The translations under genes and the position numbers were made by a program. From contig JAJYUB010000021.1 of assembly GCA_021792795.1 (NCBI GenBank), positions 1-59,442 of the forward strand: a stretch of 59,442 nt of DNA. The letters run 5' to 3'. The DNA comes from Acidobacteriota bacterium. GTDB lineage: Bacteria; Acidobacteriota; Terriglobia; Terriglobales; Acidobacteriaceae. This document shows, in pieces, positions 1 through 59,442 of the stretch. Under the pieces are notes generated by a model. That model was not told where the DNA came from and made no database searches. It worked only from the letters and a program-made list of their open reading frames with translations. How positions within the stretch are numbered: the first letter of the stretch is position 1; each line of letters begins with the position of its first letter.

Positions 1-52
1 GGGGAAACAGCAGCGTCTGGTTGACCGTGTCAGCAATGAAGTTCTGGCCCAT
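1..52 (-). CDS. Transposase N-terminus, IS1182-like (partial, runs off the window)
   Basis: An ATG at 52 on the minus strand opens a frame that stays open to the window edge and encodes MGQNFIADTVNQTLLFP. The start MGQNFI followed by a short acidic stretch and LLxP is how many IS1182/IS5-group DDE transposases begin, so this is probably the first 17 residues of such a transposase whose body lies to the left. Nothing catalytic is visible. The insertion-sequence end should lie between here and about position 230, but I could not define its inverted repeat with only one end in view. The family call rests on one short N-terminal motif. Confidence 0.45.
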   Translation of the reverse strand, partial: MGQNFIADTVNQTLLFP

Positions 53-160
53 GCTTCGAACTTAAAACAGAACCTGCTGCCCACGCTATACCCTCCGTCG
101 CAAATCTATGCCCGACACACACCTAGCGGCAAGTTTTTTTGATTTGGCCTGAAACCGCAT

Positions 161-198
161 GGACCCTGTCCCGTTTGGGATTGGGGTCCTGTTTTTTT
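161..198 (+). terminator. Rho-independent terminator-like hairpin with T-run
   Basis: GGACCC at 161-166 pairs with GGGTCC at 184-189, and an inner CCC/GGG pair tightens the loop. The hairpin is followed by TGTTTTTTT at 190-198. It would stop a transcript entering from the left or shield the insertion-sequence end; no plus-strand gene is visible upstream. Confidence 0.4.
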
Positions 199-257
199 GC
201 GCCTAAAATAGGGTGAATAGGGTGGCCGGCGCGAGCGGGATGGTGGTGCGGCCGGGT

Positions 258-581
258 TTATTGGGGCCGGCACTTCATCTGAACCAGCAGCATGCGCACT
301 GGAGTTTTTGCGAGGATGCCGTGGGGCAACATGGGAGGCATGTAGACGAAGGAGCCAGCCTGGGCGGCCACCGTCTCCTGACCCAATTGGACGTTGGCCT
401 CGCCTTCAAGGAAATAGAGGACGGCGGGCGTGGGGGCCGAGTGCGAGGAAAGTTCCTCCCCGGCAGCAAAGCCGAACAAGGTGACATTGACGTGGTCGTC
501 CTTTTGAAGGACCTGGCTCAAGATCCCTTTTTCGGGCAATGCAAGCGCGTCTTGTAGATTCGTCAGAAACTTGTAGTCCAT
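258..581 (-). CDS. Small single-domain cupin protein
   Basis: This is a 107-residue protein made of one conserved beta-barrel of the cupin_2 type. The first cupin motif lies around residues 40-60, where LFGFAAGEELSSHSAPTPAV carries only one clear histidine. The second lies around 75-95 and includes a PxxxPHG turn (PPMLPHGILA). Proteins of this size usually bind a metal and act as small isomerases, dioxygenases or sensors, and the substrate cannot be read from sequence. A good ribosome site, AGAGGGAG, sits about 8 bases before the ATG. It is the last minus-strand gene of this stretch and is separated from the esterase upstream by about 180 bases that include a dispersed repeat. Confidence 0.8.
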   Translation of the reverse strand: MDYKFLTNLQDALALPEKGILSQVLQKDDHVNVTLFGFAAGEELSSHSAPTPAVLYFLEGEANVQLGQETVAAQAGSFVYMPPMLPHGILAKTPVRMLLVQMKCRPQ

Positions 582-709
582 GAATTTTCTCCCTCTGGCC
601 TGCCTGGTAGCGGTGGGTTGCTAGCGGAGCATGGTAGATCGAATGTTCAACGATGGGGCGGCGAAGTGGTTTTCTGCGTAAAGAGGCTTTTGGAAATGAC
701 GCCAGCCTA

Positions 710-761
710 AGCGGTTTCACTTCACATATCAACACCGGGACAGCGTGCAAGGCGGCTTTTT
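710..761 (+). repeat. Dispersed repeat, left-half copy (copy 1)
   Basis: These 52 bases match the left half of the nested element at 46296-46405 with only two substitutions, starting at AGCGGTTTCACTTC and ending in GGCGGCTTTTT. The matching right half is absent here. The end of the repeat overlaps the stop codon of the esterase gene (TAA read from 762-760), so the repeat supplies the 3' end of that gene. Confidence 0.8.
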
Positions 762-2298
762 ATTTGCCATTGAATGCTGTTGCCTGGAAGGGGGAAGCCG
801 GAAGATTTGCGTCGTTGTACAGATTGCAGTCCGGATTGGCGGCCCATCCATAGCGCACGGCTACCGGAACTGCAACCGAAGCGCTGGAGACCAGCACGGT
901 CCCGCCATCGATCGTCGCCTGGGCAGGGAAGTACTTTCGATCGGCGCCTGCCACCTCAAATCCGCGAAGCGTTCCGTTCTTGCTGGTCAGGCCGCTTCCC
1001 GTGTGGTCGAACCACACGCGCAAGCCGTGGCCCTCGCTTGTCACCTGGCGAAAGATTGGACCGGAATATTCAATAGGCTCTCCATAGGCGATTGCGCGCG
1101 CCGCCAGTGCCAGCCGCGCGCCGACATCCTGCTTATCTTTGGGATGAATATTGTCCGGATCTCCAACGTCGATCGACACAGCCATGCCTGTATTCTTAAG
1201 CGCAAGCGCCTCAGTCTGCTGTTCGCGGAGTTCAGGCCACGTAGAACCTGGGTTCCAGTTGGGCAACTGCACAAATAGGAATGGAAAAGCTCCTTGCGCC
1301 CAGTGATTGCGCCAGTCCTGAATCATCGTTTTGAACAGCTCTCCATAAATGGGGACGGCTTCCGGGTCCCCATTCGATTCGCCTTGATACCAGATCACTC
1401 CTTCGATCGCGAATGGGGTCAGGGGCGCAATCATTGCGTTATATAACCCTGCCGGTTTCCATGAGTCCGGGTCCGGATGCCAGGGAAATTCCGGGACCGG
1501 CTTGCCGGCGGCCTTCGCGGCTTCAATTTCCTGCTGCTCCTTCTTCTGTTGCAACATAGTGGTCGGCAATTCATCCATCAATTTGGCGCGCCATGCAAAG
1601 ACAGGCATCAGCGAGGCATTCGCGGAGAGCGCATCGAGGCTGGTCCATGCTTCGGCAACGGTCCCGCCCCAGGTGTCGTCGATAACTCCAATGGGAACGT
1701 CCTGGTGCTGCTGCAGGTCTCTCGCAAAGAAATAACCGACAGCGGAAAACTGGGCCACCGACGCCGGCGTGCAGACGCTCCAGGCGTGCCGGACCGCCGC
1801 ATCCGTCAGCGGATAGTCGGACGACTTCGGCTCAATGTCCAGCAGGCGAATCCGAGGACAATTCGCGGCGGCGATTTCGGCTTTCTCGTTGTTCACTCCG
1901 CGATTCATTCCCTCCGCCATGGGAAATTCCATGTTGGACTGCCCCGAAGCGATCCAGACATCGCCGACCAGCACATCCTGCAGCGTGATCGCGTTGGCGC
2001 CGTGAATCTCCATCGAAAACGGGCCTCCGGCTTTGCCTGGCTTCAGATATACGCTCCATCGTCCCAGGTTGTCTGCGACTGCATTTTGCGTTTCTCCGCG
2101 AAATGTAACCGACACAGTTTCATTTGGAGCCGCCATTCCCCATACATGCACGGGCAGGTCCCGTTGCACCACCATGTGGTCGGCGAAAATCGAGGGCAGG
2201 CGCACCTCGGCACGAGCAAGCGGGATGGAACAGACGAGGATTGCGAGGGCCACAAGCCGCGTCGTTTTCAAGCCAGTAAAGGAAGTCAAGCGTTTCAC
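760..2298 (-). CDS. Secreted sialate O-acetylesterase-like SGNH hydrolase
   Basis: The 512-residue protein has an N-terminal signal peptide ending near ARA-EVRLP (residue about 30), then the layout of the sialic-acid 9-O-acetylesterase family. The nucleophile block is DVWIASGQSNMEFPM (serine of GQSN, about residue 122). A conserved IEGVIWYQGESNG block follows near 300, and the catalytic Asp/His pair is probably in GDPDNIHPKDK near 377. In soil bacteria such enzymes deacetylate plant or microbial polysaccharides as often as sialic acid, so the substrate is open. It follows the CocE-type hydrolase gene with a 26-base gap, so the two are probably co-transcribed. The last codons and the stop lie inside a dispersed repeat. 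Confidence 0.85.
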   Translation of the reverse strand: MKRLTSFTGLKTTRLVALAILVCSIPLARAEVRLPSIFADHMVVQRDLPVHVWGMAAPNETVSVTFRGETQNAVADNLGRWSVYLKPGKAGGPFSMEIHGANAITLQDVLVGDVWIASGQSNMEFPMAEGMNRGVNNEKAEIAAANCPRIRLLDIEPKSSDYPLTDAAVRHAWSVCTPASVAQFSAVGYFFARDLQQHQDVPIGVIDDTWGGTVAEAWTSLDALSANASLMPVFAWRAKLMDELPTTMLQQKKEQQEIEAAKAAGKPVPEFPWHPDPDSWKPAGLYNAMIAPLTPFAIEGVIWYQGESNGDPEAVPIYGELFKTMIQDWRNHWAQGAFPFLFVQLPNWNPGSTWPELREQQTEALALKNTGMAVSIDVGDPDNIHPKDKQDVGARLALAARAIAYGEPIEYSGPIFRQVTSEGHGLRVWFDHTGSGLTSKNGTLRGFEVAGADRKYFPAQATIDGGTVLVSSASVAVPVAVRYGWAANPDCNLYNDANLPASPFQATAFNGK

Positions 2299-2324
2299 GA
2301 TGGACCTTTCTGCCGTTTGTCGCC

Positions 2325-4304
2325 TTAGTCCATGGGATGAGGATGCGGCACTACCGTGATGGTGATCTCAGACGGATATTCCGCCGAATGATGCACCTCA
2401 TTATGCGCGACAACGCTCTTCGTCTCGTCGTAATTGTTGCCGCCGGTGTTCAAGTTTCGATCGAAGCGCGGGAAGTTGCTGCTTGACACCTCAATGCGCA
2501 GGGAATGGCCGGCGGCGATATAGTCGCTGGTCTGCATGGGCTGAAAAGTCACCTTGTAGACCTTGTCCGGCTCCATCCACGCCGGCGGTCCGTCATATCC
2601 ATTGCGATAGCGCATGCGCTGGATATTTTCGTCCAGGTTGTAGGCTGGGCCGTTGGGACCGACATCGATCAGCTTCACGGTAAAGTCCGTATCTTTCGCG
2701 TCGGAGGATACATAGAGCGTCACATCGATCGGCCCGCTGACCTCCGTTCCTTCCTTGAACGGCCCGGTCGTATAGACCAGAATGTCATTGCGAGTTTCCA
2801 TCGAGCGCTGGTCGTACGCGCCCGGGTGTACGGCATTCCCTTCACAGCAAACGTTGCCTCCGTGCGTGGGCACAGGGTTCATGGGATCGTAGGTGAACTG
2901 GTCGCCGAAGTCGCGCTTTGGAGGGGCCGCAGCCAAGGAACCGTCTCCGTACAGACTGTTGGCTTTGCCGGCGCTGGAAAGATAGAAGCTCATCGGCTGC
3001 GAGCCTTCCGGAGGCCAGGTGTTCGAGGTCTCCCAGCGGTTCTCTCCCATCACGTAGTAGCGGACCCTGGGCATCGTTTCCAGAACGTGATTGTCCTCTC
3101 CCTTCAGGAAGTGGTCGAACCAACCATAGGTGAGGGCGTCGACATTGATATGCGCATCGCCCATGTCGCGCTCGCCGATCACGGTATGGTCGGTGGCGCG
3201 CCAATAGCCGCAGTGGCCGGTCGGCGCAATCACCGCGTACTGCTCGTTGGCAATGTCCGGCCGCGCCGTTTTGCGCACAAAGTTATAGGCCGCCAGGTTG
3301 GGTCCAATCGACACGTCGTACCAAGACATCCACCAGAAGCCAGGCACGTCGATCTTCATGCTGTCGTTCCACAGGCCGCCTTTGTACCACGCAGGATCGT
3401 TGGGAGCGCGCTCTATCATGGCGCCACCTGTGGCGATCCCCGGCATGTGGTCCGCGAAGATTCCTTTCGGCCCGTTCACTGCTTTGATGATGTCCATCTC
3501 CGGCAGATGCCACAGCGCTTGCGACCAATCGACAGGCGGAAAATGCGGCGCAAGGTCGAAAGCTCTCGACTCTTTTATAAGTTCTGCCTGAGATGTGTCT
3601 CCCGGGAACATCGGCCGCACTGTATTCTGCACGTCATAGAGCCAGTCGATAAACAGCATCTGCACCGCGCCGCCGCGATACCAGTTTCCCTGCTCGTAAT
3701 AGGGGCCCACGCGGCCCACGCCAGCGCCAAATCCCATCGGGACAAACGCCGCGTCCGCCGGGTTTCCCATGGCTGTGACCGCAAGCTGCCATTCCGCGGT
3801 GGAAGAGCATCCGATGGTGCCGACTTTGCCGTTCGACCATGGCTGCTTTGCGATCCATGAAAATTCGTCGTACCCATCGCTCAACGGCGGTCCCAGGATG
3901 TCGTAGTTTCCCTGCGAAAAAAATTGCCCGCGCTCGTTGATCTCGACATAGGCATAGCCGCGCTTCACCGCATTCAACTCCGCGCTCATGTTGCGGGGCG
4001 CGCCCAGCGCGATGCTCCAGTAGTTGAAGTTGTAAGGCGTGCGCACAAAGATGGTCCCATACTTCTTCGACTCATCTTTCGGGCGATAGATGTCGGCCGC
4101 CATCAGCTTGCCATCGCTCATAGGAACCATGACCTTGCGATCGACGATGGCCACGGATTCCAACTCTTTTTCCAGCGCGTTGTTTTTGGCGATCTGCGCT
4201 TCTTGGGAGCGGCTTCCGTCCTGGGCAAACAGGCTTGGGAGAACGCAAACGGTGGTTGCCACAAGGGCCGAGGCAAGGAATGAGCGGCCAAAGTTTTTTC
4301 GCAT
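2325..4304 (-). CDS. Secreted CocE/NonD family hydrolase (X-Pro dipeptidyl-peptidase S15 type)
   Basis: I chose the ATG at 4304 because GGAG lies just upstream and it opens directly into a signal peptide ([20 protein letters not shown], cleavage after LFAQ). This gives 659 residues. The S15-type alpha/beta-hydrolase core shows DIYRPKD near 70, the nucleophile elbow [15 protein letters not shown] near 165-180, and a probable catalytic His in [10 protein letters not shown] near 370. A jelly-roll C-terminal domain covers roughly 440-659 ([19 protein letters not shown]). Relatives cleave acyl-amino esters, glutaryl-cephalosporins or X-Pro peptides. It lies between an amino-acid permease and a second secreted esterase, which suggests export-side scavenging of acylated peptides or glycans. 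Confidence 0.85.
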
Positions 4305-4359
4305 TTTAAAGTCTCCATACTGCGCGCTCGCGAACGAGCGCCCCAACAGCATAGTAATC

Positions 4360-5715
4360 TTAGGCGTCTTCCGCGGGTAGCTCAAAATTGATGAGGTTCT
4401 TGCGGAACCCATGCGTTTTCCATGCGCCGAAACTGATTCCGGCGGCCATCCAGATGACGCCTGCAACAATGGCCGTATGGCTCAGGTTCAACCACAGCAA
4501 CAGGCAGATGCAGAAGCCTGCAACCGGCGGAATAAAGTGAGCGATCTTCTTTTCCGACGCGCGAAGAAAATAGTGCACGAAGGCAGCGGCGTTGACGCCC
4601 ATAAATGCGATCAGCGCGCCGAAGTTCAGCATTTCAGCGCCCAATTGATAGCTCATGATGAAGGCCCCCGCCAGGGCAATCAGGCCGACAAAAATCACAT
4701 TATTGCGCGGCACATGTCGTTTCGGGTCGACCTTGCCGAAGAAAGATTTCGGCAGCGCCTCGCTGCGACCCATTCCGTATAAAAGTCTTGCCGCGCCCAG
4801 TTGCGCCCCCATTCCGGAGCCGAAGTTGGCCACCAGCAAGGTGAACCCGACAATGATGAACATGGGGTGCCAGGCGCGCGCGGCGACATGGACGAAGGCC
4901 GTGTCCACGTTAGGGAAGGCTTCCGACGCCGGCCAGATGAGCTGTGCCGCGTACACCTGGAAGGCGGAAAGAATGCCAATCACCAGACAGGTCAACACCG
5001 TTGCCAGCAGTATATTTCGTCGCGGGTCCTCGACTTCTTCCGACAACGTGGAAATGCCATCGAAGCCAATGTATGTCAACACCGCAATCGATGTGCCGCC
5101 GAGGACCGCTTTGGTGTTCCAGGTAGCGGGATCGTAAAAAGGGCGCATGAAGAAGCCTGCCCCGCCATGATGGCCAAAAATATAATGCGCGGCAACCACG
5201 AAAAAAATTGCGATCACCACGCCCATCGCCACCGCTAAACCGAAGTTCACGTGGGCGGAACTCTTGACGCCTTGAACGTTCAATCCAGTAAAGACCGCCG
5301 CAAAAAAGACGGCCCACGCCCAATAGGCAACGTGCGGCGCAAAGACGTGCGCCTGCTGACTGCACCAGATAATGCAGATCATGGGATTCAGCAGATAATC
5401 CATCACCATGCCCCAGCCGGTGATGTAGCCCAGAGCGGGATTGATTTCCTGGCCGACGTAGGTGAACGCGGAGCCGGCGCTGGGATAGACGCGCGCCATG
5501 CGGCCGTAGCTGATGGCCGTGAACAGCATGGCGACCATGGCGATCAGGATGGTGGTGACCGCATACCCATGGCTTCGGTCGCTCAACACGCCGAACACAG
5601 ACATGGGGGCGACGGGCTGCACCACAATCACGCCATAAAGAACCAGGTCCCATAAGGTGAGACTGCGGCGCAAACCAGCAGCGCTTCCAACCGAAGCGCT
5701 GTTTTTCTTCTCCAT
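4360..5715 (-). CDS. APC-superfamily amino acid/polyamine permease
   Basis: The 451-residue inner-membrane protein has about twelve hydrophobic segments and begins with a cytoplasmic [20 protein letters not shown], the unwound TM1 region typical of APC transporters. It continues with [20 protein letters not shown] in TM2-3 and [18 protein letters not shown] around residue 230, a well-kept APC loop signature. Its closest described relatives are putrescine/amino-acid importers of the PuuP/YhdG type, but the substrate is not readable. AAGGACC precedes the ATG. It heads a probable three-gene minus-strand unit with the CocE and SGNH hydrolases (gap of 55 bases to the CocE start), so uptake of what those enzymes release is a reasonable inference. 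Confidence 0.85.
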
Positions 5716-5732
5716 GATGGTCCTTGCTTAAA

Positions 5733-5919
5733 CCGGATTTAAAAATACAGTGTTCAGAAATAAGGACATGATTCCGAGCGCAGCGAAGAATCCAGAGGGC
5801 GATCGCGGCCATTGCCGGGCAAATATTTTCCGGATACTTTACTCCGGTCGCCGCAGCGGCCTCCATTCAGAATGACTCTCCTCGATCTACGACTGCACCA
5901 ACGGCAAATCAGCTTTTTT
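5733..5919. repeat. MITE-like dispersed repeat, copy A
   Basis: The segment fills the gap between the efflux operon and the permease operon. It starts with CCGGATTT and ends with CAAATCAGCTTTTTT. Inside are an arm with GAGCGCAGCGAAGAATCC (about 5774-5791) and an opposing arm ending TTCAGAATGACTC (about 5868-5880). The same edges and arms, in the same order, occur at 25071-25240. No protein is encoded. Confidence 0.75.
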
Positions 5920-5954
5920 GTGTCCCTTCCACTGTAACTGCTGCTGGCCGAGTT

Positions 5955-7514
5955 TTACCTCTGAATCTTTGTTTCCGCTTTGGACGGCCCCTTGGCCACC
6001 TGGGCCGGTGTTGGCAGTTGCGAAGTGTCCCAGCCTCCACCCAAAGAACCCACCAGCTCCACCGCGCCCATCATCTGTTCCACTTGCAGATCGGCCAGGG
6101 TCTGTTGATCGCCCAGCAATGTCGTCTGCAACAGGACCACGTCGATATAGGGATCGAGGCCAGTTTCATAGCGGCCGATTTCCAGATTCAGGGCGTCCTG
6201 CGCGGAGGCCACGGCTTGCCTTTGCTGCTGGATTTGCTGCGACAAAATACGGACCTGGGCCAGATAATCTTCCACCTGCTGGAACGCCGTCAATACGGTC
6301 TGGCGGTAGTTGGCAAGGTCTGCATTGTAGATCGCAACATACTCGTGGAGCGTCGGGTCCAGAGCGGCATTGAAGAGGGGCACGGAAATTGTAGGCCCGA
6401 CCGACCAGAAGCGACTGGGCCAGTCAAGCAAATGGGAAAACGCCGAGCTTTGCGTGCCTCCACTGGCGGAAAGAACCAGGTTGGGATAGAAAGCGGCGTA
6501 GGCCACGCCGATCTCAGCATTCGCCGCGGCCATGGTACGTTCCGCTGCCGCGATGTCTGGACGGCGCTCCAGCAATTGCGACGGTATTCCAATCGGGACC
6601 GGCGGCGGAGCGACGGTGAGGGGCCGGACGGGAATTGAGAAGCTCGATGCCTGCTTGCCCACCAGCACCGCGATCGCATGCTCATATTGCGCCCGCAGGA
6701 TGCCAAGGTTGGTGGCTGCGGATTCGGCGCTCTGCAGCGTGCTTTGCGCCTCGACCACGGAAACCTTGTCGTCCACACCCGTTTCGTACAGGGCTTGCGT
6801 CAACGCCAGTGTTTTCCTGTCCGCTTCCACCGTCTCCGCATATAGACGGACCAGCGCGTCCTGGCCGTGGATTTCAAAGTAGTATTCGGCCAGCGCGACC
6901 TGCTCGCTCAGCCGCTCATTCTCGAGATCGGCTGCACTGACCTGCGCGTTGTATTCAGCCGCATGCACGGTATTCCGTATCCTGCCCCAAACATCCGGCT
7001 CCCAGGAGACGGTTGCGGGAAGCTGATACATGGTGAATAGCTTGCCTGTGTTGGCGGTTGTGGAGTTCGTCAGGTTGCCTGAGGAGAGCGAGCGGGAAAA
7101 GGACGGGGCACCCGTAGCGGTGGGGAAATATAGCGCGCGCGCTTCGCCGACCAGCGCCCGGGCTTCCATGAAATTCTGAAAGTATTGCTTGATGGTTTGA
7201 TTGTCGATGTTCAACCGGTCTTCCAGCGCATTCAGTTCCGGCTCGTGGAACGCCTCCCACCAGTTGCCGCGCAGCATTGCGTCCTGCGGTTGCGCCACCG
7301 TCCACGGGCCGGCGTCTTGGTGCGGCTGCGCAGGCGACTCCTTATACACGGCGGGGGCCTGCGTGACAGGCGGGTGATACTTGGGTCCAACCGTGCAGCC
7401 GGTCACGGCGCAACTAAGGAATGCCGCCCCCCACGCGGAGAGGAACCTGAACCTGTACTGCGCAGCCCGCGATTGCGGATTTGCCGAATTCCTGTCGATA
7501 CCGATTTTCCTCAT
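5955..7514 (-). CDS. Outer-membrane factor of RND efflux system (NodT/OprM-type lipoprotein)
   Basis: This is the TolC-like outer-membrane channel of the efflux operon. From the ATG at 7514 (AGGAAG upstream) it has 519 residues. A lipoprotein signal is visible with the lipobox region LSCAVTGCTVGPKY near residue 40, so the mature protein is probably acylated on that Cys. Two OEP repeats follow, the second opening with the hallmark PSQLLERRPDIAAAERTMAA near 300-320. Long heptad helices occur around 240-280 and 430-480. Two in-frame starts lie upstream (7568 and 7538). It follows the second permease after 76 bases and completes the tripartite pump. Confidence 0.9.
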   Translation of the reverse strand: MRKIGIDRNSANPQSRAAQYRFRFLSAWGAAFLSCAVTGCTVGPKYHPPVTQAPAVYKESPAQPHQDAGPWTVAQPQDAMLRGNWWEAFHEPELNALEDRLNIDNQTIKQYFQNFMEARALVGEARALYFPTATGAPSFSRSLSSGNLTNSTTANTGKLFTMYQLPATVSWEPDVWGRIRNTVHAAEYNAQVSAADLENERLSEQVALAEYYFEIHGQDALVRLYAETVEADRKTLALTQALYETGVDDKVSVVEAQSTLQSAESAATNLGILRAQYEHAIAVLVGKQASSFSIPVRPLTVAPPPVPIGIPSQLLERRPDIAAAERTMAAANAEIGVAYAAFYPNLVLSASGGTQSSAFSHLLDWPSRFWSVGPTISVPLFNAALDPTLHEYVAIYNADLANYRQTVLTAFQQVEDYLAQVRILSQQIQQQRQAVASAQDALNLEIGRYETGLDPYIDVVLLQTTLLGDQQTLADLQVEQMMGAVELVGSLGGGWDTSQLPTPAQVAKGPSKAETKIQR

Positions 7515-7590
7515 AAGGAACTTCCTGCCTTGCTTCATTCTCTCGACTCGCAATCGACTTCGAGCCAAGCACGTTCTACATCCCTGTTGC

Positions 7591-10500
7591 TTACGACGTG
7601 GCTTCGCCCATCGGGGCGGCTAACGTATCGTGATCCCTTCTCAACATGCGTAGCCGCAAACGGTCCATGTACAGATAAATCACCGGCGTCGTGTACAGTG
7701 TCAGCGCCTGGCTGACGATCAAACCACCCACGATGGTGATCCCCAGCGGCCGGCGCAATTCCGAACCCGTGCCAGTGCCGAACGCCAGCGGCAGCGCCCC
7801 AAAGAGGGCCGCCATCGTGGTCATCAGAATGGGACGGAAGCGCAACATGCAGGCTTCAAAGATTGCGTCCGAGGTGCTCATGCCCTCGCGCTCCGCCACC
7901 AGCGCGAAGTCAATCATCATGATCGCGTTCTTCTTCACAATGCCGATCAGCAACACGATGCCGATAATCGAAATCACATTCAGATCTATTTTGAACAGCA
8001 TCAGAGCCAGCATCGCCCCGACGCTGGCCGAAGGCAGCGTGGAGATGATGGTCAGCGGATGGACCAGGCTTTCATACAGAATGCCAAGCACGATATACAC
8101 GGCCAGCAGCGCGGTCAGCACCAGGACCGGTTCCGTCTTCAGCGATTGCTGGTACGCCTGGACGGTGCCGGCAAAAAAACCGTGAAGGCTGGAGGGCGTG
8201 TTCAGCCGTCGTTGCATCCGGTCCACCAGCCGGGTCGCGTCGCTCAGAGACATTCCCGGCGCCATATTGAATGAGACCGTGACCGAAGGGAACAAGCCGG
8301 TGTGGTTCACTTGCAATGGCGTGCTGTCGGCCTGCGCTGTCGCAACAGCATTCAGCGGCACGACGCCATTGGCAGTTGCGGATGGATAGATGAAATTCAG
8401 TCCTTGCGGCGATTGCCAGTATTGCGGAGCTACCTCCAACACCACGTAATACTGGTTCAGTTCCGTGTAGATCAGCGAAACTTCAGACTGCCCGAACGCG
8501 CTGTACAGGCTCGAGTCCAGCGATTGCGACGTAAGACCGAGCCGCGCCGCGGTGGCACGGTCGTAGGTCACATATTCTTCCAACCCGCCATTTTGCTGGT
8601 CCGTGTTGACATCCTGAAAACCTGGGACCTTTTTCATGTTTTCCAGCAGGATGGGGCCCCACTTGGTCAAGTCCTGGACGTTGTCCGACTGCAGCGTGTA
8701 TTGATACAGGGCCGCACTCAGTCGTCCTCCAATGCGCAGGTCCTGGGCCGCCTGAAGAAAGGCCGACGCCACCGGAAGGCGGTTCAACTTGGGCCGCAAG
8801 CGGTTGATGATTTGCGCGGCGCCGACCTTGCGCTCATCGAGCGGCTTGAGGGCGATGTAAATAAACCCGCCATTCCCATTGCCGACGTAGGCATTCACGT
8901 TCGCGACTGCCGGGTCCGCTTTAATGACCCCCACCAGCCGCTTGATGGAGTCGTCCATCACTGCAAAGGAGGCATCTTGCGGGCCTTGTACGCCGCCAAT
9001 CAGCGCCCCTGTGTCCTGCTGCGGGAAAAAGCCTTTCGGAATTTTCACGATCAGGACAACGTTGAGCGCGATCACCAATAGAAGCACAATCAACGTTAAA
9101 AACGGATTGTCCAGCACCCAGGTCAGCGAGTGACGGTAGGTCGCCAGCATCCCATCGAAAAACTTCTCGCTGGTCCGGTACATGGCGCCATGCTTTTCCG
9201 TTTTGCGCTCTTTCAGGATGTAGGCGCACATCATGGGAGTGGTGGTCAAGGAGATGACCATGGAGATGATAATTGCGGTGGAAAGCGTGACGGCAAACTC
9301 GCGAAAGAGACGGCCGACAATCCCGCCCATCATTAAGATGGGAATAAAGACCGCGATCAGCGACATGCTGATGGTGAAAATGGTCGATCCTATCTCTCGG
9401 GAACCCTTCAACGCAGCGGCAAACGGGGTCATCCCCTGCTCCAGGTGGCGAGAAATGTTTTCCATCACGACAATGGCGTCGTCCACTACAAATCCGGTGG
9501 AGATGGTCAACGCCATCAGCGAAAGATTGTCCAGGCTGTAGCCAAACACCCACATCACCGCAAAGGCGCCAATCAACGACACCGGCACGGCGACGGTGGG
9601 GATCAGGGTCGAGTGCCAGTTGCGGAGAAACACAAAGACCACAAGGATCACCAGGAGCACGGAGATGACCAACGTCTGCTCCACATTGGTGACAGAGGCT
9701 TTGATTGTTGTCGTCCGGTCCAAGACAACGGTGGTGTCGATGCCTTGCGGAAGGATGGACTGCAAGAACGGAAGCTGACTGCGAATCAGCTCGTTGGTCG
9801 CAATAATGTTGGCGCCCGGCTGGCGGAAAATGATGATCGTGACCGAGGGAATGCCGTTCAGATACCCGGCATTGCGAATGTTCTGCGCCGAATCGGCGAC
9901 CTGAGCGACATCGGACAGGCGGACCGCCTGGTTGTTGTGGTAGCCAATAATCAACGGCTTATATTGGCTCGCCTTCGAGATCTGATCGTTGTCCAGGATG
10001 TCCGCCGTCACCGCGCCGTCGGAGAGCTGCCCTCGGGGGGCATCGGAGTTCTGCAGGCCCAGGACCGACTGAACATTGCCCAGCGTCAGCCCATAACTGT
10101 TCAGTTGCGCAGGATTGACGTCCACCCGTACCGAAGGCAAAGAACCTCCACCGACGATGACCTGCCCCACTCCCTGGATCTGCGAGAGCTTCTGCATCAT
10201 CACGGTAGACGCCTCGTCATACATCTTCTCTTTGTCGTATTTGTCTGAGGTCAGCCCGAGGATCATGATGGGCGCATCGGAAGGGTTGGTCAGACGGTAG
10301 GTTGGGTTCGAAGGAAGATTGGCAGGCAAATAAGTTCGCGCCGCGTTGATGGCCGCTTCCACGTCCCGCGCCGCGCCATTGATGTCCCGGCCGAGGTCAA
10401 ATTGCAGCGTGATCGACGTATTTCCAAGCTGGCTGGACGAAGTCATCTCCGTGATGCCGGCAATATGGCCCAGTTGGCGTTCCAGCGGAGTTGCCACCGA

Positions 10501-10683
10501 CGAGGCCATGATCTGAGCGCTCGCTCCTGGAAGACCGGCTTGCACGGAAATTGTGGGAAAGTCGATTTGCGGCAGCGGAGAAACAGGCAGCACAGTAAAA
10601 GCGACTGCGCCGGCAAGCGCAATGGCGATCGTCAGCAATGTGGTTGCGACCGGCCGCCGGATGAAGGGTCCGGAGATGTTCAT
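7591..10683 (-). CDS. mdtC: RND multidrug efflux permease (MdtC-like)
   Basis: A proton-driven inner-membrane drug transporter of 1030 residues, the usual AcrB/MdtC length. It starts [20 protein letters not shown] (TM1). The TM4 proton-relay motif [20 protein letters not shown] lies near 400, with both Asp residues present. The TM10 lysine motif is in [20 protein letters not shown] near 930, and the two porter domains are intact. I set the start at the ATG overlapping the previous gene's TGA by four bases (10680-10683), which couples translation. The open frame extends to 10944, but that part is the other frame of the preceding gene. The two unequal permeases in tandem match the MdtB/MdtC arrangement, in which a B2C heterotrimer forms. 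Substrates cannot be inferred. Confidence 0.9.
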
Positions 10684-13600
10684 GCCGGTCCCGCCTGGGG
10701 CTGGTTGCCGATGTTCGGCTGTTTTCCGCGGCGCGCAAAACGCTGCGCCAGGTTGTCGAAGAAAATGTAAATGACGGGCGTGGTATAGAGCGTCAACACC
10801 TGGCTCAACAACAGGCCGCCGACCATGGCGATCCCCAGCGGCCGCCGGATTTCCGATCCGTAACCCCCGCCAAAAGCCAACGGGATTCCCGCCAGCAAGG
10901 CCGCCATGGTGGTCATCATGATGGGCCGGAACCGCAGCAGGCAAGCATCGTAGATGGCGTCGGTCGCGTTCTTTCCGTGTTGGCGCTCGCCTTCCAGCGC
11001 AAAATCGACCATCATAATGCCGTTCTTCTTCACAATGCCGATGAGAAGAATGATCCCAATGATGGCAACCACGCTCAGGTCCTGCCGAAACAGGATGAGC
11101 GCCAGCAGCGCGCCCACGCCCGCCGACGGCAATGTAGAGAGGATGGTGATTGGATGGATAAAGCTTTCGTACAGCACCCCTAGCACGATGTACACGGCCA
11201 CCAGCGCGGCCAGAATCAGCAGCGCTTCATTGGAAAGCGAACCCTCAAACGCGGCCGCCGTTCCCTGAAAGGCCGCTTGCACCGTGGGTGGCATATGCAG
11301 ATTGTTCTGCTCTTTTTCAATGGCCGCAATGGCGCTGCCCAGGGCCGCATTCGGCGCCAGGTTGAACGAGACCGTGACGGCAGGGAATTGTCCTTGATGG
11401 TTGATCGAGAGCGCTTCAGTGCTCTTCACAAAGTGGCTGAAGGCGCTCAACGGGACCGCATTGCTCAGTGTGGCGCCGTTTACGGTGTTCGGTGAGCTTG
11501 TCCCGGAGGGGATGGCGCTGGGCGCGGTCAACGCATTTGTCGGCGGATTTAGAATGCCGGACGACGGTGTGTAGAGCACGCCCGTGGTTGTTGCGTTCGA
11601 TCCGGCGGACGCCGACGCCGAGGATGCGTAGGAAGCAGCGGCCCCCACGCCGGACGCGCCCGAGGATGCGTTGGCCTGAATATAGATTTTGCCCAGTTTC
11701 TCCGGGTCTTTCTGGAACTGCGGCTGCGCCTCCAGGATCACGTGATACTGGTTCAACTGGGTGTACATGGTGTTGAACTGGCGCTGGCCAAAGTTGTCGT
11801 ACAGCGTGTTGTCGATGGTTGCCGGCGTGATGCCCAGGCGCGAAGCCGTCACCCGATCGATGGCCAGGGTAACGGCGAGTCCTCCGGTCTGCCGATCGGT
11901 GGCCACGTCTTCCAGTTGCGGCAGTTGGTCCAGTTTGGCGACGAACCGGTCCGTCCATACATTCAACTCATCGACGTTGGGGTCTTCCAGCGTGTATTGA
12001 TACTGGGTGCGGCTTACCCGGTCGTCCACCGTGATGTCCTGCACCGGCTGCATGTACAGCTTGATTCCTTCCACCTGCCGCAATTTCGAATTCAGCCGCC
12101 GGATCACGTCGGACGCGCTGAGATTGCGGTCGGAGAGCGGTCTCAGGTTGATCGACATTCGCCCGCTGTTCAGGGTCGTATTCGTTCCGTCCGCGCCGAT
12201 AAAGGACGAGAGGCTTTGCACCGCCGGGTCCCGCAGCACGACCTTCGCCACTTCCCGCTGTTTCTTGGCCATCGCGGAAAAGGAAATGCTCTGAGGCGCT
12301 TGCGAAATGCCCTGGATCACTCCGGTGTCCTGCACCGGGAAAAATCCCTTGGGAATGACGATGTAGAGAAATACGGTCAGCACCAGCGTTGCCACCGCCA
12401 CCAGCAGCGTGGCTGTCTGATATTCCAGGACCACTTTGAGGGTGCGCCCATAAAACGCGATCATGCGCTGAAACACGCGCTCCGAAGCCAGATAGAAGCG
12501 GCCCTGCTGCGATTCGGAAGTATGCCGCAGAATGCGCGAGCACATCATGGGCGTCAGGGTGAGGGAGACCGCGGCGGAGATGATGATGGTGACGGCCAGG
12601 GTGACGGCGAATTCGCGAAACAGCCGGCCGACGATTCCCCCCATAAACAGCAGCGGGATCAGCACGGCAATCAGCGACACGGTCAACGAAAGGATGGTGA
12701 AGCCGATTTGTTCCGCGCCTTCCAGCGCCGCCTGCATGGGTGAGTGGCCTTCTTCCAGAAAGCGGGAAATGTTTTCAATCATCACGATGGCATCGTCCAC
12801 CACAAATCCGGTCGAGATGGTCAATGCCATCAGCGAGAGATTGTCCAGGCTATAGCCCAGCGCGTACATCGCGGCAAAGGTCCCGACAATCGACAGAGGC
12901 ACGGCCACGCTGGGGATGATCGTCGCCGACAAATTGCGGAGAAATAAAAAGATGACCATCACCACCAGGACAACGGTCAGCATCAGTTCGAATTCCACAT
13001 CGGACACGGACGCCTTGATGCCAGTCGTCAGATCGGTCAGCGTGGTCACGTCGATTCCGGCCGGAAGGGTCGCCTTGAGTTGCGGCATCAGCTTCGCAAT
13101 GCTTTTCACCACGCTGATGGTGTTCGCTCCCGGCTGGCGCTGGATATTGACAATCACCGCAGGCGTGTCGTTCATCCAGGCCGCTTGCTTCGAGTTCTCG
13201 ACCCCGTCGATGACGTTCGCAACATTGCTCAACAGCACCGGCGCATTGTTCCGGTAGGCCACCACAATATCCCGATAGTCTCCGCTGGCGATCAACTGGT
13301 CGTTGGCATCAATCTGATAGTCCTTCCTGGGTCCGTCGAAGTTGCCTTTGGCAACATTGACGCTGGCCTCGGTCAGGGCCGTGCGCAGGGCTTCCATATC
13401 GATGCCATAGGATTCCAATTGCGCCGGATTCGCCTGAATGCGCACTGCCGGCTTTTGACCGCCGCCGATGCTGACCAGACCGACGCCGCTCAATTGCGAA
13501 ATTTTCGGGACCAGGCGCGTGTCCACCAGGTCTTCTACCTGCGACAACGGCATCTTGTTCGAGGACACCGCCAGGGTAAGGATGGGAGCGTCCGCGGGGT

Positions 13601-13997
13601 TCGTCTTGTTGTAGATGGGCGGCGCGGGCAGGTCGGAAGGCAAGTAGCTCTGCGCCGCGTTGATGGCGGACTGCACCTCCTCTTCGGCGACATCCATCTC
13701 CAGGGTCAGGTTGAATTGCAGGACAATCACAGAAGTCGCGCCGGAACTGGTGGATGTCATCTGGCTGAGGCCCTGCATCTCGCCGAACTGCCGCTCCAGC
13801 GGCGCGGTCACCGTGGTCGCCATCACGTCCGGGCTGGCGCCGGGATAAAACGTCACCACCTGAATCGTCGGATAGTCCACTTCCGGCAGGGCGGAGACCG
13901 GAAGCTGAGTGTAGGCGACAATGCCCACCAGCATGATGGCCGCCATCAGCAGCGACGTCGCTACCGGCCGCAAGATAAAGGGACGAGACGGGTTCAC
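10680..13997 (-). CDS. mdtB: RND multidrug efflux permease (MdtB-like) with low-complexity insertion
   Basis: The partner permease, 1105 residues, about 65 longer than the usual MdtB. TM1 is [22 protein letters not shown]4 carries [20 protein letters not shown] near 400 and TM10 carries [18 protein letters not shown]. The extra length lies at roughly residues 776-850, a Ser/Ala/Thr/Pro-rich low-complexity stretch (for example [14 protein letters not shown]) in the second periplasmic porter/docking region. The rest looks intact, so the gene is probably functional. It overlaps both neighbours by four bases (ATGA), so the adaptor and the two permeases are tightly coupled. Confidence 0.9.
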
Positions 13998-15244
13998 GGA
14001 GCGTTTGTCCCGCTATGGTTGGCCGGAACCGGCGTCTTTGACAGCACGACCGTGGAGTTGTTCTGTAGCCTCTGGAAGCTGCTGTTCGCGATGACATCTC
14101 CAGGGTTGACCCCCTCGACCGCCGTCATTCCGGAGTCTGAGACTCCAGGCTTAATGTCCTGCAAATGCGCCGTGCCGTTGCGGACCACGTAAACAAAGGA
14201 AACGTCGCCATTCTGCTGGATCGTGGAACTCGGAACCAGCGTCACCCCGCGCAGGGTGCTCACCAGCAGCTTTGTGTTGACGAACAGGTTGGGAAACAAC
14301 GCGTCGTCTTTATTCGCGAACAGCGCCCGCAGCTTCACGGTCCCCGTGGTCGTGTCGATTTGGTTGTCGAGGGTCTGCAATTTCCCGGTGGCAATTTTCT
14401 TCTCGTCTCCGCGGTCGTACGCGATGACGGGAAGCGCCTTTCCATGACGCATCTGCGCCATCACCTGGCCAACGCTGTCTTCCGCAAGGGTAAAGACCAC
14501 CGTAATCGGGTCGATCTGCGTGATGACCACCAGTGGCGTCGTGCTGTTCGCCTGCACCACGTTGCCCGGATCGACCAGCCGCAAACCTACGCGGCCCGAG
14601 ATCGGCGCCGTCAAATGGCAGAAGGCAACCTGAACCTGGTCAAACTGTACGGCGCCCTGGTCGGACCTCACTGTGCCTTCGCTTTGGAGTACGAGCTTTT
14701 CCTGGTCTTCCAGGATTTGCCGGGCAATGGCGTTGCGCGCCCACGCCGCTTGATATCGTTCCAGGTCCATCTTTGCCTGCGACAGCAGGTTGGTGTCGCG
14801 CTCCAACGCTCCCTGGGCCTGCAGCAGTTGCGCCTGATACGGGCGCGCATCGATGTCGATCAGCGGATCGCCGCGGCGCACCATCTGGCCTTCGCGGTAG
14901 TGGACTACAGAGACCAGTCCCGTGACTTCGCTGGTAATCGCGTCGGTGTAGACCGGCGTCACCGTCCCAATGGCATTCAGGTAGACCCCGATGTCCCCCT
15001 TCCTGGCGGTCGCGGTCGTTACCGGAACGGGCCCGGTCATCGCCGCTCTCCCAGCGGGCGCTGTAGCGGCTGCCTGGTGGCGCAGAATCACCCAGAAAAG
15101 AACGCCGAACAGCAGCAAAATCAAGACCCAGATCAGGATGCGAAGGGTATGGGGGCGGTGCGGTTCGGATCCAGGCGGGGGCAGTTGGCGGTCCGGCCCA
15201 ACGTGCGAAGCAGGAGCTTCTTGTGCCAATTCGTCCTTTTCCAT
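13994..15244 (-). CDS. mdtA: Periplasmic adaptor (membrane fusion protein) of RND efflux system, MdtA-like
   Basis: First gene of the efflux operon, 416 residues from the ATG at 15244. A TTG at 15265 in frame is an alternative. A single membrane anchor lies around residues 38-60 ([20 protein letters not shown]). The HlyD-type adaptor follows: a lipoyl half-motif near 100, an alpha-hairpin at about 140-200, the second lipoyl half [18 protein letters not shown] near 215, and beta-barrel and membrane-proximal domains. It bridges the MdtB/C permeases to the outer-membrane factor. No regulator sits next to it; the divergent neighbour is the trp operon. Confidence 0.9.
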
Positions 15245-15482
15245 TGAAACAACTTTCGCTTTCAAGCTTGTTTTTCATGCCGCTGCGACGACTTCGCAGC
15301 CAACCCTAGTGTACGAGACAGTTTTTCGGCGATGAATCATAGACGGGATTCCTGCCCAATAAGATTCAGACTGGGCACTCGGGGCCGAAAAATAACGCCG
15401 GCAAAAATTCGCGCCGGCAAACAGAACCCATCCAGGCGCGTTGAAGATGGCTGCAGGATAGGGAAACTCCTCAGCGGCTCGC

Positions 15483-15488
15483 TATACT
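15483..15488 (+). promoter_or_regulatory. Candidate -10 box for the trp/aro operon
   Basis: TATACT lies 23 bases before the trpC ATG at 15512. No good -35 hexamer is visible 16-18 bases upstream. The 5' leader would be very short, leaving no room for a trp attenuator or T-box. Confidence 0.35.
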
Positions 15489-15511
15489 AGAGGCTCAGTC
15501 GGCGATTGCCT

Positions 15512-16324
15512 ATGGCCACGCATTTGGATGAAATTCTAGCAGTCACACGGCGCGATGTTGGACTGCGCAAACAGTCCGCAAGCCTTGCTGCCCTGGAAAA
15601 GCGCGCCGCCGCGCACGCTCCACGAGGGTTTGCCGAGGCATTGCGTCGTGGCGCGACCGAGCAACCGGCGATCATCGCGGAACTGAAAAAGGCATCGCCG
15701 TCCCGGGGACTGATCCGGGCGGATTTTCATGTGGCAGCTCTTGCCGCCAGCCTTGCAAATGCCGGAGCCGCCGCGCTCTCGGTCTTGACGGAAGAACATT
15801 TTTTTCAAGGCAGCCTTGCGAATCTGGAACAAGCGTCGCAGTCGGTCACGATTCCTTGCCTGCGCAAAGACTTTATCGTGGAGGAATTTCAGATTCTGGA
15901 GGCACGCGCCTTCGCTGCCGACGCAATTCTGCTGATAGCCGCCGCACTCGACGACTCCGCGCTGCAACGGCTGACGAACGCCGCCCACGCGCAGCAATTG
16001 GATGTGCTGTGCGAAGTTCACAATGCCGAGGAACTGGCGCGTGTCCTCGATCTGGGCTGCGATGCCATCGGCGTGAATAACCGCAACCTGCATACGTTTC
16101 AAGTGCGCCTGGAAACGTCTCTCGAACTGGCCTCCAGTCTGCCGCTGGGCATTGTCCGCGTCGCGGAAAGCGGGATTTACGCAGCGTCCGATATCGCGCG
16201 TCTTCGGGCCGCTGGATTCAACGCATTTTTGGTGGGCGAATCGTTGATGAGGCAACCCGATTCAGCGCAGGCTTTGATGGATTTACTGGCTCAATCCGCC
16301 GCGCACACTGAGGTTCCCGCTTGA
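15512..16324 (+). CDS. trpC: Indole-3-glycerol phosphate synthase
   Basis: Converts CdRP to indole-3-glycerol phosphate in tryptophan synthesis. The 270-residue TIM barrel carries the family signature ELKKASPSRGLIR near residue 55, with the catalytic Lys and PSRG phosphate loop. Other catalytic strands are CLRKDFIVEEFQI near 115, IGVNNRNLHTF near 190 and VAESGI near 215. The ATG at 15512 fits the family start; a TTG two codons earlier is possible. trpC opens the seven-gene aromatic operon and is followed by trpF after 10 bases. trpE, trpG and trpD are not in the window. Confidence 0.95.
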   Translation: MATHLDEILAVTRRDVGLRKQSASLAALEKRAAAHAPRGFAEALRRGATEQPAIIAELKKASPSRGLIRADFHVAALAASLANAGAAALSVLTEEHFFQGSLANLEQASQSVTIPCLRKDFIVEEFQILEARAFAADAILLIAAALDDSALQRLTNAAHAQQLDVLCEVHNAEELARVLDLGCDAIGVNNRNLHTFQVRLETSLELASSLPLGIVRVAESGIYAASDIARLRAAGFNAFLVGESLMRQPDSAQALMDLLAQSAAHTEVPA

Positions 16325-16334
16325 CGCGGCCGCC

Positions 16335-17039
16335 ATGTGGATAAAAATCTGCGGGACCACATCGCTGGAAGATGCAAAGGTCGCGGTCGACGCCGGGGCG
16401 GATGCCGTTGGATTCGTGTTTGCCGCCAGCCCGCGCCGTGTCACACCGGAGATTGTCCGCGAAATTATCCACGCGCTTCCTTCCAGCGTCGAGAAGATTG
16501 GGGTCTTCGTCGACGCTTCCGCCGATGACATTGTCGCCACCGTTGAGGCCGCTGGATTGACGGGAGTGCAACTCCACCGCGAATATCCCGACTCCGACGG
16601 CTCAAATATGCGCCAGCGGCTGAGGAAGTCGACCGAATCTTTGCGCGTCGTGCGCGTGGCGTCCTACGATGGAGACTTTGCCGGCTTCGCGCGCCGGTTG
16701 CAATCGCTCGCTGCGCTGCCAGTCGCCGATGGCGATCCAACTGTCGTGCTCGTCGACACGCGCGTGGGCGACAAGGTTGGCGGGACGGGCATTGCGTTCG
16801 ATTGGGACGCGGCACAAAATGCTTTCCATCAACATGCCGCAAATCTTCGTTTGATTGCCGCCGGCGGCTTGCAGCCGGAAACCGTCCGCCAGGCCATCAA
16901 AACCATGCAGCCATGGGGAGTGGACGTTTGCAGTGGAGTTGAAAGTGTTCCGGGCCGAAAAGATCGCCGGCGGGTGACGGAATTTATCCGTTCCGCACGA
17001 GCAGCAGCCGTCGAATTTGCAGAAGCGACACAACGATAG
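16335..17039 (+). CDS. trpF: Phosphoribosylanthranilate isomerase
   Basis: Amadori rearrangement of phosphoribosylanthranilate to CdRP. The 234-residue TIM barrel begins MWIKICGTTSLEDA, with the catalytic Cys of KICG. The catalytic Asp lies in VLVDTRVGDKVGGTGIAFDW near residue 140, and the phosphate-binding IAAGGL lies near 175. Its length is slightly above the usual 200-210 residues, with a short linker near 85-95. The start has no clear Shine-Dalgarno site, so it may be translated by coupling to trpC. Confidence 0.95.
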   Translation: MWIKICGTTSLEDAKVAVDAGADAVGFVFAASPRRVTPEIVREIIHALPSSVEKIGVFVDASADDIVATVEAAGLTGVQLHREYPDSDGSNMRQRLRKSTESLRVVRVASYDGDFAGFARRLQSLAALPVADGDPTVVLVDTRVGDKVGGTGIAFDWDAAQNAFHQHAANLRLIAAGGLQPETVRQAIKTMQPWGVDVCSGVESVPGRKDRRRVTEFIRSARAAAVEFAEATQR

Positions 17040-17048
17040 AAGGATCGA

Positions 17049-18275
17049 ATGGCAGAAAAAAGTCGGACCCAGCTTGAAATGCCCCCGGTTGCAAGGGCGC
17101 CCGGACGCTTCGACGCCTATGGCGGCCGTTATGTGCCGGAAACATTGATGGCCGCCTTGCAGGAACTAGAGGCTGCCTACGCCGAAGCGCAGCGCGACCC
17201 CGCATTTTCAAGCGAGCTTGCCTATCTGCTGCATCGCTATGCGGGCCGGCCAACGCCGCTCTACTACGCGTCTCGACTCACAGAATCCCTGGGCGGCGCA
17301 AAAATTTACTTGAAGCGCGAAGACCTGCTGCACACCGGCGCGCACAAGATCAACAATTGCCTGGGTCAGGGATTGCTTGCCCGTCGCATGGGCAAGCGTC
17401 GCATCATTGCGGAAACCGGCGCCGGCCAGCATGGCGTGGCCACGGCAACCGTGTGCGCCCTCTTCGGCATGGAATGCATCGTCTACATGGGGCAGGAGGA
17501 CATGCGGCGGCAGGAGCTGAACGTCTACCGCATGCGGCTGCTCGGGGCAGAGGTGCGCAGTGTCAGCGCCGGTTCCGCGACCCTGAAAGACGCCATCAAT
17601 GAGGCGATGCGCGATTGGGTGGTGAATGTACGCACCACGCATTATCTTCTCGGCAGCGTACTGGGCGCGCATCCCTATCCCACCATGGTGCGCGATTTTC
17701 AACGAGTCATCGGCATCGAAGCGCGTCAGCAAATCCTCGAAGCGGAAGGCCGCTTGCCGAATGCTGTGCTGGCCTGCGTAGGCGGCGGCTCCAATGCCAT
17801 CGGCGCGTTCTATGAATTTATCCCCGATAAAAATGTGCGATTGATCGGTGTAGAAGCCGGCGGTCGCGGCCCCGGGCTCGGCGAACATGCAGCGCGGTTT
17901 CAAGGCGGCTCGCCCGGCGTGCTGCAGGGCACCTACTCCTACGTACTGCAGGATGACGCGGGTCAAATTTCCAACACGCATTCCGTTTCCGCCGGTCTTG
18001 ATTACGCTTCCATCGGCCCGGAACACGCCGCGTTGCACGATTCAGGTCGCGCCGAATACGTCTCCGCCTCCGATGAAGCAGCCTTGCAGGCCACTGTTCG
18101 GCTGGCCCGCACGGAGGGAATTCTGCCCGCGCTGGAAAGTGCGCACGCCGTCGCGGAGGCCATCCGTATCGCGCCTGCCATGGACCGCAACGATATTTTG
18201 CTGATCAACGTTTCCGGTCGCGGCGACAAGGACATGGGCATCCTGGCGCGCGAGCTGAACTTGCAGGGAGCGTAA
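17049..18275 (+). CDS. trpB: Tryptophan synthase beta chain
   Basis: PLP enzyme joining indole and serine. The 408 residues are of the standard TrpB1 type. [16 protein letters not shown] lies near the N-terminus, the Schiff-base lysine is in [13 protein letters not shown] near 100, and the PLP phosphate loop is GGGSNAIG near 245. The C-terminal VSGRGDKDM holds the Ser facing the cofactor ring. AAGGATCG precedes the ATG. It is followed by trpA after three bases, as expected for the alpha2-beta2 complex. Confidence 0.97.
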
Positions 18276-18278
18276 TCG

Positions 18279-19067
18279 ATGGCCATTCATTTTCACAATC
18301 ATCCCGGCCTGGTGGTGTATTTGACCATCGGCGATCCTGACCTTGCCACCAGCAAACGAATTGCGCTTGCGGCCATCGATGCCGGCGCCGATGTTCTGGA
18401 ACTGGGTGTCCCTTTCAGCGATCCGCTCGCCGACGGTCCCGTCATTCAGCGCGCCAGCGAACGCGCCGTACAAAATGGGACCCGTCTGGAAGATGTTCTT
18501 GCCCTGGCGAGCGCCCTGCGAAAAGAGCGCCCGTCCGTCGGCCTGGTCATCTTTTCCTATCTCAATCCCATTCTCCAGCTCGGCCTTGAGCGATTTGCGG
18601 CTGCCGCAGAAAATGTCGGCGTTGACGCCGTTCTGGCGACCGACTTGATTGCGGAAGAGTCGGAGGAATATCGCGCCGTCCTACGGAAACATCGTCTACA
18701 GCCGATTTTTCTTGCCGCTCCCACCAGCTCCGACCATCGCCTGGCCCGCATTGCAGAGGTTTCCGAAGGATTTATCTACGCCATTTCCCGCGTCGGAATT
18801 ACCGGAACGCAGCAGCAAGTGGCCAGCGATGCCCGCGAGTTGGTCACACGATTGCGCCGCTATACCAAATTGCCGATCGCGCTGGGCTTTGGAATTTCGA
18901 ACGCCGCGCACGTCGCTGTCGTCGCGGAGTACGCCGATGCCGCCGTGGTTGGCAGCGCGATTGTGGCCCTTATCGAACAGTCCAGCGTCGAGGAAGCGCC
19001 CGCGGAGGTCGGAAAATTTATCGCCGCGCTGCGTACTCCTGTTGCCCGCGAGACTGCAGTCCCCTGA
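18279..19067 (+). CDS. trpA: Tryptophan synthase alpha chain
   Basis: Cleaves indole-3-glycerol phosphate and channels indole to TrpB. The 262-residue TIM barrel has the catalytic Glu in LELGVPFSDPLADGPVIQ near residue 50. The catalytic Asp60-type residue is in the same block, and the phosphate loop is YAISRVGITGTQ near 170. The usual DLPPEE loop reads DLIAEES here, a mild variant. GGGAG lies before the ATG. Confidence 0.96.
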   Translation: MAIHFHNHPGLVVYLTIGDPDLATSKRIALAAIDAGADVLELGVPFSDPLADGPVIQRASERAVQNGTRLEDVLALASALRKERPSVGLVIFSYLNPILQLGLERFAAAAENVGVDAVLATDLIAEESEEYRAVLRKHRLQPIFLAAPTSSDHRLARIAEVSEGFIYAISRVGITGTQQQVASDARELVTRLRRYTKLPIALGFGISNAAHVAVVAEYADAAVVGSAIVALIEQSSVEEAPAEVGKFIAALRTPVARETAVP

Positions 19068-19174
19068 AAAATTCTTCGCAGTCGATTAGGATGAACATCA
19101 TTATCTTTTTTTCAGGCAGGCAACCTCACCGAGCATTCGCAAGCCACGCTGTGAACCTGTCTTGAGGGTGGTCC

Positions 19175-19507
19175 ATGGACATTGCAGAATGGCGTCGGAA
19201 GATCGATGAGCTCGACCGCCAGATCGTGAAATTGATCAGCGAACGTGCCATGGCGGCGCAGGCGATCGGTCGTCTGAAACGCGCAACCGAATTGCCGATT
19301 TATGAGCCGACACGGGAAATGACGATTTTCGAGAACGTGCGCAAAAACAATCCAGGTCCTTTGCCCGATATGGAGCTGACTCACATCTACGAGCGCATTA
19401 TCGATGTGATGCGGACCCTGCAAAAAGATGAATTGGCAGCGGCGCAGGCCGACGATCCGCTGAAAGACAGCAAAGTGGAAAACCCGACGAAACGAGACCT
19501 GAAATGA
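19175..19507 (+). CDS. Chorismate mutase, AroQ type
   Basis: Rearranges chorismate to prephenate, the branch toward Phe and Tyr. The 110-residue all-helical protein has the AroQ pattern: N-terminal WRRKIDELDRQIVKLISERA, the GRLKR segment with active-site basic residues near 35, and the C-terminal IYERIIDVMR helix. It follows trpA after about 107 bases that show no terminator, and overlaps the DAHP synthase gene by four bases. Monofunctional AroQ proteins are about 90-100 residues; the polar C-terminal tail here is extra. Confidence 0.9.
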   Translation: MDIAEWRRKIDELDRQIVKLISERAMAAQAIGRLKRATELPIYEPTREMTIFENVRKNNPGPLPDMELTHIYERIIDVMRTLQKDELAAAQADDPLKDSKVENPTKRDLK

Positions 19508-20559
19508 TTGTCGCTATGTTGCATGACGCCACCGAGGAAGAGATCCAGCACGTGCTGGCGCGGATGGTCGAGATTGGTTTCAACGTCCATCGCACCACCG
19601 GCACCCAGCAAACCGTTTTGGCGGGCGTGGGGCAGCCGGCCAGCTTCGATGTGCAGGATTTTCAGGTGATGGCTGGGGTCGCCGAAGCGCACCGCATCAC
19701 CTCGCCGTACAAACTCGCGGGCCGGGGGTTTCGACCGTCCGGCACTGTCATTCGCTTCCCCAACGGAGTCACTGTTGGCGGCGACGAGGTCATGGTCATG
19801 GCCGGTCCATGCTCGGTCGAATCGCGGGAGCAGATGTTCGCGATCGCGCGGCAGGTTGGCGGCGCGGGCGCAAAATTTCTGCGCGGCGGGGCGTTCAAAC
19901 CGCGCAGCTCGCCCTATTCCTTTCAAGGCATGGGTCTCGATGGCCTCCGTCTCCTGCGCGAGGTTGGCGATGCCACCGGCCTGCTGATCGTCAGCGAGGT
20001 CATGGAAATTTCTCAGATTGAATTGATGCTGCCTTACGTCGATTGCCTGCAAGTCGGCGCGCGCAACATGCAGAACTTCAACCTGCTGCGCGAGCTTGGC
20101 CTGATCCGCAAACCTGTGTTGTTGAAGCGCGGCATCGCGGCCACCATTGAAGAACTGCTGCTCTCCGCCGAATACATTTTGTCGGGCGGAAATTACGACG
20201 TGATGCTGTGCGAGCGCGGCATTCGCACCTTTGAGACCTATACGCGCAACACCATGGACATTTCCGCTGTCCCAGTCTTGAAGCACCTGTCTCATCTGCC
20301 GGTGCTGGGCGATCCGTCGCACGGCACCGGTCGACGCGATATGGTCGCGGCCATGGCGCGCGCTTCGGTCGCCGCCGGTTGCGATGGTCTTCTGATTGAA
20401 GTCCATCCCAACCCCGACAAGGCAGTTTCCGACGGCGCGCAATCGCTGTTCCCGCAGCAGTTTGAAAAATTGATGGACGAGTTGCGCATTATCGCCACTG
20501 CGGTCGGACGCAACATCGGCCCGCGCGCCCGCGAAGCTGCGCTGCACGCCAAAGTGTAG
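19504..20559 (+). CDS. aroF: 3-deoxy-7-phosphoheptulonate synthase (DAHP synthase, type I-beta)
   Basis: First enzyme of the shikimate pathway. The 351 residues comprise an N-terminal ACT-like regulatory domain (1-70, MIVAMLHDATEEEIQHVLAR) and the TIM-barrel catalytic domain. GPCSVESREQMF lies near 100, GGAFKPRSSPYSFQGMG near 125-145, VLLKRGIAATIEELLLSAEY near 205 and GDPSHGTGRRDMV near 265. These are the metal and PEP/E4P ligands of this class. The N-terminal domain suggests feedback by Tyr, Phe or prephenate, as in the Thermotoga enzyme. The 4-base overlap with chorismate mutase fits the known partnership of the two activities, which are fused in some bacteria. Confidence 0.93.
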   Translation: MIVAMLHDATEEEIQHVLARMVEIGFNVHRTTGTQQTVLAGVGQPASFDVQDFQVMAGVAEAHRITSPYKLAGRGFRPSGTVIRFPNGVTVGGDEVMVMAGPCSVESREQMFAIARQVGGAGAKFLRGGAFKPRSSPYSFQGMGLDGLRLLREVGDATGLLIVSEVMEISQIELMLPYVDCLQVGARNMQNFNLLRELGLIRKPVLLKRGIAATIEELLLSAEYILSGGNYDVMLCERGIRTFETYTRNTMDISAVPVLKHLSHLPVLGDPSHGTGRRDMVAAMARASVAAGCDGLLIEVHPNPDKAVSDGAQSLFPQQFEKLMDELRIIATAVGRNIGPRAREAALHAKV

Positions 20560-20566
20560 ACAGACC

Positions 20567-21484
20567 GTGCCAGAATCCATCCAGAGCATCGCAATCCTTG
20601 GCACCGGCCTCATCGGTTCTTCCGTGGGGCTGGCGCTGCGCGCTAACGGATTCGCCGGCGGCATCGTTGGTTGGGACCGCGCTCCAGAGGAAGCCGAAAT
20701 TGCCCGTGAAAAAGGCGCGATCGATTCCGTCGCCGCCGATCCGCTGGCCGCCGCCCGCGCAAGCGATACCATTCTGCTGGCCACTCCCGTCTTTGGCATT
20801 CTGGAATGGATCGAGCGGCTGGCGCCCGTCCTTCACCCGCACCAATTGGTGACGGATGTCGGCAGCACCAAGCGCAAAATCTGCGCGCTTGCGGCGGAGG
20901 ATTTTTCTTCTCCCGGCGCTGCGTACTTTCTTCCCGGCCATCCGATGGCGGGCAAGGAAGTCTTCGGCGCGGCCAACGCCGACGCGAATTTATTCCAGGG
21001 CGCGGTCTGGCTCTTTACCTCGCCGGAGCCGAACCCAGACGAGGCGAAGAATCCGACCCTCGGCCGGCAACGCGCCGACAAATGGCGTCATTGGGTGGCG
21101 CGCATGGGTTGTCGCATGTTGGACCTCGATCCCGTTCGCCACGATGAAATCTGCGCCTGGGCCAGCCATCTGCCGCAGATGCTGGGGACGGCGCTGGCCG
21201 CGCTGCTTGAAGATACTTTCCCCGAAGATGGCAAGGAAAAGGGAAATCTCGATAGCGCTTCCGCGCAACTGCGCGCCATCGGCGGCCGCGCAATGCACGA
21301 GATGACGCGCCTCGGCGCAAGCCCCTATTCCATGTGGCGGGACATTGCCCAGACCAACGACGAGGCCATCGCCGCCGCGCTGCTGGCGCTGGAACAGCGC
21401 CTCGCCGCAATCCGCGAAAACATCAAGCAGCCCGAGCTCCGCGACGAATTCCTCCGCGCCAACCAATTCCGCTCAAGATTTTAA
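20567..21484 (+). CDS. tyrA: Prephenate dehydrogenase
   Basis: Oxidative decarboxylation of prephenate to 4-hydroxyphenylpyruvate for tyrosine. The 305 residues start at GTG, 7 bases after the DAHP synthase stop. The N-terminal NAD fold has SIAILGTGLIGSSVGLALRA with the GxGxxG motif. DVGSTK lies near 100 and FLPGHPMAGKEVFGAA near 125, carrying the substrate-site His. The helical C-terminal domain contains HDEICAWASHLPQM near 195. It ends the aromatic operon; aroA, often next in relatives, is not here. Confidence 0.93.
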   Translation: MPESIQSIAILGTGLIGSSVGLALRANGFAGGIVGWDRAPEEAEIAREKGAIDSVAADPLAAARASDTILLATPVFGILEWIERLAPVLHPHQLVTDVGSTKRKICALAAEDFSSPGAAYFLPGHPMAGKEVFGAANADANLFQGAVWLFTSPEPNPDEAKNPTLGRQRADKWRHWVARMGCRMLDLDPVRHDEICAWASHLPQMLGTALAALLEDTFPEDGKEKGNLDSASAQLRAIGGRAMHEMTRLGASPYSMWRDIAQTNDEAIAAALLALEQRLAAIRENIKQPELRDEFLRANQFRSRF

Positions 21485-21623
21485 GCGACACCGTTAAAGA
21501 AGGTGCATGGGGACATTGACCTGCTCCATTTATGGACTAATGAATCTCACATTCTTACCGATAAACGTGTATGGTTGTAGACGTTGTCAAGAGTCGAGTT
21601 GTCGCAATAGCGGGAGCGGGGAT

Positions 21624-21809
21624 ATGACTGAAGCTGAAATCACTGAGGTTTTCCAGTTTCTACAATTGGAGACAGAAGAAAAGCGAAGGTCAATGCGCTT
21701 CGATTCGCTCGCAAATCAACGGAGCATACCTATTCAAGTGATCACTACCGATAGCACCTTCCCTCAAGTGACTTGCGAGGAGAGTCGCGAACGTGCCGAG
21801 TTTGAATGA
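21624..21809 (+). CDS. Small uncharacterised ORF upstream of the Clp-fold protease
   Basis: A 61-residue ORF (MTEAEITEVFQFLQLETEEK...) begins at ATG 21624 with GGAGCGGGG upstream and overlaps the start of the protease gene by 17 bases. It has a charged helical first half and no recognisable family. The overlap and the shared lower GC suggest it belongs with the protease, as a coupling ORF or a partner. It could also be a chance frame. Confidence 0.4.
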   Translation: MTEAEITEVFQFLQLETEEKRRSMRFDSLANQRSIPIQVITTDSTFPQVTCEESRERAEFE

Positions 21810-22758
21810 GATCCTCAAAGAGACGATGGCAGTCGGCAGCGGGCACGACATTGTTCGACGGAAATATATTGCTGAACTGAGCAAGATAACCGGGCGCAAC
21901 GTCATCGTCTACTACTCTGGTTGGCTACAAAAACCGCCAGTACCTGAATTGCAGCCCCTTCTACAAGTCAACGACAACGACAAAAATGGGTTTATGGCAA
22001 CGATCCATCAGCTGGATCGGAACCTCGGTCTTGATCTTATTCTTCACACCCCGGGCGGCGATGCAGCCGCAACAGAGTCCGTGGTCCACTATTTACGTCA
22101 GATGTTCGGAACAAATATTCGAGCGTTTGTACCACAACTTGCGATGTCTGCTGGCACGATGATCGCACTTTCCTGCAACGAAATAATTATGGGTAAGCAT
22201 TCAAATCTTGGCCCAATCGATCCTCAAATCGGGACAGTTCCGGCTCACGGTATTATCGAAGAATTTAAGCGGGCACAAAGCGAAATCAGTTCAGCCCGAA
22301 ATCCTCAAGAGCAAATGGCCAGAGTTGCATCGTGGCAGCCTATCATTGCTAAATACACGCCCGCCCTGATTGGGGAATGTGAAAATGCAATCAATTGGTC
22401 CTCAAATATGGTTAGGGAGTGGCTCACGACTGGAATGTTTGAAGGAGACCCGAGAGCAAACGAGATCGCTCGGAAGATTGTGGCGGAGCTTAGCAGTCAC
22501 GAGCAAACAAAAACACACGCCAGGCACATTCACTTCGACCAGCTGAGGGCCTCGGGAGTTAAAGTAACGCCTCTTGAAGACAGCCAGGATTTACAGGACG
22601 CGGTATTGACGATCCATCACGCCTGTATCAACACGCTGATGCAGACCCCTGCTGTAAAAATTATTGAAAACCAAAACTCCGTCTCATTCATTGTGCAAGC
22701 GATGATTATGCAGCAGGCAGCGGCCATGCCAGGTCCAACCCGGACGCCCCCCCAATAG
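21793..22758 (+). CDS. Clp-fold serine protease of the SDH_sah/SppA-like group
   Basis: The 321-residue protein begins at GTG 21793 (MPSLNEILKETMAVGSGHDI). The ClpP/crotonase fold is visible as DLILHTPGGDAAATESVVHY near 85 (oxyanion glycine pair), FVPQLAMSAGTMIALSCNEI near 120 with the nucleophile Ser of MSAGT, and GPIDPQIGTVPAHGI near 150. This matches the serine dehydrogenase proteinase family, Clp-fold peptidases of unclear cellular role. No signal peptide is apparent, so it is probably cytoplasmic. GC is clearly lower and codons are more A/T-rich than in the flanking tyrA and nnr genes, which suggests transfer. Confidence 0.8.
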   Translation: MPSLNEILKETMAVGSGHDIVRRKYIAELSKITGRNVIVYYSGWLQKPPVPELQPLLQVNDNDKNGFMATIHQLDRNLGLDLILHTPGGDAAATESVVHYLRQMFGTNIRAFVPQLAMSAGTMIALSCNEIIMGKHSNLGPIDPQIGTVPAHGIIEEFKRAQSEISSARNPQEQMARVASWQPIIAKYTPALIGECENAINWSSNMVREWLTTGMFEGDPRANEIARKIVAELSSHEQTKTHARHIHFDQLRASGVKVTPLEDSQDLQDAVLTIHHACINTLMQTPAVKIIENQNSVSFIVQAMIMQQAAAMPGPTRTPPQ

Positions 22759-22982
22759 CCACCGGCGGATGGCCTAGTTCTCAGGGAACTGCGAAAAGTG
22801 AGCCTCGATCCATCAGGCCTTCACGCCGGTGGTGAAGACCCGGCCTCTACGTTATGTCCCTGGGCTCCTCCTTGGTCACGTTCCACCCGAAAAATGATGT
22901 CTGAGGTCGATTCGCGTTGCCCACCAGCCCCCCCCCAACTCGCCGATTGCATAATTCACGGCGCTTCGCGTACAACGGCAAC

Positions 22983-24572
22983 ATGGATGTTTTGACCGCA
23001 GCCGAAATGCGCCAGTGCGATGAACGCACCGTTGAGCAGGGCCACGCGTCCTGGCAAGCTCTGATGGAGAATGCAGGTTCCCGGGTCGCCGAGTTTGTCG
23101 CGCAGCAGTTTCCCGCGGCGCAGCACATCCTGGTGCTCTGCGGAAAAGGCAATAATGGCGGCGATGGCCTAGTGGCTGCGCGGAATCTGGAGGCGGGCGG
23201 CAAGCAGGCGCGCCTCATCCTGCTGTCGCCGTTTGAACAATTGAGCGACGACGCTCGCGCAATGTTTGAGAAGCTGCCACAGGCGCTAAAAAAATCCAGC
23301 ATGCTGCTGGCGACCGAAGAAGATCTGCGCCGCGTTCCCTTCGAGGACTGTTTCAGCGAGACGGAATTATTTCTCGACGCGGTCCTGGGCACCGGTTTTC
23401 ATCCGCCATTGCGCGGCGTGGCCACGGCGCTGAAAAGCAAGCTTGCCGATCATCCTGCTCCCGTGGTTTCCGTCGATCTTCCCACGGGGTGGGATGCCGA
23501 CTCCACCGCCATGTTCGCGCCGGATGCCTTCCGCTCCGATGCAGTTGTCACCTTTACCGCGCCCAAGCTGGCGCACGTCTTTGGCGCATTGACGCGCGGC
23601 CCAGTGGCGGTTGCGCAGATCGGCTCGCCTGCGGAACTCGCCGTGTCGCGTGCCGGCCTGCGCTGGACCGGCGCGTCCAAAGCGATCATCGAGCAGCCGC
23701 GGGCGCTCGATGCCAACAAGGGCCGCTTCGGCCACGTGCTGGTGGTCGGCGGATCGCTCGGCAAAGCAGGCGCGGCGGCGATGGCATCGCTGGCTGCGAT
23801 GCGGGCGGGGGCGGGCCTCACCACTGCGGCCATTCCTCGCAGCGTTGCCGGCATTGTCGCCGGCTTCGCTCCCGAGATGATGACGTTGTTGCTGGAAGAA
23901 TCTCCCAGCGGAAACATTTCGCTCAACAATCTCGACACCACGAGAATGGACAAGATGCTGCGCGGCATCACTACGCTTGCCATCGGACCCGGCCTTGGCC
24001 GCGAACCGGAGACGGCGGAATTCATCCGCGAACTAGTGCTTCGGACCGAGTTGCCCACCGTGCTCGACGCCGATGGCCTGAATGCGTTTGAAGGCCGCGC
24101 CGAATTGCTGGACGGATCGAAGCGTCCGCTGGTGCTGACGCCGCATCCGGGAGAAATGGCGCGGTTGCTGGGCTCGACCATCGCCGATGTTGAGCGCGAT
24201 CGGGTGACGACGGCACGCAACTTTGCCACAGAACATCATGTGACCCTGGTGCTGAAAGGCTGGCGCACGCTGGTCGCGCATCCGGACGGCAGCATCGCGG
24301 CGAATACCAGCGGCAATCCTGCGATGGCCAAGGGCGGCAGCGGCGACATTCTTACCGGCATGGCGGCGGCGCTGGTCGCGCAATTTCCAAACCGCATCCA
24401 ACAAGCCGTGGAGTGCGCAGTGTGGTTGCATGGCGCGGCGGCGGACCTGTTCGCGCGCGAACACGACGAGCACACGATGCTGGCGACGGAGATGTTGCAG
24501 CATCTTTCGCGGGCCATGCAAACGCCTGTGGAGCGCGACAACTTTACCTGGCTGCGTGAGGGAAATCGGTGA
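22983..24572 (+). CDS. nnr: Bifunctional NAD(P)HX epimerase / ADP-dependent NAD(P)HX dehydratase
   Basis: Repairs hydrated NADH/NADPH. The ATG at 22983 gives 529 residues. The N-terminal YjeF_N epimerase domain (about 1-215) has LTAAEMRQCDE, CGKGNNGGDGLVAARNL near 45-60 and DAVLGTGFHPPLRG near 135. The C-terminal ribokinase-like dehydratase (about 225-525) has NKGRFGHVLVVGGSLGKAGA, the VLDADGLN catalytic region and NPAMAKGGSGDILTGMAAAL near 445. The fused form is the usual bacterial one. It overlaps tsaE by four bases. Confidence 0.95.
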   Translation: MDVLTAAEMRQCDERTVEQGHASWQALMENAGSRVAEFVAQQFPAAQHILVLCGKGNNGGDGLVAARNLEAGGKQARLILLSPFEQLSDDARAMFEKLPQALKKSSMLLATEEDLRRVPFEDCFSETELFLDAVLGTGFHPPLRGVATALKSKLADHPAPVVSVDLPTGWDADSTAMFAPDAFRSDAVVTFTAPKLAHVFGALTRGPVAVAQIGSPAELAVSRAGLRWTGASKAIIEQPRALDANKGRFGHVLVVGGSLGKAGAAAMASLAAMRAGAGLTTAAIPRSVAGIVAGFAPEMMTLLLEESPSGNISLNNLDTTRMDKMLRGITTLAIGPGLGREPETAEFIRELVLRTELPTVLDADGLNAFEGRAELLDGSKRPLVLTPHPGEMARLLGSTIADVERDRVTTARNFATEHHVTLVLKGWRTLVAHPDGSIAANTSGNPAMAKGGSGDILTGMAAALVAQFPNRIQQAVECAVWLHGAAADLFAREHDEHTMLATEMLQHLSRAMQTPVERDNFTWLREGNR

Positions 24573-25069
24573 GCGAAGCGATACCCATGGACGACAAAGT
24601 TCGCGTCTTCACCACTCACTCGGCGGAGGAGACCATCGAAGCGGGCCGCGAGCTGGCGAAGTTCCTCGATCCTCCAAAAGTGGTGCTGTTGCGCGGAGAT
24701 TTAGGCGCGGGCAAAACCACGCTGGTGAAGGGAATTGCCGCCGCCCTGGGCGCGGCGGAGCCGGACGAAGTCACTAGCCCGACCTTTACTTTGATCCATG
24801 AATATGCGGGTCGCAGCGTGGAGCACGCGAAGCTGGGCGAGACCATTCTGCTGTACCACCTGGACCTGTATCGAATCGAAAATCAGCGCCAGTTGGATAC
24901 GCTTGGCATGGAAGAACTGATGACGCCACAGAGCGTGCTGCTGATTGAGTGGGGAGAAAAATTCCCCTCCGTCGTCGAACGCAGCGACGGAGAGATTGTC
25001 ATTGAAACACTGCACGGGGACGAACGAAGAATCGCGCTGGCGCTACATCCCCCGAAAACTTCCGGCTAG
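24569..25069 (+). CDS. tsaE: tRNA threonylcarbamoyladenosine biosynthesis ATPase TsaE
   Basis: P-loop ATPase that drives the TsaB-TsaD-TsaE complex making t6A37 in ANN-decoding tRNAs. The 166 residues from GTG 24569 overlap the previous stop, with an ATG six codons later as an alternative. Walker A is GDLGAGKTTLVKG near residue 43, TSPTFTLIHEY follows near 73, and YHLDLYRI lies near 93. LLIEWGEKFP is near 128. nnr-tsaE adjacency is common in bacteria. Confidence 0.95.
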   Translation: MSEAIPMDDKVRVFTTHSAEETIEAGRELAKFLDPPKVVLLRGDLGAGKTTLVKGIAAALGAAEPDEVTSPTFTLIHEYAGRSVEHAKLGETILLYHLDLYRIENQRQLDTLGMEELMTPQSVLLIEWGEKFPSVVERSDGEIVIETLHGDERRIALALHPPKTSG

Positions 25070-25070
25070 A

Positions 25071-25240
25071 CCGGATTTACAGATTCCGTAGTTTGAAGGA
25101 GAGTTGGTCACTCTGAGCGTAGCGAAAAATCCAGAGTGTGACAGCAGCGTGGACGAGGCAGATATTCTCTGGATTCTTCGCTGCGCTCAGAATGACTCCC
25201 GTTCAGATTCGACTACACCAACTGTAAATCTGCTTTAAAA
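25071..25240. repeat. MITE-like dispersed repeat, copy B (complete nested inverted repeat)
   Basis: The outer inverted repeat pairs GGATTTACAG (25072-25081) with CTGTAAATC (25222-25230). The inner 30-base arms at 25107-25136 and 25167-25196 are inverted copies of each other with three mismatches, core TCTGAGCG(T/C)AGCGAA. The element occupies the whole gap between tsaE and fabI, starts two bases after the tsaE stop and contains the fabI stop codon, so it may act as the bidirectional end of both transcripts. Confidence 0.8.
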
Positions 25241-26002
25241 TCCCATAATGTTGTAGCCGCTGTCGACGTGGACCACCTCGCCGGTGATGCCGGAAGCGAG
25301 GTCCGAGGCCAGAAATACGGCCGCCCCGCCGACTTCCGCCTGCTCCGTATTGCGATGCAGCGGAGAACGGTCGGCGTGCAGCTTCAGCAAATCTCCCAAG
25401 CCGCCGATGCCGCGCGCCGCAAGCGTTTTAATGGGCCCGGCGGAGATGGCATTGACGCGAATGTTCTGTTTGCCCAGGTCGGAGGCCAGATACCGCACTG
25501 TGGCTTCCAGCGCCGCCTTGGCCACGCCCATCACGTTGTAGTGCGGCACCACTTTCTCCGCGCCATAGTAGGTCATGGTCAGGATGCTGCCGCCGTCCGT
25601 CATCAGCGGCGCGGCGGCGCGCGACAAGGCAATCAAAGAGTAGACGCTGACATCGTGCGCGATGCGAAAGCCTTCGCGGGTCGTCTGCACGAAGTCGTTC
25701 CTCAGTTCTTCCGCAGGCGCATAGGCGACGGAATGCACCAGAACGTGCAGCTTGCCATGGCGCTGCTTCAGATCGGCAAAGACGCTGGCAATTTCGGCAT
25801 CGTTGGACACGTCGCACTGGACGGCCTCGGCGCCGGGCAGGTCGGCCAGCAGGCCCTCCGCTTCCTGTTTCATGCGGTCATTTTGATAGCTGATGATGAG
25901 CTTGCAGCCGGACTCGTGCAGCTTTTGCGCAATGGCCCACGCGATGGAGCGTTTGTTCGCGAGACCGAAAACCACCGCGATGCGACCGTTCAGTTGCAAC
26001 AT
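25235..26002 (-). CDS. fabI: Enoyl-[acyl-carrier-protein] reductase (NADH)
   Basis: Last reductive step of each fatty-acid elongation cycle. The 255-residue short-chain dehydrogenase-like protein has the FabI-specific N-terminus GRIAVVFGLANKRSIAWAIA in place of TGxxxGxG. The first Tyr lies in LTMTYYGAEKVVPHYN near 150, and the active Tyr-x6-Lys (YNVMGVAK) lies near 157-164. NAISAGPIKTLAARGI, the flexible loop that binds triclosan-type inhibitors, is near 190. GGAGGAAGC precedes the ATG. Its stop lies in the repeat element. Confidence 0.95.
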   Translation of the reverse strand: MLQLNGRIAVVFGLANKRSIAWAIAQKLHESGCKLIISYQNDRMKQEAEGLLADLPGAEAVQCDVSNDAEIASVFADLKQRHGKLHVLVHSVAYAPAEELRNDFVQTTREGFRIAHDVSVYSLIALSRAAAPLMTDGGSILTMTYYGAEKVVPHYNVMGVAKAALEATVRYLASDLGKQNIRVNAISAGPIKTLAARGIGGLGDLLKLHADRSPLHRNTEQAEVGGAAVFLASDLASGITGEVVHVDSGYNIMGF

Positions 26003-26068
26003 GCTTCCTCCGTGATTGCTTGTTAGGTCGCCGAGGCGACTGCCTTACGCAGAATACCAGCCAGAACG

Positions 26069-26911
26069 CTAGCCGCCGAGATCGATCAGCTCGACCTTCT
26101 CAATGGGCTGGCCCAGAAACCGGCTTCCCAGGGTGCGAAACTTGTCGACGGAATCTGTCGCGAAAAAGTGGCAGACAGCAACATTTGCGTCGCCTGGGCG
26201 AGAGTGATTCGTAGCCAAGGACTTCAAACTCTCCAATTGCGCGCGGACCCGTTGCGCCGTGCTCTCCGCCGAATCCAGAATTGTGACGTCCTCCGGCAAG
26301 GCTTCGCGCAGCAGGCCGCGCAGCAAGGGATAATGCGTGCAGCCCAGCAGCACCGTGTCGAACGCCAGTCCAGCGGCCTTCGATTCCGTCTGCGCTTGTT
26401 GCAAATAGATGCGCAGCACCTCACGCGTTACGGGCTGGTCGGTCCATCCTTCTTCAATCAGCGGCACCAGCAGCGGGCAGGCTTTTTCAATACTCCGCAG
26501 ACCATGCGCGGCACAGGCGCGCGCGTAGGCATGGCTGTCGACGGTGGCCTGGGTGGCCAGCACCAGCACGTCGCGGGTTGCGCTGGCGGCGGCCGCGCTG
26601 CCGGCGCCCGTCTCGATCACTCCAAGCACAGGGACATGCGCTGCCGACTTAATTGCATCGAGCGCCAACGCACTGGCGGTGTTGCACGCAATCACCAAAT
26701 AATCCGCGCCATAGGATTCCAGCAGTTGCGCGCTCTCCACCGCGTAGCGGGCCACCGTTGCCTGCGACTTCGAGCCGTATGGCAGTCGCGCGGTATCGCC
26801 AAGATAGAAGAATTCCGCCGAGGGAATTTGCGGCAGCAGGGCGCGCAGCACCGTCAGGCCGCCAAATCCAGAATCGAACACGCCAATGCGAACCTTGCCT
26901 GGAGTCGTCAT
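26069..26911 (-). CDS. murI: Glutamate racemase
   Basis: Makes D-glutamate for peptidoglycan. The 280 residues contain IGVFDSGFGGLTVLRAL near residue 8, the first catalytic Cys in VIACNTASALAL near 73, and the second in LLGCTHYPLLRGLL near 190. Its ATG overlaps the GerMN stop by four bases, so it is translated together with the amidase/GerMN genes, all connected with the cell wall. Confidence 0.95.
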   Translation of the reverse strand: MTTPGKVRIGVFDSGFGGLTVLRALLPQIPSAEFFYLGDTARLPYGSKSQATVARYAVESAQLLESYGADYLVIACNTASALALDAIKSAAHVPVLGVIETGAGSAAAASATRDVLVLATQATVDSHAYARACAAHGLRSIEKACPLLVPLIEEGWTDQPVTREVLRIYLQQAQTESKAAGLAFDTVLLGCTHYPLLRGLLREALPEDVTILDSAESTAQRVRAQLESLKSLATNHSRPGDANVAVCHFFATDSVDKFRTLGSRFLGQPIEKVELIDLGG

Positions 26912-27609
26912 GGTTGGCCCTCCGCGGGTGTTTTCTCGGACGAGTCCGTGCCCGGCGGAGCGGCTGCGTCGGAAGCCACGCCCCTCGGAACGTCGTTCGC
27001 GGTGAGATACGTTCGGCCCAGGTCGGCGTGGCCGGCGAGCGTTTCTCTCGCATGTCCATCGACCAGAAATCTTACCTGCGCAATCTGCGGAAAATTCGCA
27101 TGCAGCGTTCCCAGGATGGAAAGCAAGGTCAGGTTCTCCACCAGAATGCCCGAAGGATGATGGTCGACAAAACTTCCATCCAGGTTGATCACGGCCATCT
27201 GTTGCGGATGCGCTGCATTTGACTCCGGAACCGGCAACAGAAAAACATCGCCGACAGCGGAGACGGGCGCGAGCGGATGGGGAGAATCGGGCCCGGCATA
27301 TTCAGCGAAGAGGTCGTTCAGCAAAGTCCGCGCGCGCGTGGTGGTTTCGTCCGGCAACGCAAACTGCCGCTCGACGGGCGCCAGCGAGCCGTCCTCGTCA
27401 TTTGCGATCAGGAGGGTTACTTGCACCGGCGCAGCTTCCACTGGAACGGGCATGGGCGCGGAATCTGGAACGGCCGCAAGCTGGTCCTGCGCGCGGGCGC
27501 GCAGGCGGATCAAATAGGCAGCCATCAGGACAGAGGCGACCAGCAGCACCCACAAAACGATTTTCTGATAACGCGGAATCAAGGCTGCTGCCTCCAATCG
27601 CTGCGCCAT
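26908..27609 (-). CDS. Membrane-anchored GerMN-domain protein
   Basis: The 233-residue protein has one N-terminal membrane segment (IVLWVLLVASVLMAAYLIRL, about 17-36), a Pro/Ala-rich linker and a GerMN domain from about 65 to 200. The domain resembles those of Bacillus GerM and LpqB and may bind peptidoglycan or regulate its turnover. A visible hallmark is VFLLPVPESNAAHPQQMAVI followed by NLDGSFVDHHPSG. The start lies inside the 3' end of the amidase gene (31-base overlap), and the stop overlaps murI. The context supports a role in cell-wall remodelling beside the amidase. Confidence 0.8.
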   Translation of the reverse strand: MAQRLEAAALIPRYQKIVLWVLLVASVLMAAYLIRLRARAQDQLAAVPDSAPMPVPVEAAPVQVTLLIANDEDGSLAPVERQFALPDETTTRARTLLNDLFAEYAGPDSPHPLAPVSAVGDVFLLPVPESNAAHPQQMAVINLDGSFVDHHPSGILVENLTLLSILGTLHANFPQIAQVRFLVDGHARETLAGHADLGRTYLTANDVPRGVASDAAAPPGTDSSEKTPAEGQP

Positions 27610-28343
27610 GCGGTCAACGCGGCATCCAGGGCGTCGACAATCTTCTGTTGGTAGCCGGGGTTGCTCAACGGCGTATTCGCGTCCAGCGGAGCAACCTCGA
27701 TGGCCACCGCGGGGCAGGCCATACTGTCCAGCGGCATCAGAGAAGTTCTCGCGACCAGCGCTGGGATGTGTTGTTGCGTCAGGGCCGCGTCCACGTCCGA
27801 CTCCAGTCGCAAACTTGACGTTTCATAGGAGGCCTGGGCTGTTTGCCAGGGCAAAAATGCGCGCCGGGGATCGGCTTCCTTCACCGCTGGCAGGGAAGAA
27901 GTAAACAGGTGCATGCCGTTTCCCGTGGATGTTGCGTGCAGCACGATGCAGGCGGATGCATGGGAACGATTGGCAATTGTGGCGCGCGCGGTGCTGTCGA
28001 GCGCGACATCGGAATCGCGCGTGAAGATGGACCGAATGCCGCGCGAGCCCAATGCCGCGCGCAATTGGTTTGCAAGCGCAAGCGTATATGTTTTTTCCGG
28101 AGTTGCCGGATCCAGCATCGCGCCCGTGTCCGCGCCACCGTGGGCCGGATCCAGCAACACGACAAATCGCAACTCCGTCGGTCGCGGTTGTGCCGCAACT
28201 GGAATTCCCGATACAGTCGTATTGGATTGCGGACCAGGAGACGGCGGCTGAGAGGTCGCGGAAGGCAGGGCGGCGGCAGGCCGGGTTGGCGACTGCTGCG
28301 CGTGGGCGACAGAGAAAAAACACAGGCAGAACATTCCAGCCAT
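27579..28343 (-). CDS. N-acetylmuramoyl-L-alanine amidase (Amidase_3)
   Basis: Zinc amidase cleaving the MurNAc-L-Ala bond. I take the ATG at 28343, which starts directly at a short signal peptide (MAGMFCLCFFSVAHAQ), giving 254 residues. The open frame continues to 28547, but that part crosses a repeat hairpin and looks non-coding. Catalytic features are VVLLDPAHGGADTGAM (first Zn His), EKTYTLALANQLRAAL (Glu ligand), CIVLHATST (second His, where ISIHANA is usual) and VAIEVAPLDANTPLSNP (C-terminal catalytic Glu). The A for G in DPAHGG and the T in HAT are mild variants. The AmiC-like core has no AMIN domain. Confidence 0.85.
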   Translation of the reverse strand: MAGMFCLCFFSVAHAQQSPTRPAAALPSATSQPPSPGPQSNTTVSGIPVAAQPRPTELRFVVLLDPAHGGADTGAMLDPATPEKTYTLALANQLRAALGSRGIRSIFTRDSDVALDSTARATIANRSHASACIVLHATSTGNGMHLFTSSLPAVKEADPRRAFLPWQTAQASYETSSLRLESDVDAALTQQHIPALVARTSLMPLDSMACPAVAIEVAPLDANTPLSNPGYQQKIVDALDAALTAWRSDWRQQP

Positions 28344-28458
28344 CGGCAAACCGGATCGCCGTGCCCACTGGCGACAGCATTTCCATCCCTGGTGGAATGC
28401 GGGTGGCCCAGGTCTCGACTTTGTGGCCTGGGATTTTAGGCAAGCGAAATCAGGGCGC

Positions 28459-28493
28459 CCCACCCTTTGCGCGTTTTTTTGCGCAACGGATGG
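28459..28493. repeat. Imperfect hairpin of the CCCACCCTTTGCG repeat type
   Basis: CCCACCCTTTGCG at 28459-28471 is followed by TTTTTTT and then GCGCAACGGATGG, so TTGCGC/GCGCAA closes a small hairpin. The same 13 bases open the longer hairpin at 54433-54477. It sits between the DUF1015 gene and the amidase start. Confidence 0.5.
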
Positions 28494-28533
28494 AAGGCGA
28501 TTTCGTTGGCGCCGCGGCAGCGCTGAAACTGCT

Positions 28534-29871
28534 CTATTCCAACGCATAGATGGTCAGGCCGCTCAACAGTTTGGGATAAAAGTCGGTCGACTTCTGCGGC
28601 ATCACATCGCCTGCAAACGCCACTTCCCGCAACTGGTCCAGCGTCACAGGATTCATCAGGAACGCAACCTCGGCATCCCCGGCGCGCACCTGTTGCATGG
28701 CGTCCGCGGCTTCGCGCACATAGCGCAGATGACTCTGATCGAGCACCGCCTGCGCTGAAATTCCAAGCACGTCCTCCAGCACCACCGAGTGCAATTGCAC
28801 CACGTCCAGGCGTCGTTGGCGCTCCGGTTGGTCTCGCAGACGAGCTTCGACGGCCGTCTTGTTCGCCGTCAACAGATGGTTGCCCGTTCGCGTGACCGCA
28901 ACGAAGCTGGCGCCGGTTTTGCCCGCTTCCGCAAGCTGTCGCAAAATCCCTGCTACATCGAGCGCAGGCGACACGGGGAGAACGTCAAAATACTCTCCAG
29001 CCCGCTTCAGAAATTTTGCTGCGTCGAATCCCTTCAATCCATGCACGACCCTGTGCGTGGGCAGAATTGTGAGTCCCTTGGCATCCATATTGACGAACGT
29101 CATCATGGCGGCCGCCTCCGGATAGGGAGGCTGCGGCAGGTTTCCCGCCGGACGCTCCAGTGGAGCGCCGGTTGCCTGCGCCGCGCGTTCGCGGCTGTAA
29201 TTCAGCGCGGTCTCGTATCGATGATGGCCATCGGCGATGATCAGCTTCTTGTTCTGCATGGCGCTCAGCAGCAGATTGATGGTCCCCGGTTCGGAGACCT
29301 TCCAGACGCGATGCAGCACTCCGTATTCATCGGTCACTTCAATATCGGGAGTGGGCGGATTGGCGAAGAGAAGCTGCTCCGCCGTCAGGCCGGGGTCGGA
29401 ATACAGCATGAAAATCTGGCCAAAATGGGCCCGCGTGGCGCGCAGCAGGTTCAGCCGGTCGGACTTCGGCTTGGCCAGCGTGCGCTCATGCCGGAACACA
29501 ATGCCCTGGCTGTAGTCGACCAACTCGCCGAGGGCAATAAAACCGCGCCGCTCCTGTATCGAGCCGGGCGCGCCGGGGACCTCATAGCGTTGCGAGTAGG
29601 CATAAATCGCCGCCTCATTGTCCTGGCTCAACACGCCTTCTTTGCGCCACTCGATCAGGTTCTCCGCCGCCCGCGTATACACATTGTTGTCTTCGGAATC
29701 GAACAATTCCGGCAGCCCGAGGACCACGCGGACCAGGTTGTAAGGGCTGCGCTGGTAATACGACTGCTGCATGGCAGGCGAAATTTTGTCGTACGGCTGG
29801 GTCACTACGTCTTCAGCGCGGACCAGTCCTGGATTGTAGCGAAAAGCGCGAAACGGATAAATGCGGGCCAT
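28534..29871 (-). CDS. DUF1015 family protein
   Basis: The 445-residue cytoplasmic protein has the DUF1015 N-terminal signature MARIYPFRAFRYNP, VTQPYDKISPAMQQSYYQRS near 23-45 and NLVRVVLG. GFIALGELVDY lies near 108 and the very conserved LIIADGHHRYETALNY near 205-220. The fold is ParB/Srx-like and the function is not established. An AGGAG lies 13 bases before the ATG. It probably starts the minus-strand unit leading to the amidase, GerMN protein and MurI, although a repeat hairpin lies between it and the amidase. Confidence 0.9.
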   Translation of the reverse strand: MARIYPFRAFRYNPGLVRAEDVVTQPYDKISPAMQQSYYQRSPYNLVRVVLGLPELFDSEDNNVYTRAAENLIEWRKEGVLSQDNEAAIYAYSQRYEVPGAPGSIQERRGFIALGELVDYSQGIVFRHERTLAKPKSDRLNLLRATRAHFGQIFMLYSDPGLTAEQLLFANPPTPDIEVTDEYGVLHRVWKVSEPGTINLLLSAMQNKKLIIADGHHRYETALNYSRERAAQATGAPLERPAGNLPQPPYPEAAAMMTFVNMDAKGLTILPTHRVVHGLKGFDAAKFLKRAGEYFDVLPVSPALDVAGILRQLAEAGKTGASFVAVTRTGNHLLTANKTAVEARLRDQPERQRRLDVVQLHSVVLEDVLGISAQAVLDQSHLRYVREAADAMQQVRAGDAEVAFLMNPVTLDQLREVAFAGDVMPQKSTDFYPKLLSGLTIYALE

Positions 29872-30079
29872 GGTGGTGGCGAACTCCTGTCAGTTCAGGC
29901 GCAACCTGCAATCAGGCGAATGATGTGCGACTCTGTTATCCCCGATTCTATCGCAGCGCATGGCCGGCCCCTTCGCGAACGACCCGCCGAGCGCGTGAAA
30001 AGAAAGAGCCAATCAGGCCCATTGTCCACTTGCCCGCCGGCTGCGGACGTAAGACTATGGTGAAAGCAGTCTTGCGAGC

Positions 30080-30104
30080 GAAACCGCGCGCTAGCGCCGG
30101 TTTC
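30080..30104. promoter_or_regulatory. Imperfect 25-bp palindrome in the divergent region before the VWA gene
   Basis: GAAACCG at 30080-30086 is mirrored by CGGTTTC at 30098-30104, around GCGCTAGCGC. It lies in the 289-base gap between the divergent DUF1015 and VWA genes and could be an operator. No protein-binding family is recognised. The rest of that gap (29872-30160) shows nothing else I can support. Confidence 0.35.
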
Positions 30105-30160
30105 AGTGCATCTTAAACTTGCATCCCGCAAGGGGGCCGCTTCTCTGCAAGAGGGACCGT

Positions 30161-31336
30161 ATGCTCACACCGCGACATGGTGGTTCTGGAATGCAATCTA
30201 AGATCATGGGTGCCCCCGGTCTCGCTTTTGAGACCTGGGTTGGTACAGTGATTCATACGGTCGCGGTACACGTTCGCAATTCAAAGCCGTTCTTCCTGGC
30301 GTTGCTGCTGGCGATCGGCGCCTCGATATCTTGGGTCTCAACGCCTGCCATTGCCCAGCAAGCCTCGGCCCCCACTGCGCAACCTGCGTCGCCCGCGCAA
30401 AATCCGCCCAATCCCAGCACTCCCGCGCAACCCGCGGCCCGCGCCGGGTCGAGCACGCCATTTACCTACCGGACCTCGGTCAGCGAAGTGGTCCTCTACG
30501 CCACCGTCGTCGACAGCCACCAACGCCTGGCCACCAACCTGCAGAAGCAGGACTTCACCGTCTTTGAAAACAACGTCCAGCAGACAATTTCCTCATTTGG
30601 CCAGGAAGACGTTCCCGTGTCGCTGGCCATTCTGGTCGACAACTCAGGCTCCATGGCGCAAAAACGGGCTGCGGTCAATCGCGCCGCCATCGACCTGATC
30701 CAGGCTTCCAATCCGCAGGACGAGGCCTTTATCGTGAATTTCTCCGACGAGGCGTTCCTCGATCAGGACTTCACCTCCGACATCGGTCTTCTCAGAAAAG
30801 GCCTGTCGCACATCGACTCCCAGGGCGGCACCGCGCTCTACGATGCGATCATCGCCGGGGCCGACCACCTGGCGAAACAAGCCCACCACCCCAAGCAGGT
30901 CATCTTGATCATCACGGACGGAGAGGACAACAGTTCCAGCGCCACCCTGGCGGAGACCGTGCGGCGCATCCAGGCCCTGAACGGCCCCATCGTCTACTCC
31001 ATCGGCTTGCTCTACGATGAGCCGGACCATGGTAAGGGGCGCCAGGCACGCAAGGCCCTGCAGACCCTCAGCGACCAGACCGGCGGACTCGCGTTCTTTC
31101 CCAAGTCTCTCGATCAGGTCGATTCCATCGCCGCCGAAGTGGCGCAGGACATTCGTCATCAATATATTCTGGGGTACCATCCCACCCAGCCCATCAACCA
31201 GGGCGGCTATCGCGCCATCCGCGTCGAGGCCAAAGCCAAAGGTATGGGCAGGCTCACAGTCCGCACCCGCCAGGGCTATTTCGCCCAGCCGCAGACGCAA
31301 TCGGGCACTCCCCCATCCACCCCCACTCGCCCTTGA
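30161..31336 (+). CDS. Exported VWFA-related (acidobacterial-type) VWA protein
   Basis: I chose ATG 30161 because AAGAGGGA lies 6 bases before it, which gives 391 residues. Five earlier or later in-frame starts exist. A hydrophobic export segment follows (FFLALLLAIGASISW, about residues 45-60), then a Pro/Ala/Gln-rich linker. A strand-rich block VLYATVVDSHQRLATNLQKQ leads into DFTVFENNVQQTISSF, the layout of the TIGR03436 acidobacterial domain. The VWA MIDAS Asp-x-Ser-x-Ser is in ILVDNSGSMAQKR near 168, and LIITDGEDNSS is near 265. The C-terminus RAIRVEAKAKGMGRLTVRTR resembles others of the family. The function of these abundant proteins is unknown; surface or periplasmic protein interaction is likely. 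Confidence 0.88.
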   Translation: MLTPRHGGSGMQSKIMGAPGLAFETWVGTVIHTVAVHVRNSKPFFLALLLAIGASISWVSTPAIAQQASAPTAQPASPAQNPPNPSTPAQPAARAGSSTPFTYRTSVSEVVLYATVVDSHQRLATNLQKQDFTVFENNVQQTISSFGQEDVPVSLAILVDNSGSMAQKRAAVNRAAIDLIQASNPQDEAFIVNFSDEAFLDQDFTSDIGLLRKGLSHIDSQGGTALYDAIIAGADHLAKQAHHPKQVILIITDGEDNSSSATLAETVRRIQALNGPIVYSIGLLYDEPDHGKGRQARKALQTLSDQTGGLAFFPKSLDQVDSIAAEVAQDIRHQYILGYHPTQPINQGGYRAIRVEAKAKGMGRLTVRTRQGYFAQPQTQSGTPPSTPTRP

Positions 31337-31368
31337 TCTGGCCTTAAAGGATCGCGCCGACCCAAAGC

Positions 31369-31415
31369 TGTCATCCCTGAGCGGAGGTCGATGCGCTTTT
31401 CGCGCCGAACGGAGT
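31369..31415. repeat. Degenerate single arm of the TCATTCTGAGCG-type repeat
   Basis: GTCATCCCTGAGCGGAG at 31369-31385 followed by CGGAGTCGAAGGG near 31411 resembles one arm of the repeats at 25107 and 47251. No opposing arm is visible before the next gene at 31558. Confidence 0.4.
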
Positions 31416-31557
31416 CGAAGGGCCTGCGGTTGTTTTTTCTTTTCGCTCCGCTCAAGCGTCGCCGCGACGCAATGCAGACCTTTGCAGCGCGGTTGCATCC
31501 ACTCAACGTTGGGCTATTCCGCAATGCCCTGCATGTGCGATAACAAGGCAGACCCAA

Positions 31558-32067
31558 ATGAGAACGACGCTCATGTTGTCCGCCTGTCTGCTGATTTCCG
31601 CTTTTGCCCCCGCGCAAAGCGCCTACATTACACAGCAGGCGCAGTTGGCCTGCGGCGACCCCAGCGTCAAGTTCGATGTGCAGCGTGCTCCCGGTCATCC
31701 CCTCCCGACTCCAACCAAGAACACGGCGGTTGTATACATTCTCGAACCGGGAATGTCTGTGAATCATGCGAAGGTGGGGACGCCAATCTATGGATTTACT
31801 CATCGGATTGGACTCGATGGGAAGTGGATTGGGGCCGTCGTACAGGGAGCTTATCTTGCGTTTCCAGTTTCCGTAGGGGTCCACCGCCTTTGTACACGCG
31901 GTCAATCTTGGTTTTTTGGCACCGTCAACCTGGTTTCCATGACGCAATTGAACGCAAGAGCTGATGCTACCTACTACTTCACCATAACCCTTAGCCAGGT
32001 CGACCCAGATGAGGCACATCTCCAGCTTGCCCGGTCTGTGCCCGCGACATCCACGGCGCGGAAATAA
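31558..32067 (+). CDS. Secreted DUF2846-like protein, paralogue 1
   Basis: The 169 residues have a signal peptide (MRTTLMLSACLLISAFAPAQ) and a short helix ending in LACGDPSVKF. The domain continues with VVYILEPG near 60, RIGLDGKWIGAVVQGAYLAF near 82-101, HRLC near 109 and ATYYFTITL near 140. The order strand - LDGxxxG - Y/F - VxxGxHxLC - AxxTYYF is that of DUF2846. It shares its CGDP motif, the Cys after HxL and the Gly/Tyr positions with the two genes that follow. First of a three-gene plus-strand unit, 11 bases before the next. Function unknown. Confidence 0.7.
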   Translation: MRTTLMLSACLLISAFAPAQSAYITQQAQLACGDPSVKFDVQRAPGHPLPTPTKNTAVVYILEPGMSVNHAKVGTPIYGFTHRIGLDGKWIGAVVQGAYLAFPVSVGVHRLCTRGQSWFFGTVNLVSMTQLNARADATYYFTITLSQVDPDEAHLQLARSVPATSTARK

Positions 32068-32078
32068 AGTGAAAAGTC

Positions 32079-32753
32079 ATGGATAAGAAAACTCAATTCG
32101 CTTGCTCTGCCTGGATGTTGGTAGCTCTGATGCTCCCTTTTCCGGCATCGGCCCAAAAATTATCTCAAGTCGAGATTGCCCAGATGCAACAGAATGTCCG
32201 CATAGCCGAGGCGGCGTGCGGAGACCCCACGGTGCGCTTCAAGGTAAAGCGCATCGAGGGGCCGTCAGAGGTGCCTGCGCCTTCGGCAGGTTCCGCGCGC
32301 GTGGTGGTGCTCGAAAGCGGGCTGGGGTATGCAGATGAATATTTTGTGCCAAAAGGAAATTCCAGGCCCAGGAACTATAAGAAGCTGCCACAGAGATTGA
32401 CTCCGACGGTACGCATGGGGATGGATGGACAGTGGATGGGGGCGCTCCGGGGCAATGATTTCATCACCTTTACAGTTTCGCCCGGAGAACACCATCTGTG
32501 CGTGCAGTTTCAGAATCCAGGGAACGCCGGTACAAGCTCGACACTGCCAATGGCCTTTCTTTCCGGTATGAAGGCCGATGCCGGGCAGACGTACTATTTT
32601 CAAATCTTGTACATGATGATCAACAATCTTGACAGGTGGGGGTTGGAATTGCAGCCATTGCCAGAGTATCCAGGCCGATTGATTTTGTCGCGATCTTCCC
32701 CTGTAGTTTTTTCAACGATTCCAAACACAGCTTTAGTATCCAAAAATCCATGA
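32079..32753 (+). CDS. Secreted DUF2846-like protein, paralogue 2
   Basis: The 224 residues carry a signal peptide ending PFPASAQ near 26. A helix LSQVEIAQMQQNVRIAEAAC leads into CGDPTVRFKV, and then the same domain as the neighbours: VVVLESG, VRMGMDGQWMGALRGNDFIT near 108-127, HHLC near 137 and AGQTYYFQILYM near 170. Compared with paralogue 1 it has a longer loop (about 85-105) and a longer C-terminus. It diverges strongly from its neighbours while keeping the two Cys, so these are old duplicates, not a recent tandem copy. Confidence 0.7.
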   Translation: MDKKTQFACSAWMLVALMLPFPASAQKLSQVEIAQMQQNVRIAEAACGDPTVRFKVKRIEGPSEVPAPSAGSARVVVLESGLGYADEYFVPKGNSRPRNYKKLPQRLTPTVRMGMDGQWMGALRGNDFITFTVSPGEHHLCVQFQNPGNAGTSSTLPMAFLSGMKADAGQTYYFQILYMMINNLDRWGLELQPLPEYPGRLILSRSSPVVFSTIPNTALVSKNP

Positions 32754-32780
32754 TGGCAGGATGCTTCATTAGGAGAAACA

Positions 32781-33422
32781 ATGCGTTGCAGCAGAACCTT
32801 GCGAAATGCGTTCGCAGTTGGCCTCAGTTTGCTGATGTCCCAATCAGCGTTTTCGCGGAATCATCAAGAAAAACTCGCAACCAAGCAGCGCATCCAGCAG
32901 GCAGAAGCCGCTTGCGGCGACCCATCGGCGAAGTTCACGGTGCAACCGGGTGCATTGATCCAGCCAACCGTGTCGATTGGAAAAGATGAGGCCCGTGTCT
33001 ACATCCTTGACGATACTGTCATTCCGTTCACTCCGGGGCAACGTCTATTTGGCGCCGCAACAGTACTGGTGGGCCTGAATGGCCAATGGATTGGGGCCAC
33101 AAAGGGGCGATCCTACATCGCACTGCCCGTGCAGGCTGGCGCGAACCACTTTTGCGGACGAGTCCAGCTGTCAAAGACGTGGCCAGCGAGCTGTTTCCTG
33201 GTTCGAAATATTGCGCTTTTGCAATTGCATGCTGTTGCTGGACAGACCTACTATGTCCGCGCACGTGCGTACAAGATCGAAGATGATGGATATTACTGTG
33301 CTGTCAACTTGGACACCGTCAATCCAGACGAAGGGAAGCTGCTGCTAGCGGAGAGTCTTCCGGCCGTATGGAAGAAGGTTTCGCCCCACACGCAGTACCC
33401 CAGGAAAACTTCCCATCCATAA
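32781..33422 (+). CDS. Secreted DUF2846-like protein, paralogue 3
   Basis: The 213 residues are preceded by the best ribosome site of the three (TAGGAGAAACAATG). The signal peptide MRCSRTLRNAFAVGLSLLMS is followed by QRIQQAEAACGDPSAKFTV, VYILDDTV, VLVGLNGQWIGATKGRSYIA near 95-114, NHFC near 126 and AGQTYYVRARAY near 160. A Lys/Pro-rich C-terminal tail follows. It shares the phrase IQQAEAACGDPS-like start and the closing VNPDEGKLLLAESLP with VDPDEAHLQLARSVP of paralogue 1, so 1 and 3 are closer in their C-terminal ends. Confidence 0.7.
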   Translation: MRCSRTLRNAFAVGLSLLMSQSAFSRNHQEKLATKQRIQQAEAACGDPSAKFTVQPGALIQPTVSIGKDEARVYILDDTVIPFTPGQRLFGAATVLVGLNGQWIGATKGRSYIALPVQAGANHFCGRVQLSKTWPASCFLVRNIALLQLHAVAGQTYYVRARAYKIEDDGYYCAVNLDTVNPDEGKLLLAESLPAVWKKVSPHTQYPRKTSHP

Positions 33423-33442
33423 AAACGCGCATGAAAAACACG

Positions 33443-33472
33443 CAACGTCGGGTGCCCATCAATTGGACGTTG
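33443..33472 (+). terminator. Hairpin after the DUF2846-like genes
   Basis: CAACGTC at 33443-33449 pairs with GACGTTG at 33466-33472, about 20 bases past the last stop. There is no T-run, so it is a weak terminator candidate. Confidence 0.3.
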
Positions 33473-33544
33473 TGATCGTCGGGTTGTACAGGTTCCACAT
33501 CAATTGTAGCGGCGGTGATCGCATCCTTTCGCGCGTCGCAGCCC

Positions 33545-34027
33545 CTACGCCTGAGGCGGAGTGGGAGCTGGAGTCAGGCCGTGGCGGCGCATGATCTCCA
33601 CCATCTTTGCCTTGTCCGGCGGACCACCGGCCGTCGCATTGATCACCTCGGCCGACTCGCGGAAATATTGCGGGCTGATTGCAGCGGGAGTGACCATACA
33701 CAGCACTTTTGCGTCCTGGCTGGTGTTGTTGTCGAATCGGTGAACAGCGCCTCGCGGAATGCAGAGCGCCTGTCCCGGCCCCACGTCGATCGGCTTGCCC
33801 TCCACGGTCCAGGTCAACACGCCGTCGATGCCGTAGATGGTCTCCTCGTAGTGGTTATGGCTGTGGGCTGGAGCCGCGAGGCGCTGCGCTCCTGGAACAA
33901 CGACCTCAAAGGCCGCGATGGTGCCAGCCGAGTTCTCACCGGTGACGAGGAAGCGCACCGCGAGCGGCCCGAGGCGGATCGTTTCGTCGGCGGGATTGAC
34001 GCATAGATCGATGGCTTGCAGTGTCAT
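33545..34027 (-). CDS. Cupin-domain protein (second gene of MarR-linked cupin pair)
   Basis: The 160 residues form one cupin barrel. Motif 1 includes PAHSHNHYEETIYGIDGVLT near 53-72, with the metal ligands His, His, Glu. Motif 2, GPGQALCIPRGAVHRFDNNT, lies near 85-103 and carries the last His. The full HxHxnE..H set implies a metal-binding enzyme of the quercetinase/dioxygenase type, though the substrate is unknown. GGGGAGG lies before the ATG. It follows the other cupin gene after 35 bases, so both are probably under the same MarR-controlled promoter. Confidence 0.85.
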   Translation of the reverse strand: MTLQAIDLCVNPADETIRLGPLAVRFLVTGENSAGTIAAFEVVVPGAQRLAAPAHSHNHYEETIYGIDGVLTWTVEGKPIDVGPGQALCIPRGAVHRFDNNTSQDAKVLCMVTPAAISPQYFRESAEVINATAGGPPDKAKMVEIMRRHGLTPAPTPPQA

Positions 34028-34062
34028 GGAGACCTCCCCTTCGGAGATTCCGATTTGGCCCG

Positions 34063-34659
34063 TTACGCTGGGGGAAGAAGCACGAGCCCGTACCGGGGAG
34101 AAATTGCCATCGCCCGCGCCAGCATTTCTCTGCTGGGAGGAGGCGGCGCCGCAGAATGATCCGTAACAGGATCGAACACTTCAGCAAAGTAGTTCTCAAG
34201 GCCCGCCGGAGTGGTCAAAACCAGGACCTTCGCAAGCCCATCGCCGGTGTTCTTGAAAGAATGGACGATTCCGCGGGGGAGATAAGCGAAATCGCCCGCC
34301 GAGGCAGTGATTGTATTCCCGCCGACCTGAACCGTCAGTGTGCCTTCGAGCATATGGAACGATTCGTCCTCGCGGTGGTGTATGTGTGGCGGTGGGCCTC
34401 CGCCCGGCGGCACAGACATCTCGGCCAGAAAGAAAGCGCCGCCTGTGTCCTTACCAGTGACAATAAATGTCAGCACAGTTCCGGGGCCCCAGTAGGCCGC
34501 GCCGGTTCCCGCGGGCACGTACTTCATCTGGCTTTGCTGGGCCACGGTCGCGGCTCCATTTCCGCTCCCGGCGGGAGACTGCGGCGTGGTGTGCTGTGAA
34601 TCTTTCAATACGGTCTGGTCAGAGGGATTGACGAGCGGGTCGGCGGTTTGCGGTGTCAT
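34063..34659 (-). CDS. Cupin-domain protein (first gene of MarR-linked cupin pair)
   Basis: ATG 34659 is favoured over the longer frame to 34752, because AGGGAGAAACAA precedes it and the longer frame would cross the operators. This gives 198 residues. An N-terminal tail rich in Asn/Gln/Pro precedes the cupin core. Motif 1 includes GGGPPPHIHHREDESFHMLE near 90-110 and motif 2 includes AGDFAYLPRGIVHSFKNTGD near 124-143. The metal set (HxH, E, H) is complete. The C-terminus REMLARAMAISPRYGLVLLP resembles other quercetin 2,3-dioxygenase-like cupins. It is divergent from the marR gene and probably controlled by it. Confidence 0.85.
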   Translation of the reverse strand: MTPQTADPLVNPSDQTVLKDSQHTTPQSPAGSGNGAATVAQQSQMKYVPAGTGAAYWGPGTVLTFIVTGKDTGGAFFLAEMSVPPGGGPPPHIHHREDESFHMLEGTLTVQVGGNTITASAGDFAYLPRGIVHSFKNTGDGLAKVLVLTTPAGLENYFAEVFDPVTDHSAAPPPPSREMLARAMAISPRYGLVLLPPA

Positions 34660-34674
34660 TTGTTTCTCCCTTTG

Positions 34675-34689
34675 GTAAACTATGTTTAC
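34675..34689. promoter_or_regulatory. Operator O1, perfect 15-bp palindrome
   Basis: GTAAAC-TAT-GTTTAC is a perfect 6-3-6 inverted repeat 15 bases upstream of the cupin ATG. Its size and position fit a MarR dimer site. A related site follows 12 bases to the right. Confidence 0.7.
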
Positions 34690-34701
34690 AGTGAGATGAT
34701 A

Positions 34702-34716
34702 GTACACATCGTTTAC
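34702..34716. promoter_or_regulatory. Operator O2, imperfect copy of O1
   Basis: GTACAC-ATC-GTTTAC keeps one perfect half of O1 and four of six bases of the other. The centres of O1 and O2 are 27 bases apart. O2 lies 11 bases before the marR ATG and would let the regulator repress itself. Confidence 0.6.
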
Positions 34717-34727
34717 TCCGAGTGTCA

Positions 34728-35189
34728 ATGACCTTTTTGCGAGAAGATCCACCCGTGAATACCAAGGATATGCTTATCGGCGCGCTGCTGCGCGTTCCGG
34801 CAGAGGCCATCCACCGGCGTATCATCAACGATCTGAATGCGGCGGGCTTTACGGATCTCAGCCTGCCGCACATGGCGCTCTTCCGGTTTCCGGGCCCCGA
34901 CGGTGTTCGCCCCAGCGTTCTTGCCGAGCGCGCAGGGATGAGCAAGCAGGCCATGAACCGGCTGCTGGGGAGCCTGGAGGATCTCGGATATTTGGTCCGG
35001 TCCGACGCGCCGGATGAGGGCCGTGCACGAATTGTCCACTTTACGAAGCGCGGACACGCCGCGTACGCAAAGGCTCTGGAGGTGCTCCGCGAGATCGAGC
35101 GCGAATGGCGCGTCGAGCTTGGCCCCAAGGATTTCGCTCAACTCAAGGAATTGCTTTTTCGCGTTTGGGAGAGTCCGTTGGTCCGTTAG
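34728..35189 (+). CDS. MarR-family transcriptional regulator
   Basis: About 153 residues from ATG 34728, with GTG at 34755 as an alternative start closer to GAGAAG. The winged helix is visible as LSLPHMALFRFPGPDGVRPS near 45-64, the recognition region LAERAGMSKQAMNRLLGSLE near 66-85 and the wing YLVRSDAPDEGRARIVHFTK near 89-108. A dimerisation helix follows (YAKALEVLREIEREW). Members sense small phenolic or oxidising ligands and repress adjacent genes. Divergence from the two cupin genes, with two palindromes in the 68-base gap, makes them the obvious targets. Confidence 0.85.
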   Translation: MTFLREDPPVNTKDMLIGALLRVPAEAIHRRIINDLNAAGFTDLSLPHMALFRFPGPDGVRPSVLAERAGMSKQAMNRLLGSLEDLGYLVRSDAPDEGRARIVHFTKRGHAAYAKALEVLREIEREWRVELGPKDFAQLKELLFRVWESPLVR

Positions 35190-35489
35190 CCATCCGCCTT
35201 CGCAGTCAAACAATAAGTGGACAACTCCTGGATGACGGGCAAACCGGATGTGGACAGTCAACTAGCGACTACAGGCCAAGACGCTCATAGAGGAGCGATT
35301 CCAACTCGCGCAAGAAACACAGAAAACTTCACCCAAGACGAATGCGCCGAGACAGGTGCCGTTGTCTCCCGTGGAACAAACCGTAGATTCTTTCTTTTCG
35401 TGTCCGTGCTGGAGTTGCACACCGGTTACTATAGCCTGAGAAAGCGCTCTTCAAATCACGTTCAGGAATCATGACAGCGCGGAGGTCAT
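35190..35489 (+). other. Intergenic stretch before mraY
   Basis: About 300 bases with no supported gene. A frame at 35217-35474 lacks a family pattern and a ribosome site. The only clear signal is the strong GGAGG at 35481-35485 serving mraY. I see no convincing -35/-10 pair. Confidence 0.5.
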
Positions 35490-36623
35490 TTGCTCTATTG
35501 GCTTCTTTACCAGAAGTTATTCGTGTACATCCACGCGTTCCGCGTCTTTCGCTACCTGACGATCCGCACTGCGTTTGCCACTCTTACCGCGCTTCTGATC
35601 GGGCTTCTGATCGGCCCGTACCTGATCGAAAAGCTGCGCGAATTTCAAATCGGCCAGTTCATTCGCGAGGACGGCCCCAAAGACCACCAGAAGAAAGCCG
35701 GCACTCCCACCATGGGCGGACTGCTGATCTGTGTCGCGATCCTGGTTCCCACGTTGCTGTGGAGCGATCTGTCAAACCCTTTGGTGTGGCTGGCGATCCT
35801 GGCGCTGGTGGGCTTTGGAGGCATAGGATTTGCCGACGACTACCTGAAGGTCGTCCACAGGCGGAACCTGGGGCTGACGGCGCGAGTCAAATTCACGGCG
35901 CAGATCGGCGTCGCCGCATTGATTGCCGTTTTTCTCCTGCTGCTGCGCAGCGAAGGAGAATACTCCACTCGCCTGATGGTCCCATTTATCAAGCGATTCC
36001 GACCCGATTTGGTGCTCCACTCCATTCGTCATGTCCCGCACCTGGGACCGCTGGCCTACCTTCTGTTCGTTCTGTTCACGGTGCTGGTACTGGTCGGCTC
36101 CAGCAATGCTGTCAACCTGACGGACGGCCTCGACGGCCTGGCCATCGGCTGCGCCATCATCGCGGCAGGCGCGCTGGCCGCGTTGACCTACGTCAGCGGC
36201 AATGTGGTGTTTGCCGACTACCTGGGCCTGCAGCGCATGTCCATGGTTTCCGAGTTGACCATTTTTTGCGGGTCGATGGTCGGCGCCAGCATCGGCTTTC
36301 TTTGGTACAATGCCCACCCGGCAGAGGTGTTTATGGGCGACGTTGGATCGCTTGCGCTCGGCGGCGCCATTGGCACCGTGGCCGTCATCATCAAGCAGGA
36401 GTTGCTGCTGCCGTTTATCGGCGGCGTTTTTGTCCTGGAAGCGCTGAGTGTGATGCTGCAGGTAGGAAGTTATAAACTGCGGAAAAAGCGCATCTTCAAG
36501 ATGGCTCCGATCCATCATCACTTTGAGCTGATGGGATGGTCGGAGTCGAAGGTGATTGTTCGTTTCTGGATTGCGGCCCTGGTGTTCGCCCTGTTTGCCC
36601 TGACTACGCTGAAACTGCGTTGA
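35490..36623 (+). CDS. mraY: Phospho-N-acetylmuramoyl-pentapeptide-transferase
   Basis: Makes lipid I from UDP-MurNAc-pentapeptide and undecaprenyl phosphate in the inner membrane. The 377 residues have about ten membrane segments. Motifs are KDHQKKAGTPTMGGLLI near 63-80, GFGGIGFADDYLKVVHRRN near 110-128 with the catalytic Asp pair, SSNAVNLTDGLDGLAIG near 205-221, AEVFMGDVGSLALGG near 276 and PIHHHFELMGW near 338. The start is TTG 35490, fixed by a GGAGG four bases earlier. The gene stands alone here; its usual dcw partners murF and murD are not beside it. Confidence 0.95.
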   Translation: MLYWLLYQKLFVYIHAFRVFRYLTIRTAFATLTALLIGLLIGPYLIEKLREFQIGQFIREDGPKDHQKKAGTPTMGGLLICVAILVPTLLWSDLSNPLVWLAILALVGFGGIGFADDYLKVVHRRNLGLTARVKFTAQIGVAALIAVFLLLLRSEGEYSTRLMVPFIKRFRPDLVLHSIRHVPHLGPLAYLLFVLFTVLVLVGSSNAVNLTDGLDGLAIGCAIIAAGALAALTYVSGNVVFADYLGLQRMSMVSELTIFCGSMVGASIGFLWYNAHPAEVFMGDVGSLALGGAIGTVAVIIKQELLLPFIGGVFVLEALSVMLQVGSYKLRKKRIFKMAPIHHHFELMGWSESKVIVRFWIAALVFALFALTTLKLR

Positions 36624-36639
36624 GGCAGTGGAAATAAGG

Positions 36640-36662
36640 AAAGGCTGCGAGGAGCTTTTTTT
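36640..36662 (+). terminator. Rho-independent terminator after mraY
   Basis: AAAGGCT pairs with AGCTTTT (one G-T wobble) around a 6-base loop and runs into a T-tract, 17 bases past the mraY stop. Confidence 0.45.
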
Positions 36663-36711
36663 CCACGCTATACACCTTCAGGAGAAATGCTAGAGAAAAT
36701 GCGCGACCTCT

Positions 36712-37869
36712 TCAGACTTTAAGAAATATTTTTTTGCGATAAAGGATGGCGACAGGAACAAAACATATAGCTACGATACTGATGGAGTAGGCCAACGACT
36801 CCATGGGACGCGAGGGGATGGCCGCGAAACAGTGGGCAAAGCAATACCAACTCAGGCCCACTGTTTTCGGCCCCATGCGTACGTGGATCGCGTGCAGGGT
36901 GGACGAAAGAAGTTCAGAGAACACGTAGGCCGTAATGGCATTCGTTCCAAAAACAAGCCAGACATAGGTCCAGCCTTTTTTCCAGTTCCCGATATCGACC
37001 GCCCAATAGCAAATCGAAAATGCGACCAGGGCCACGCCGGCCGCGAACAGCACAAAGGAGCTGCTCCATAGATTTTTGTTGATGGGGAACCAGCGACCCC
37101 ATACCAGCCCCAGCAAAATTCCAAGCACACCGGCCGCCAACATGCCCCATGCCTTGCTGGCGGCGCTGCGTTTGGAACGCAGCCACATCGCTGTCAACAT
37201 GCCGAGCAACGTGGTGCCCAGGGCGGGTATAGTGCTCAACAGCCCTTCGGGATCGCGTACTCCCACATAGAGCCGTCCGGGAAAGACATGTCGATCGATG
37301 TAGGCCCCCAGATTGCGGGTAGGATCGAACAACGGATTGTCTCGGCCCGGCATTCCAAAGCCTGGCACCGGTACCCACCGCAGAAGGACCCAGTAGCCGA
37401 GCAAGGCCGCCACAACGATCGCAATTTTGCTGCCCGGCCGCCGATCCAGCAGATACAAAATGCCGGCGATCAGAAAGCAGATTGCAATCCTTTGCAGCAC
37501 TCCGTAAATGCGCCATGTTGCCCGCGGAAAATGCGGGAAGCCGTTGACGATCAGCCCAAGCGCAAACAGGACCGAGGCGCGCCGGAACGTATGGATGAGA
37601 AGCGAGGACTTTGACGCTCCGCGGCCAAGCCGCGACTCAAAGGAAAAAACGATCGACACGCCGACCAGAAATAAGAACGTCGGAAATACCAGATCGGTGG
37701 GGGTCCATCCGTTCCATTCGGCATGTTCCAGCGCCGGATATGCGTAACTCCGAATGCCGTTATTCACCAGGATCATGAACGCGATCGTGATGCCGCGCAG
37801 CACATCCAGAGAAACCAGGCGGGTGGCAGGCAAAGCGGAGGACGCTCGCGGGTCGATCGCAGTGGACAT
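36712..37869 (-). CDS. HGSNAT-like membrane acyltransferase (DUF5009/DUF1624 group)
   Basis: The 385-residue multi-pass protein (about ten segments) begins with the family hallmark RLVSLDVLRGITIAFMILVN near residue 17, then WTPTDLVFPTFLFLVGVSIV near 55-75. RIYGVLQRIAICFLIAGILY lies near 120 and FGTNAITAYVFSEL near 310. Human HGSNAT moves acetyl groups from acetyl-CoA across the lysosomal membrane to heparan glucosamine. The bacterial relatives probably acylate periplasmic or cell-surface sugars, but targets are unknown. It is convergent with mraY. The start falls just before the upstream intergenic region. Confidence 0.85.
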   Translation of the reverse strand: MSTAIDPRASSALPATRLVSLDVLRGITIAFMILVNNGIRSYAYPALEHAEWNGWTPTDLVFPTFLFLVGVSIVFSFESRLGRGASKSSLLIHTFRRASVLFALGLIVNGFPHFPRATWRIYGVLQRIAICFLIAGILYLLDRRPGSKIAIVVAALLGYWVLLRWVPVPGFGMPGRDNPLFDPTRNLGAYIDRHVFPGRLYVGVRDPEGLLSTIPALGTTLLGMLTAMWLRSKRSAASKAWGMLAAGVLGILLGLVWGRWFPINKNLWSSSFVLFAAGVALVAFSICYWAVDIGNWKKGWTYVWLVFGTNAITAYVFSELLSSTLHAIHVRMGPKTVGLSWYCFAHCFAAIPSRPMESLAYSISIVAICFVPVAILYRKKIFLKV

Positions 37870-38275
37870 ATCTGGAAGCGGTCTCCTGTGTTGCTGGGTT
37901 GCCAGTCGGTCTTGGGCCCCGGCTTTCCGGTTCCGGCCTCACCCGTGCCGTCTCGAACAAGTTCCGGTTGATTGGGTGCTTCCACTAACTGTAGCAACAG
38001 CGTCGCGCGTTGTCAGCGCAATTCTCTGGGCATCATACACTTATTCGCTCTGAAGGTCACAAGACTAAGCGAGAACGGCACCGCGCTGCTTCTTTGGGTG
38101 GCTGCGGCAGGCGGGAGGCAACGACCATCTTCACAAAGTCGTTGGCGAGCGGAAGGTTGTGGGTGCGGGACTCAATTTCCGCAACTCCGTGGCATCCCGG
38201 TCCCTTGGACGGAGTTTATCCTGAGCAGAGCCGAAGGACCCAGGGCAGGTTGCACGAAGAAACCGGCGCATCCGG
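37870..38275. other. 406-base intergenic region with a degenerate repeat trace
   Basis: No supported gene. Near 38205-38250 the sequence GGAGTTTATCCTGAGCAGAGCCGAAGG is presented here only by its core, TTTATCCTGAGC, which resembles the TCATTCTGAGCG repeat arm in weak form. The region also contains the upstream promoter area of the HGSNAT-like gene. Confidence 0.4.
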
Positions 38276-39088
38276 CTAGATCGGCGATTCCATCTCCGCA
38301 TTCTGCAACGGCTTTCCCCGTATGATCGACGAGCGTTGCCGATTCGCGGGCCCTCGTTTTCCAGACCCGCGTTTTTCCTGGGGAGCGGAAGCGCCGCTGC
38401 GGTACGCTCCGGCCAGCGACGATCCTATCGGCCGCAGATTCATCGAAGGCTGCGCCATCGCCGCCTGGTGCTGCGTCACGATGATCACCCTGGCATGTTC
38501 CGTGCCGGAACAGTGATAGCTGTGGGGCGTGCTGGCGTCGAAGTACACCGAGTCCCCGGGCGACAAAATATAGTTCTGCGACCCGTGCCGAATCTCCATT
38601 TCACCGCTCAACACATACAAAAATTCAAAGCCCGGATGGACATGCGAGCGCACCTCGGCGGCTTTCTTCAGCGGAATAAATTCGGCCAGGTAGGGGTCCA
38701 GTGTGCGGTCCGGTACCAGGTATCCCAGGCTTTCAAAAAAATAGGTTGGATCGTCTACTCCGCTCTGCGGCAGCCGCACCCGTTCCGATTGCCGATGCAC
38801 TCGAAACAGGGTACGCGGCTCCGGATCGAAGAAATAGGAAAGGTCCTTGCTGAACACCATGGCGATTCGCGCCAGGTTGCGCAGTGTTGGGACCACCCGG
38901 CCGGTTTCCAGTTGCGACAAAAAGCTGGCGGAAAGCCCGGTATGCTTTCCCAATTCCACCAGGCCCATGGATTTTTTCAGGCGAAGCCGCTTGATCCGTT
39001 CGCCGATTTTCTTTTCCCCAATAAAGGACTCGGCGGTTTCTGGATCGATCTGTTGCGCGGGGCTCGTGGATGAGGGCGATTTTTCCAT
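38276..39088 (-). CDS. XRE-family transcriptional regulator with C-terminal cupin sensor
   Basis: The 270 residues comprise an N-terminal XRE helix-turn-helix (about 28-85: IGERIKRLRLKKSMGLVELG, LSASFLSQLETGRVVPTLRN) and a cupin sensor (about 150-215: VRSHVHPGFEFLYVLSGEME, LSPGDSVYFDASTPHSYHCS). This layout is that of PuuR/SutR-type regulators that sense a small metabolite. A 55-residue basic, low-complexity tail follows the cupin (RSGASAPQEKRGSGKRGPAN), which is unusual for the family. It is divergent from the TIGR01777 gene, with paired AT-rich repeats just upstream. Confidence 0.88.
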   Translation of the reverse strand: MEKSPSSTSPAQQIDPETAESFIGEKKIGERIKRLRLKKSMGLVELGKHTGLSASFLSQLETGRVVPTLRNLARIAMVFSKDLSYFFDPEPRTLFRVHRQSERVRLPQSGVDDPTYFFESLGYLVPDRTLDPYLAEFIPLKKAAEVRSHVHPGFEFLYVLSGEMEIRHGSQNYILSPGDSVYFDASTPHSYHCSGTEHARVIIVTQHQAAMAQPSMNLRPIGSSLAGAYRSGASAPQEKRGSGKRGPANRQRSSIIRGKPLQNAEMESPI

Positions 39089-39161
39089 CTCAGAAGCTCT
39101 ATTTCAGAAGCTCTATTTCCGTTAGATGCCTCACCTTGTTCGCGCGTTTCTATTCATCCCA

Positions 39162-39196
39162 TAAAAATATATGTTAACGTTGTAAAAATATATATT
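39162..39196. promoter_or_regulatory. Paired direct repeats upstream of the XRE-cupin gene
   Basis: TAAAAATATATGTT (39162-39175) recurs as TAAAAATATATATT (39183-39196) with a 21-base period, two helical turns. Both lie 74-108 bases upstream of the regulator start in an otherwise GC-rich genome. They fit an operator/promoter for autoregulation. Confidence 0.55.
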
Positions 39197-39354
39197 CTCC
39201 AGACTCAAATTCCCCGGAACCTCCCCGTGCCACGGTTGGGATTTGTCCGCATCGCGGCAAACGATCCTGACTCAATCCATGGGACCATTGACCTGTTGGC
39301 TTCCGGTCGTACAACCATATTTCCGTTCCCGGTTTTTCGGCATCCAACGGTGCA

Positions 39355-40299
39355 TTGGTTCAATTGCAATGTTCGGGTGAGTCGTTGGAAATCTTTCCTC
39401 AGGTCCTTGTTTCGGGTGCATCGGGTCTTGTCGGTCATGCGTTGCACAATCATTTCACCGCCAGCGCGGTTTCCTGCGCGACCCTGACAAGGCATACCGC
39501 CCAACCTGGAAGTTCCGCATATTTCTGGGACCCGTACCACTTTCAATTTCGCGAAGGCATGCGCCGGTTGAGCGGCATTCGCGCCGCCATTCATCTGTCT
39601 GGCGACAATCTGACAGCAGGCCGATGGACGGCCGCCAAGAAGCAGCGAATCCGTGAAAGCCGCGTCCGCACCACTCAGTCCCTGGTCGAGTTGCTGTCGC
39701 GCCTGGAACAGCGCCCAGAAGTATTGCTCTGCGCTTCCGCCGTCGGTTTCTACGGCGACCGGGGAGACGAGATACTAAGCGAAGATTCTTCTTCCGGCGG
39801 CGGGTTCCTGCCCGAGGTTTGCCGCGAGTGGGAGGCGGCAGCCGAGGCAGCCAGCGATCTTGGCATCCGCGTTGTCCACCTCCGCCTCGGCGTGGTCCTC
39901 GCCCGCGAGGGGGGTGCGCTGGCCAAAATGCTTCCGCTGTTTCGCTTGAGATTGGGCGGCAATCTGGGTAGCGGCCGCCAGTGGATGAGTTGGATTGCGC
40001 TTCCAACTCTGCTTGAAATCGTCGAGTTCTGCATGAATCGGCATCAGATTCAGGGCCCGGTCAACGTCGTCGCCAATCCCGTGACCAATGCGGAATTTAC
40101 CCTGTCGCTGGCGCACCATCTGCACCGCTTGGCCGCCGTGCCCGTGCCGGCATTTGCCCTCCGAATCGCCTTCGGAGAAATGGCAGACGCCGCATTGTTG
40201 TCCAGCGCGCGCGCCATTCCGGCCAAGCTGCTGCAAGCGGGTTTTGTCTTCCGACTCCCCACCCTGCAGGAAGCTTTTCAGCAAATTCTGCCAGCCTGA
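39355..40299 (+). CDS. TIGR01777-family NAD-dependent epimerase/dehydratase-like protein (YfcH type)
   Basis: The protein is about 314 residues from TTG 39355; a second TTG at 39385 is nearer the conserved start, so the true start is uncertain. The Rossmann glycine motif is VLVSGASGLVG near 17. AAIHLSGDNLTAGRWT lies near 78, the family signature ASAVGFYGDRGDE near 126, and LRLGVVLAREGGALAKMLPL near 175. Further on are GGNLGSGRQWMSWI near 202 and GPVNVVANPVTNAEF near 233. Relatives include plant plastid-division protein GC1 and E. coli YfcH; their reaction is unknown. Divergent from the XRE-cupin regulator. Confidence 0.85.
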   Translation: MVQLQCSGESLEIFPQVLVSGASGLVGHALHNHFTASAVSCATLTRHTAQPGSSAYFWDPYHFQFREGMRRLSGIRAAIHLSGDNLTAGRWTAAKKQRIRESRVRTTQSLVELLSRLEQRPEVLLCASAVGFYGDRGDEILSEDSSSGGGFLPEVCREWEAAAEAASDLGIRVVHLRLGVVLAREGGALAKMLPLFRLRLGGNLGSGRQWMSWIALPTLLEIVEFCMNRHQIQGPVNVVANPVTNAEFTLSLAHHLHRLAAVPVPAFALRIAFGEMADAALLSSARAIPAKLLQAGFVFRLPTLQEAFQQILPA

Positions 40300-40380
40300 G
40301 CCGCGCCCCCCTCATGGCCGTCCCAACTCTGCTAGGCTGAAAATCGCAAGCGTTTTTCCCAGCATTGGAGGGCGTCCCAA

Positions 40381-41616
40381 ATCCCGCCGCGCAGCAATCC
40401 GTTTGGTCACCTGCACGGAACGGTTCGCAACCTACCGCCCCTTGTTCGTCTCGGCGCGGTCGCGACCCTCGCGATTGCCTGCGCGTTTGCTTTGCAGGTT
40501 TCGCTTGTCGGCTGCGGCATGGAAGCCGCCCCGCAGCCCCCATCGCTTCAGTTGCCCAAACCCATCTCCGATCTGACCGCGGCCCGCACCGGCAACCAGG
40601 TTCATCTGGCTTGGAACACGCCCAAGGAAAATACCGATCACCTGAAGCTGCAAGGGACGGTGCAGATGCGCGTCTGCCGCCAACAGCAGGCAGCCACTTC
40701 CTGCGAAACCGTTGCGACCGTTTCCGCCGCGCCGGGCAAACCCGCGCAATACAGCGACGCGCTGCCGCCAGCGCTCGCGTCGGATCCAGTTCGCCCCATC
40801 ACCTATCGCATCTTCGGCATCAACAAACACGGCAGGTCCGCGGGCCCGTCGAATGTTGTCACGGTGCTCGCCGGGGAAGCGCCGCCCGAGGTGCGTAATC
40901 TTTCAGTTCAGGTCGTCGAACGCGGCGTCGTCCTGCGCTGGCAGCCAGTTTCTGACCTGCCTCCGGGAACCAGCATTCAGATCGACCGCACCTTGGTGAC
41001 GCCGCCCGTCTCCGCCAAGCCAGCCAAGACAAAAAGCCTCAACCCTCTGCCGCGCTCCAAGGAGCCGGCGCAGCAAAAACTGCGTGTCAGCCTCATCCCT
41101 GCGGACGCGCAACACGCAGCACCGACTGACCCTGGAATCGCTCTCGATCCCACCGCCCAGTTTGGCCGTCAATATACCTACAGCGCCAGCCGCGTTGTTC
41201 AGCAGCAGGTCGGCCAGCAGGTGTTGCAGCTCGACAGCTCTCAAAGTCCCGTTGTCCAAGTGGCCACGCGCGACACGTTTCCGCCCGCAGCTCCTCTTGG
41301 CCTGGTCGCTGTCCCGGTGTCGGCTGGCATGAACAACGGCACGCCGGAAGTCGATCTTTCCTGGTCCGCGAATACGGAACCCGACCTGGCGCAGTACCGC
41401 GTGTATCGTCTCGATGTCACGGCCAACCAGCCCATGCACCGCATCGCTCCGCAAGGCAGCAGCGCTTCCGCGACCGACGCCATTGTTGCCCCAGCCTATC
41501 GCGACGTCCACGTACAGGCTGGCCAGACCTACACTTATGCGGTCACGGCCGTCGATGCATCCGGCAACGAGGGCCCTCAATCCGCGGAGGTTTCTGTCAC
41601 CGTCCCTACCTCCTAA
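40381..41616 (+). CDS. Fibronectin type III lipoprotein, apparently starting at ATC
   Basis: The frame contains two fibronectin-III domains (about residues 62-140 and 300-411, the latter ending VQAGQTYTYAVTAVDASGNE) with a Pro/Ala-rich middle. Upstream in the same frame is a classic lipoprotein signal, LVRLGAVATLAIACAFALQV followed by SLVGC-G. No ATG, GTG or TTG precedes it; the first conventional start, TTG 40492, would cut it off. GGAGGG at 40367-40372 lies 8 bases before ATC 40381, which gives 411 residues. CTG 40411 is another option, and a local sequence error is possible. Probably an outer-membrane or periplasmic lipoprotein with adhesive or scaffold role. Confidence 0.75.
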   Translation: MPPRSNPFGHLHGTVRNLPPLVRLGAVATLAIACAFALQVSLVGCGMEAAPQPPSLQLPKPISDLTAARTGNQVHLAWNTPKENTDHLKLQGTVQMRVCRQQQAATSCETVATVSAAPGKPAQYSDALPPALASDPVRPITYRIFGINKHGRSAGPSNVVTVLAGEAPPEVRNLSVQVVERGVVLRWQPVSDLPPGTSIQIDRTLVTPPVSAKPAKTKSLNPLPRSKEPAQQKLRVSLIPADAQHAAPTDPGIALDPTAQFGRQYTYSASRVVQQQVGQQVLQLDSSQSPVVQVATRDTFPPAAPLGLVAVPVSAGMNNGTPEVDLSWSANTEPDLAQYRVYRLDVTANQPMHRIAPQGSSASATDAIVAPAYRDVHVQAGQTYTYAVTAVDASGNEGPQSAEVSVTVPTS

Positions 41617-41649
41617 CCAATCTGTTGTGCCAATTGAAGGAGAAGCATC

Positions 41650-42447
41650 GTGCAGTATTGCCGTTTTCAAACTGAAGAAGGTCCGCAGTACGGCGAAGTC
41701 AGCCAGCGCCAGGGCGAGTGGTGGATGGAGCGCGTCATCGCGCCGCCGCCGGAAGACCGCAGCGTCTCCTACGCCGTCGAAATTTTCCCGGCGCAGCCGC
41801 TGTCCGCGCTCACGCTGCTGGCTCCTGTGACGCCGTCGAAGATTGTCTGCATCGGACGCAATTATCGCGACCACGCCGCTGAGCTGGGCAATGAAGCCCC
41901 GAAAGAGCCGCTGCTGTTTCTCAAAGCGCCTTCGTCGCTGCTGCCGCCGGGCGGCATCATTCGTCTGCCCGCCGTATCGCAGCGCGTGGATTACGAGGGC
42001 GAACTTGGCATCGTCCTCGGCCGCGCCTGCTACAAGCTCAAACCCGAGGAGGACATTCGCTCCTACATCCGCGGCTACGTGATTGTGAACGACGTGACTG
42101 CTCGCGATTTGCAGAAGACCGATGGGCAATGGTCGCGCGCCAAGGGCTTCGACACCTTCTGCCCGGTTGGCCCCATCGTTTCCGATGCGGTCGATCCGGA
42201 GGTTGGCGTTATCGTCACGACGCGGCTGAACGGCGCCGTCAAACAGCACGGCACCACCAATGATTTCATCTTCAACATCGCCACGCTTTTGCGCTATATT
42301 TCCGCCGCCATGACCCTATATCCAGGCGATTTGATCCCCACCGGGACCCCCGCCGGAGTCGGACCGATGCAGTCCGGCGATGTGGTCGAGGTCGAAATCG
42401 ACGGCCTCGGAGTGCTGCGCAATCCCGTCCTTGCGGAAAGCGACTGA
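41650..42447 (+). CDS. Fumarylacetoacetate hydrolase family protein
   Basis: The 265 residues start at GTG 41650 with AAGGAGAAG 5 bases upstream. The FAH core is SKIVCIGRNYRDHAAELGNE near 62-81, PLLFLKAPSSLLPPG near 85, DYEGELGIVLGR near 114 with the metal-binding Glu pair, VNDVTARDLQ near 145 and PGDLIPTGTPAGVG near 223. These enzymes hydrolyse C-C bonds of acylpyruvates or decarboxylate oxaloacetate; substrates vary within the family. It follows the lipoprotein gene after 33 bases. Confidence 0.9.
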   Translation: MQYCRFQTEEGPQYGEVSQRQGEWWMERVIAPPPEDRSVSYAVEIFPAQPLSALTLLAPVTPSKIVCIGRNYRDHAAELGNEAPKEPLLFLKAPSSLLPPGGIIRLPAVSQRVDYEGELGIVLGRACYKLKPEEDIRSYIRGYVIVNDVTARDLQKTDGQWSRAKGFDTFCPVGPIVSDAVDPEVGVIVTTRLNGAVKQHGTTNDFIFNIATLLRYISAAMTLYPGDLIPTGTPAGVGPMQSGDVVEVEIDGLGVLRNPVLAESD

Positions 42448-42663
42448 ATGCCGCGAACTTTTTTGCAGGCGCTGGCAGACCATTGCAACGCCTCCACGTC
42501 CAACTAGAGGACGGTCTACACTGGGGACAGGGACACGCGACAGCATCGAACCCGGTTCGCCGATGCCGATAATTTTTCTTTGAATCGCCGGGGGGCCGGA
42601 TTCCATCCGCGATTTGCCGCATCGAATACACTAGGACGATCCATACGCAGCCAGGAGGAAACA

Positions 42664-43677
42664 ATGCCAAAGTCCCAGCTTGAACAACTACGCGCCATGA
42701 CCGTGATTGTGTCGGATTCCGGCGAGATTGAAGAGATTGAAAAGGTGAAGCCGCAGGATTCCACCACCAATCCCTCGCTGATTACCGCCGCCGTGCAGAT
42801 GCCGCAGTATCAGCCCATCATGGATGAGGTGCTGCTGGCCGCCAAGAAGAAGCTCGGCAGCGGGGCCAAGGACAAGGACGTTGCCAATCTCGCCTTCAAA
42901 GGTCTCGCCGTGGAGTTCGGCAAGCGCATTTTGAAAATCATTCCCGGTCGCGTCTCGACGGAAGTGGATGCGCGCCTGTCCTACGACACCGACGCCACGC
43001 TGCGGCTGGCGCGAGAAATTATCCAGCAGTACGAAGCCGGCGGCGTCTCGCGGGAGCGGGTGCTGATCAAGATCGCCTCCACGTGGGAAGGAATGCGCGC
43101 GGCAGAGGTGCTGGAAAAAGAAGGCATCCACTGCAACATGACGTTGCTGTTTGGCATGCACCAGGCCATTGCCGCCGCCGAGGCGCGCGCCACGCTCATC
43201 TCTCCGTTCGTCGGCCGCATTCTCGATTGGTACAAGAAAGATACCGGCAAGGACTATCGGGGAGCGGACGATCCTGGCGTGCAGTCGGTGACCAATATCT
43301 ACAACTACTTCAAAAAGTTTGGATATAAGACCGTCGTCATGGGCGCCAGCTTCCGCAACCTGGGAGAAATACAAGAGTTGGCTGGATGCGATCTGCTGAC
43401 CATTGCGCCGAAACTGATTGAAGAACTAGACGCCAGGTTCGAAGACCTTCCGCGCAAGCTCAACCCAGCCAAGGCCAGGGACCTGCAGATTGAAAAGTTG
43501 ACCATCGACAAGCAGACCTTCGACAAGATGCATGCGGAGAACCGCATGGCCCACGACAAGTTGAAGGAAGGCATCGAAGGCTTCAGCAAGGCGCTGGAAA
43601 ATCTGGAGCAGTTGCTGGCGAAGCGACTCGCAGAATTGGGCGCCAATCAGCAGCAGACCGTCGGCGCAGCCAACTAA
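42664..43677 (+). CDS. tal: Transaldolase
   Basis: Pentose-phosphate enzyme moving a dihydroxyacetone unit. ATG 42664 with AGGAGGAAAC upstream gives 337 residues, the TalB class. [12 protein letters not shown] lies near 34, the Schiff-base Lys in [20 protein letters not shown] near 134, and [17 protein letters not shown] near 158. [19 protein letters not shown] follows near 180 and [20 protein letters not shown] near 227. A terminator follows 33 bases past the stop, so the gene ends its transcript. Confidence 0.96.
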
Positions 43678-43710
43678 GAACCGTTCTTTCGCAAACTCGT
43701 CATACGAACG

Positions 43711-43766
43711 AAAAGCCGAATCCCTTTGAGCGATGCGCCGCTCGCGAGATTCGGCTTTTCATTTTT
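43711..43766 (+). terminator. Rho-independent terminator of tal
   Basis: AAAAGCCGAATC (43711-43722) pairs perfectly with GATTCGGCTTTT (43748-43759), with GAGCG/CGCTC stacked inside, and is followed by a T-rich tail. Confidence 0.85.
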
Positions 43767-43869
43767 CCCTCGCTCGCCGGCAGTGTTCCCATCGCACCCG
43801 CGTACCGGGACTGCTAACCAAATGCGTTCCCACATGCGAATTTTCTTTGAATTCTCGGTGAAAATTTGT

Positions 43870-43879
43870 ACAGTACTGT
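43870..43879. promoter_or_regulatory. Palindrome in the upstream region of the 187-residue gene
   Basis: ACAGTACTGT is a perfect 10-base palindrome set in an AT-rich patch (43840-43900) about 120 bases before the next gene. It is a candidate operator or promoter region in the 320-base gap 43678-43997, which otherwise holds only the tal terminator. Confidence 0.35.
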
Positions 43880-43997
43880 CTAAATTGTCGAAGAATCTAC
43901 AAGGAACGTGGCGCGAAAAGCGATACAAGGCGCAACACAGCACGAAGTCCAACGACTTGCACGGCTACATCTGATGCTTTACGGATAGGAGCATGCT

Positions 43998-44561
43998 ATG
44001 TCTACAAATGCGGTCCCAGCGGAAAATCCGCTGCGGAATTTGTTTGAGGAAATCGTGTACGGCTGCTACAGCCAATCCTCCGAGGTGAACGACGCCGAAA
44101 TTTCCAGCTACGTCGCCGGCATCCTCACCGATTTTGCCGAAACCGAGCAACTCTATCGCATCCGCGACCGCCGCGGCCGCCCCCTGCGCGAAGTCAGCGA
44201 CATGCTGGTCGCCTCCGATCCGGTCTATGGAGATGCGTACTCCTTCCCGCGCGAACGCGAGGTGCGCAAGCACATTGGCGACTTCAGCCTGTTCTTTGCC
44301 GGCATGTTTCCGGAATCCGCCCAGTGGTTGCGGCGCAACCAGCATGAAAGTTTGCAGGCGCTTCGCCGCGCCGGCAAGGAAAGCTACTACATCGTCTCGC
44401 AATTCAACATTTTCGAGTTTGAACAGGAAGCCCCGCTGTTCGCGCGCCTGGCCGACGCCTTCGATGCCTGCGCCGACGGACTGACGCAGGTGCGAAAAGA
44501 ACTGGACCGCCGCCGCCTGCTGCCGCACAATGCGACACCGCCGCCGAAGTTGCTTATGTAA
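43998..44561 (+). CDS. Uncharacterised 187-residue cytoplasmic protein
   Basis: The ATG is preceded by ATAGGAGC. The protein is soluble, mostly helical and without signal peptide or recognised domain. Visible features are NPLRNLFEEIVYGCYSQSSE near 10-29, YVAGILTDFAETEQLYRI, an EREVRKHIGDFSLFFAGMFP block near 90-109 and a Gln/Arg-rich ALRRAGKESYYIVSQFN. Codon use is that of a normal host gene. It precedes the DNA methyltransferase gene by 70 bases in the same direction, but no functional link is evident. Confidence 0.75.
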   Translation: MSTNAVPAENPLRNLFEEIVYGCYSQSSEVNDAEISSYVAGILTDFAETEQLYRIRDRRGRPLREVSDMLVASDPVYGDAYSFPREREVRKHIGDFSLFFAGMFPESAQWLRRNQHESLQALRRAGKESYYIVSQFNIFEFEQEAPLFARLADAFDACADGLTQVRKELDRRRLLPHNATPPPKLLM

Positions 44562-44631
44562 AAAAGGCCAAGAGAAAGCAAGTCCTCTAACCTGGCTGCC
44601 CGCCCACCCTTGCTTTCAAAGGGGGGCGCAC

Positions 44632-46179
44632 ATGTCTGACATGAGCGGCTGGCATGAGATAATTTGCGCCATGCGTGCTTTGTCCAGCAAGCCTTCCTCG
44701 CTGCTCGATACCCGCGTCATCTACTGCGGGGACAATCTCGACCAACTCAGGAAACTTCCGGACGCCTGCGTGGATTTGATTTACATCGATCCTCCATTCA
44801 ACTCCAACCGGAACTATGAGGTGTTTTGGGGCGAGACGAAAGAGAAGCGCTCGTTCGAGGACCGGCATGAGTCCACCCAGGCCTATATCGAATTCATGCG
44901 CCCGCGCTGCGTTGAACTGGCGCGAGTGCTCAAAAAGACGGGCAGCTTCTATTACCACTGCGATTGGCACGCCAGCCATTACGTCAAGGTAATGCTCGAC
45001 CAGATTTTCGGCGAGAACCTGTTCCAAAACGAAATCGTCTGGCGCCGGACTACGGCGCATGGCGATACACACGGATTCGGTCATGTACACGACATCTTGT
45101 TTCGTTACTCGAACGGCGGAAAGCCAACCTTCAATGTGGAGTTGAAACCGTACCCACAGGCATACATCGACAAATACTTCATTTTCGAAGATGAGTATGT
45201 CGCGGAACGTGGCAAGCATTGGCGAGCGGACATCACAGGTGCCGGCCTTCGCAATGGGGAAACCGGGGAAGTCTGGCGCGGCTTTAACCCAGCCAAGATC
45301 GGCCAGGGCCGGCATTGGATGCGACCGCCATACGAGCTTGAGAGGCTATTGGAAGACGGGCGTATTTATATTCCTCCTGGCAACGGCATACCAAAGTGGA
45401 AACGGTATGAAAAAGAACTGACTGGAATTCCCATTGATTCAATCTGGGAAGATATACCCTCCCTCGGCGGATTATCGAAGTCCGCACATGAGTCTCTCGG
45501 CTATCCAACCCAGAAACCGGTCGCCCTCCTCGATAGGATTATCACGGCAAGCAGCAACGAAAACGACATCGTTCTCGATGCCTTCTGCGGCTGTGGTACG
45601 GCTTTGGTCGCGGCCCAAGGTTTGGGGCGACAATGGATTGGAATCGATATTTCTCCAACAGCGTGCCGCGTCATGGCGAAGCGGTTACGGGACGTGTGCC
45701 GACTCCCGGAAGATGAAAAACTGTGGCGCGTTGGCCGCGGTTTTGTTGTGCGCGACCTGCCGTGGTCAGAAAAGCAGCTTCGCGCCATCCCACCGTTTGA
45801 GTTTGAAAACTGGGCTGTCATCGCGCTCGGCGGTATTCCCAACAAGGCGCAAGTCGGCGACATGGGCATCGACGGGCGCATTTATCCAGTGTCTTCCATG
45901 CCCAGCACCAGCGGGAAGAGCGCAGGCGAACTCGACTTCATGGATGCCTGGTATCCGGTCCAGGTGAAGCAAAAAGACAAAGCGGGCAGGCCGGACATCG
46001 ATATGTTTGAGGCCGCCATGTTGCGCGAAAAGCGCAGCAAGGGTTTCTTCGTCTCGTTTGAGTTTTCGTCCGACGCTCTGCGCGAGATCGACGCATTCTT
46101 TCGGCGTGAGCACCGCATGATTATTCCGCTTACAGTTCGAGAAATCCTGGACGAGACCATCGCCATGAAATTGGCGTGA
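44632..46179 (+). CDS. Beta-class DNA methyltransferase fused to an Mrr-like nuclease domain
   Basis: ATG 44632 (AAAGGGGGG upstream) gives 515 residues; ATG 44671 is an alternative. The methyltransferase part has motif IV CVDLIYIDPPFNSN near 47-60 and motif I VLDAFCGCGTALVAAQ near 314-329. This order (IV before I) marks the beta class, which methylates adenine-N6 or cytosine-N4. YPTQKPVALLDRII near 290 is the usual motif X. Residues about 380-515 add QVGDMGIDGRIYP near 405 and YPVQVKQKDKAGRPD near 440, which fits the D-(Q)xK active site of Mrr_cat nucleases. KRSKGFFVSFEFSSDALREI follows near 465. The protein may be a self-contained restriction-modification enzyme. No specificity subunit is adjacent. 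Confidence 0.85.
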   Translation: MSDMSGWHEIICAMRALSSKPSSLLDTRVIYCGDNLDQLRKLPDACVDLIYIDPPFNSNRNYEVFWGETKEKRSFEDRHESTQAYIEFMRPRCVELARVLKKTGSFYYHCDWHASHYVKVMLDQIFGENLFQNEIVWRRTTAHGDTHGFGHVHDILFRYSNGGKPTFNVELKPYPQAYIDKYFIFEDEYVAERGKHWRADITGAGLRNGETGEVWRGFNPAKIGQGRHWMRPPYELERLLEDGRIYIPPGNGIPKWKRYEKELTGIPIDSIWEDIPSLGGLSKSAHESLGYPTQKPVALLDRIITASSNENDIVLDAFCGCGTALVAAQGLGRQWIGIDISPTACRVMAKRLRDVCRLPEDEKLWRVGRGFVVRDLPWSEKQLRAIPPFEFENWAVIALGGIPNKAQVGDMGIDGRIYPVSSMPSTSGKSAGELDFMDAWYPVQVKQKDKAGRPDIDMFEAAMLREKRSKGFFVSFEFSSDALREIDAFFRREHRMIIPLTVREILDETIAMKLA

Positions 46180-46295
46180 ACCGTGCCGTTCGACGAGTTC
46201 ACCGATGGCTTTTCATCCAATATTTTTTGCGCAACGGATACAGACAATCGCGTGGCAGCCTTTACCAACCTGTGGGGGCGGGCCGCCATTTCTAG

Positions 46296-46405
46296 AGCGG
46301 TTTCGCTTCACATATCAACACCGGGGCAGCGTGCAAGGCGGCTTTTTCTTGGGGAAAAAGCCGCTCGGCTGCATGGCTTCTGTAAGCAGCAGAAGCGAAA
46401 CCGCT
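46296..46405. repeat. Nested inverted-repeat element, full copy (copy 2)
   Basis: The ends are a perfect 14-base inverted repeat: AGCGGTTTCGCTTC (46296-46309) and GAAGCGAAACCGCT (46392-46405). Inside, GCGGCTTTTTC (46338-46348) pairs with GAAAAAGCCGC (46354-46364) around a 5-base loop, and GCTGC (46368-46372) pairs with GCAGC (46386-46390). The left 52 bases recur at 710-761. No coding capacity; non-autonomous element or structured RNA are both possible. Confidence 0.8.
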
Positions 46406-46466
46406 GTAGCCGTCAGGAATCGCCGGGTCTGTCCCAGCCGCCCTTCCATCTGATACATCTATTTCC

Positions 46467-47210
46467 ATGCCCATTCCACCATTTACCCGCAGAAATTTCC
46501 TATCCACCGCCGCGCTTGGCTCTGCCGCGCTGGGTTGGCTGCCGCGCAACGCATCAGCGGAAGCGGCCGCCGTTTCCACGAGCCAGGCCGACTGGCATGC
46601 AAGCCAGACCGAATGGGACGCGGCGCCCTTCAACCGTCTGCTGCGCGCTCGCCGGACCGTCAAGCAGCTCTTCGACGCGACAACGCCGGATGGAGAAATG
46701 CTGACGGCTCATGTCCACAACGCTCTCACTGGGCTGGAACGCGGTTTCGGCATTCCAAAGGAAATGATTCTTGTGGTCGTCGCACTACGCTCGCACGCCA
46801 CTCTTCTCAATCTCGACGACTATGCCTGGAAGAAATATCAACTCGGGGCCGGGTATAAGGTCAAAGATCCAGCCACAGGCAAACCGGCGGAACGCAACAT
46901 ATATTTCGCCTCCATCCTGGCGCCGGATGGCAGGTATGCGTCGGACAATCCCAACGATCCGCGCTCCATCGAGTCGGACACATCGCTCCAGGCCATCCAG
47001 CGCCGCGGCGTTCAACTGTTGTGCTGCCATGTGGCCATTGAAGGCACAGCCCACTACGCAGTGGAGCGGCTCAAGTTGCAGGCGAGCCAGGAAACAGTGG
47101 CGCAGGATTTGCTGGCCCATCTGTTGCCCGGCGTACTGGTTGTTCCCAGCATGGTTTCCGCCATTCCGTTGCTGGAGACGCATGGACGCTTCGCCTATCT
47201 GCGGCTGTGA
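46467..47210 (+). CDS. Tat-exported protein of unknown function
   Basis: The 247 residues begin with a twin-arginine signal, TRRNFLSTAALGSAALGW, with probable cleavage after NASA near 31. The mature part has KQLFDATTPDGEMLTAHVHN near 70, EMILVVVALRSHATLLNL near 100, GVQLLCCHVAIEGTA near 180 and VVPSMVSAIPLLETHGRFAY at the end. The alternating strand-helix pattern and Cys pair resemble a DsrE-like fold, but I cannot confirm this. Tat export suggests folding or cofactor loading before translocation. It lies alone between two repeat elements. Confidence 0.75.
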   Translation: MPIPPFTRRNFLSTAALGSAALGWLPRNASAEAAAVSTSQADWHASQTEWDAAPFNRLLRARRTVKQLFDATTPDGEMLTAHVHNALTGLERGFGIPKEMILVVVALRSHATLLNLDDYAWKKYQLGAGYKVKDPATGKPAERNIYFASILAPDGRYASDNPNDPRSIESDTSLQAIQRRGVQLLCCHVAIEGTAHYAVERLKLQASQETVAQDLLAHLLPGVLVVPSMVSAIPLLETHGRFAYLRL

Positions 47211-47250
47211 AAGCGGATTGACAGTTTGTGCAATTGGATATTAAAAGGGA

Positions 47251-47374
47251 GTGATTCTGAACCCTTCGACTTCGCTCGGGGCAGGCTCCGCGCAGCGGAG
47301 TGAAGAATCCAGAGAATTCGCGCCTCGCAAGCGCCACTATCGCCCTCTGGATTTTTCGCTGCGCTCAGAATGAC
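47251..47374. repeat. MITE-like dispersed repeat, copy C
   Basis: The left arm begins GTGATTCTGAACCC at 47251 and reaches AATCCAGAG near 47315. The right arm at 47345-47374 reads CTCTGGATTTTTCGCTGCGC and ends CAGAATGAC. It lies between the convergent ends of the Tat protein gene and hslU and may act as a bidirectional terminator. Confidence 0.7.
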
Positions 47375-47422
47375 GAACTCTTGTTTCAACCGCAGTATCT
47401 ATGAATCCGCGATAAACGAAAA

Positions 47423-49027
47423 CTACAGAATGTAGCGCGACAGGTCCTGGTCCTTCACGATGGAGGCGACCATGTGCTGCACGTAGGCGGCGTCGATGGC
47501 GATCACTTTTTCAGGGCCGCCGGCCCCTTCGCGTTCCACCAGCGGAATGCTGGTGGAGGTTGTGCGACCGGGTGTTTTCTCCGCGCTGGCAGCCAGCGTC
47601 AAGGTCGCATCCGCAAGTGGCGCTTCGCCTTTGGCCTGGCCAGCGGGACGAGTGTGCCCTGCCAGGTCCGGCGCATCGAAGCTGATCTCGTCCAGCACCC
47701 GCTCCATGATGGTATGCAGACGGCGGGCGCCAATATTTTCCGTCGCTTCATTCACGCGGAAGGCAAAGTTCGCGATTTCCGCCAGCGACTCCGGCGAAAA
47801 TTCCAGCTTCAGTCCCTCCGTCTCCAGCAGCGCCGTTGCCTGCTTCACCAGGGAAGACTTGGGCTCGGTAAGAATTTTGATAAAGTCTTCGACCGTCAGC
47901 GATTGCAGCTCGACGCGAATCGGGAAACGTCCCTGCAGCTCCGGAATCAAGTCGCTCGGCTTCGACACATGAAACGCTCCGGCGGCGATGAACAGAATAT
48001 GGTCGGTGCTCACCATGCCGTAGCGCGTGTTCACGGTGGTGCCTTCGACAATGGGCAGAATGTCGCGCTGCACGCCTTCGCGAGAAACATCGGGGCCGTG
48101 TCCGCCTTCGCGGCCGGCGATCTTGTCGATCTCATCCAGAAAAATAATGCCGGAATTCTCCACCCGCTCGACCGCAATCCGCGTCACCTGGTCCATATCG
48201 ATCAGCCGCTGCTCTTCTTCCTGCACCAGGTATTCGAACGCCTCGCCCACCTTCATCTTGCGCTTCTTGGTGCGCTGGCCAAAGATGTTGGGCAGAATGT
48301 CCTTCAGGTTGATGTCCATCTCCTCCATGCCCTGGTTGGAGATGATTTCCAGCGATGGCGTGTTGCGCTCGCGCACATCGATTTCGACCATGCGCTCATC
48401 CAGCTTGCCTTCGCGAAACTGTACCCGCAGTTTTTCTCGCGTGCGCTGGTGCGAATCGGTGGCGACTGGTTGCAAAGGGCTGGGAAACACTATGGTGTTA
48501 TCGCCGATTTCATCCACTCCCGAAATCGGCGTCGGCGCAGGTCCAGGTATAGGAACGGGCACAGCGGCTGGCGGCAGCAGCAGATCCAGCAGCCGCTCCT
48601 CGGCGTTCAGTTCAGCCTTGTCTTCCACCTCTTCCAGCTTTTCTTCGCGCAGCATGTCCACGGCAATCTCAACCAGGTCGCGAATCATCGATTCCACATC
48701 GCGGCCGACGTAGCCCACCTCGGTAAACTTCGACGCCTCCACTTTCAGAAATGGGGAGTTGGTCAGCCTTGCCAGCCGCCGGGCAATCTCCGTTTTGCCC
48801 ACGCCGGTCGGCCCAATCATAATGATGTTTTTGGGCATGATGTCGTCGGCCAGCTCCGGGGCCAGCTTCTGGCGACGCATGCGATTGCGCAAGGCAATGG
48901 CCACCGCGCGCTTGGCAGCGTGCTGGCCCACTACATACTTGTCCAGCTCCGACACAATCTCGCGCGGCGTCATTTCGTCCAGCGACAGCGCCTGGTCTTC
49001 TTCCACTCCAGGTAAATAAATGGCCAT
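47423..49027 (-). CDS. hslU: ATP-dependent protease ATPase subunit HslU
   Basis: AAA+ unfoldase that feeds HslV. ATG 49027 with AAGGAG upstream gives 534 residues, about 90 above the E. coli length. Walker A is [20 protein letters not shown] near 68, pore loop [19 protein letters not shown] near 95, Walker [18 protein letters not shown] near 290 and sensor [17 protein letters not shown] near 432. The C-terminus DLSRYIL is the HslV-docking tail. Extra sequence sits in the I-domain (Pro-rich, about 150-180) and at about 455-500 ([20 protein letters not shown]) just before the tail. It is 49 bases downstream of hslV, forming an operon. Confidence 0.94.
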
Positions 49028-49076
49028 ATCCACTCCTTGTTCTGCGCCGTCGCCTGCTGGGCGCGGTCAGACAGGC

Positions 49077-49709
49077 CTATAGTTCTTCGATGGTGATTTG
49101 ATCGTTGGTGTAGATGCAGATCTGGCCGGCGATGCGCAAGGATTTTTCCGCGATCTCGCGCGCCGAAAGCTCGGTGTTCTGGACCAACGCGCGGGCCGCC
49201 GCCAGCGCATACGAGCCGCCGCTGCCGATCGCCGTGATGCCTTCGTCCGGCTCGATCACATCGCCCGCGCCGCTGATCAAATACGTCTGGTGCAGATCGG
49301 CGACCAGCAGCAGCGCTTCCAGATTGCGCAGCATCTTGTCCGTGCGCCAATCCTTCGCCAGCTCCACCGCAGACCGGCCCAGATTGCCCGCATACTGTTC
49401 CAGCTTGGCCTCAAACCGGCTGAATAAGGAGAACGCATCGGCGGTCGATCCGGCAAACCCGGCCAGGACTTTGTCCTGATACAGGCGTCGAATTTTCCGC
49501 GCCGTATGTTTAATGACACTCTCGCCCAGGGTCACCTGACCATCGGCTGCCATCACCACGCGATCGTTGCGGCGAACGCACAATACCGTCGTCGAACGGA
49601 CCCTCGTTCGTTCAGGTCCAGGTCGCTGGCTGATAGCGCTTCTGCGGCGGGAAACGGAAGAACCGGCTGCGTCAGGGCGCACGTCCGGGTGCAAATTAGG
49701 TTCAAACAT
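49077..49709 (-). CDS. hslV: ATP-dependent protease proteolytic subunit HslV with long N-terminal extension
   Basis: Threonine peptidase of the HslUV complex. ATG 49709 gives 210 residues. The family core starts at [20 protein letters not shown], so the catalytic Thr is residue 40, not 2. It continues with [23 protein letters not shown] (shown only in part: [14 protein letters not shown]) near 75, [18 protein letters not shown] at the end and the conserved [14 protein letters not shown]. No ATG, GTG or TTG lies just before the Thr, so a leader of about 30-39 residues must be removed. A TATAAT 11 bases upstream of this ATG supports the start. Confidence 0.9.
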
Positions 49710-49720
49710 CGTCAACTACG

Positions 49721-49726
49721 ATTATA
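49721..49726 (-). promoter_or_regulatory. Candidate -10 box of hslVU
   Basis: TATAAT on the minus strand ends 11 bases before the hslV ATG. Transcription would begin within a few bases of the start codon, so the mRNA may be leaderless. No good -35 is visible. Confidence 0.45.
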
Positions 49727-49833
49727 AGGCAATTGTTTTCCTCTTTCCGTCGAAGCCTCTACCCGCGTACCCTGCAATTCCGCTATCCTCAAGAGTAGCT
49801 CGCGCCAGCACAAATACATTCGACGAGCATCGC

Positions 49834-50307
49834 ATGCAATCCTGGTTGACGTACCACGTTCCTGTCCTGGCCACCACCGCGGCCTCTGTCGCTGCCATCG
49901 GCGGCGTTGTTGTCTGGTGGGTCCTGACGCATCGCAAGTCCGCGGAGGAAAAGGAGCGTGAGCGCCGCCAACACCTGGTGCTCCACGGTCGCATCATCGA
50001 CGGTTCCGTCCTCGACTGGTCGGAGCAGCCCAACTCCACCGACCTGGGCACGCTGCATTATCGCTACTACATTGCCGGCGTCAGTTATGAATGCGCCCAA
50101 GACCTGGCCTTCCTCAAGGGCGCCGCTCTGGTCGACGCCACCTGTCTCGGCCGCCCTGCTTCCGTGCGCTACGACCCCAAAAATCCCGCCAACAGCATCA
50201 TCCTCGCCGAAGGCTGGAGCGGGCTGCAGCACCCCAATCGCGTCCTCGTCCCGAATGCCGAGGATCCTACCAGCACACTATCTCCGGCGCCTCCAGCGGT
50301 AAAATGA
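49834..50307 (+). CDS. Small membrane-anchored DUF3592-like protein
   Basis: 157 residues from ATG 49834. One N-terminal membrane segment (VLATTAASVAAIGGVVVWWV, about 11-30) precedes a charged linker (KSAEEKERERRQ). A small domain follows with LHYRYYIAGVSYECAQDLAF near 73-92 and PASVRYDPKNPANSIILAEG near 108-127. The YRY..G..Y and VxYdPxnP pattern is that of DUF3592. Function unknown. It is divergent from hslVU and stops five bases before the cation exporter gene, so the two are probably co-transcribed. Confidence 0.75.
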   Translation: MQSWLTYHVPVLATTAASVAAIGGVVVWWVLTHRKSAEEKERERRQHLVLHGRIIDGSVLDWSEQPNSTDLGTLHYRYYIAGVSYECAQDLAFLKGAALVDATCLGRPASVRYDPKNPANSIILAEGWSGLQHPNRVLVPNAEDPTSTLSPAPPAVK

Positions 50308-50311
50308 ATCT

Positions 50312-51262
50312 ATGCACGCGCATGCGCCAGCCAACGACCAGACCAAGCGTATCCTGCGCATTTCGCTGGCGCTCACCTTCGCCTACATTTTGCTCACGCT
50401 GTTCGTCGGCGTTCGCGCCCATAGCCTGGCGCTGATCTCCGAAGCCGGCCACAATACATCCGACTTTCTTGCTCTGTTGCTGTCGTTTGTCGCCGTCTAT
50501 TTCCATGCCCGCCCGGCCACTGACAAAAAAACTTTTGGCTATCGCCGGGCCGGCGTTTTGGCTGCCTTCGTCAATGCCATTGCGCTCATCGGAATTGCCG
50601 CGTGGCTGGCCGTCGAGGCGGTCGCACGTTTCCTGCATCCGCAAATCGTCGAGCCCAGACTGATGATGGCGACCGCTGCTGTCGGCGTGGTCATGAACGG
50701 CTTCCTTGCCTGGATGCTCTCCCGCGTCGGCAACGACGTCAACATCCGCGGCGCCTTCATCCACATGCTGGGCGATACGCTTTCCACCGCCGCCGTCATT
50801 GCCGGCGGTCTGGCCATCGCCCTGACTGGCATCCAATGGGTCGACCCCCTGTTGTCCCTGATGATTGCCGCGCTCATTTTCTGGTCTTCGCTGTCCATCG
50901 TGCGCGAGACGCTGAACATTCTGCTGGAAGGCACGCCGCAGGACCTTTCCCTCACCGACATTCGCGATGCCATGCAGGTTGTCCCCGGCGTCTGCGGCGT
51001 CCACGACCTGCATGTCTGGTGCGTCTGCCCGCACCTGAACGCGCTGGCCTGCCACGTGACGATCCTGGATATCCCTCCGTCGGAAAGCCGCCGCATTCTC
51101 GCCGACATCAATCGGGAACTGGGCGAGCGCTTCAACATCCACCACACCACCATCCAATTTGAAATGAGCGACGATGCCGGCTGCGCCGTGGAAGACGGCT
51201 GCCTGCCAACAGACGACTCCTTCGCCGCCGCCCACAGCCATTCGCATTCCCACTCGCATTAG
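50312..51262 (+). CDS. Cation diffusion facilitator (zinc-type) exporter
   Basis: The 316 residues have six membrane segments. The metal site is read from TM2 SEAGHNTSDFLALLLSF (His-x3-Asp, about 43-59) and TM5 IHMLGDTLSTAAVIAG (His-x3-Asp, about 150-165), the pair typical of Zn/Cd CDF proteins. KKTFGYRRAGVLAAFVN near 72 is the conserved loop. The C-terminal cytoplasmic domain (215-290) has VHDLHVWCVCPHLNALACHV with metal-binding His. The tail ends in HSHSHSHSH, a His-rich sensor or buffer. It probably exports Zn2+ (perhaps Co2+/Cd2+) by proton antiport. Confidence 0.92.
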   Translation: MHAHAPANDQTKRILRISLALTFAYILLTLFVGVRAHSLALISEAGHNTSDFLALLLSFVAVYFHARPATDKKTFGYRRAGVLAAFVNAIALIGIAAWLAVEAVARFLHPQIVEPRLMMATAAVGVVMNGFLAWMLSRVGNDVNIRGAFIHMLGDTLSTAAVIAGGLAIALTGIQWVDPLLSLMIAALIFWSSLSIVRETLNILLEGTPQDLSLTDIRDAMQVVPGVCGVHDLHVWCVCPHLNALACHVTILDIPPSESRRILADINRELGERFNIHHTTIQFEMSDDAGCAVEDGCLPTDDSFAAAHSHSHSHSH

Positions 51263-51307
51263 ACTGTCGATTTTCTGTGGAAACCGAGAACGCGGGAAGA
51301 GAGAAAA

Positions 51308-51362
51308 GTCATTCTGAACGAAACGCAGTGGAGTGAAGAATCCAGAGGGCGATCGCGGCGCT
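51308..51362. repeat. Single arm of the MITE-like repeat, copy D
   Basis: GTCATTCTGAACGAAACGCA starts at 51308. The stretch 51335-51359 is identical over 25 bases to 5784-5808 in copy A. No right arm is visible before prfA, so this copy is truncated or decayed. Confidence 0.65.
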
Positions 51363-51464
51363 TTCGCCGTAGCACAGCGTAGTGAAACGCTCGAAATTCG
51401 CCACTAAATTTCCGCCGAACCCGCCGGCTTCGGCGACATTCAAATCCGGCCATGGACACGGAAC

Positions 51465-52534
<1,070 letters not shown>

Positions 52535-52538
<4 letters not shown>

Positions 52539-53413
52539 GAGGCATGTTTGCGGAGTCGATGACTATCGGCGACGCGATCGCGTGGGGGACTTCCCTGTTG
52601 GACGAGACCGACTCCATCCCTGCGGCGCGCAGTCGTTCGGATGCGATCCTGCTGCTGCGCCATGTCCTCGGCATTCCGCACGCGGAAATGTATGCCTATC
52701 GCGAACGGCCGCTGACGGCGCTGCAGACAGAGGCATTCAACGCGCAGCTTCAGCAGCGTTTGCGCGGCGTACCTATCCAGTACATTACCGGGGAACAGGA
52801 ATTTTTCGGCCTGCCGTTTCGTGTCACGCCGGATGTGTTGATCCCGCGGCCCGAGACGGAGCACCTGGTGGAAGCTGCGATCGCGCGGTTGCAGGGGGTG
52901 AAGGGCGCGCAGGTTGCGGATGTCGGCACCGGATCCGGCGCAATTGCGGTGGCCCTGGCACATTCGCTGTTGACGGCTGAAATCGTTGCGCTCGATATCA
53001 GCCCGGCGGCCCTGGCGGTTGCCTCGGAGAATGCGAAACAGAACGGAGTGGTCGCGCGCATTCGATTTGTTGAGTCGGATTTGTTGAGCGCGGTTGTGGG
53101 CGAGCGCTTCAATGCCATCGTATCGAACCCGCCGTACATTGCCGAATCGGAGCGAATGTCGTTGCCGGTGGAAGTGCGCGAGCATGAACCGGCGCAGGCG
53201 CTGTTTGCCGGACACACGGGGTTGGAAGTGTATCGACGGCTGATTCCTGCCGCGCTTCCAATGCTGGTCTCCGATGGATGGCTGATGATGGAAATTGGCC
53301 ACGGCCAGCGCGATTCGGTTGGCGCGCTGCTGAATGACGCGGATTGGGATGGAGTGGAGTTTCTCCCGGATTTGCAGGGCATTCCTCGGGTCGTGATGGC
53401 GCGCAAGCGGTAG
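52535..53413 (+). CDS. prmC: Release factor glutamine methyltransferase
   Basis: Methylates the Gln of the GGQ motif in release factors using SAM. 292 residues: an N-terminal helical domain with [14 protein letters not shown] near 29, [20 protein letters not shown] near 83-102 and [10 protein letters not shown]. The SAM-binding motif [15 protein letters not shown] lies near 128 and the substrate motif [11 protein letters not shown] near 190. The gene may start at 52535 (ATGAGA) overlapping prfA; MFAESM a few codons later is an alternative. Confidence 0.95.
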
Positions 53414-53515
53414 AGCCGGGCGCGACGGACAACTCCCCTCGAACGTGGGGAGGGTATTGGTCGGTCGTCGAAGATTTTTTTGAAACAGGCTGTTGCTTGT
53501 TTACAGTGAGCGCAG

Positions 53516-54403
53516 GTGAACATCGAAAAGATACTCTATCGATCGGTCTCGAAGAAAGCGCGATCTGTGCTTCTCTGCGGAATGCTGATTTGCCTTGTTG
53601 CGCAAACGGTTGAAGCGGCCGAGTTGAAGAAGCAAACTGCGGCGGCCTTTGGCCGCTATGTCGGCGCCTCCGAAGCGCGCATGGAGGCGGAACTCCAGAA
53701 TGGCCCCTTCCTCGTTGTTGACGGTCTGCCGGAGGAGCGCCGGGGGGAAGCCTACGCCCATCTTCGCGAAGGACAAATTCTGGTAAACCCGGTGAACGCA
53801 AAAGTGGGGGGCTCTCCCATGAAAGTCCCTGGCGGCCTGATTCACGATTGGGTTGGCGTGGTCTTCATTCCAAACGTGTCCTTGGCGCAAACGCTCGCAG
53901 TCGCCCAGGACTATGACCATTACCAAAGCATCTACCGGCCGGAGGTGCGCCGTTCCAGGCTTGTGCAGCGTAGCGGCGACAATTTCAAAGTGTTCCTCCA
54001 GTTCTACAAAAAATCTCTGGCCACGGTCGTCCTCAACGCGGATTTCGACATCCATTACAATCGTCTCGGACCGGATCGCGTGGTGAGCGATTCCTATTCC
54101 ACGCGGATCGTAGAGCTGGAAAACGCTGGACAAGCGGACGAGCGGGAATTGCCGGTCGATGGCGGGCACGGCTACCTTTGGCGGCTTGACAGCTACTGGC
54201 GGCTGGAGGCAAAGGATGGCGGCGTGTATGTCCAGCTTGAATCGATCGGGCTCAGCCGCGGCGTCCCGGCAGTGTTCGCTTGGCTGGTGAATCCGCTGCT
54301 ACGAAGTATCCCCCGTGGGGCCCTTACGGATATGCTGGGCGCAACGCGTAGGTTTCTCGCCGAATCCCGCCAGAGCGTCAATAACCAGAGCCCATCGGAT
54401 TGA
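53516..54403 (+). CDS. Exported SRPBCC/START-like protein of unknown function
   Basis: 295 residues from GTG 53516. A signal peptide (SVLLCGMLICLVAQTVEAAE, about 17-36) is followed by a domain of about 230 residues. VKVPGGLIHDWVGVVFIPNV-like text near 100-120 (MKVPGGLIHDWVG, FIPNVSLAQTLAVAQDYDHY) and VLQFYKK-type strands follow. VLNADFDIHYNRLGPDRVVS lies near 172, YLWRLDSYWRLEAKDGGVYV near 222, and LVNPLLRSIPRGALTDMLG is the last helix. The pattern of curved beta strands ending in a long helix suggests an SRPBCC fold, but this is inference. Confidence 0.6.
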   Translation: MNIEKILYRSVSKKARSVLLCGMLICLVAQTVEAAELKKQTAAAFGRYVGASEARMEAELQNGPFLVVDGLPEERRGEAYAHLREGQILVNPVNAKVGGSPMKVPGGLIHDWVGVVFIPNVSLAQTLAVAQDYDHYQSIYRPEVRRSRLVQRSGDNFKVFLQFYKKSLATVVLNADFDIHYNRLGPDRVVSDSYSTRIVELENAGQADERELPVDGGHGYLWRLDSYWRLEAKDGGVYVQLESIGLSRGVPAVFAWLVNPLLRSIPRGALTDMLGATRRFLAESRQSVNNQSPSD

Positions 54404-54432
54404 CCCGTCCCAGATACGGATGGCTGCTGCAA

Positions 54433-54477
54433 CCGCATCCCACCCTTTGCGATGAAACTGCAAAGGGTTGGATGCGG
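54433..54477. repeat. Long hairpin of the CCCACCCTTTGCG repeat type
   Basis: 54433-54450 pairs with 54460-54477: 17 of 18 base pairs around a 9-base loop (GATGAAACT). The left arm contains CCCACCCTTTGCG, also found at 28459-28471. There is no T-run, so this is more likely a dispersed palindromic repeat than a simple terminator. Confidence 0.7.
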
Positions 54478-54526
54478 GGACTAAACAGATGTGGGACACA
54501 CGCCGGAGAAAGTTGAGGAGTTCACG

Positions 54527-54817
54527 ATGATCGTTCACGCGTTCTTATTTCAATGGAAACCGCAGGCCACCGCGCAAGACAAGCAGCAGGCGGCAGAAAA
54601 AATTCGCGCCTTGCAAGGACAGATTCCCGGGCTGATCGAGACCAGCTACAACGCGAACACTTCGCCGCGTTCGCAGGGGTTTACCCATGGCGGCGTGATG
54701 AAGTTCCGCGATGAAGCGGCGCTGAAAGCCTACTTCACTCATCCGGTGCATCAAGAATTGGTCGATTGGCTGATGCCGCTGCTGGCTGTGGCCGCGGAAC
54801 TGGACTATGAAGCGTGA
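54527..54817 (+). CDS. Dabb-family stress-responsive alpha/beta-barrel protein
   Basis: 96 residues from ATG 54527 with GAGGAG upstream. The ferredoxin-like dimeric barrel shows IVHAFLFQWKPQATAQDKQQ at the N-terminus, IPGLIETSYNANTSPRSQGF near 33, HGGVMKFRDEAALKAYFTHP near 54 and a closing helix HQELVDWLMPLLA. Some relatives are plant stress proteins or bacterial cyclases; no function can be assigned here. Confidence 0.85.
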   Translation: MIVHAFLFQWKPQATAQDKQQAAEKIRALQGQIPGLIETSYNANTSPRSQGFTHGGVMKFRDEAALKAYFTHPVHQELVDWLMPLLAVAAELDYEA

Positions 54818-54849
54818 CGGGAGGGCATTAAGCCTTCACCGGAACAGCC

Positions 54850-55446
54850 TTAGAATCGGTAGACCAGATCGACATCGAACTGTGCGCGCCCATATCCAGA
54901 AGATGTGAACTGAGGATCATAGGGGGTCAGCGTGCTATGCACATATCCTACTGCGCCGCGTAACGCAAATTTAGGAGTCAGCCGGTAGTCCAGGCCACCG
55001 TTGATTTCATATGCGAATGAAGAATTGTTCCTGTAGGCCTCACCGTAGCGGTTGGAAGTATTGCTGTAAGTAGACCCGCCGATCAGCAGGCCCACAAATG
55101 GTCTGAGCTTGGACGAATCAGGAACTGGAAAGGAATATCGCGGCCCAAACAGGAACGTCGTTTCCATCGGTGTGCTGTAGTAGGCGCAGTTGCAATTGAG
55201 AGGGAACACGCTGATCTCACCCACCAGTGAAAACGGACGGTGAATACGGCCATCCACGCCGACGTTAAAACCCGACCCTGAGGGAAGGTCAGAGGTAGCC
55301 CCGAATCTAGGGTTGCTGAGCAGATAGGAGTAGCCGCCGAACACCTCCAAACCGTTCCTGGAGGCCGTGTTGCCGGTTTGGGCCTGGGACACAGCGAAAG
55401 CCGAGGGCAACAGCAAAAGAAAAATGCCAAGTCTGGAAAAAGACAT
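54850..55446 (-). CDS. Outer-membrane beta-barrel protein (OmpA/opacity-like)
   Basis: 198 residues with a signal peptide ending AVSQAQ near 23, then alternating amphipathic strands: GLEVFGGYSYLLSN, FNVGVDGRIHRPFSLVGEIS, TTFLFGPRYSFPV, LRPFVGLLIGGSTY, FAYEINGGLDYRLT, FALRGAVGYVHSTLT. The last strand AQFDVDLVYRF ends in Phe, the signal for BamA-dependent assembly. Eight strands are likely, as in OmpA/OmpW-type small barrels. Function unknown; it is convergent with the Dabb gene. Confidence 0.82.
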   Translation of the reverse strand: MSFSRLGIFLLLLPSAFAVSQAQTGNTASRNGLEVFGGYSYLLSNPRFGATSDLPSGSGFNVGVDGRIHRPFSLVGEISVFPLNCNCAYYSTPMETTFLFGPRYSFPVPDSSKLRPFVGLLIGGSTYSNTSNRYGEAYRNNSSFAYEINGGLDYRLTPKFALRGAVGYVHSTLTPYDPQFTSSGYGRAQFDVDLVYRF

Positions 55447-55625
55447 CCGGTCGCCCCTCGCTAAACTTCTTGTGTTCGAGAACGCACGACGCCATCAAGC
55501 GGGGACTATACACCACGCTGACAGCGATTGGGAACAACTCATATTCCTACCGCAGATGGAAGAAACAATGGGGTGGCGCGGGTGGCAAAATGGATGGTAA
55601 GTTCGAGCTTTCTGTTGGCTACTTT

Positions 55626-55915
55626 TTATGCGGCCCTGGTACGCGGCTTGATCTTTTGTAACGCACTGGCCTTGGCTGCGAGGCGCAGGGCGTAGTCATT
55701 CTGCAGATTCAACCAAAACTGCGCGGGAAGTCCAAAATAGATTCCAAGGCGCAGCGCCGAGTCCGCGGAAATGGCACGTTGCCACGCACAAGGCCGTTCA
55801 CACGCGGAACCGGTACGCATAGCTCCTTGGCCAGACGGTAGGCTGTAAGCCCGTGGGGCCCCATAAATTCGGTAAGAAGGATTTCTCCTGGATGGATTGC
55901 AAACGGCTTTGCCAT
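55626..55915 (-). pseudogene. higA: higA antitoxin pseudogene (one-base frameshift)
   Basis: From ATG 55915 the first frame gives MAKPFAIHPGEILLTEFM and GLTAYRLAKELCVPVPRVNG, the HigA helix-turn-helix start. It then leaves the family at VRGN. The next frame picks up exactly where HigA should continue, RAISADSALRLGIYFGLPAQ then FWLNLQNDYALRLAAKA, and stops at 55626. One extra base near 55778 would restore VRG-x-RAISAD, so a single-base deletion inactivated it. Confidence 0.8.
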
Positions 55916-55927
55916 ACATGTCCCCCG

Positions 55928-56017
55928 TCAGTGGTAGCCGACAATTTCCACGTCAAATACGTTCCCGGCGCGCCACACGAATTTCCCTTGTGTGCCACGA
56001 GCGCGAATAGAAGCCTG
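55928..56017 (-). pseudogene. higB: higB toxin C-terminal remnant
   Basis: The minus-strand frame ending at 55928 reads QASIRARGTQGKFVWRAG then NVFDVEIVGYH and a stop. This matches the C-terminus of RelE/HigB toxins (IRxNxQWRICFxWxxGxxxDVEIVDYH shape). It stops 12 bases before the higA ATG, the usual higBA spacing. Upstream the toxin frame is not recognisable, so only the tail survives. Confidence 0.55.
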
Positions 56018-56109
56018 CCGGCAACTATTCGCAGACCCCTCTGGACAGGTGCGCCTTCTTTCATAGAAGAATGACTCGCTTCCATTTGTTGGAATTCGAT
56101 GGGACTGCG

Positions 56110-56682
56110 CTATTCCGGGCGGTCGAGATCGATTTCGGCGACGGCTTCGAGGGTCGCTTCTTCCACGTTCCAGGCCTTCAGCAGCGGGAAGATGGTCCCC
56201 ATGGAGAAGCCGGCGCGCACCAGGCTGCGAACGATGCGGGCGGTCTCTTTCTCGTTAGCGGGCTTGCGCAGGCGTTTGCGCTGAATGTAGCGGCGGGCGA
56301 GTTCGGCTTCGGGCAGTTCAGAGTAGGCGGCGTCGAGCGTCTTGCCGATGACGTCGCCATGCACGCCACGCTGGACCAGATCCTGCTGCACGCGGCGGCG
56401 GCCAAATTTCTCATTCTCCACCCGCAGCCGGGTGTAGTCGGAGGCGTAACGGGTGTCGTCGAGATAATGGAGTTCCTTGAGCCGAAGGACGACGGCTTCC
56501 ACCTTGGCTTCGCCGGTTTCGTCGGGCTCCACGCGGCGGCGCATCAGTCGCTTGAGCTCGGCGACGGTGCGCATTTTGCGGCCCAAGCTGCGCACGGCAT
56601 AGTCGTAGAGGGCAGCGGCATCGAGCGGCCCGCGCGGCTGCTTACCCGGGTTTTTTGAGCGATTGAAAGTGCCGAACGCCAC
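56110..56682 (-). CDS. recX: Regulatory protein RecX
   Basis: Binds RecA filaments and limits recombination. 190 residues from GTG 56682 with AGGAG upstream. The three-helix repeats are AALYDYAVRSLGRKMRTVAE near 23, VVLRLKELHYLDDTRYASDY near 64 with RVENEKFGRRRVQQDLVQRG near 88, and ARIVRSLVRAGFSMGTIFPL near 147. recA is not adjacent. Confidence 0.9.
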   Translation of the reverse strand: MAFGTFNRSKNPGKQPRGPLDAAALYDYAVRSLGRKMRTVAELKRLMRRRVEPDETGEAKVEAVVLRLKELHYLDDTRYASDYTRLRVENEKFGRRRVQQDLVQRGVHGDVIGKTLDAAYSELPEAELARRYIQRKRLRKPANEKETARIVRSLVRAGFSMGTIFPLLKAWNVEEATLEAVAEIDLDRPE

Positions 56683-56912
56683 GCGCTTGCTCCTGCCCGC
56701 ATCCTACGCCGACTCGCAAGGCGATTGCTTGCGCCGTGGAAACGCGACCGTGGATTTCAGGAGTCAGGCTGGTTCCTCCTTGGTGTTAACTATCCGGTAA
56801 CCTTGGTAACACAAAAGTGACACTAAGCAACTTAATCCCTCGCCTGGGTCGTCTACTGTAAAAAAGGGAGGACGCGGCGTCCATCGAGTCGCCCCGCATC
56901 CCGAGGTCTGGT

Positions 56913-57995
56913 GTGCTTTCTCTTCGTTCGTCTGGTGGATCATTCCCGCGGGGCACTCAAGTGCGTCGCCCGTTGTTGGCGACAGGTCTGCGCGAGTGCT
57001 GGTCTACATTTCTGGGAATTGGGTTGCTTTGCCTGTCGGTCGGGACTGCTCGACTGGCGATGGCGCAATCTGGGCTGCAGACGGCGGCCCCCTCGCCAAG
57101 CGGCCTGCAAGGATTTACGCCCGCGCCGCTGGACTCCGGCTTTGGCGCGCTGGATCCGTCGCAACCCAAGGGCATCACGCCGCAGGAGATCATTCAGCGA
57201 TTCGCGGAGAAAGAAACGCAGTTCAAGCGCGCGCTGGAGAATTACACGTACCGTCGCACCGTCAAGCTGGACTCGATTGGGGACAATGGCAGCATCGACG
57301 GAGAATATCTGCAGGTGGACGACATTGTGTTGAGTCCGTCGGGGCGCAAGCAGGAGAGGGTCGTATACGCGCCGGACAACACGCTGACGCGGGCGTTGCT
57401 GAGTCCGGCGGATTTCGACGACATTGAACATCGGCTGCCGTTTACGCTGACCACGGAAGATGTGGCGCAATACCGGGTGACCTACGTGGGCATGGAGCGG
57501 GTCGACCAGGTGGGAACGTTTGTGTTCGACGTGACGCCGCGGCGGATGGAGAAGGACGAGCGCTATTTTGAAGGGCGCATCTGGGTCGACGCCAAGGACT
57601 TTCAGATTGTCGTGACCAACGGAAAGAGTATTCCAGACGATACGCGGCGCGGACGGGAAGATCTTTCCATCCCGTTCACGACGTACCGCCAGCAGATCGA
57701 CGGGAAGTATTGGTTTCCGGTTTACACGCGGGCGGAAGGCGTGCTGCACTTCAAGAACTGCAAGGCGTGCCTGCCTAGCGACGTTCGCCTGAGAGAAATC
57801 GTGAAGTACGGGGACTACAAACGGTTTGGCTCCTCTGTCCGGATTACGTTTGAAGGATTGGAGCGGCCGACGGGCCTGCCGGCTGCTTTGCCGGTGAATG
57901 GCGCGTCCGGCGGACCGCAGACAGCCAGTGCAGGTCCCACGGCGAGTACGCTCGCCGAAACGAGCGCGGCCCAGCAGACGGCCGCGAAGGACTAG
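56913..57995 (+). CDS. Secreted LolA/RseB-like protein of acidobacterial type
   Basis: 360 residues from GTG 56913; GTG 56961 is an alternative that gives a shorter signal (RRPLLATGLRECWSTFLGIG, cleavage after AMAQ). The mature protein has a Pro/Ser/Gly linker, then ITPQEIIQRFAEKETQFKRA near 88. Strands resembling the LolA/RseB half-barrel follow: TYRRTVKLDSIGDNG, EYLQVDDIVLSPSGRKQERV, GTFVFDVTPRRMEKDERYFE near 205 and FEGRIWVDAKDFQIV. A Cys-x2-Cys (NCKACLPSD) lies near 290. The C-terminus is Ala/Thr-rich. Proteins of this shape carry lipids or sense mislocalised lipoproteins; the exact role is unknown. Confidence 0.65.
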   Translation: MLSLRSSGGSFPRGTQVRRPLLATGLRECWSTFLGIGLLCLSVGTARLAMAQSGLQTAAPSPSGLQGFTPAPLDSGFGALDPSQPKGITPQEIIQRFAEKETQFKRALENYTYRRTVKLDSIGDNGSIDGEYLQVDDIVLSPSGRKQERVVYAPDNTLTRALLSPADFDDIEHRLPFTLTTEDVAQYRVTYVGMERVDQVGTFVFDVTPRRMEKDERYFEGRIWVDAKDFQIVVTNGKSIPDDTRRGREDLSIPFTTYRQQIDGKYWFPVYTRAEGVLHFKNCKACLPSDVRLREIVKYGDYKRFGSSVRITFEGLERPTGLPAALPVNGASGGPQTASAGPTASTLAETSAAQQTAAKD

Positions 57996-58110
57996 GACGA
58001 AATTTCATCGACGTGCCGACAGGCGATCCGCAAAAGATAATGAGACCCGCGCATTCAGGCGGGTCTCTTGTTATTTGGCGGAGTACATTCAGGCGGATCC
58101 GCTTTGGCGG

Positions 58111-58689
58111 CTATCGCGGAACCAGAATGTATTTCTTGTCTTCTACTTCGGCAGCGGCCTTTGCCACTTTGGCATCCTCATAACGCTTCATGGAAGCGGT
58201 GATGGCTTCGCGCGCGCGGGAAGCGTCGTGCCAACCTTTCACCTCGACGCGCTTGCCTTCCAGATCTTTATAAATCGCGAAAAAGTGGGTGATTTCGCGC
58301 AGCATGTGCGGATAAATCTCGGTGTAATTCCAGACGTCCGCATAGCGAGGATTGCTGCGGCCTACGGACAGCACTTTCTCGTCCGGAACGCCCTGGTCCA
58401 TCATGAGCAGCAGACCGATGGGGCGAACATCCATCACGCATCCGGAAAAGCTGGGGGAATCGACCAGCACCAGCACATCCAGCGGGTCGCCGTCCTCGCT
58501 GAGGGTGCTGGGGATAAATCCGTAGTCTCCGGGATAATGCACCGGGGAATATAGGTTCCGATCCAGGCGGAAGACGTGGAGTTTCTTGTCGTACTCGTAT
58601 TTGTTCACCCCTTCATAGGGGATTTCAATGACCGCGTTGATTACTTCCGGAGCTTTTGCTCCGGCGGGAAGTTCCAGATAATTCGTCAT
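58111..58689 (-). CDS. ppa: Inorganic pyrophosphatase (family I)
   Basis: Hydrolyses PPi to drive biosynthesis. 192 residues with AVIEIPYEGVNKYEYDKKLH near 19-38, the metal-binding signature DYGFIPSTLSEDGDPLDVLV near 54-73, GLLLMMDQGVPDEKVLSV near 91 and HFFAIYKDLEGKRVEVKGW near 134. All catalytic acidic residues of the soluble family I enzyme are present. The extra C-terminal helix AKVAKAAAEVEDKKYILVPR is modest. Divergent from purS. Confidence 0.95.
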   Translation of the reverse strand: MTNYLELPAGAKAPEVINAVIEIPYEGVNKYEYDKKLHVFRLDRNLYSPVHYPGDYGFIPSTLSEDGDPLDVLVLVDSPSFSGCVMDVRPIGLLLMMDQGVPDEKVLSVGRSNPRYADVWNYTEIYPHMLREITHFFAIYKDLEGKRVEVKGWHDASRAREAITASMKRYEDAKVAKAAAEVEDKKYILVPR

Positions 58690-58740
58690 TCATTTTCCTT
58701 GACTGTGGGTTGCCTGTGGGAAATCGGCTGGCCGTCTACG

Positions 58741-58746
58741 TATAAT
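58741..58746 (+). promoter_or_regulatory. Candidate -10 box of purS
   Basis: TATAAT ends nine bases before the purS ATG. The transcript would be leaderless or nearly so, as proposed for hslV. TTGCCT at 58710 is too far away to be its -35. Confidence 0.4.
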
Positions 58747-58755
58747 TCAGTCACG

Positions 58756-59001
58756 ATGAAGGCCCATGTGTACGTGATGCTTCGCAAGACCGTGCTGGAC
58801 CCCCAGGGGCAGACCATCCACGGAGCTCTACGAAAGATGCAATATCGCGGTGTCGAAGATGTCCGCCAGGGCAAGTATTTTGTGCTGACCCTCAGCGATG
58901 CGCTGGCATTGCCGGAAGCGCAGCTGGAGGTGGAGCGTATTGCCCGCGAAGTGCTCGTCAACCCCGTGATTGAAGAGTACACGTATCGGCTGGAGCCGTG
59001 A
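58756..59001 (+). CDS. purS: Phosphoribosylformylglycinamidine synthase subunit PurS
   Basis: Small structural subunit that joins PurQ and PurL in the purine pathway FGAM synthase. 81 residues from ATG 58756: KAHVYVMLRKTVLDPQGQTI, then HGALRKMQYRGVEDVRQGKY near 22 and the LEVERIAREVLVNPVIEEYT C-terminal helix/strand. The lengths and motifs match the family fully. No purQ or purL follows within the window; the next 440 bases are apparently non-coding. Confidence 0.93.
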   Translation: MKAHVYVMLRKTVLDPQGQTIHGALRKMQYRGVEDVRQGKYFVLTLSDALALPEAQLEVERIAREVLVNPVIEEYTYRLEP

Positions 59002-59046
59002 GCGGAAACTTTTCCGCCAACGGTTTTGCCGTGAACCGGCTTCAAA

Positions 59047-59160
59047 ATGACCGGGCATACGGAAGTTGGCGAATTACGGTTCATCGAGGCGCTGTTTGCA
59101 CGAGTTAAGGGCCTTGCGCTCGACCTTTGGGTTATGAACCCAAAAATGAAGCGCTCGTAG
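59047..59160 (+). CDS. Possible 37-residue ORF after purS
   Basis: ATG 59047 to TAG 59160 encodes MTGHTEVGELRFIEALFARV and KGLALDLWVMNPKMKRS. No clear ribosome site and no known family. The same bases contain a hairpin resembling a tRNA-Met anticodon arm on the other strand, so the frame may be accidental. Confidence 0.25.
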   Translation: MTGHTEVGELRFIEALFARVKGLALDLWVMNPKMKRS

Positions 59161-59442
59161 GTGAGCAATTCTTTATTTTGCCTTTACTGGGTATTTACTT
59201 GACTCAGGTGACCCCAACATCTTGTGGTTTTAGAAAACGCTGCTCCGCCGGACATTTGACGAGGGATTTGTGGTTCTATAGCGAAATTTGTGGGTGAGTG
59301 AGCGGTGGAAATGACCGCGGAGCGTGTCAACGAGTTTGAGACATGTGGCATGAGAGTTTAGTGTCGAATCTCTTCTGTCGCTGTTGTCGGAGTTGGTGGG
59401 TTGATCCAGGCCGCGGTGGGTTGGGGCGGATGCTTTGGTCGG
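59161..59442. other. Right-hand non-coding end of the window
   Basis: No open frame of useful length on either strand and no recognisable RNA. TTGACT at 59200 could be a -35 element, but no -10 follows at the right distance. Confidence 0.4.

Follow-up and report, generated by a model that had tools for sequence, protein, structure and literature searches.

A putative IS630-type MITE and its central-hairpin family in a class of Acidobacteria

A 112-bp element in the acidobacterial window, by which we mean the whole 59,442-nucleotide stretch of DNA analysed, is very probably a MITE that would be moved in trans by a transposase of the IS630/Tc1-mariner type. It belongs to a class-wide family of near-constant length, in which most members carry a central hairpin. 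This reading of the sequences draws on several copies, exact ends, empty sites that reveal TA duplication, IS630 transposase genes in the genome and family ends that resemble those of IS630; we infer both the identity of the transposase and a cut-and-paste mode of movement. In the proposed mechanism, the inverted ends (TA followed by GAGCGGTTTCGCTTC) would be bound by the IS630-type transposase, which would excise the element and join it to a TA, here inside CTAG, and the TA would thereby be duplicated. The family adds a large group of mobile DNA to those of a class of Acidobacteria.

Structure, copies and insertion sites of the element

Letter-by-letter checking bore out the perfect 14-base terminal inverted repeats (TIRs) and the perfect 11-base inner hairpin given in a preliminary description of this DNA, and the third, 5-base stem that it listed was also found (Table 1). 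The extent of 110 bp that it gave, 46296-46405, is sound for an inverted-repeat element, but the true element is slightly longer. The hairpin is centred at 46351 and the midpoint of the element lies at 46350.5. The segment 46288-46413 folded better than all of 200 dinucleotide shuffles on both strands (z -5.5 and -6.5), and the half copy with its flanks showed no unusual folding against dinucleotide shuffles on both strands (z -0.03 and 0.74). The GC content is 57% for the element and 59% for the window. The 112 bp are non-coding and below the size needed for a transposase gene. Neither an intrinsic terminator (GC-rich stem plus T run) nor a sigma-70-like promoter was found within 46200-46500, where the T run sits inside the 5' arm, and a reading as terminator or promoter was dropped on these grounds.

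Table 1. Features of the element and of the half copy, in window positions
Feature	Positions	Strand	Remarks
MITE proper (putative), G...G	46295..46406	+	112 bp; 4 copies in host genome; ends set by empty CTAG sites
Left TA target duplication, within CTAG	46293..46294	.	Empty CTAG in G008; for copy 2, in G006 and G008
Right TA target duplication, within GTAG	46407..46408	.	From flank reading and empty sites
Left terminal inverted repeat	46296..46309	+	14 bp, perfect
Right terminal inverted repeat	46392..46405	-	14 bp, perfect
Central hairpin	46338..46364	.	11-bp stem, 5-base loop; recurs across the family
Central hairpin arms GCGGCTTTTTC/GAAAAAGCCGC	46338-46348, 46354-46364		Pairing perfect over 11
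Third stem, 5' arm	46326..46330	+	5 bp; partner 46368-46372
Third stem, 3' arm	46368..46372	+	Partner 46326-46330
Left half of a further copy	710..764	+	Broken at hairpin tip; same half copy in same-genus G006

A DNA methylase gene (N6_N4_Mtase match, window positions 44530-46179) lies directly upstream of the element. In G006, the sequence upstream of the homologue of the element's downstream gene is a different one and carries an IS630-like end, CTAAAGCATTTCTCCTGTC. The interval around the methylase gene and the element looks variable between species.

The host assembly (4.04 Mb in 133 contigs) holds four full copies, on contigs C86, C106, C114 and C13, which align over 110/110 bases at 95-100% identity, together with the half copy. 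All four read CTAG, 110 bp, GTAG, and pairs of them differ by 2-6 substitutions, none of which is compensatory. As had been described, positions 710-761 repeat the left 52 bases of 46296-46405 with two changes and no more, a G to A at position 10 and another at position 31. The half copy of G006 has matching flanks and the identical break at the hairpin tip, and therefore the half copy probably predates the split of the host and G006. No full copy at host-like similarity was found among 40 relatives, and a GTDB scan with 33 bases of the host subfamily, in which host records were possibly excluded, returned only the half copy, on MAG contig JAJYVR010000164.1 (FK2.bin41). Two more diverged members of other subfamilies are present in the host genome (L154 and L155; G000:C94:18771-18887 and C70:65052-65170), and the one on C70 resembles element L117 of G004 as judged by eye.

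For each of the four insertions, the two flanks were joined, looked for in 10 genomes of the same genus, host included, and aligned to 22 loci. Clean, uninterrupted CTAG empty sites were recovered for two of the four host copies as three alleles, namely in G008 for the window copy (copy 1) and in G006 and G008 for copy 2, whose region is present but diverged in three further relatives. The occupied site equals the empty site plus 112 bp plus TA, indicating that a G...G element was inserted at TA and that the TA was duplicated. According to PMC2170065, IS630/Tc1-mariner elements have been demonstrated to insert at TA and to duplicate it, and the reference list of that paper names the CTAG preference of IS630. 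For copy 3, four relatives cross the site without the element, but their sites are diverged, and in G006 the left flank alone matches, up to CCTAGCG; for copy 4 the left flank alone aligns in relatives. A clean CTAG empty site was found in these genomes for neither of the two. The preliminary description would have been refuted by only two copies, with none elsewhere, no target duplication and no compensatory changes, and this is not what was found; the genome search that it proposed returned four full copies and the half copy in the host and relatives elsewhere, the clean empty CTAG sites show a TA duplication for two copies, and compensatory changes occur between subfamilies.

The GTAG at the right border also carries the tag of one REP superfamily, and the segment might then be one of the REPIN-like repeats, for which a RAYT (REP-associated tyrosine transposase) is the mover. 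REPINs are defined by two short tagged hairpins, and their insertions are not expected to duplicate the target. Three Y1_Tnp matches, a domain shared with other transposases, occur in the host genome (L093-L095, G000), and tyrosine transposases of acidobacterial species are listed in the available part of a study of GTAG-tagged REPs (PMC3733652). However, the empty sites resolve the GTAG here into the G of the element, the duplicated TA and a flanking G, and the element ends form a single long inverted repeat. For the movement, the TA-duplicating empty sites largely refute a REPIN/RAYT origin, which we regard as highly improbable.

Terminal repeats and candidate transposases

There are 14 DDE_3 (IS630) matches in the host genome, some of which are pieces of one gene or lie at contig ends. 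TA-flanked IS630 elements were delimited on C2 and C131 of the host and in G007, G021 and G023, and 9 of their 10 ends begin GAGC; in C131, HTH_33 and DDE_3 fall in different open frames. The ten 24-base ends of these five elements agree with the family ends at 18-21 of 24 positions (equalled by 0-12 of 2000 shuffles) and those of a sixth element, in G217, at 18 and 16 of 24 (3 and 67 of 2000 shuffles), the family ends compared having been picked by a pattern starting TAGAGCNNTT, which favours a match to IS630 ends. Four elements with TTGA/CTGA-type ends reached 8-11 of 24 against the family, which is the shuffle level. The ends of the host subfamily agree at best at 15 of 24 positions with IS630 ends of the host genome (L048; C131 gave just 12) and at best at 16 of 24 with IS630 ends outside it (G021). 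The mobile, non-autonomous element that had been one of the two readings offered at the outset is backed by empty sites, TA duplication, near-identical copies and IS630-like family ends.

DDE_3 was found in 7 of the 15 genomes searched. The 8 in which this search gave none are G275, G319 (one contig), G388, G122, G348, G134, G322 and G025, and 6 of them have matches of the hairpin-blind pattern described below. In G169 and G189, with about 100 copies apiece, ends could be assigned to three of the four IS630 matches; they are of the TTGA/TTGC type and unrelated to the family. The fourth match is a fragment with no ends that could be recognised, and an IS630 with family-like ends was found in neither genome. 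The missing mover in such high-copy genomes may have been lost once the elements had spread, or may lie in assembly gaps.

That neither genome yielded an IS630 with family-like ends favours a MITE moved by some other TA-targeting transposase, for example of the IS427 group of IS5, the IS630-like ends being coincidental. The IS427 group of IS5 duplicates TA, and PF13340 (IS5-type) matches number five in the host genome and one each in G275 and G122. Against this, PF13340 is absent from G169, G189, G319 and G388, four of the seven genomes searched, inverted ends of at least 16/20 were not found around the PF13340 gene of G275, and the GAGC-type IS630 ends match the family above shuffles. An IS5/IS427 partner was dropped because of the four genomes without PF13340 and the G275 gene without inverted ends, and movement by any transposase of this other kind seems distinctly improbable to us.

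The family across the class and its central hairpin

At the DNA level, matches were obtained in 6 of the 399 genomes of the class that were searched, host included. With a covariance model built from 11 copies (E<=0.01, at most 9 candidates scored per genome), matches were obtained in 40 of the 399 genomes and 14 of 135 genera. One model match was inspected in each of 29 genomes; these are 116-120 bp long with ends mostly TTAGAGC or CTAGAGC, and their layout is a hairpin at the centre, in many cases followed by a CTTCGGTYTACACC-like stretch, and then the complementary end. Since a covariance model favours hairpins, a hairpin-blind search was also run with the pattern TAGAGCNNTTN{80,110}AANNGCTCTA, outside which the host copies fall because their right end begins CAGC. 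It tallied 293 elements in 23 of the 399 genomes, 109 of them in G189 and 92 in G169, versus 26 for the reversed control. These pattern matches, with near-fixed length, varied ends and a compensating central hairpin, constitute a natural test set in which it can be asked directly whether MITEs need internal structure to move. A TIR pattern allowing at most one mismatch hit 218 forward and 196 reverse places (414 in total, control 0) on the single 6.4 Mb contig of G169, and this genome probably holds on the order of 200 elements. One G169-type pattern had no matches in viral contigs. Elements L242-L244 (G419) and L199-L200 (G088) have similar ends, lengths of 126-128 bp and unrelated inner hairpins, which suggests repeated origin or exchange of the inner hairpins.

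Hairpin tests were applied to 60 of the 68 places listed by the hairpin-blind search. Counted with both TAs, 49 of the 60 elements are 113-118 bp long. An uninterrupted stem of at least 8 is present in 36, the best stem lies at most 1.5 bases from the midpoint in 40, and at most 10 of 200 shuffles were as good in 39, with 3 expected. Among 26 representatives (<72% identity), 13 have a stem of at least 8, 15 are centred and 13 pass the shuffle test (1.3 expected). The central hairpin is common in the family, not universal. The failures include two apparent chance hits in coding sequence (G314, G294), and some failing elements may be decayed; the G348 type, whose hairpin has an internal loop, is also among the failures. 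Interior folding energy gave a weaker signal (z < -2 in 25/60).

The pairing of the arms was compared between sequences. Among the 19 representatives with lengths of 113-118 bp, 143 of the 171 cells are paired between the arms of the best centred stems. Swapping 3' arms between the 19 gave 108 paired cells on average and at most 127 (2000 swaps), and shuffling each interior and re-choosing the best centred stem gave 88 on average and at most 106 (300 shuffles). For all 26 representatives, 177 of 234 cells pair (swap and shuffle means 125 and 119, maxima 147 and 140). In 11 elements with a stem of at least 8, the T/A-rich tip is kept and the base varies through GC, CG, TA and AT pairs, this comparison having drawn on a set in which L246 (112 bp) replaces L245 (115 bp, off-centre hairpin). 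An 11-sequence alignment, whose members were partly found through hairpin similarity, has two-sided changes in 12 of 26 pairs, 3 of these in the central hairpin; its covariation score was reached by no shuffle, and every slid structure scored lower. When 20 elements, namely the window copy and 19 others hand-picked from the hairpin-blind set, were aligned with MAFFT and folded with RNAalifold, the terminal stem alone emerged and the central hairpin was not recovered; because loop lengths differ and so misalign, the hairpin was tested per sequence. The covariation check suggested in the preliminary description thus yielded compensatory changes between subfamilies and none among the four host copies.

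Variation was then measured within one genome. Of 48 copies fetched from G169, 44 were kept. The hairpin played no part in deciding orientation or inclusion, and in a few of the kept copies it is truncated or rearranged. Substitution rates were 0.035 and 0.042 in the hairpin arms, 0.068 and 0.073 in the TIRs, where one end had been used for selection and much of the variation is at one or two positions, and 0.197 and 0.128 in the spacers. Variation in the arms is thus about a quarter of that in the spacers, and none of 20,000 column permutations was as extreme. Orienting 38 copies with help from the hairpin biases the sample to intact hairpins and gave an inflated contrast (0.018 vs 0.12-0.17). 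The spacer had been described as conserved together with the stems, which fits recent spread; in the larger family of G169 the spacers vary most and the arms least. Among 365 hairpin cells in G169, 19 are changed, comprising 6 wobbles, 9 broken pairs, 2 other double changes and 2 compensated ones. The arms are the best-kept part in this genome, yet single copies are mostly unrepaired. In the simplest reading, the sequences that retain the hairpin would be those still multiplying, or copying templated by the hairpin would repair it, and the hairpin would not be kept by selection on each copy for a service to the host.

Whether the hairpin does anything is a separate matter. It may be non-adaptive, with quasi-palindrome correction keeping palindromes perfect and making compensatory changes, and this reading, which is compatible with a MITE, has a real chance of being right although we would not call it probable. 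It is favoured by a G169 copy, L307, with a compensated stem change, by the half copy at 710, which ends at the hairpin tip, and by L327 of G169, a snap-back palindrome in which both halves are of the right-half type. Most hairpin changes in G169 stay uncompensated, however, so correction is not efficient, and the arms vary less than the TIRs, themselves palindromic (0.035-0.042 versus 0.068-0.073). L327 (G169:C1:1975604) is one long palindrome and perhaps records strand switching at the hairpin.

A more tentative idea, which we hold to be somewhat doubtful, is that the central hairpin is a working part, as DNA (cruciform or single-strand) or as RNA, that would be needed for or would boost IS630-type transposition. 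If it were true, subfamilies with different ends would keep the place of the hairpin and a near-constant length while the letters drift by compensation. No need for such a central hairpin is known in IS630-type transposition.

Relation to known repeats and siting at genes

The family is new, and its kind is already known from RUP, ERIC and Correia-like repeats. No description of it came up among the papers listed for MITEs, IS630 and Acidobacteria in the open-licence literature. In the accessible portions, a 2024 MITE review (PMC10969869) does not mention Acidobacteria, IS630 or a hairpin; of two acidobacterial genome papers, one names MITEs in a plant reference alone (PMC8841776) and the other treats insertion sequences with no mention of IS630, miniature or palindrome (PMC5900883).

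By analogy, the element would work like RUP of pneumococcus in size, TA termini, IS630-like TIR and folding. The available text on RUP describes a non-coding, tightly folded repeat of 107 bp in 108-110 copies, with an IS630-like TIR and TA insertion, for which IS630-Spn1 is the proposed mover (PMC2229807, PMC3049150). RUP differs in sequence and phylum and is AT-rich, with 27.5% GC (PMC3049150) against 57% here; the centred, compensating hairpin was examined for the acidobacterial family alone. ERIC/RU-1 of enterobacteria is likewise TA-ended with cases at gene 3' ends, and ERIC measures 127 bp (PMC2229807, PMC10969869), but its TIR is listed as 7 bp (PMC2229807), versus 14 bp here. Correia/NEMIS of Neisseria is also described, in the part seen, as a TA-ended MITE, with Correia TIRs of 24 bp and stable stem-loop transcripts (PMC2229807); promoter and IHF motifs and RNase III cleavage are given for it (PMC2229807, PMC10969869), whereas the element here has no sigma-70-like promoter in the region searched.

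The structured RNA family put forward as the other initial reading would require that the segment be transcribed and fold and that the fold serve the host, for example in mRNA 3'-end stability. An effect on mRNA decay is reported for ERIC, with a 3'-end stability effect in Yersinia, in the accessible text of PMC2229807. The strong folding on either strand, the compensatory changes between subfamilies and the many insertions on the TA of a stop codon, which might hence be transcribed in 3' UTRs, would agree with it. Rfam, however, gave 0 matches at E<=5 for 46000-46700, and 20 related loci likewise gave 0 at the gathering threshold; the 40 relatives yielded no full copy with host-like similarity, the four host copies show no compensatory change, only 2 of the 19 changed hairpin cells in G169 are compensated, and siting at stop codons is not clearly above expectation. 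When the subfamilies of a palindromic repeat covary, this alone does not count as evidence of a structured RNA gene, and we consider an RNA function of this kind unsupported and unlikely.

On strict gene calls, 13 of 33 insertions are on the TA of a stop codon, and 9 of 33 lie within a called open frame. Judged by the sites that lie outside genes within 200 bases, 8.1 would be expected on stop codons for TA and 11.7 for YTAR, so special targeting of stop codons is not shown, and the idea was dropped in view of the YTAR expectation. YPAL sequences of Yersinia are palindromic insertions near stop codons. They are listed without TA termini in a table of PMC2229807, unlike the TA-flanked element here. 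A looser count has a long open frame ending on the left-border TA(G) in three of the four host copies, and in 29 family members it places the stop at the left border in 12 and at the right border in 3. There is an apparent bias towards the left end, resting on few cases, with 11 left and 2 right in the strict count and 15 left and 3 right in the looser count, host copies included.
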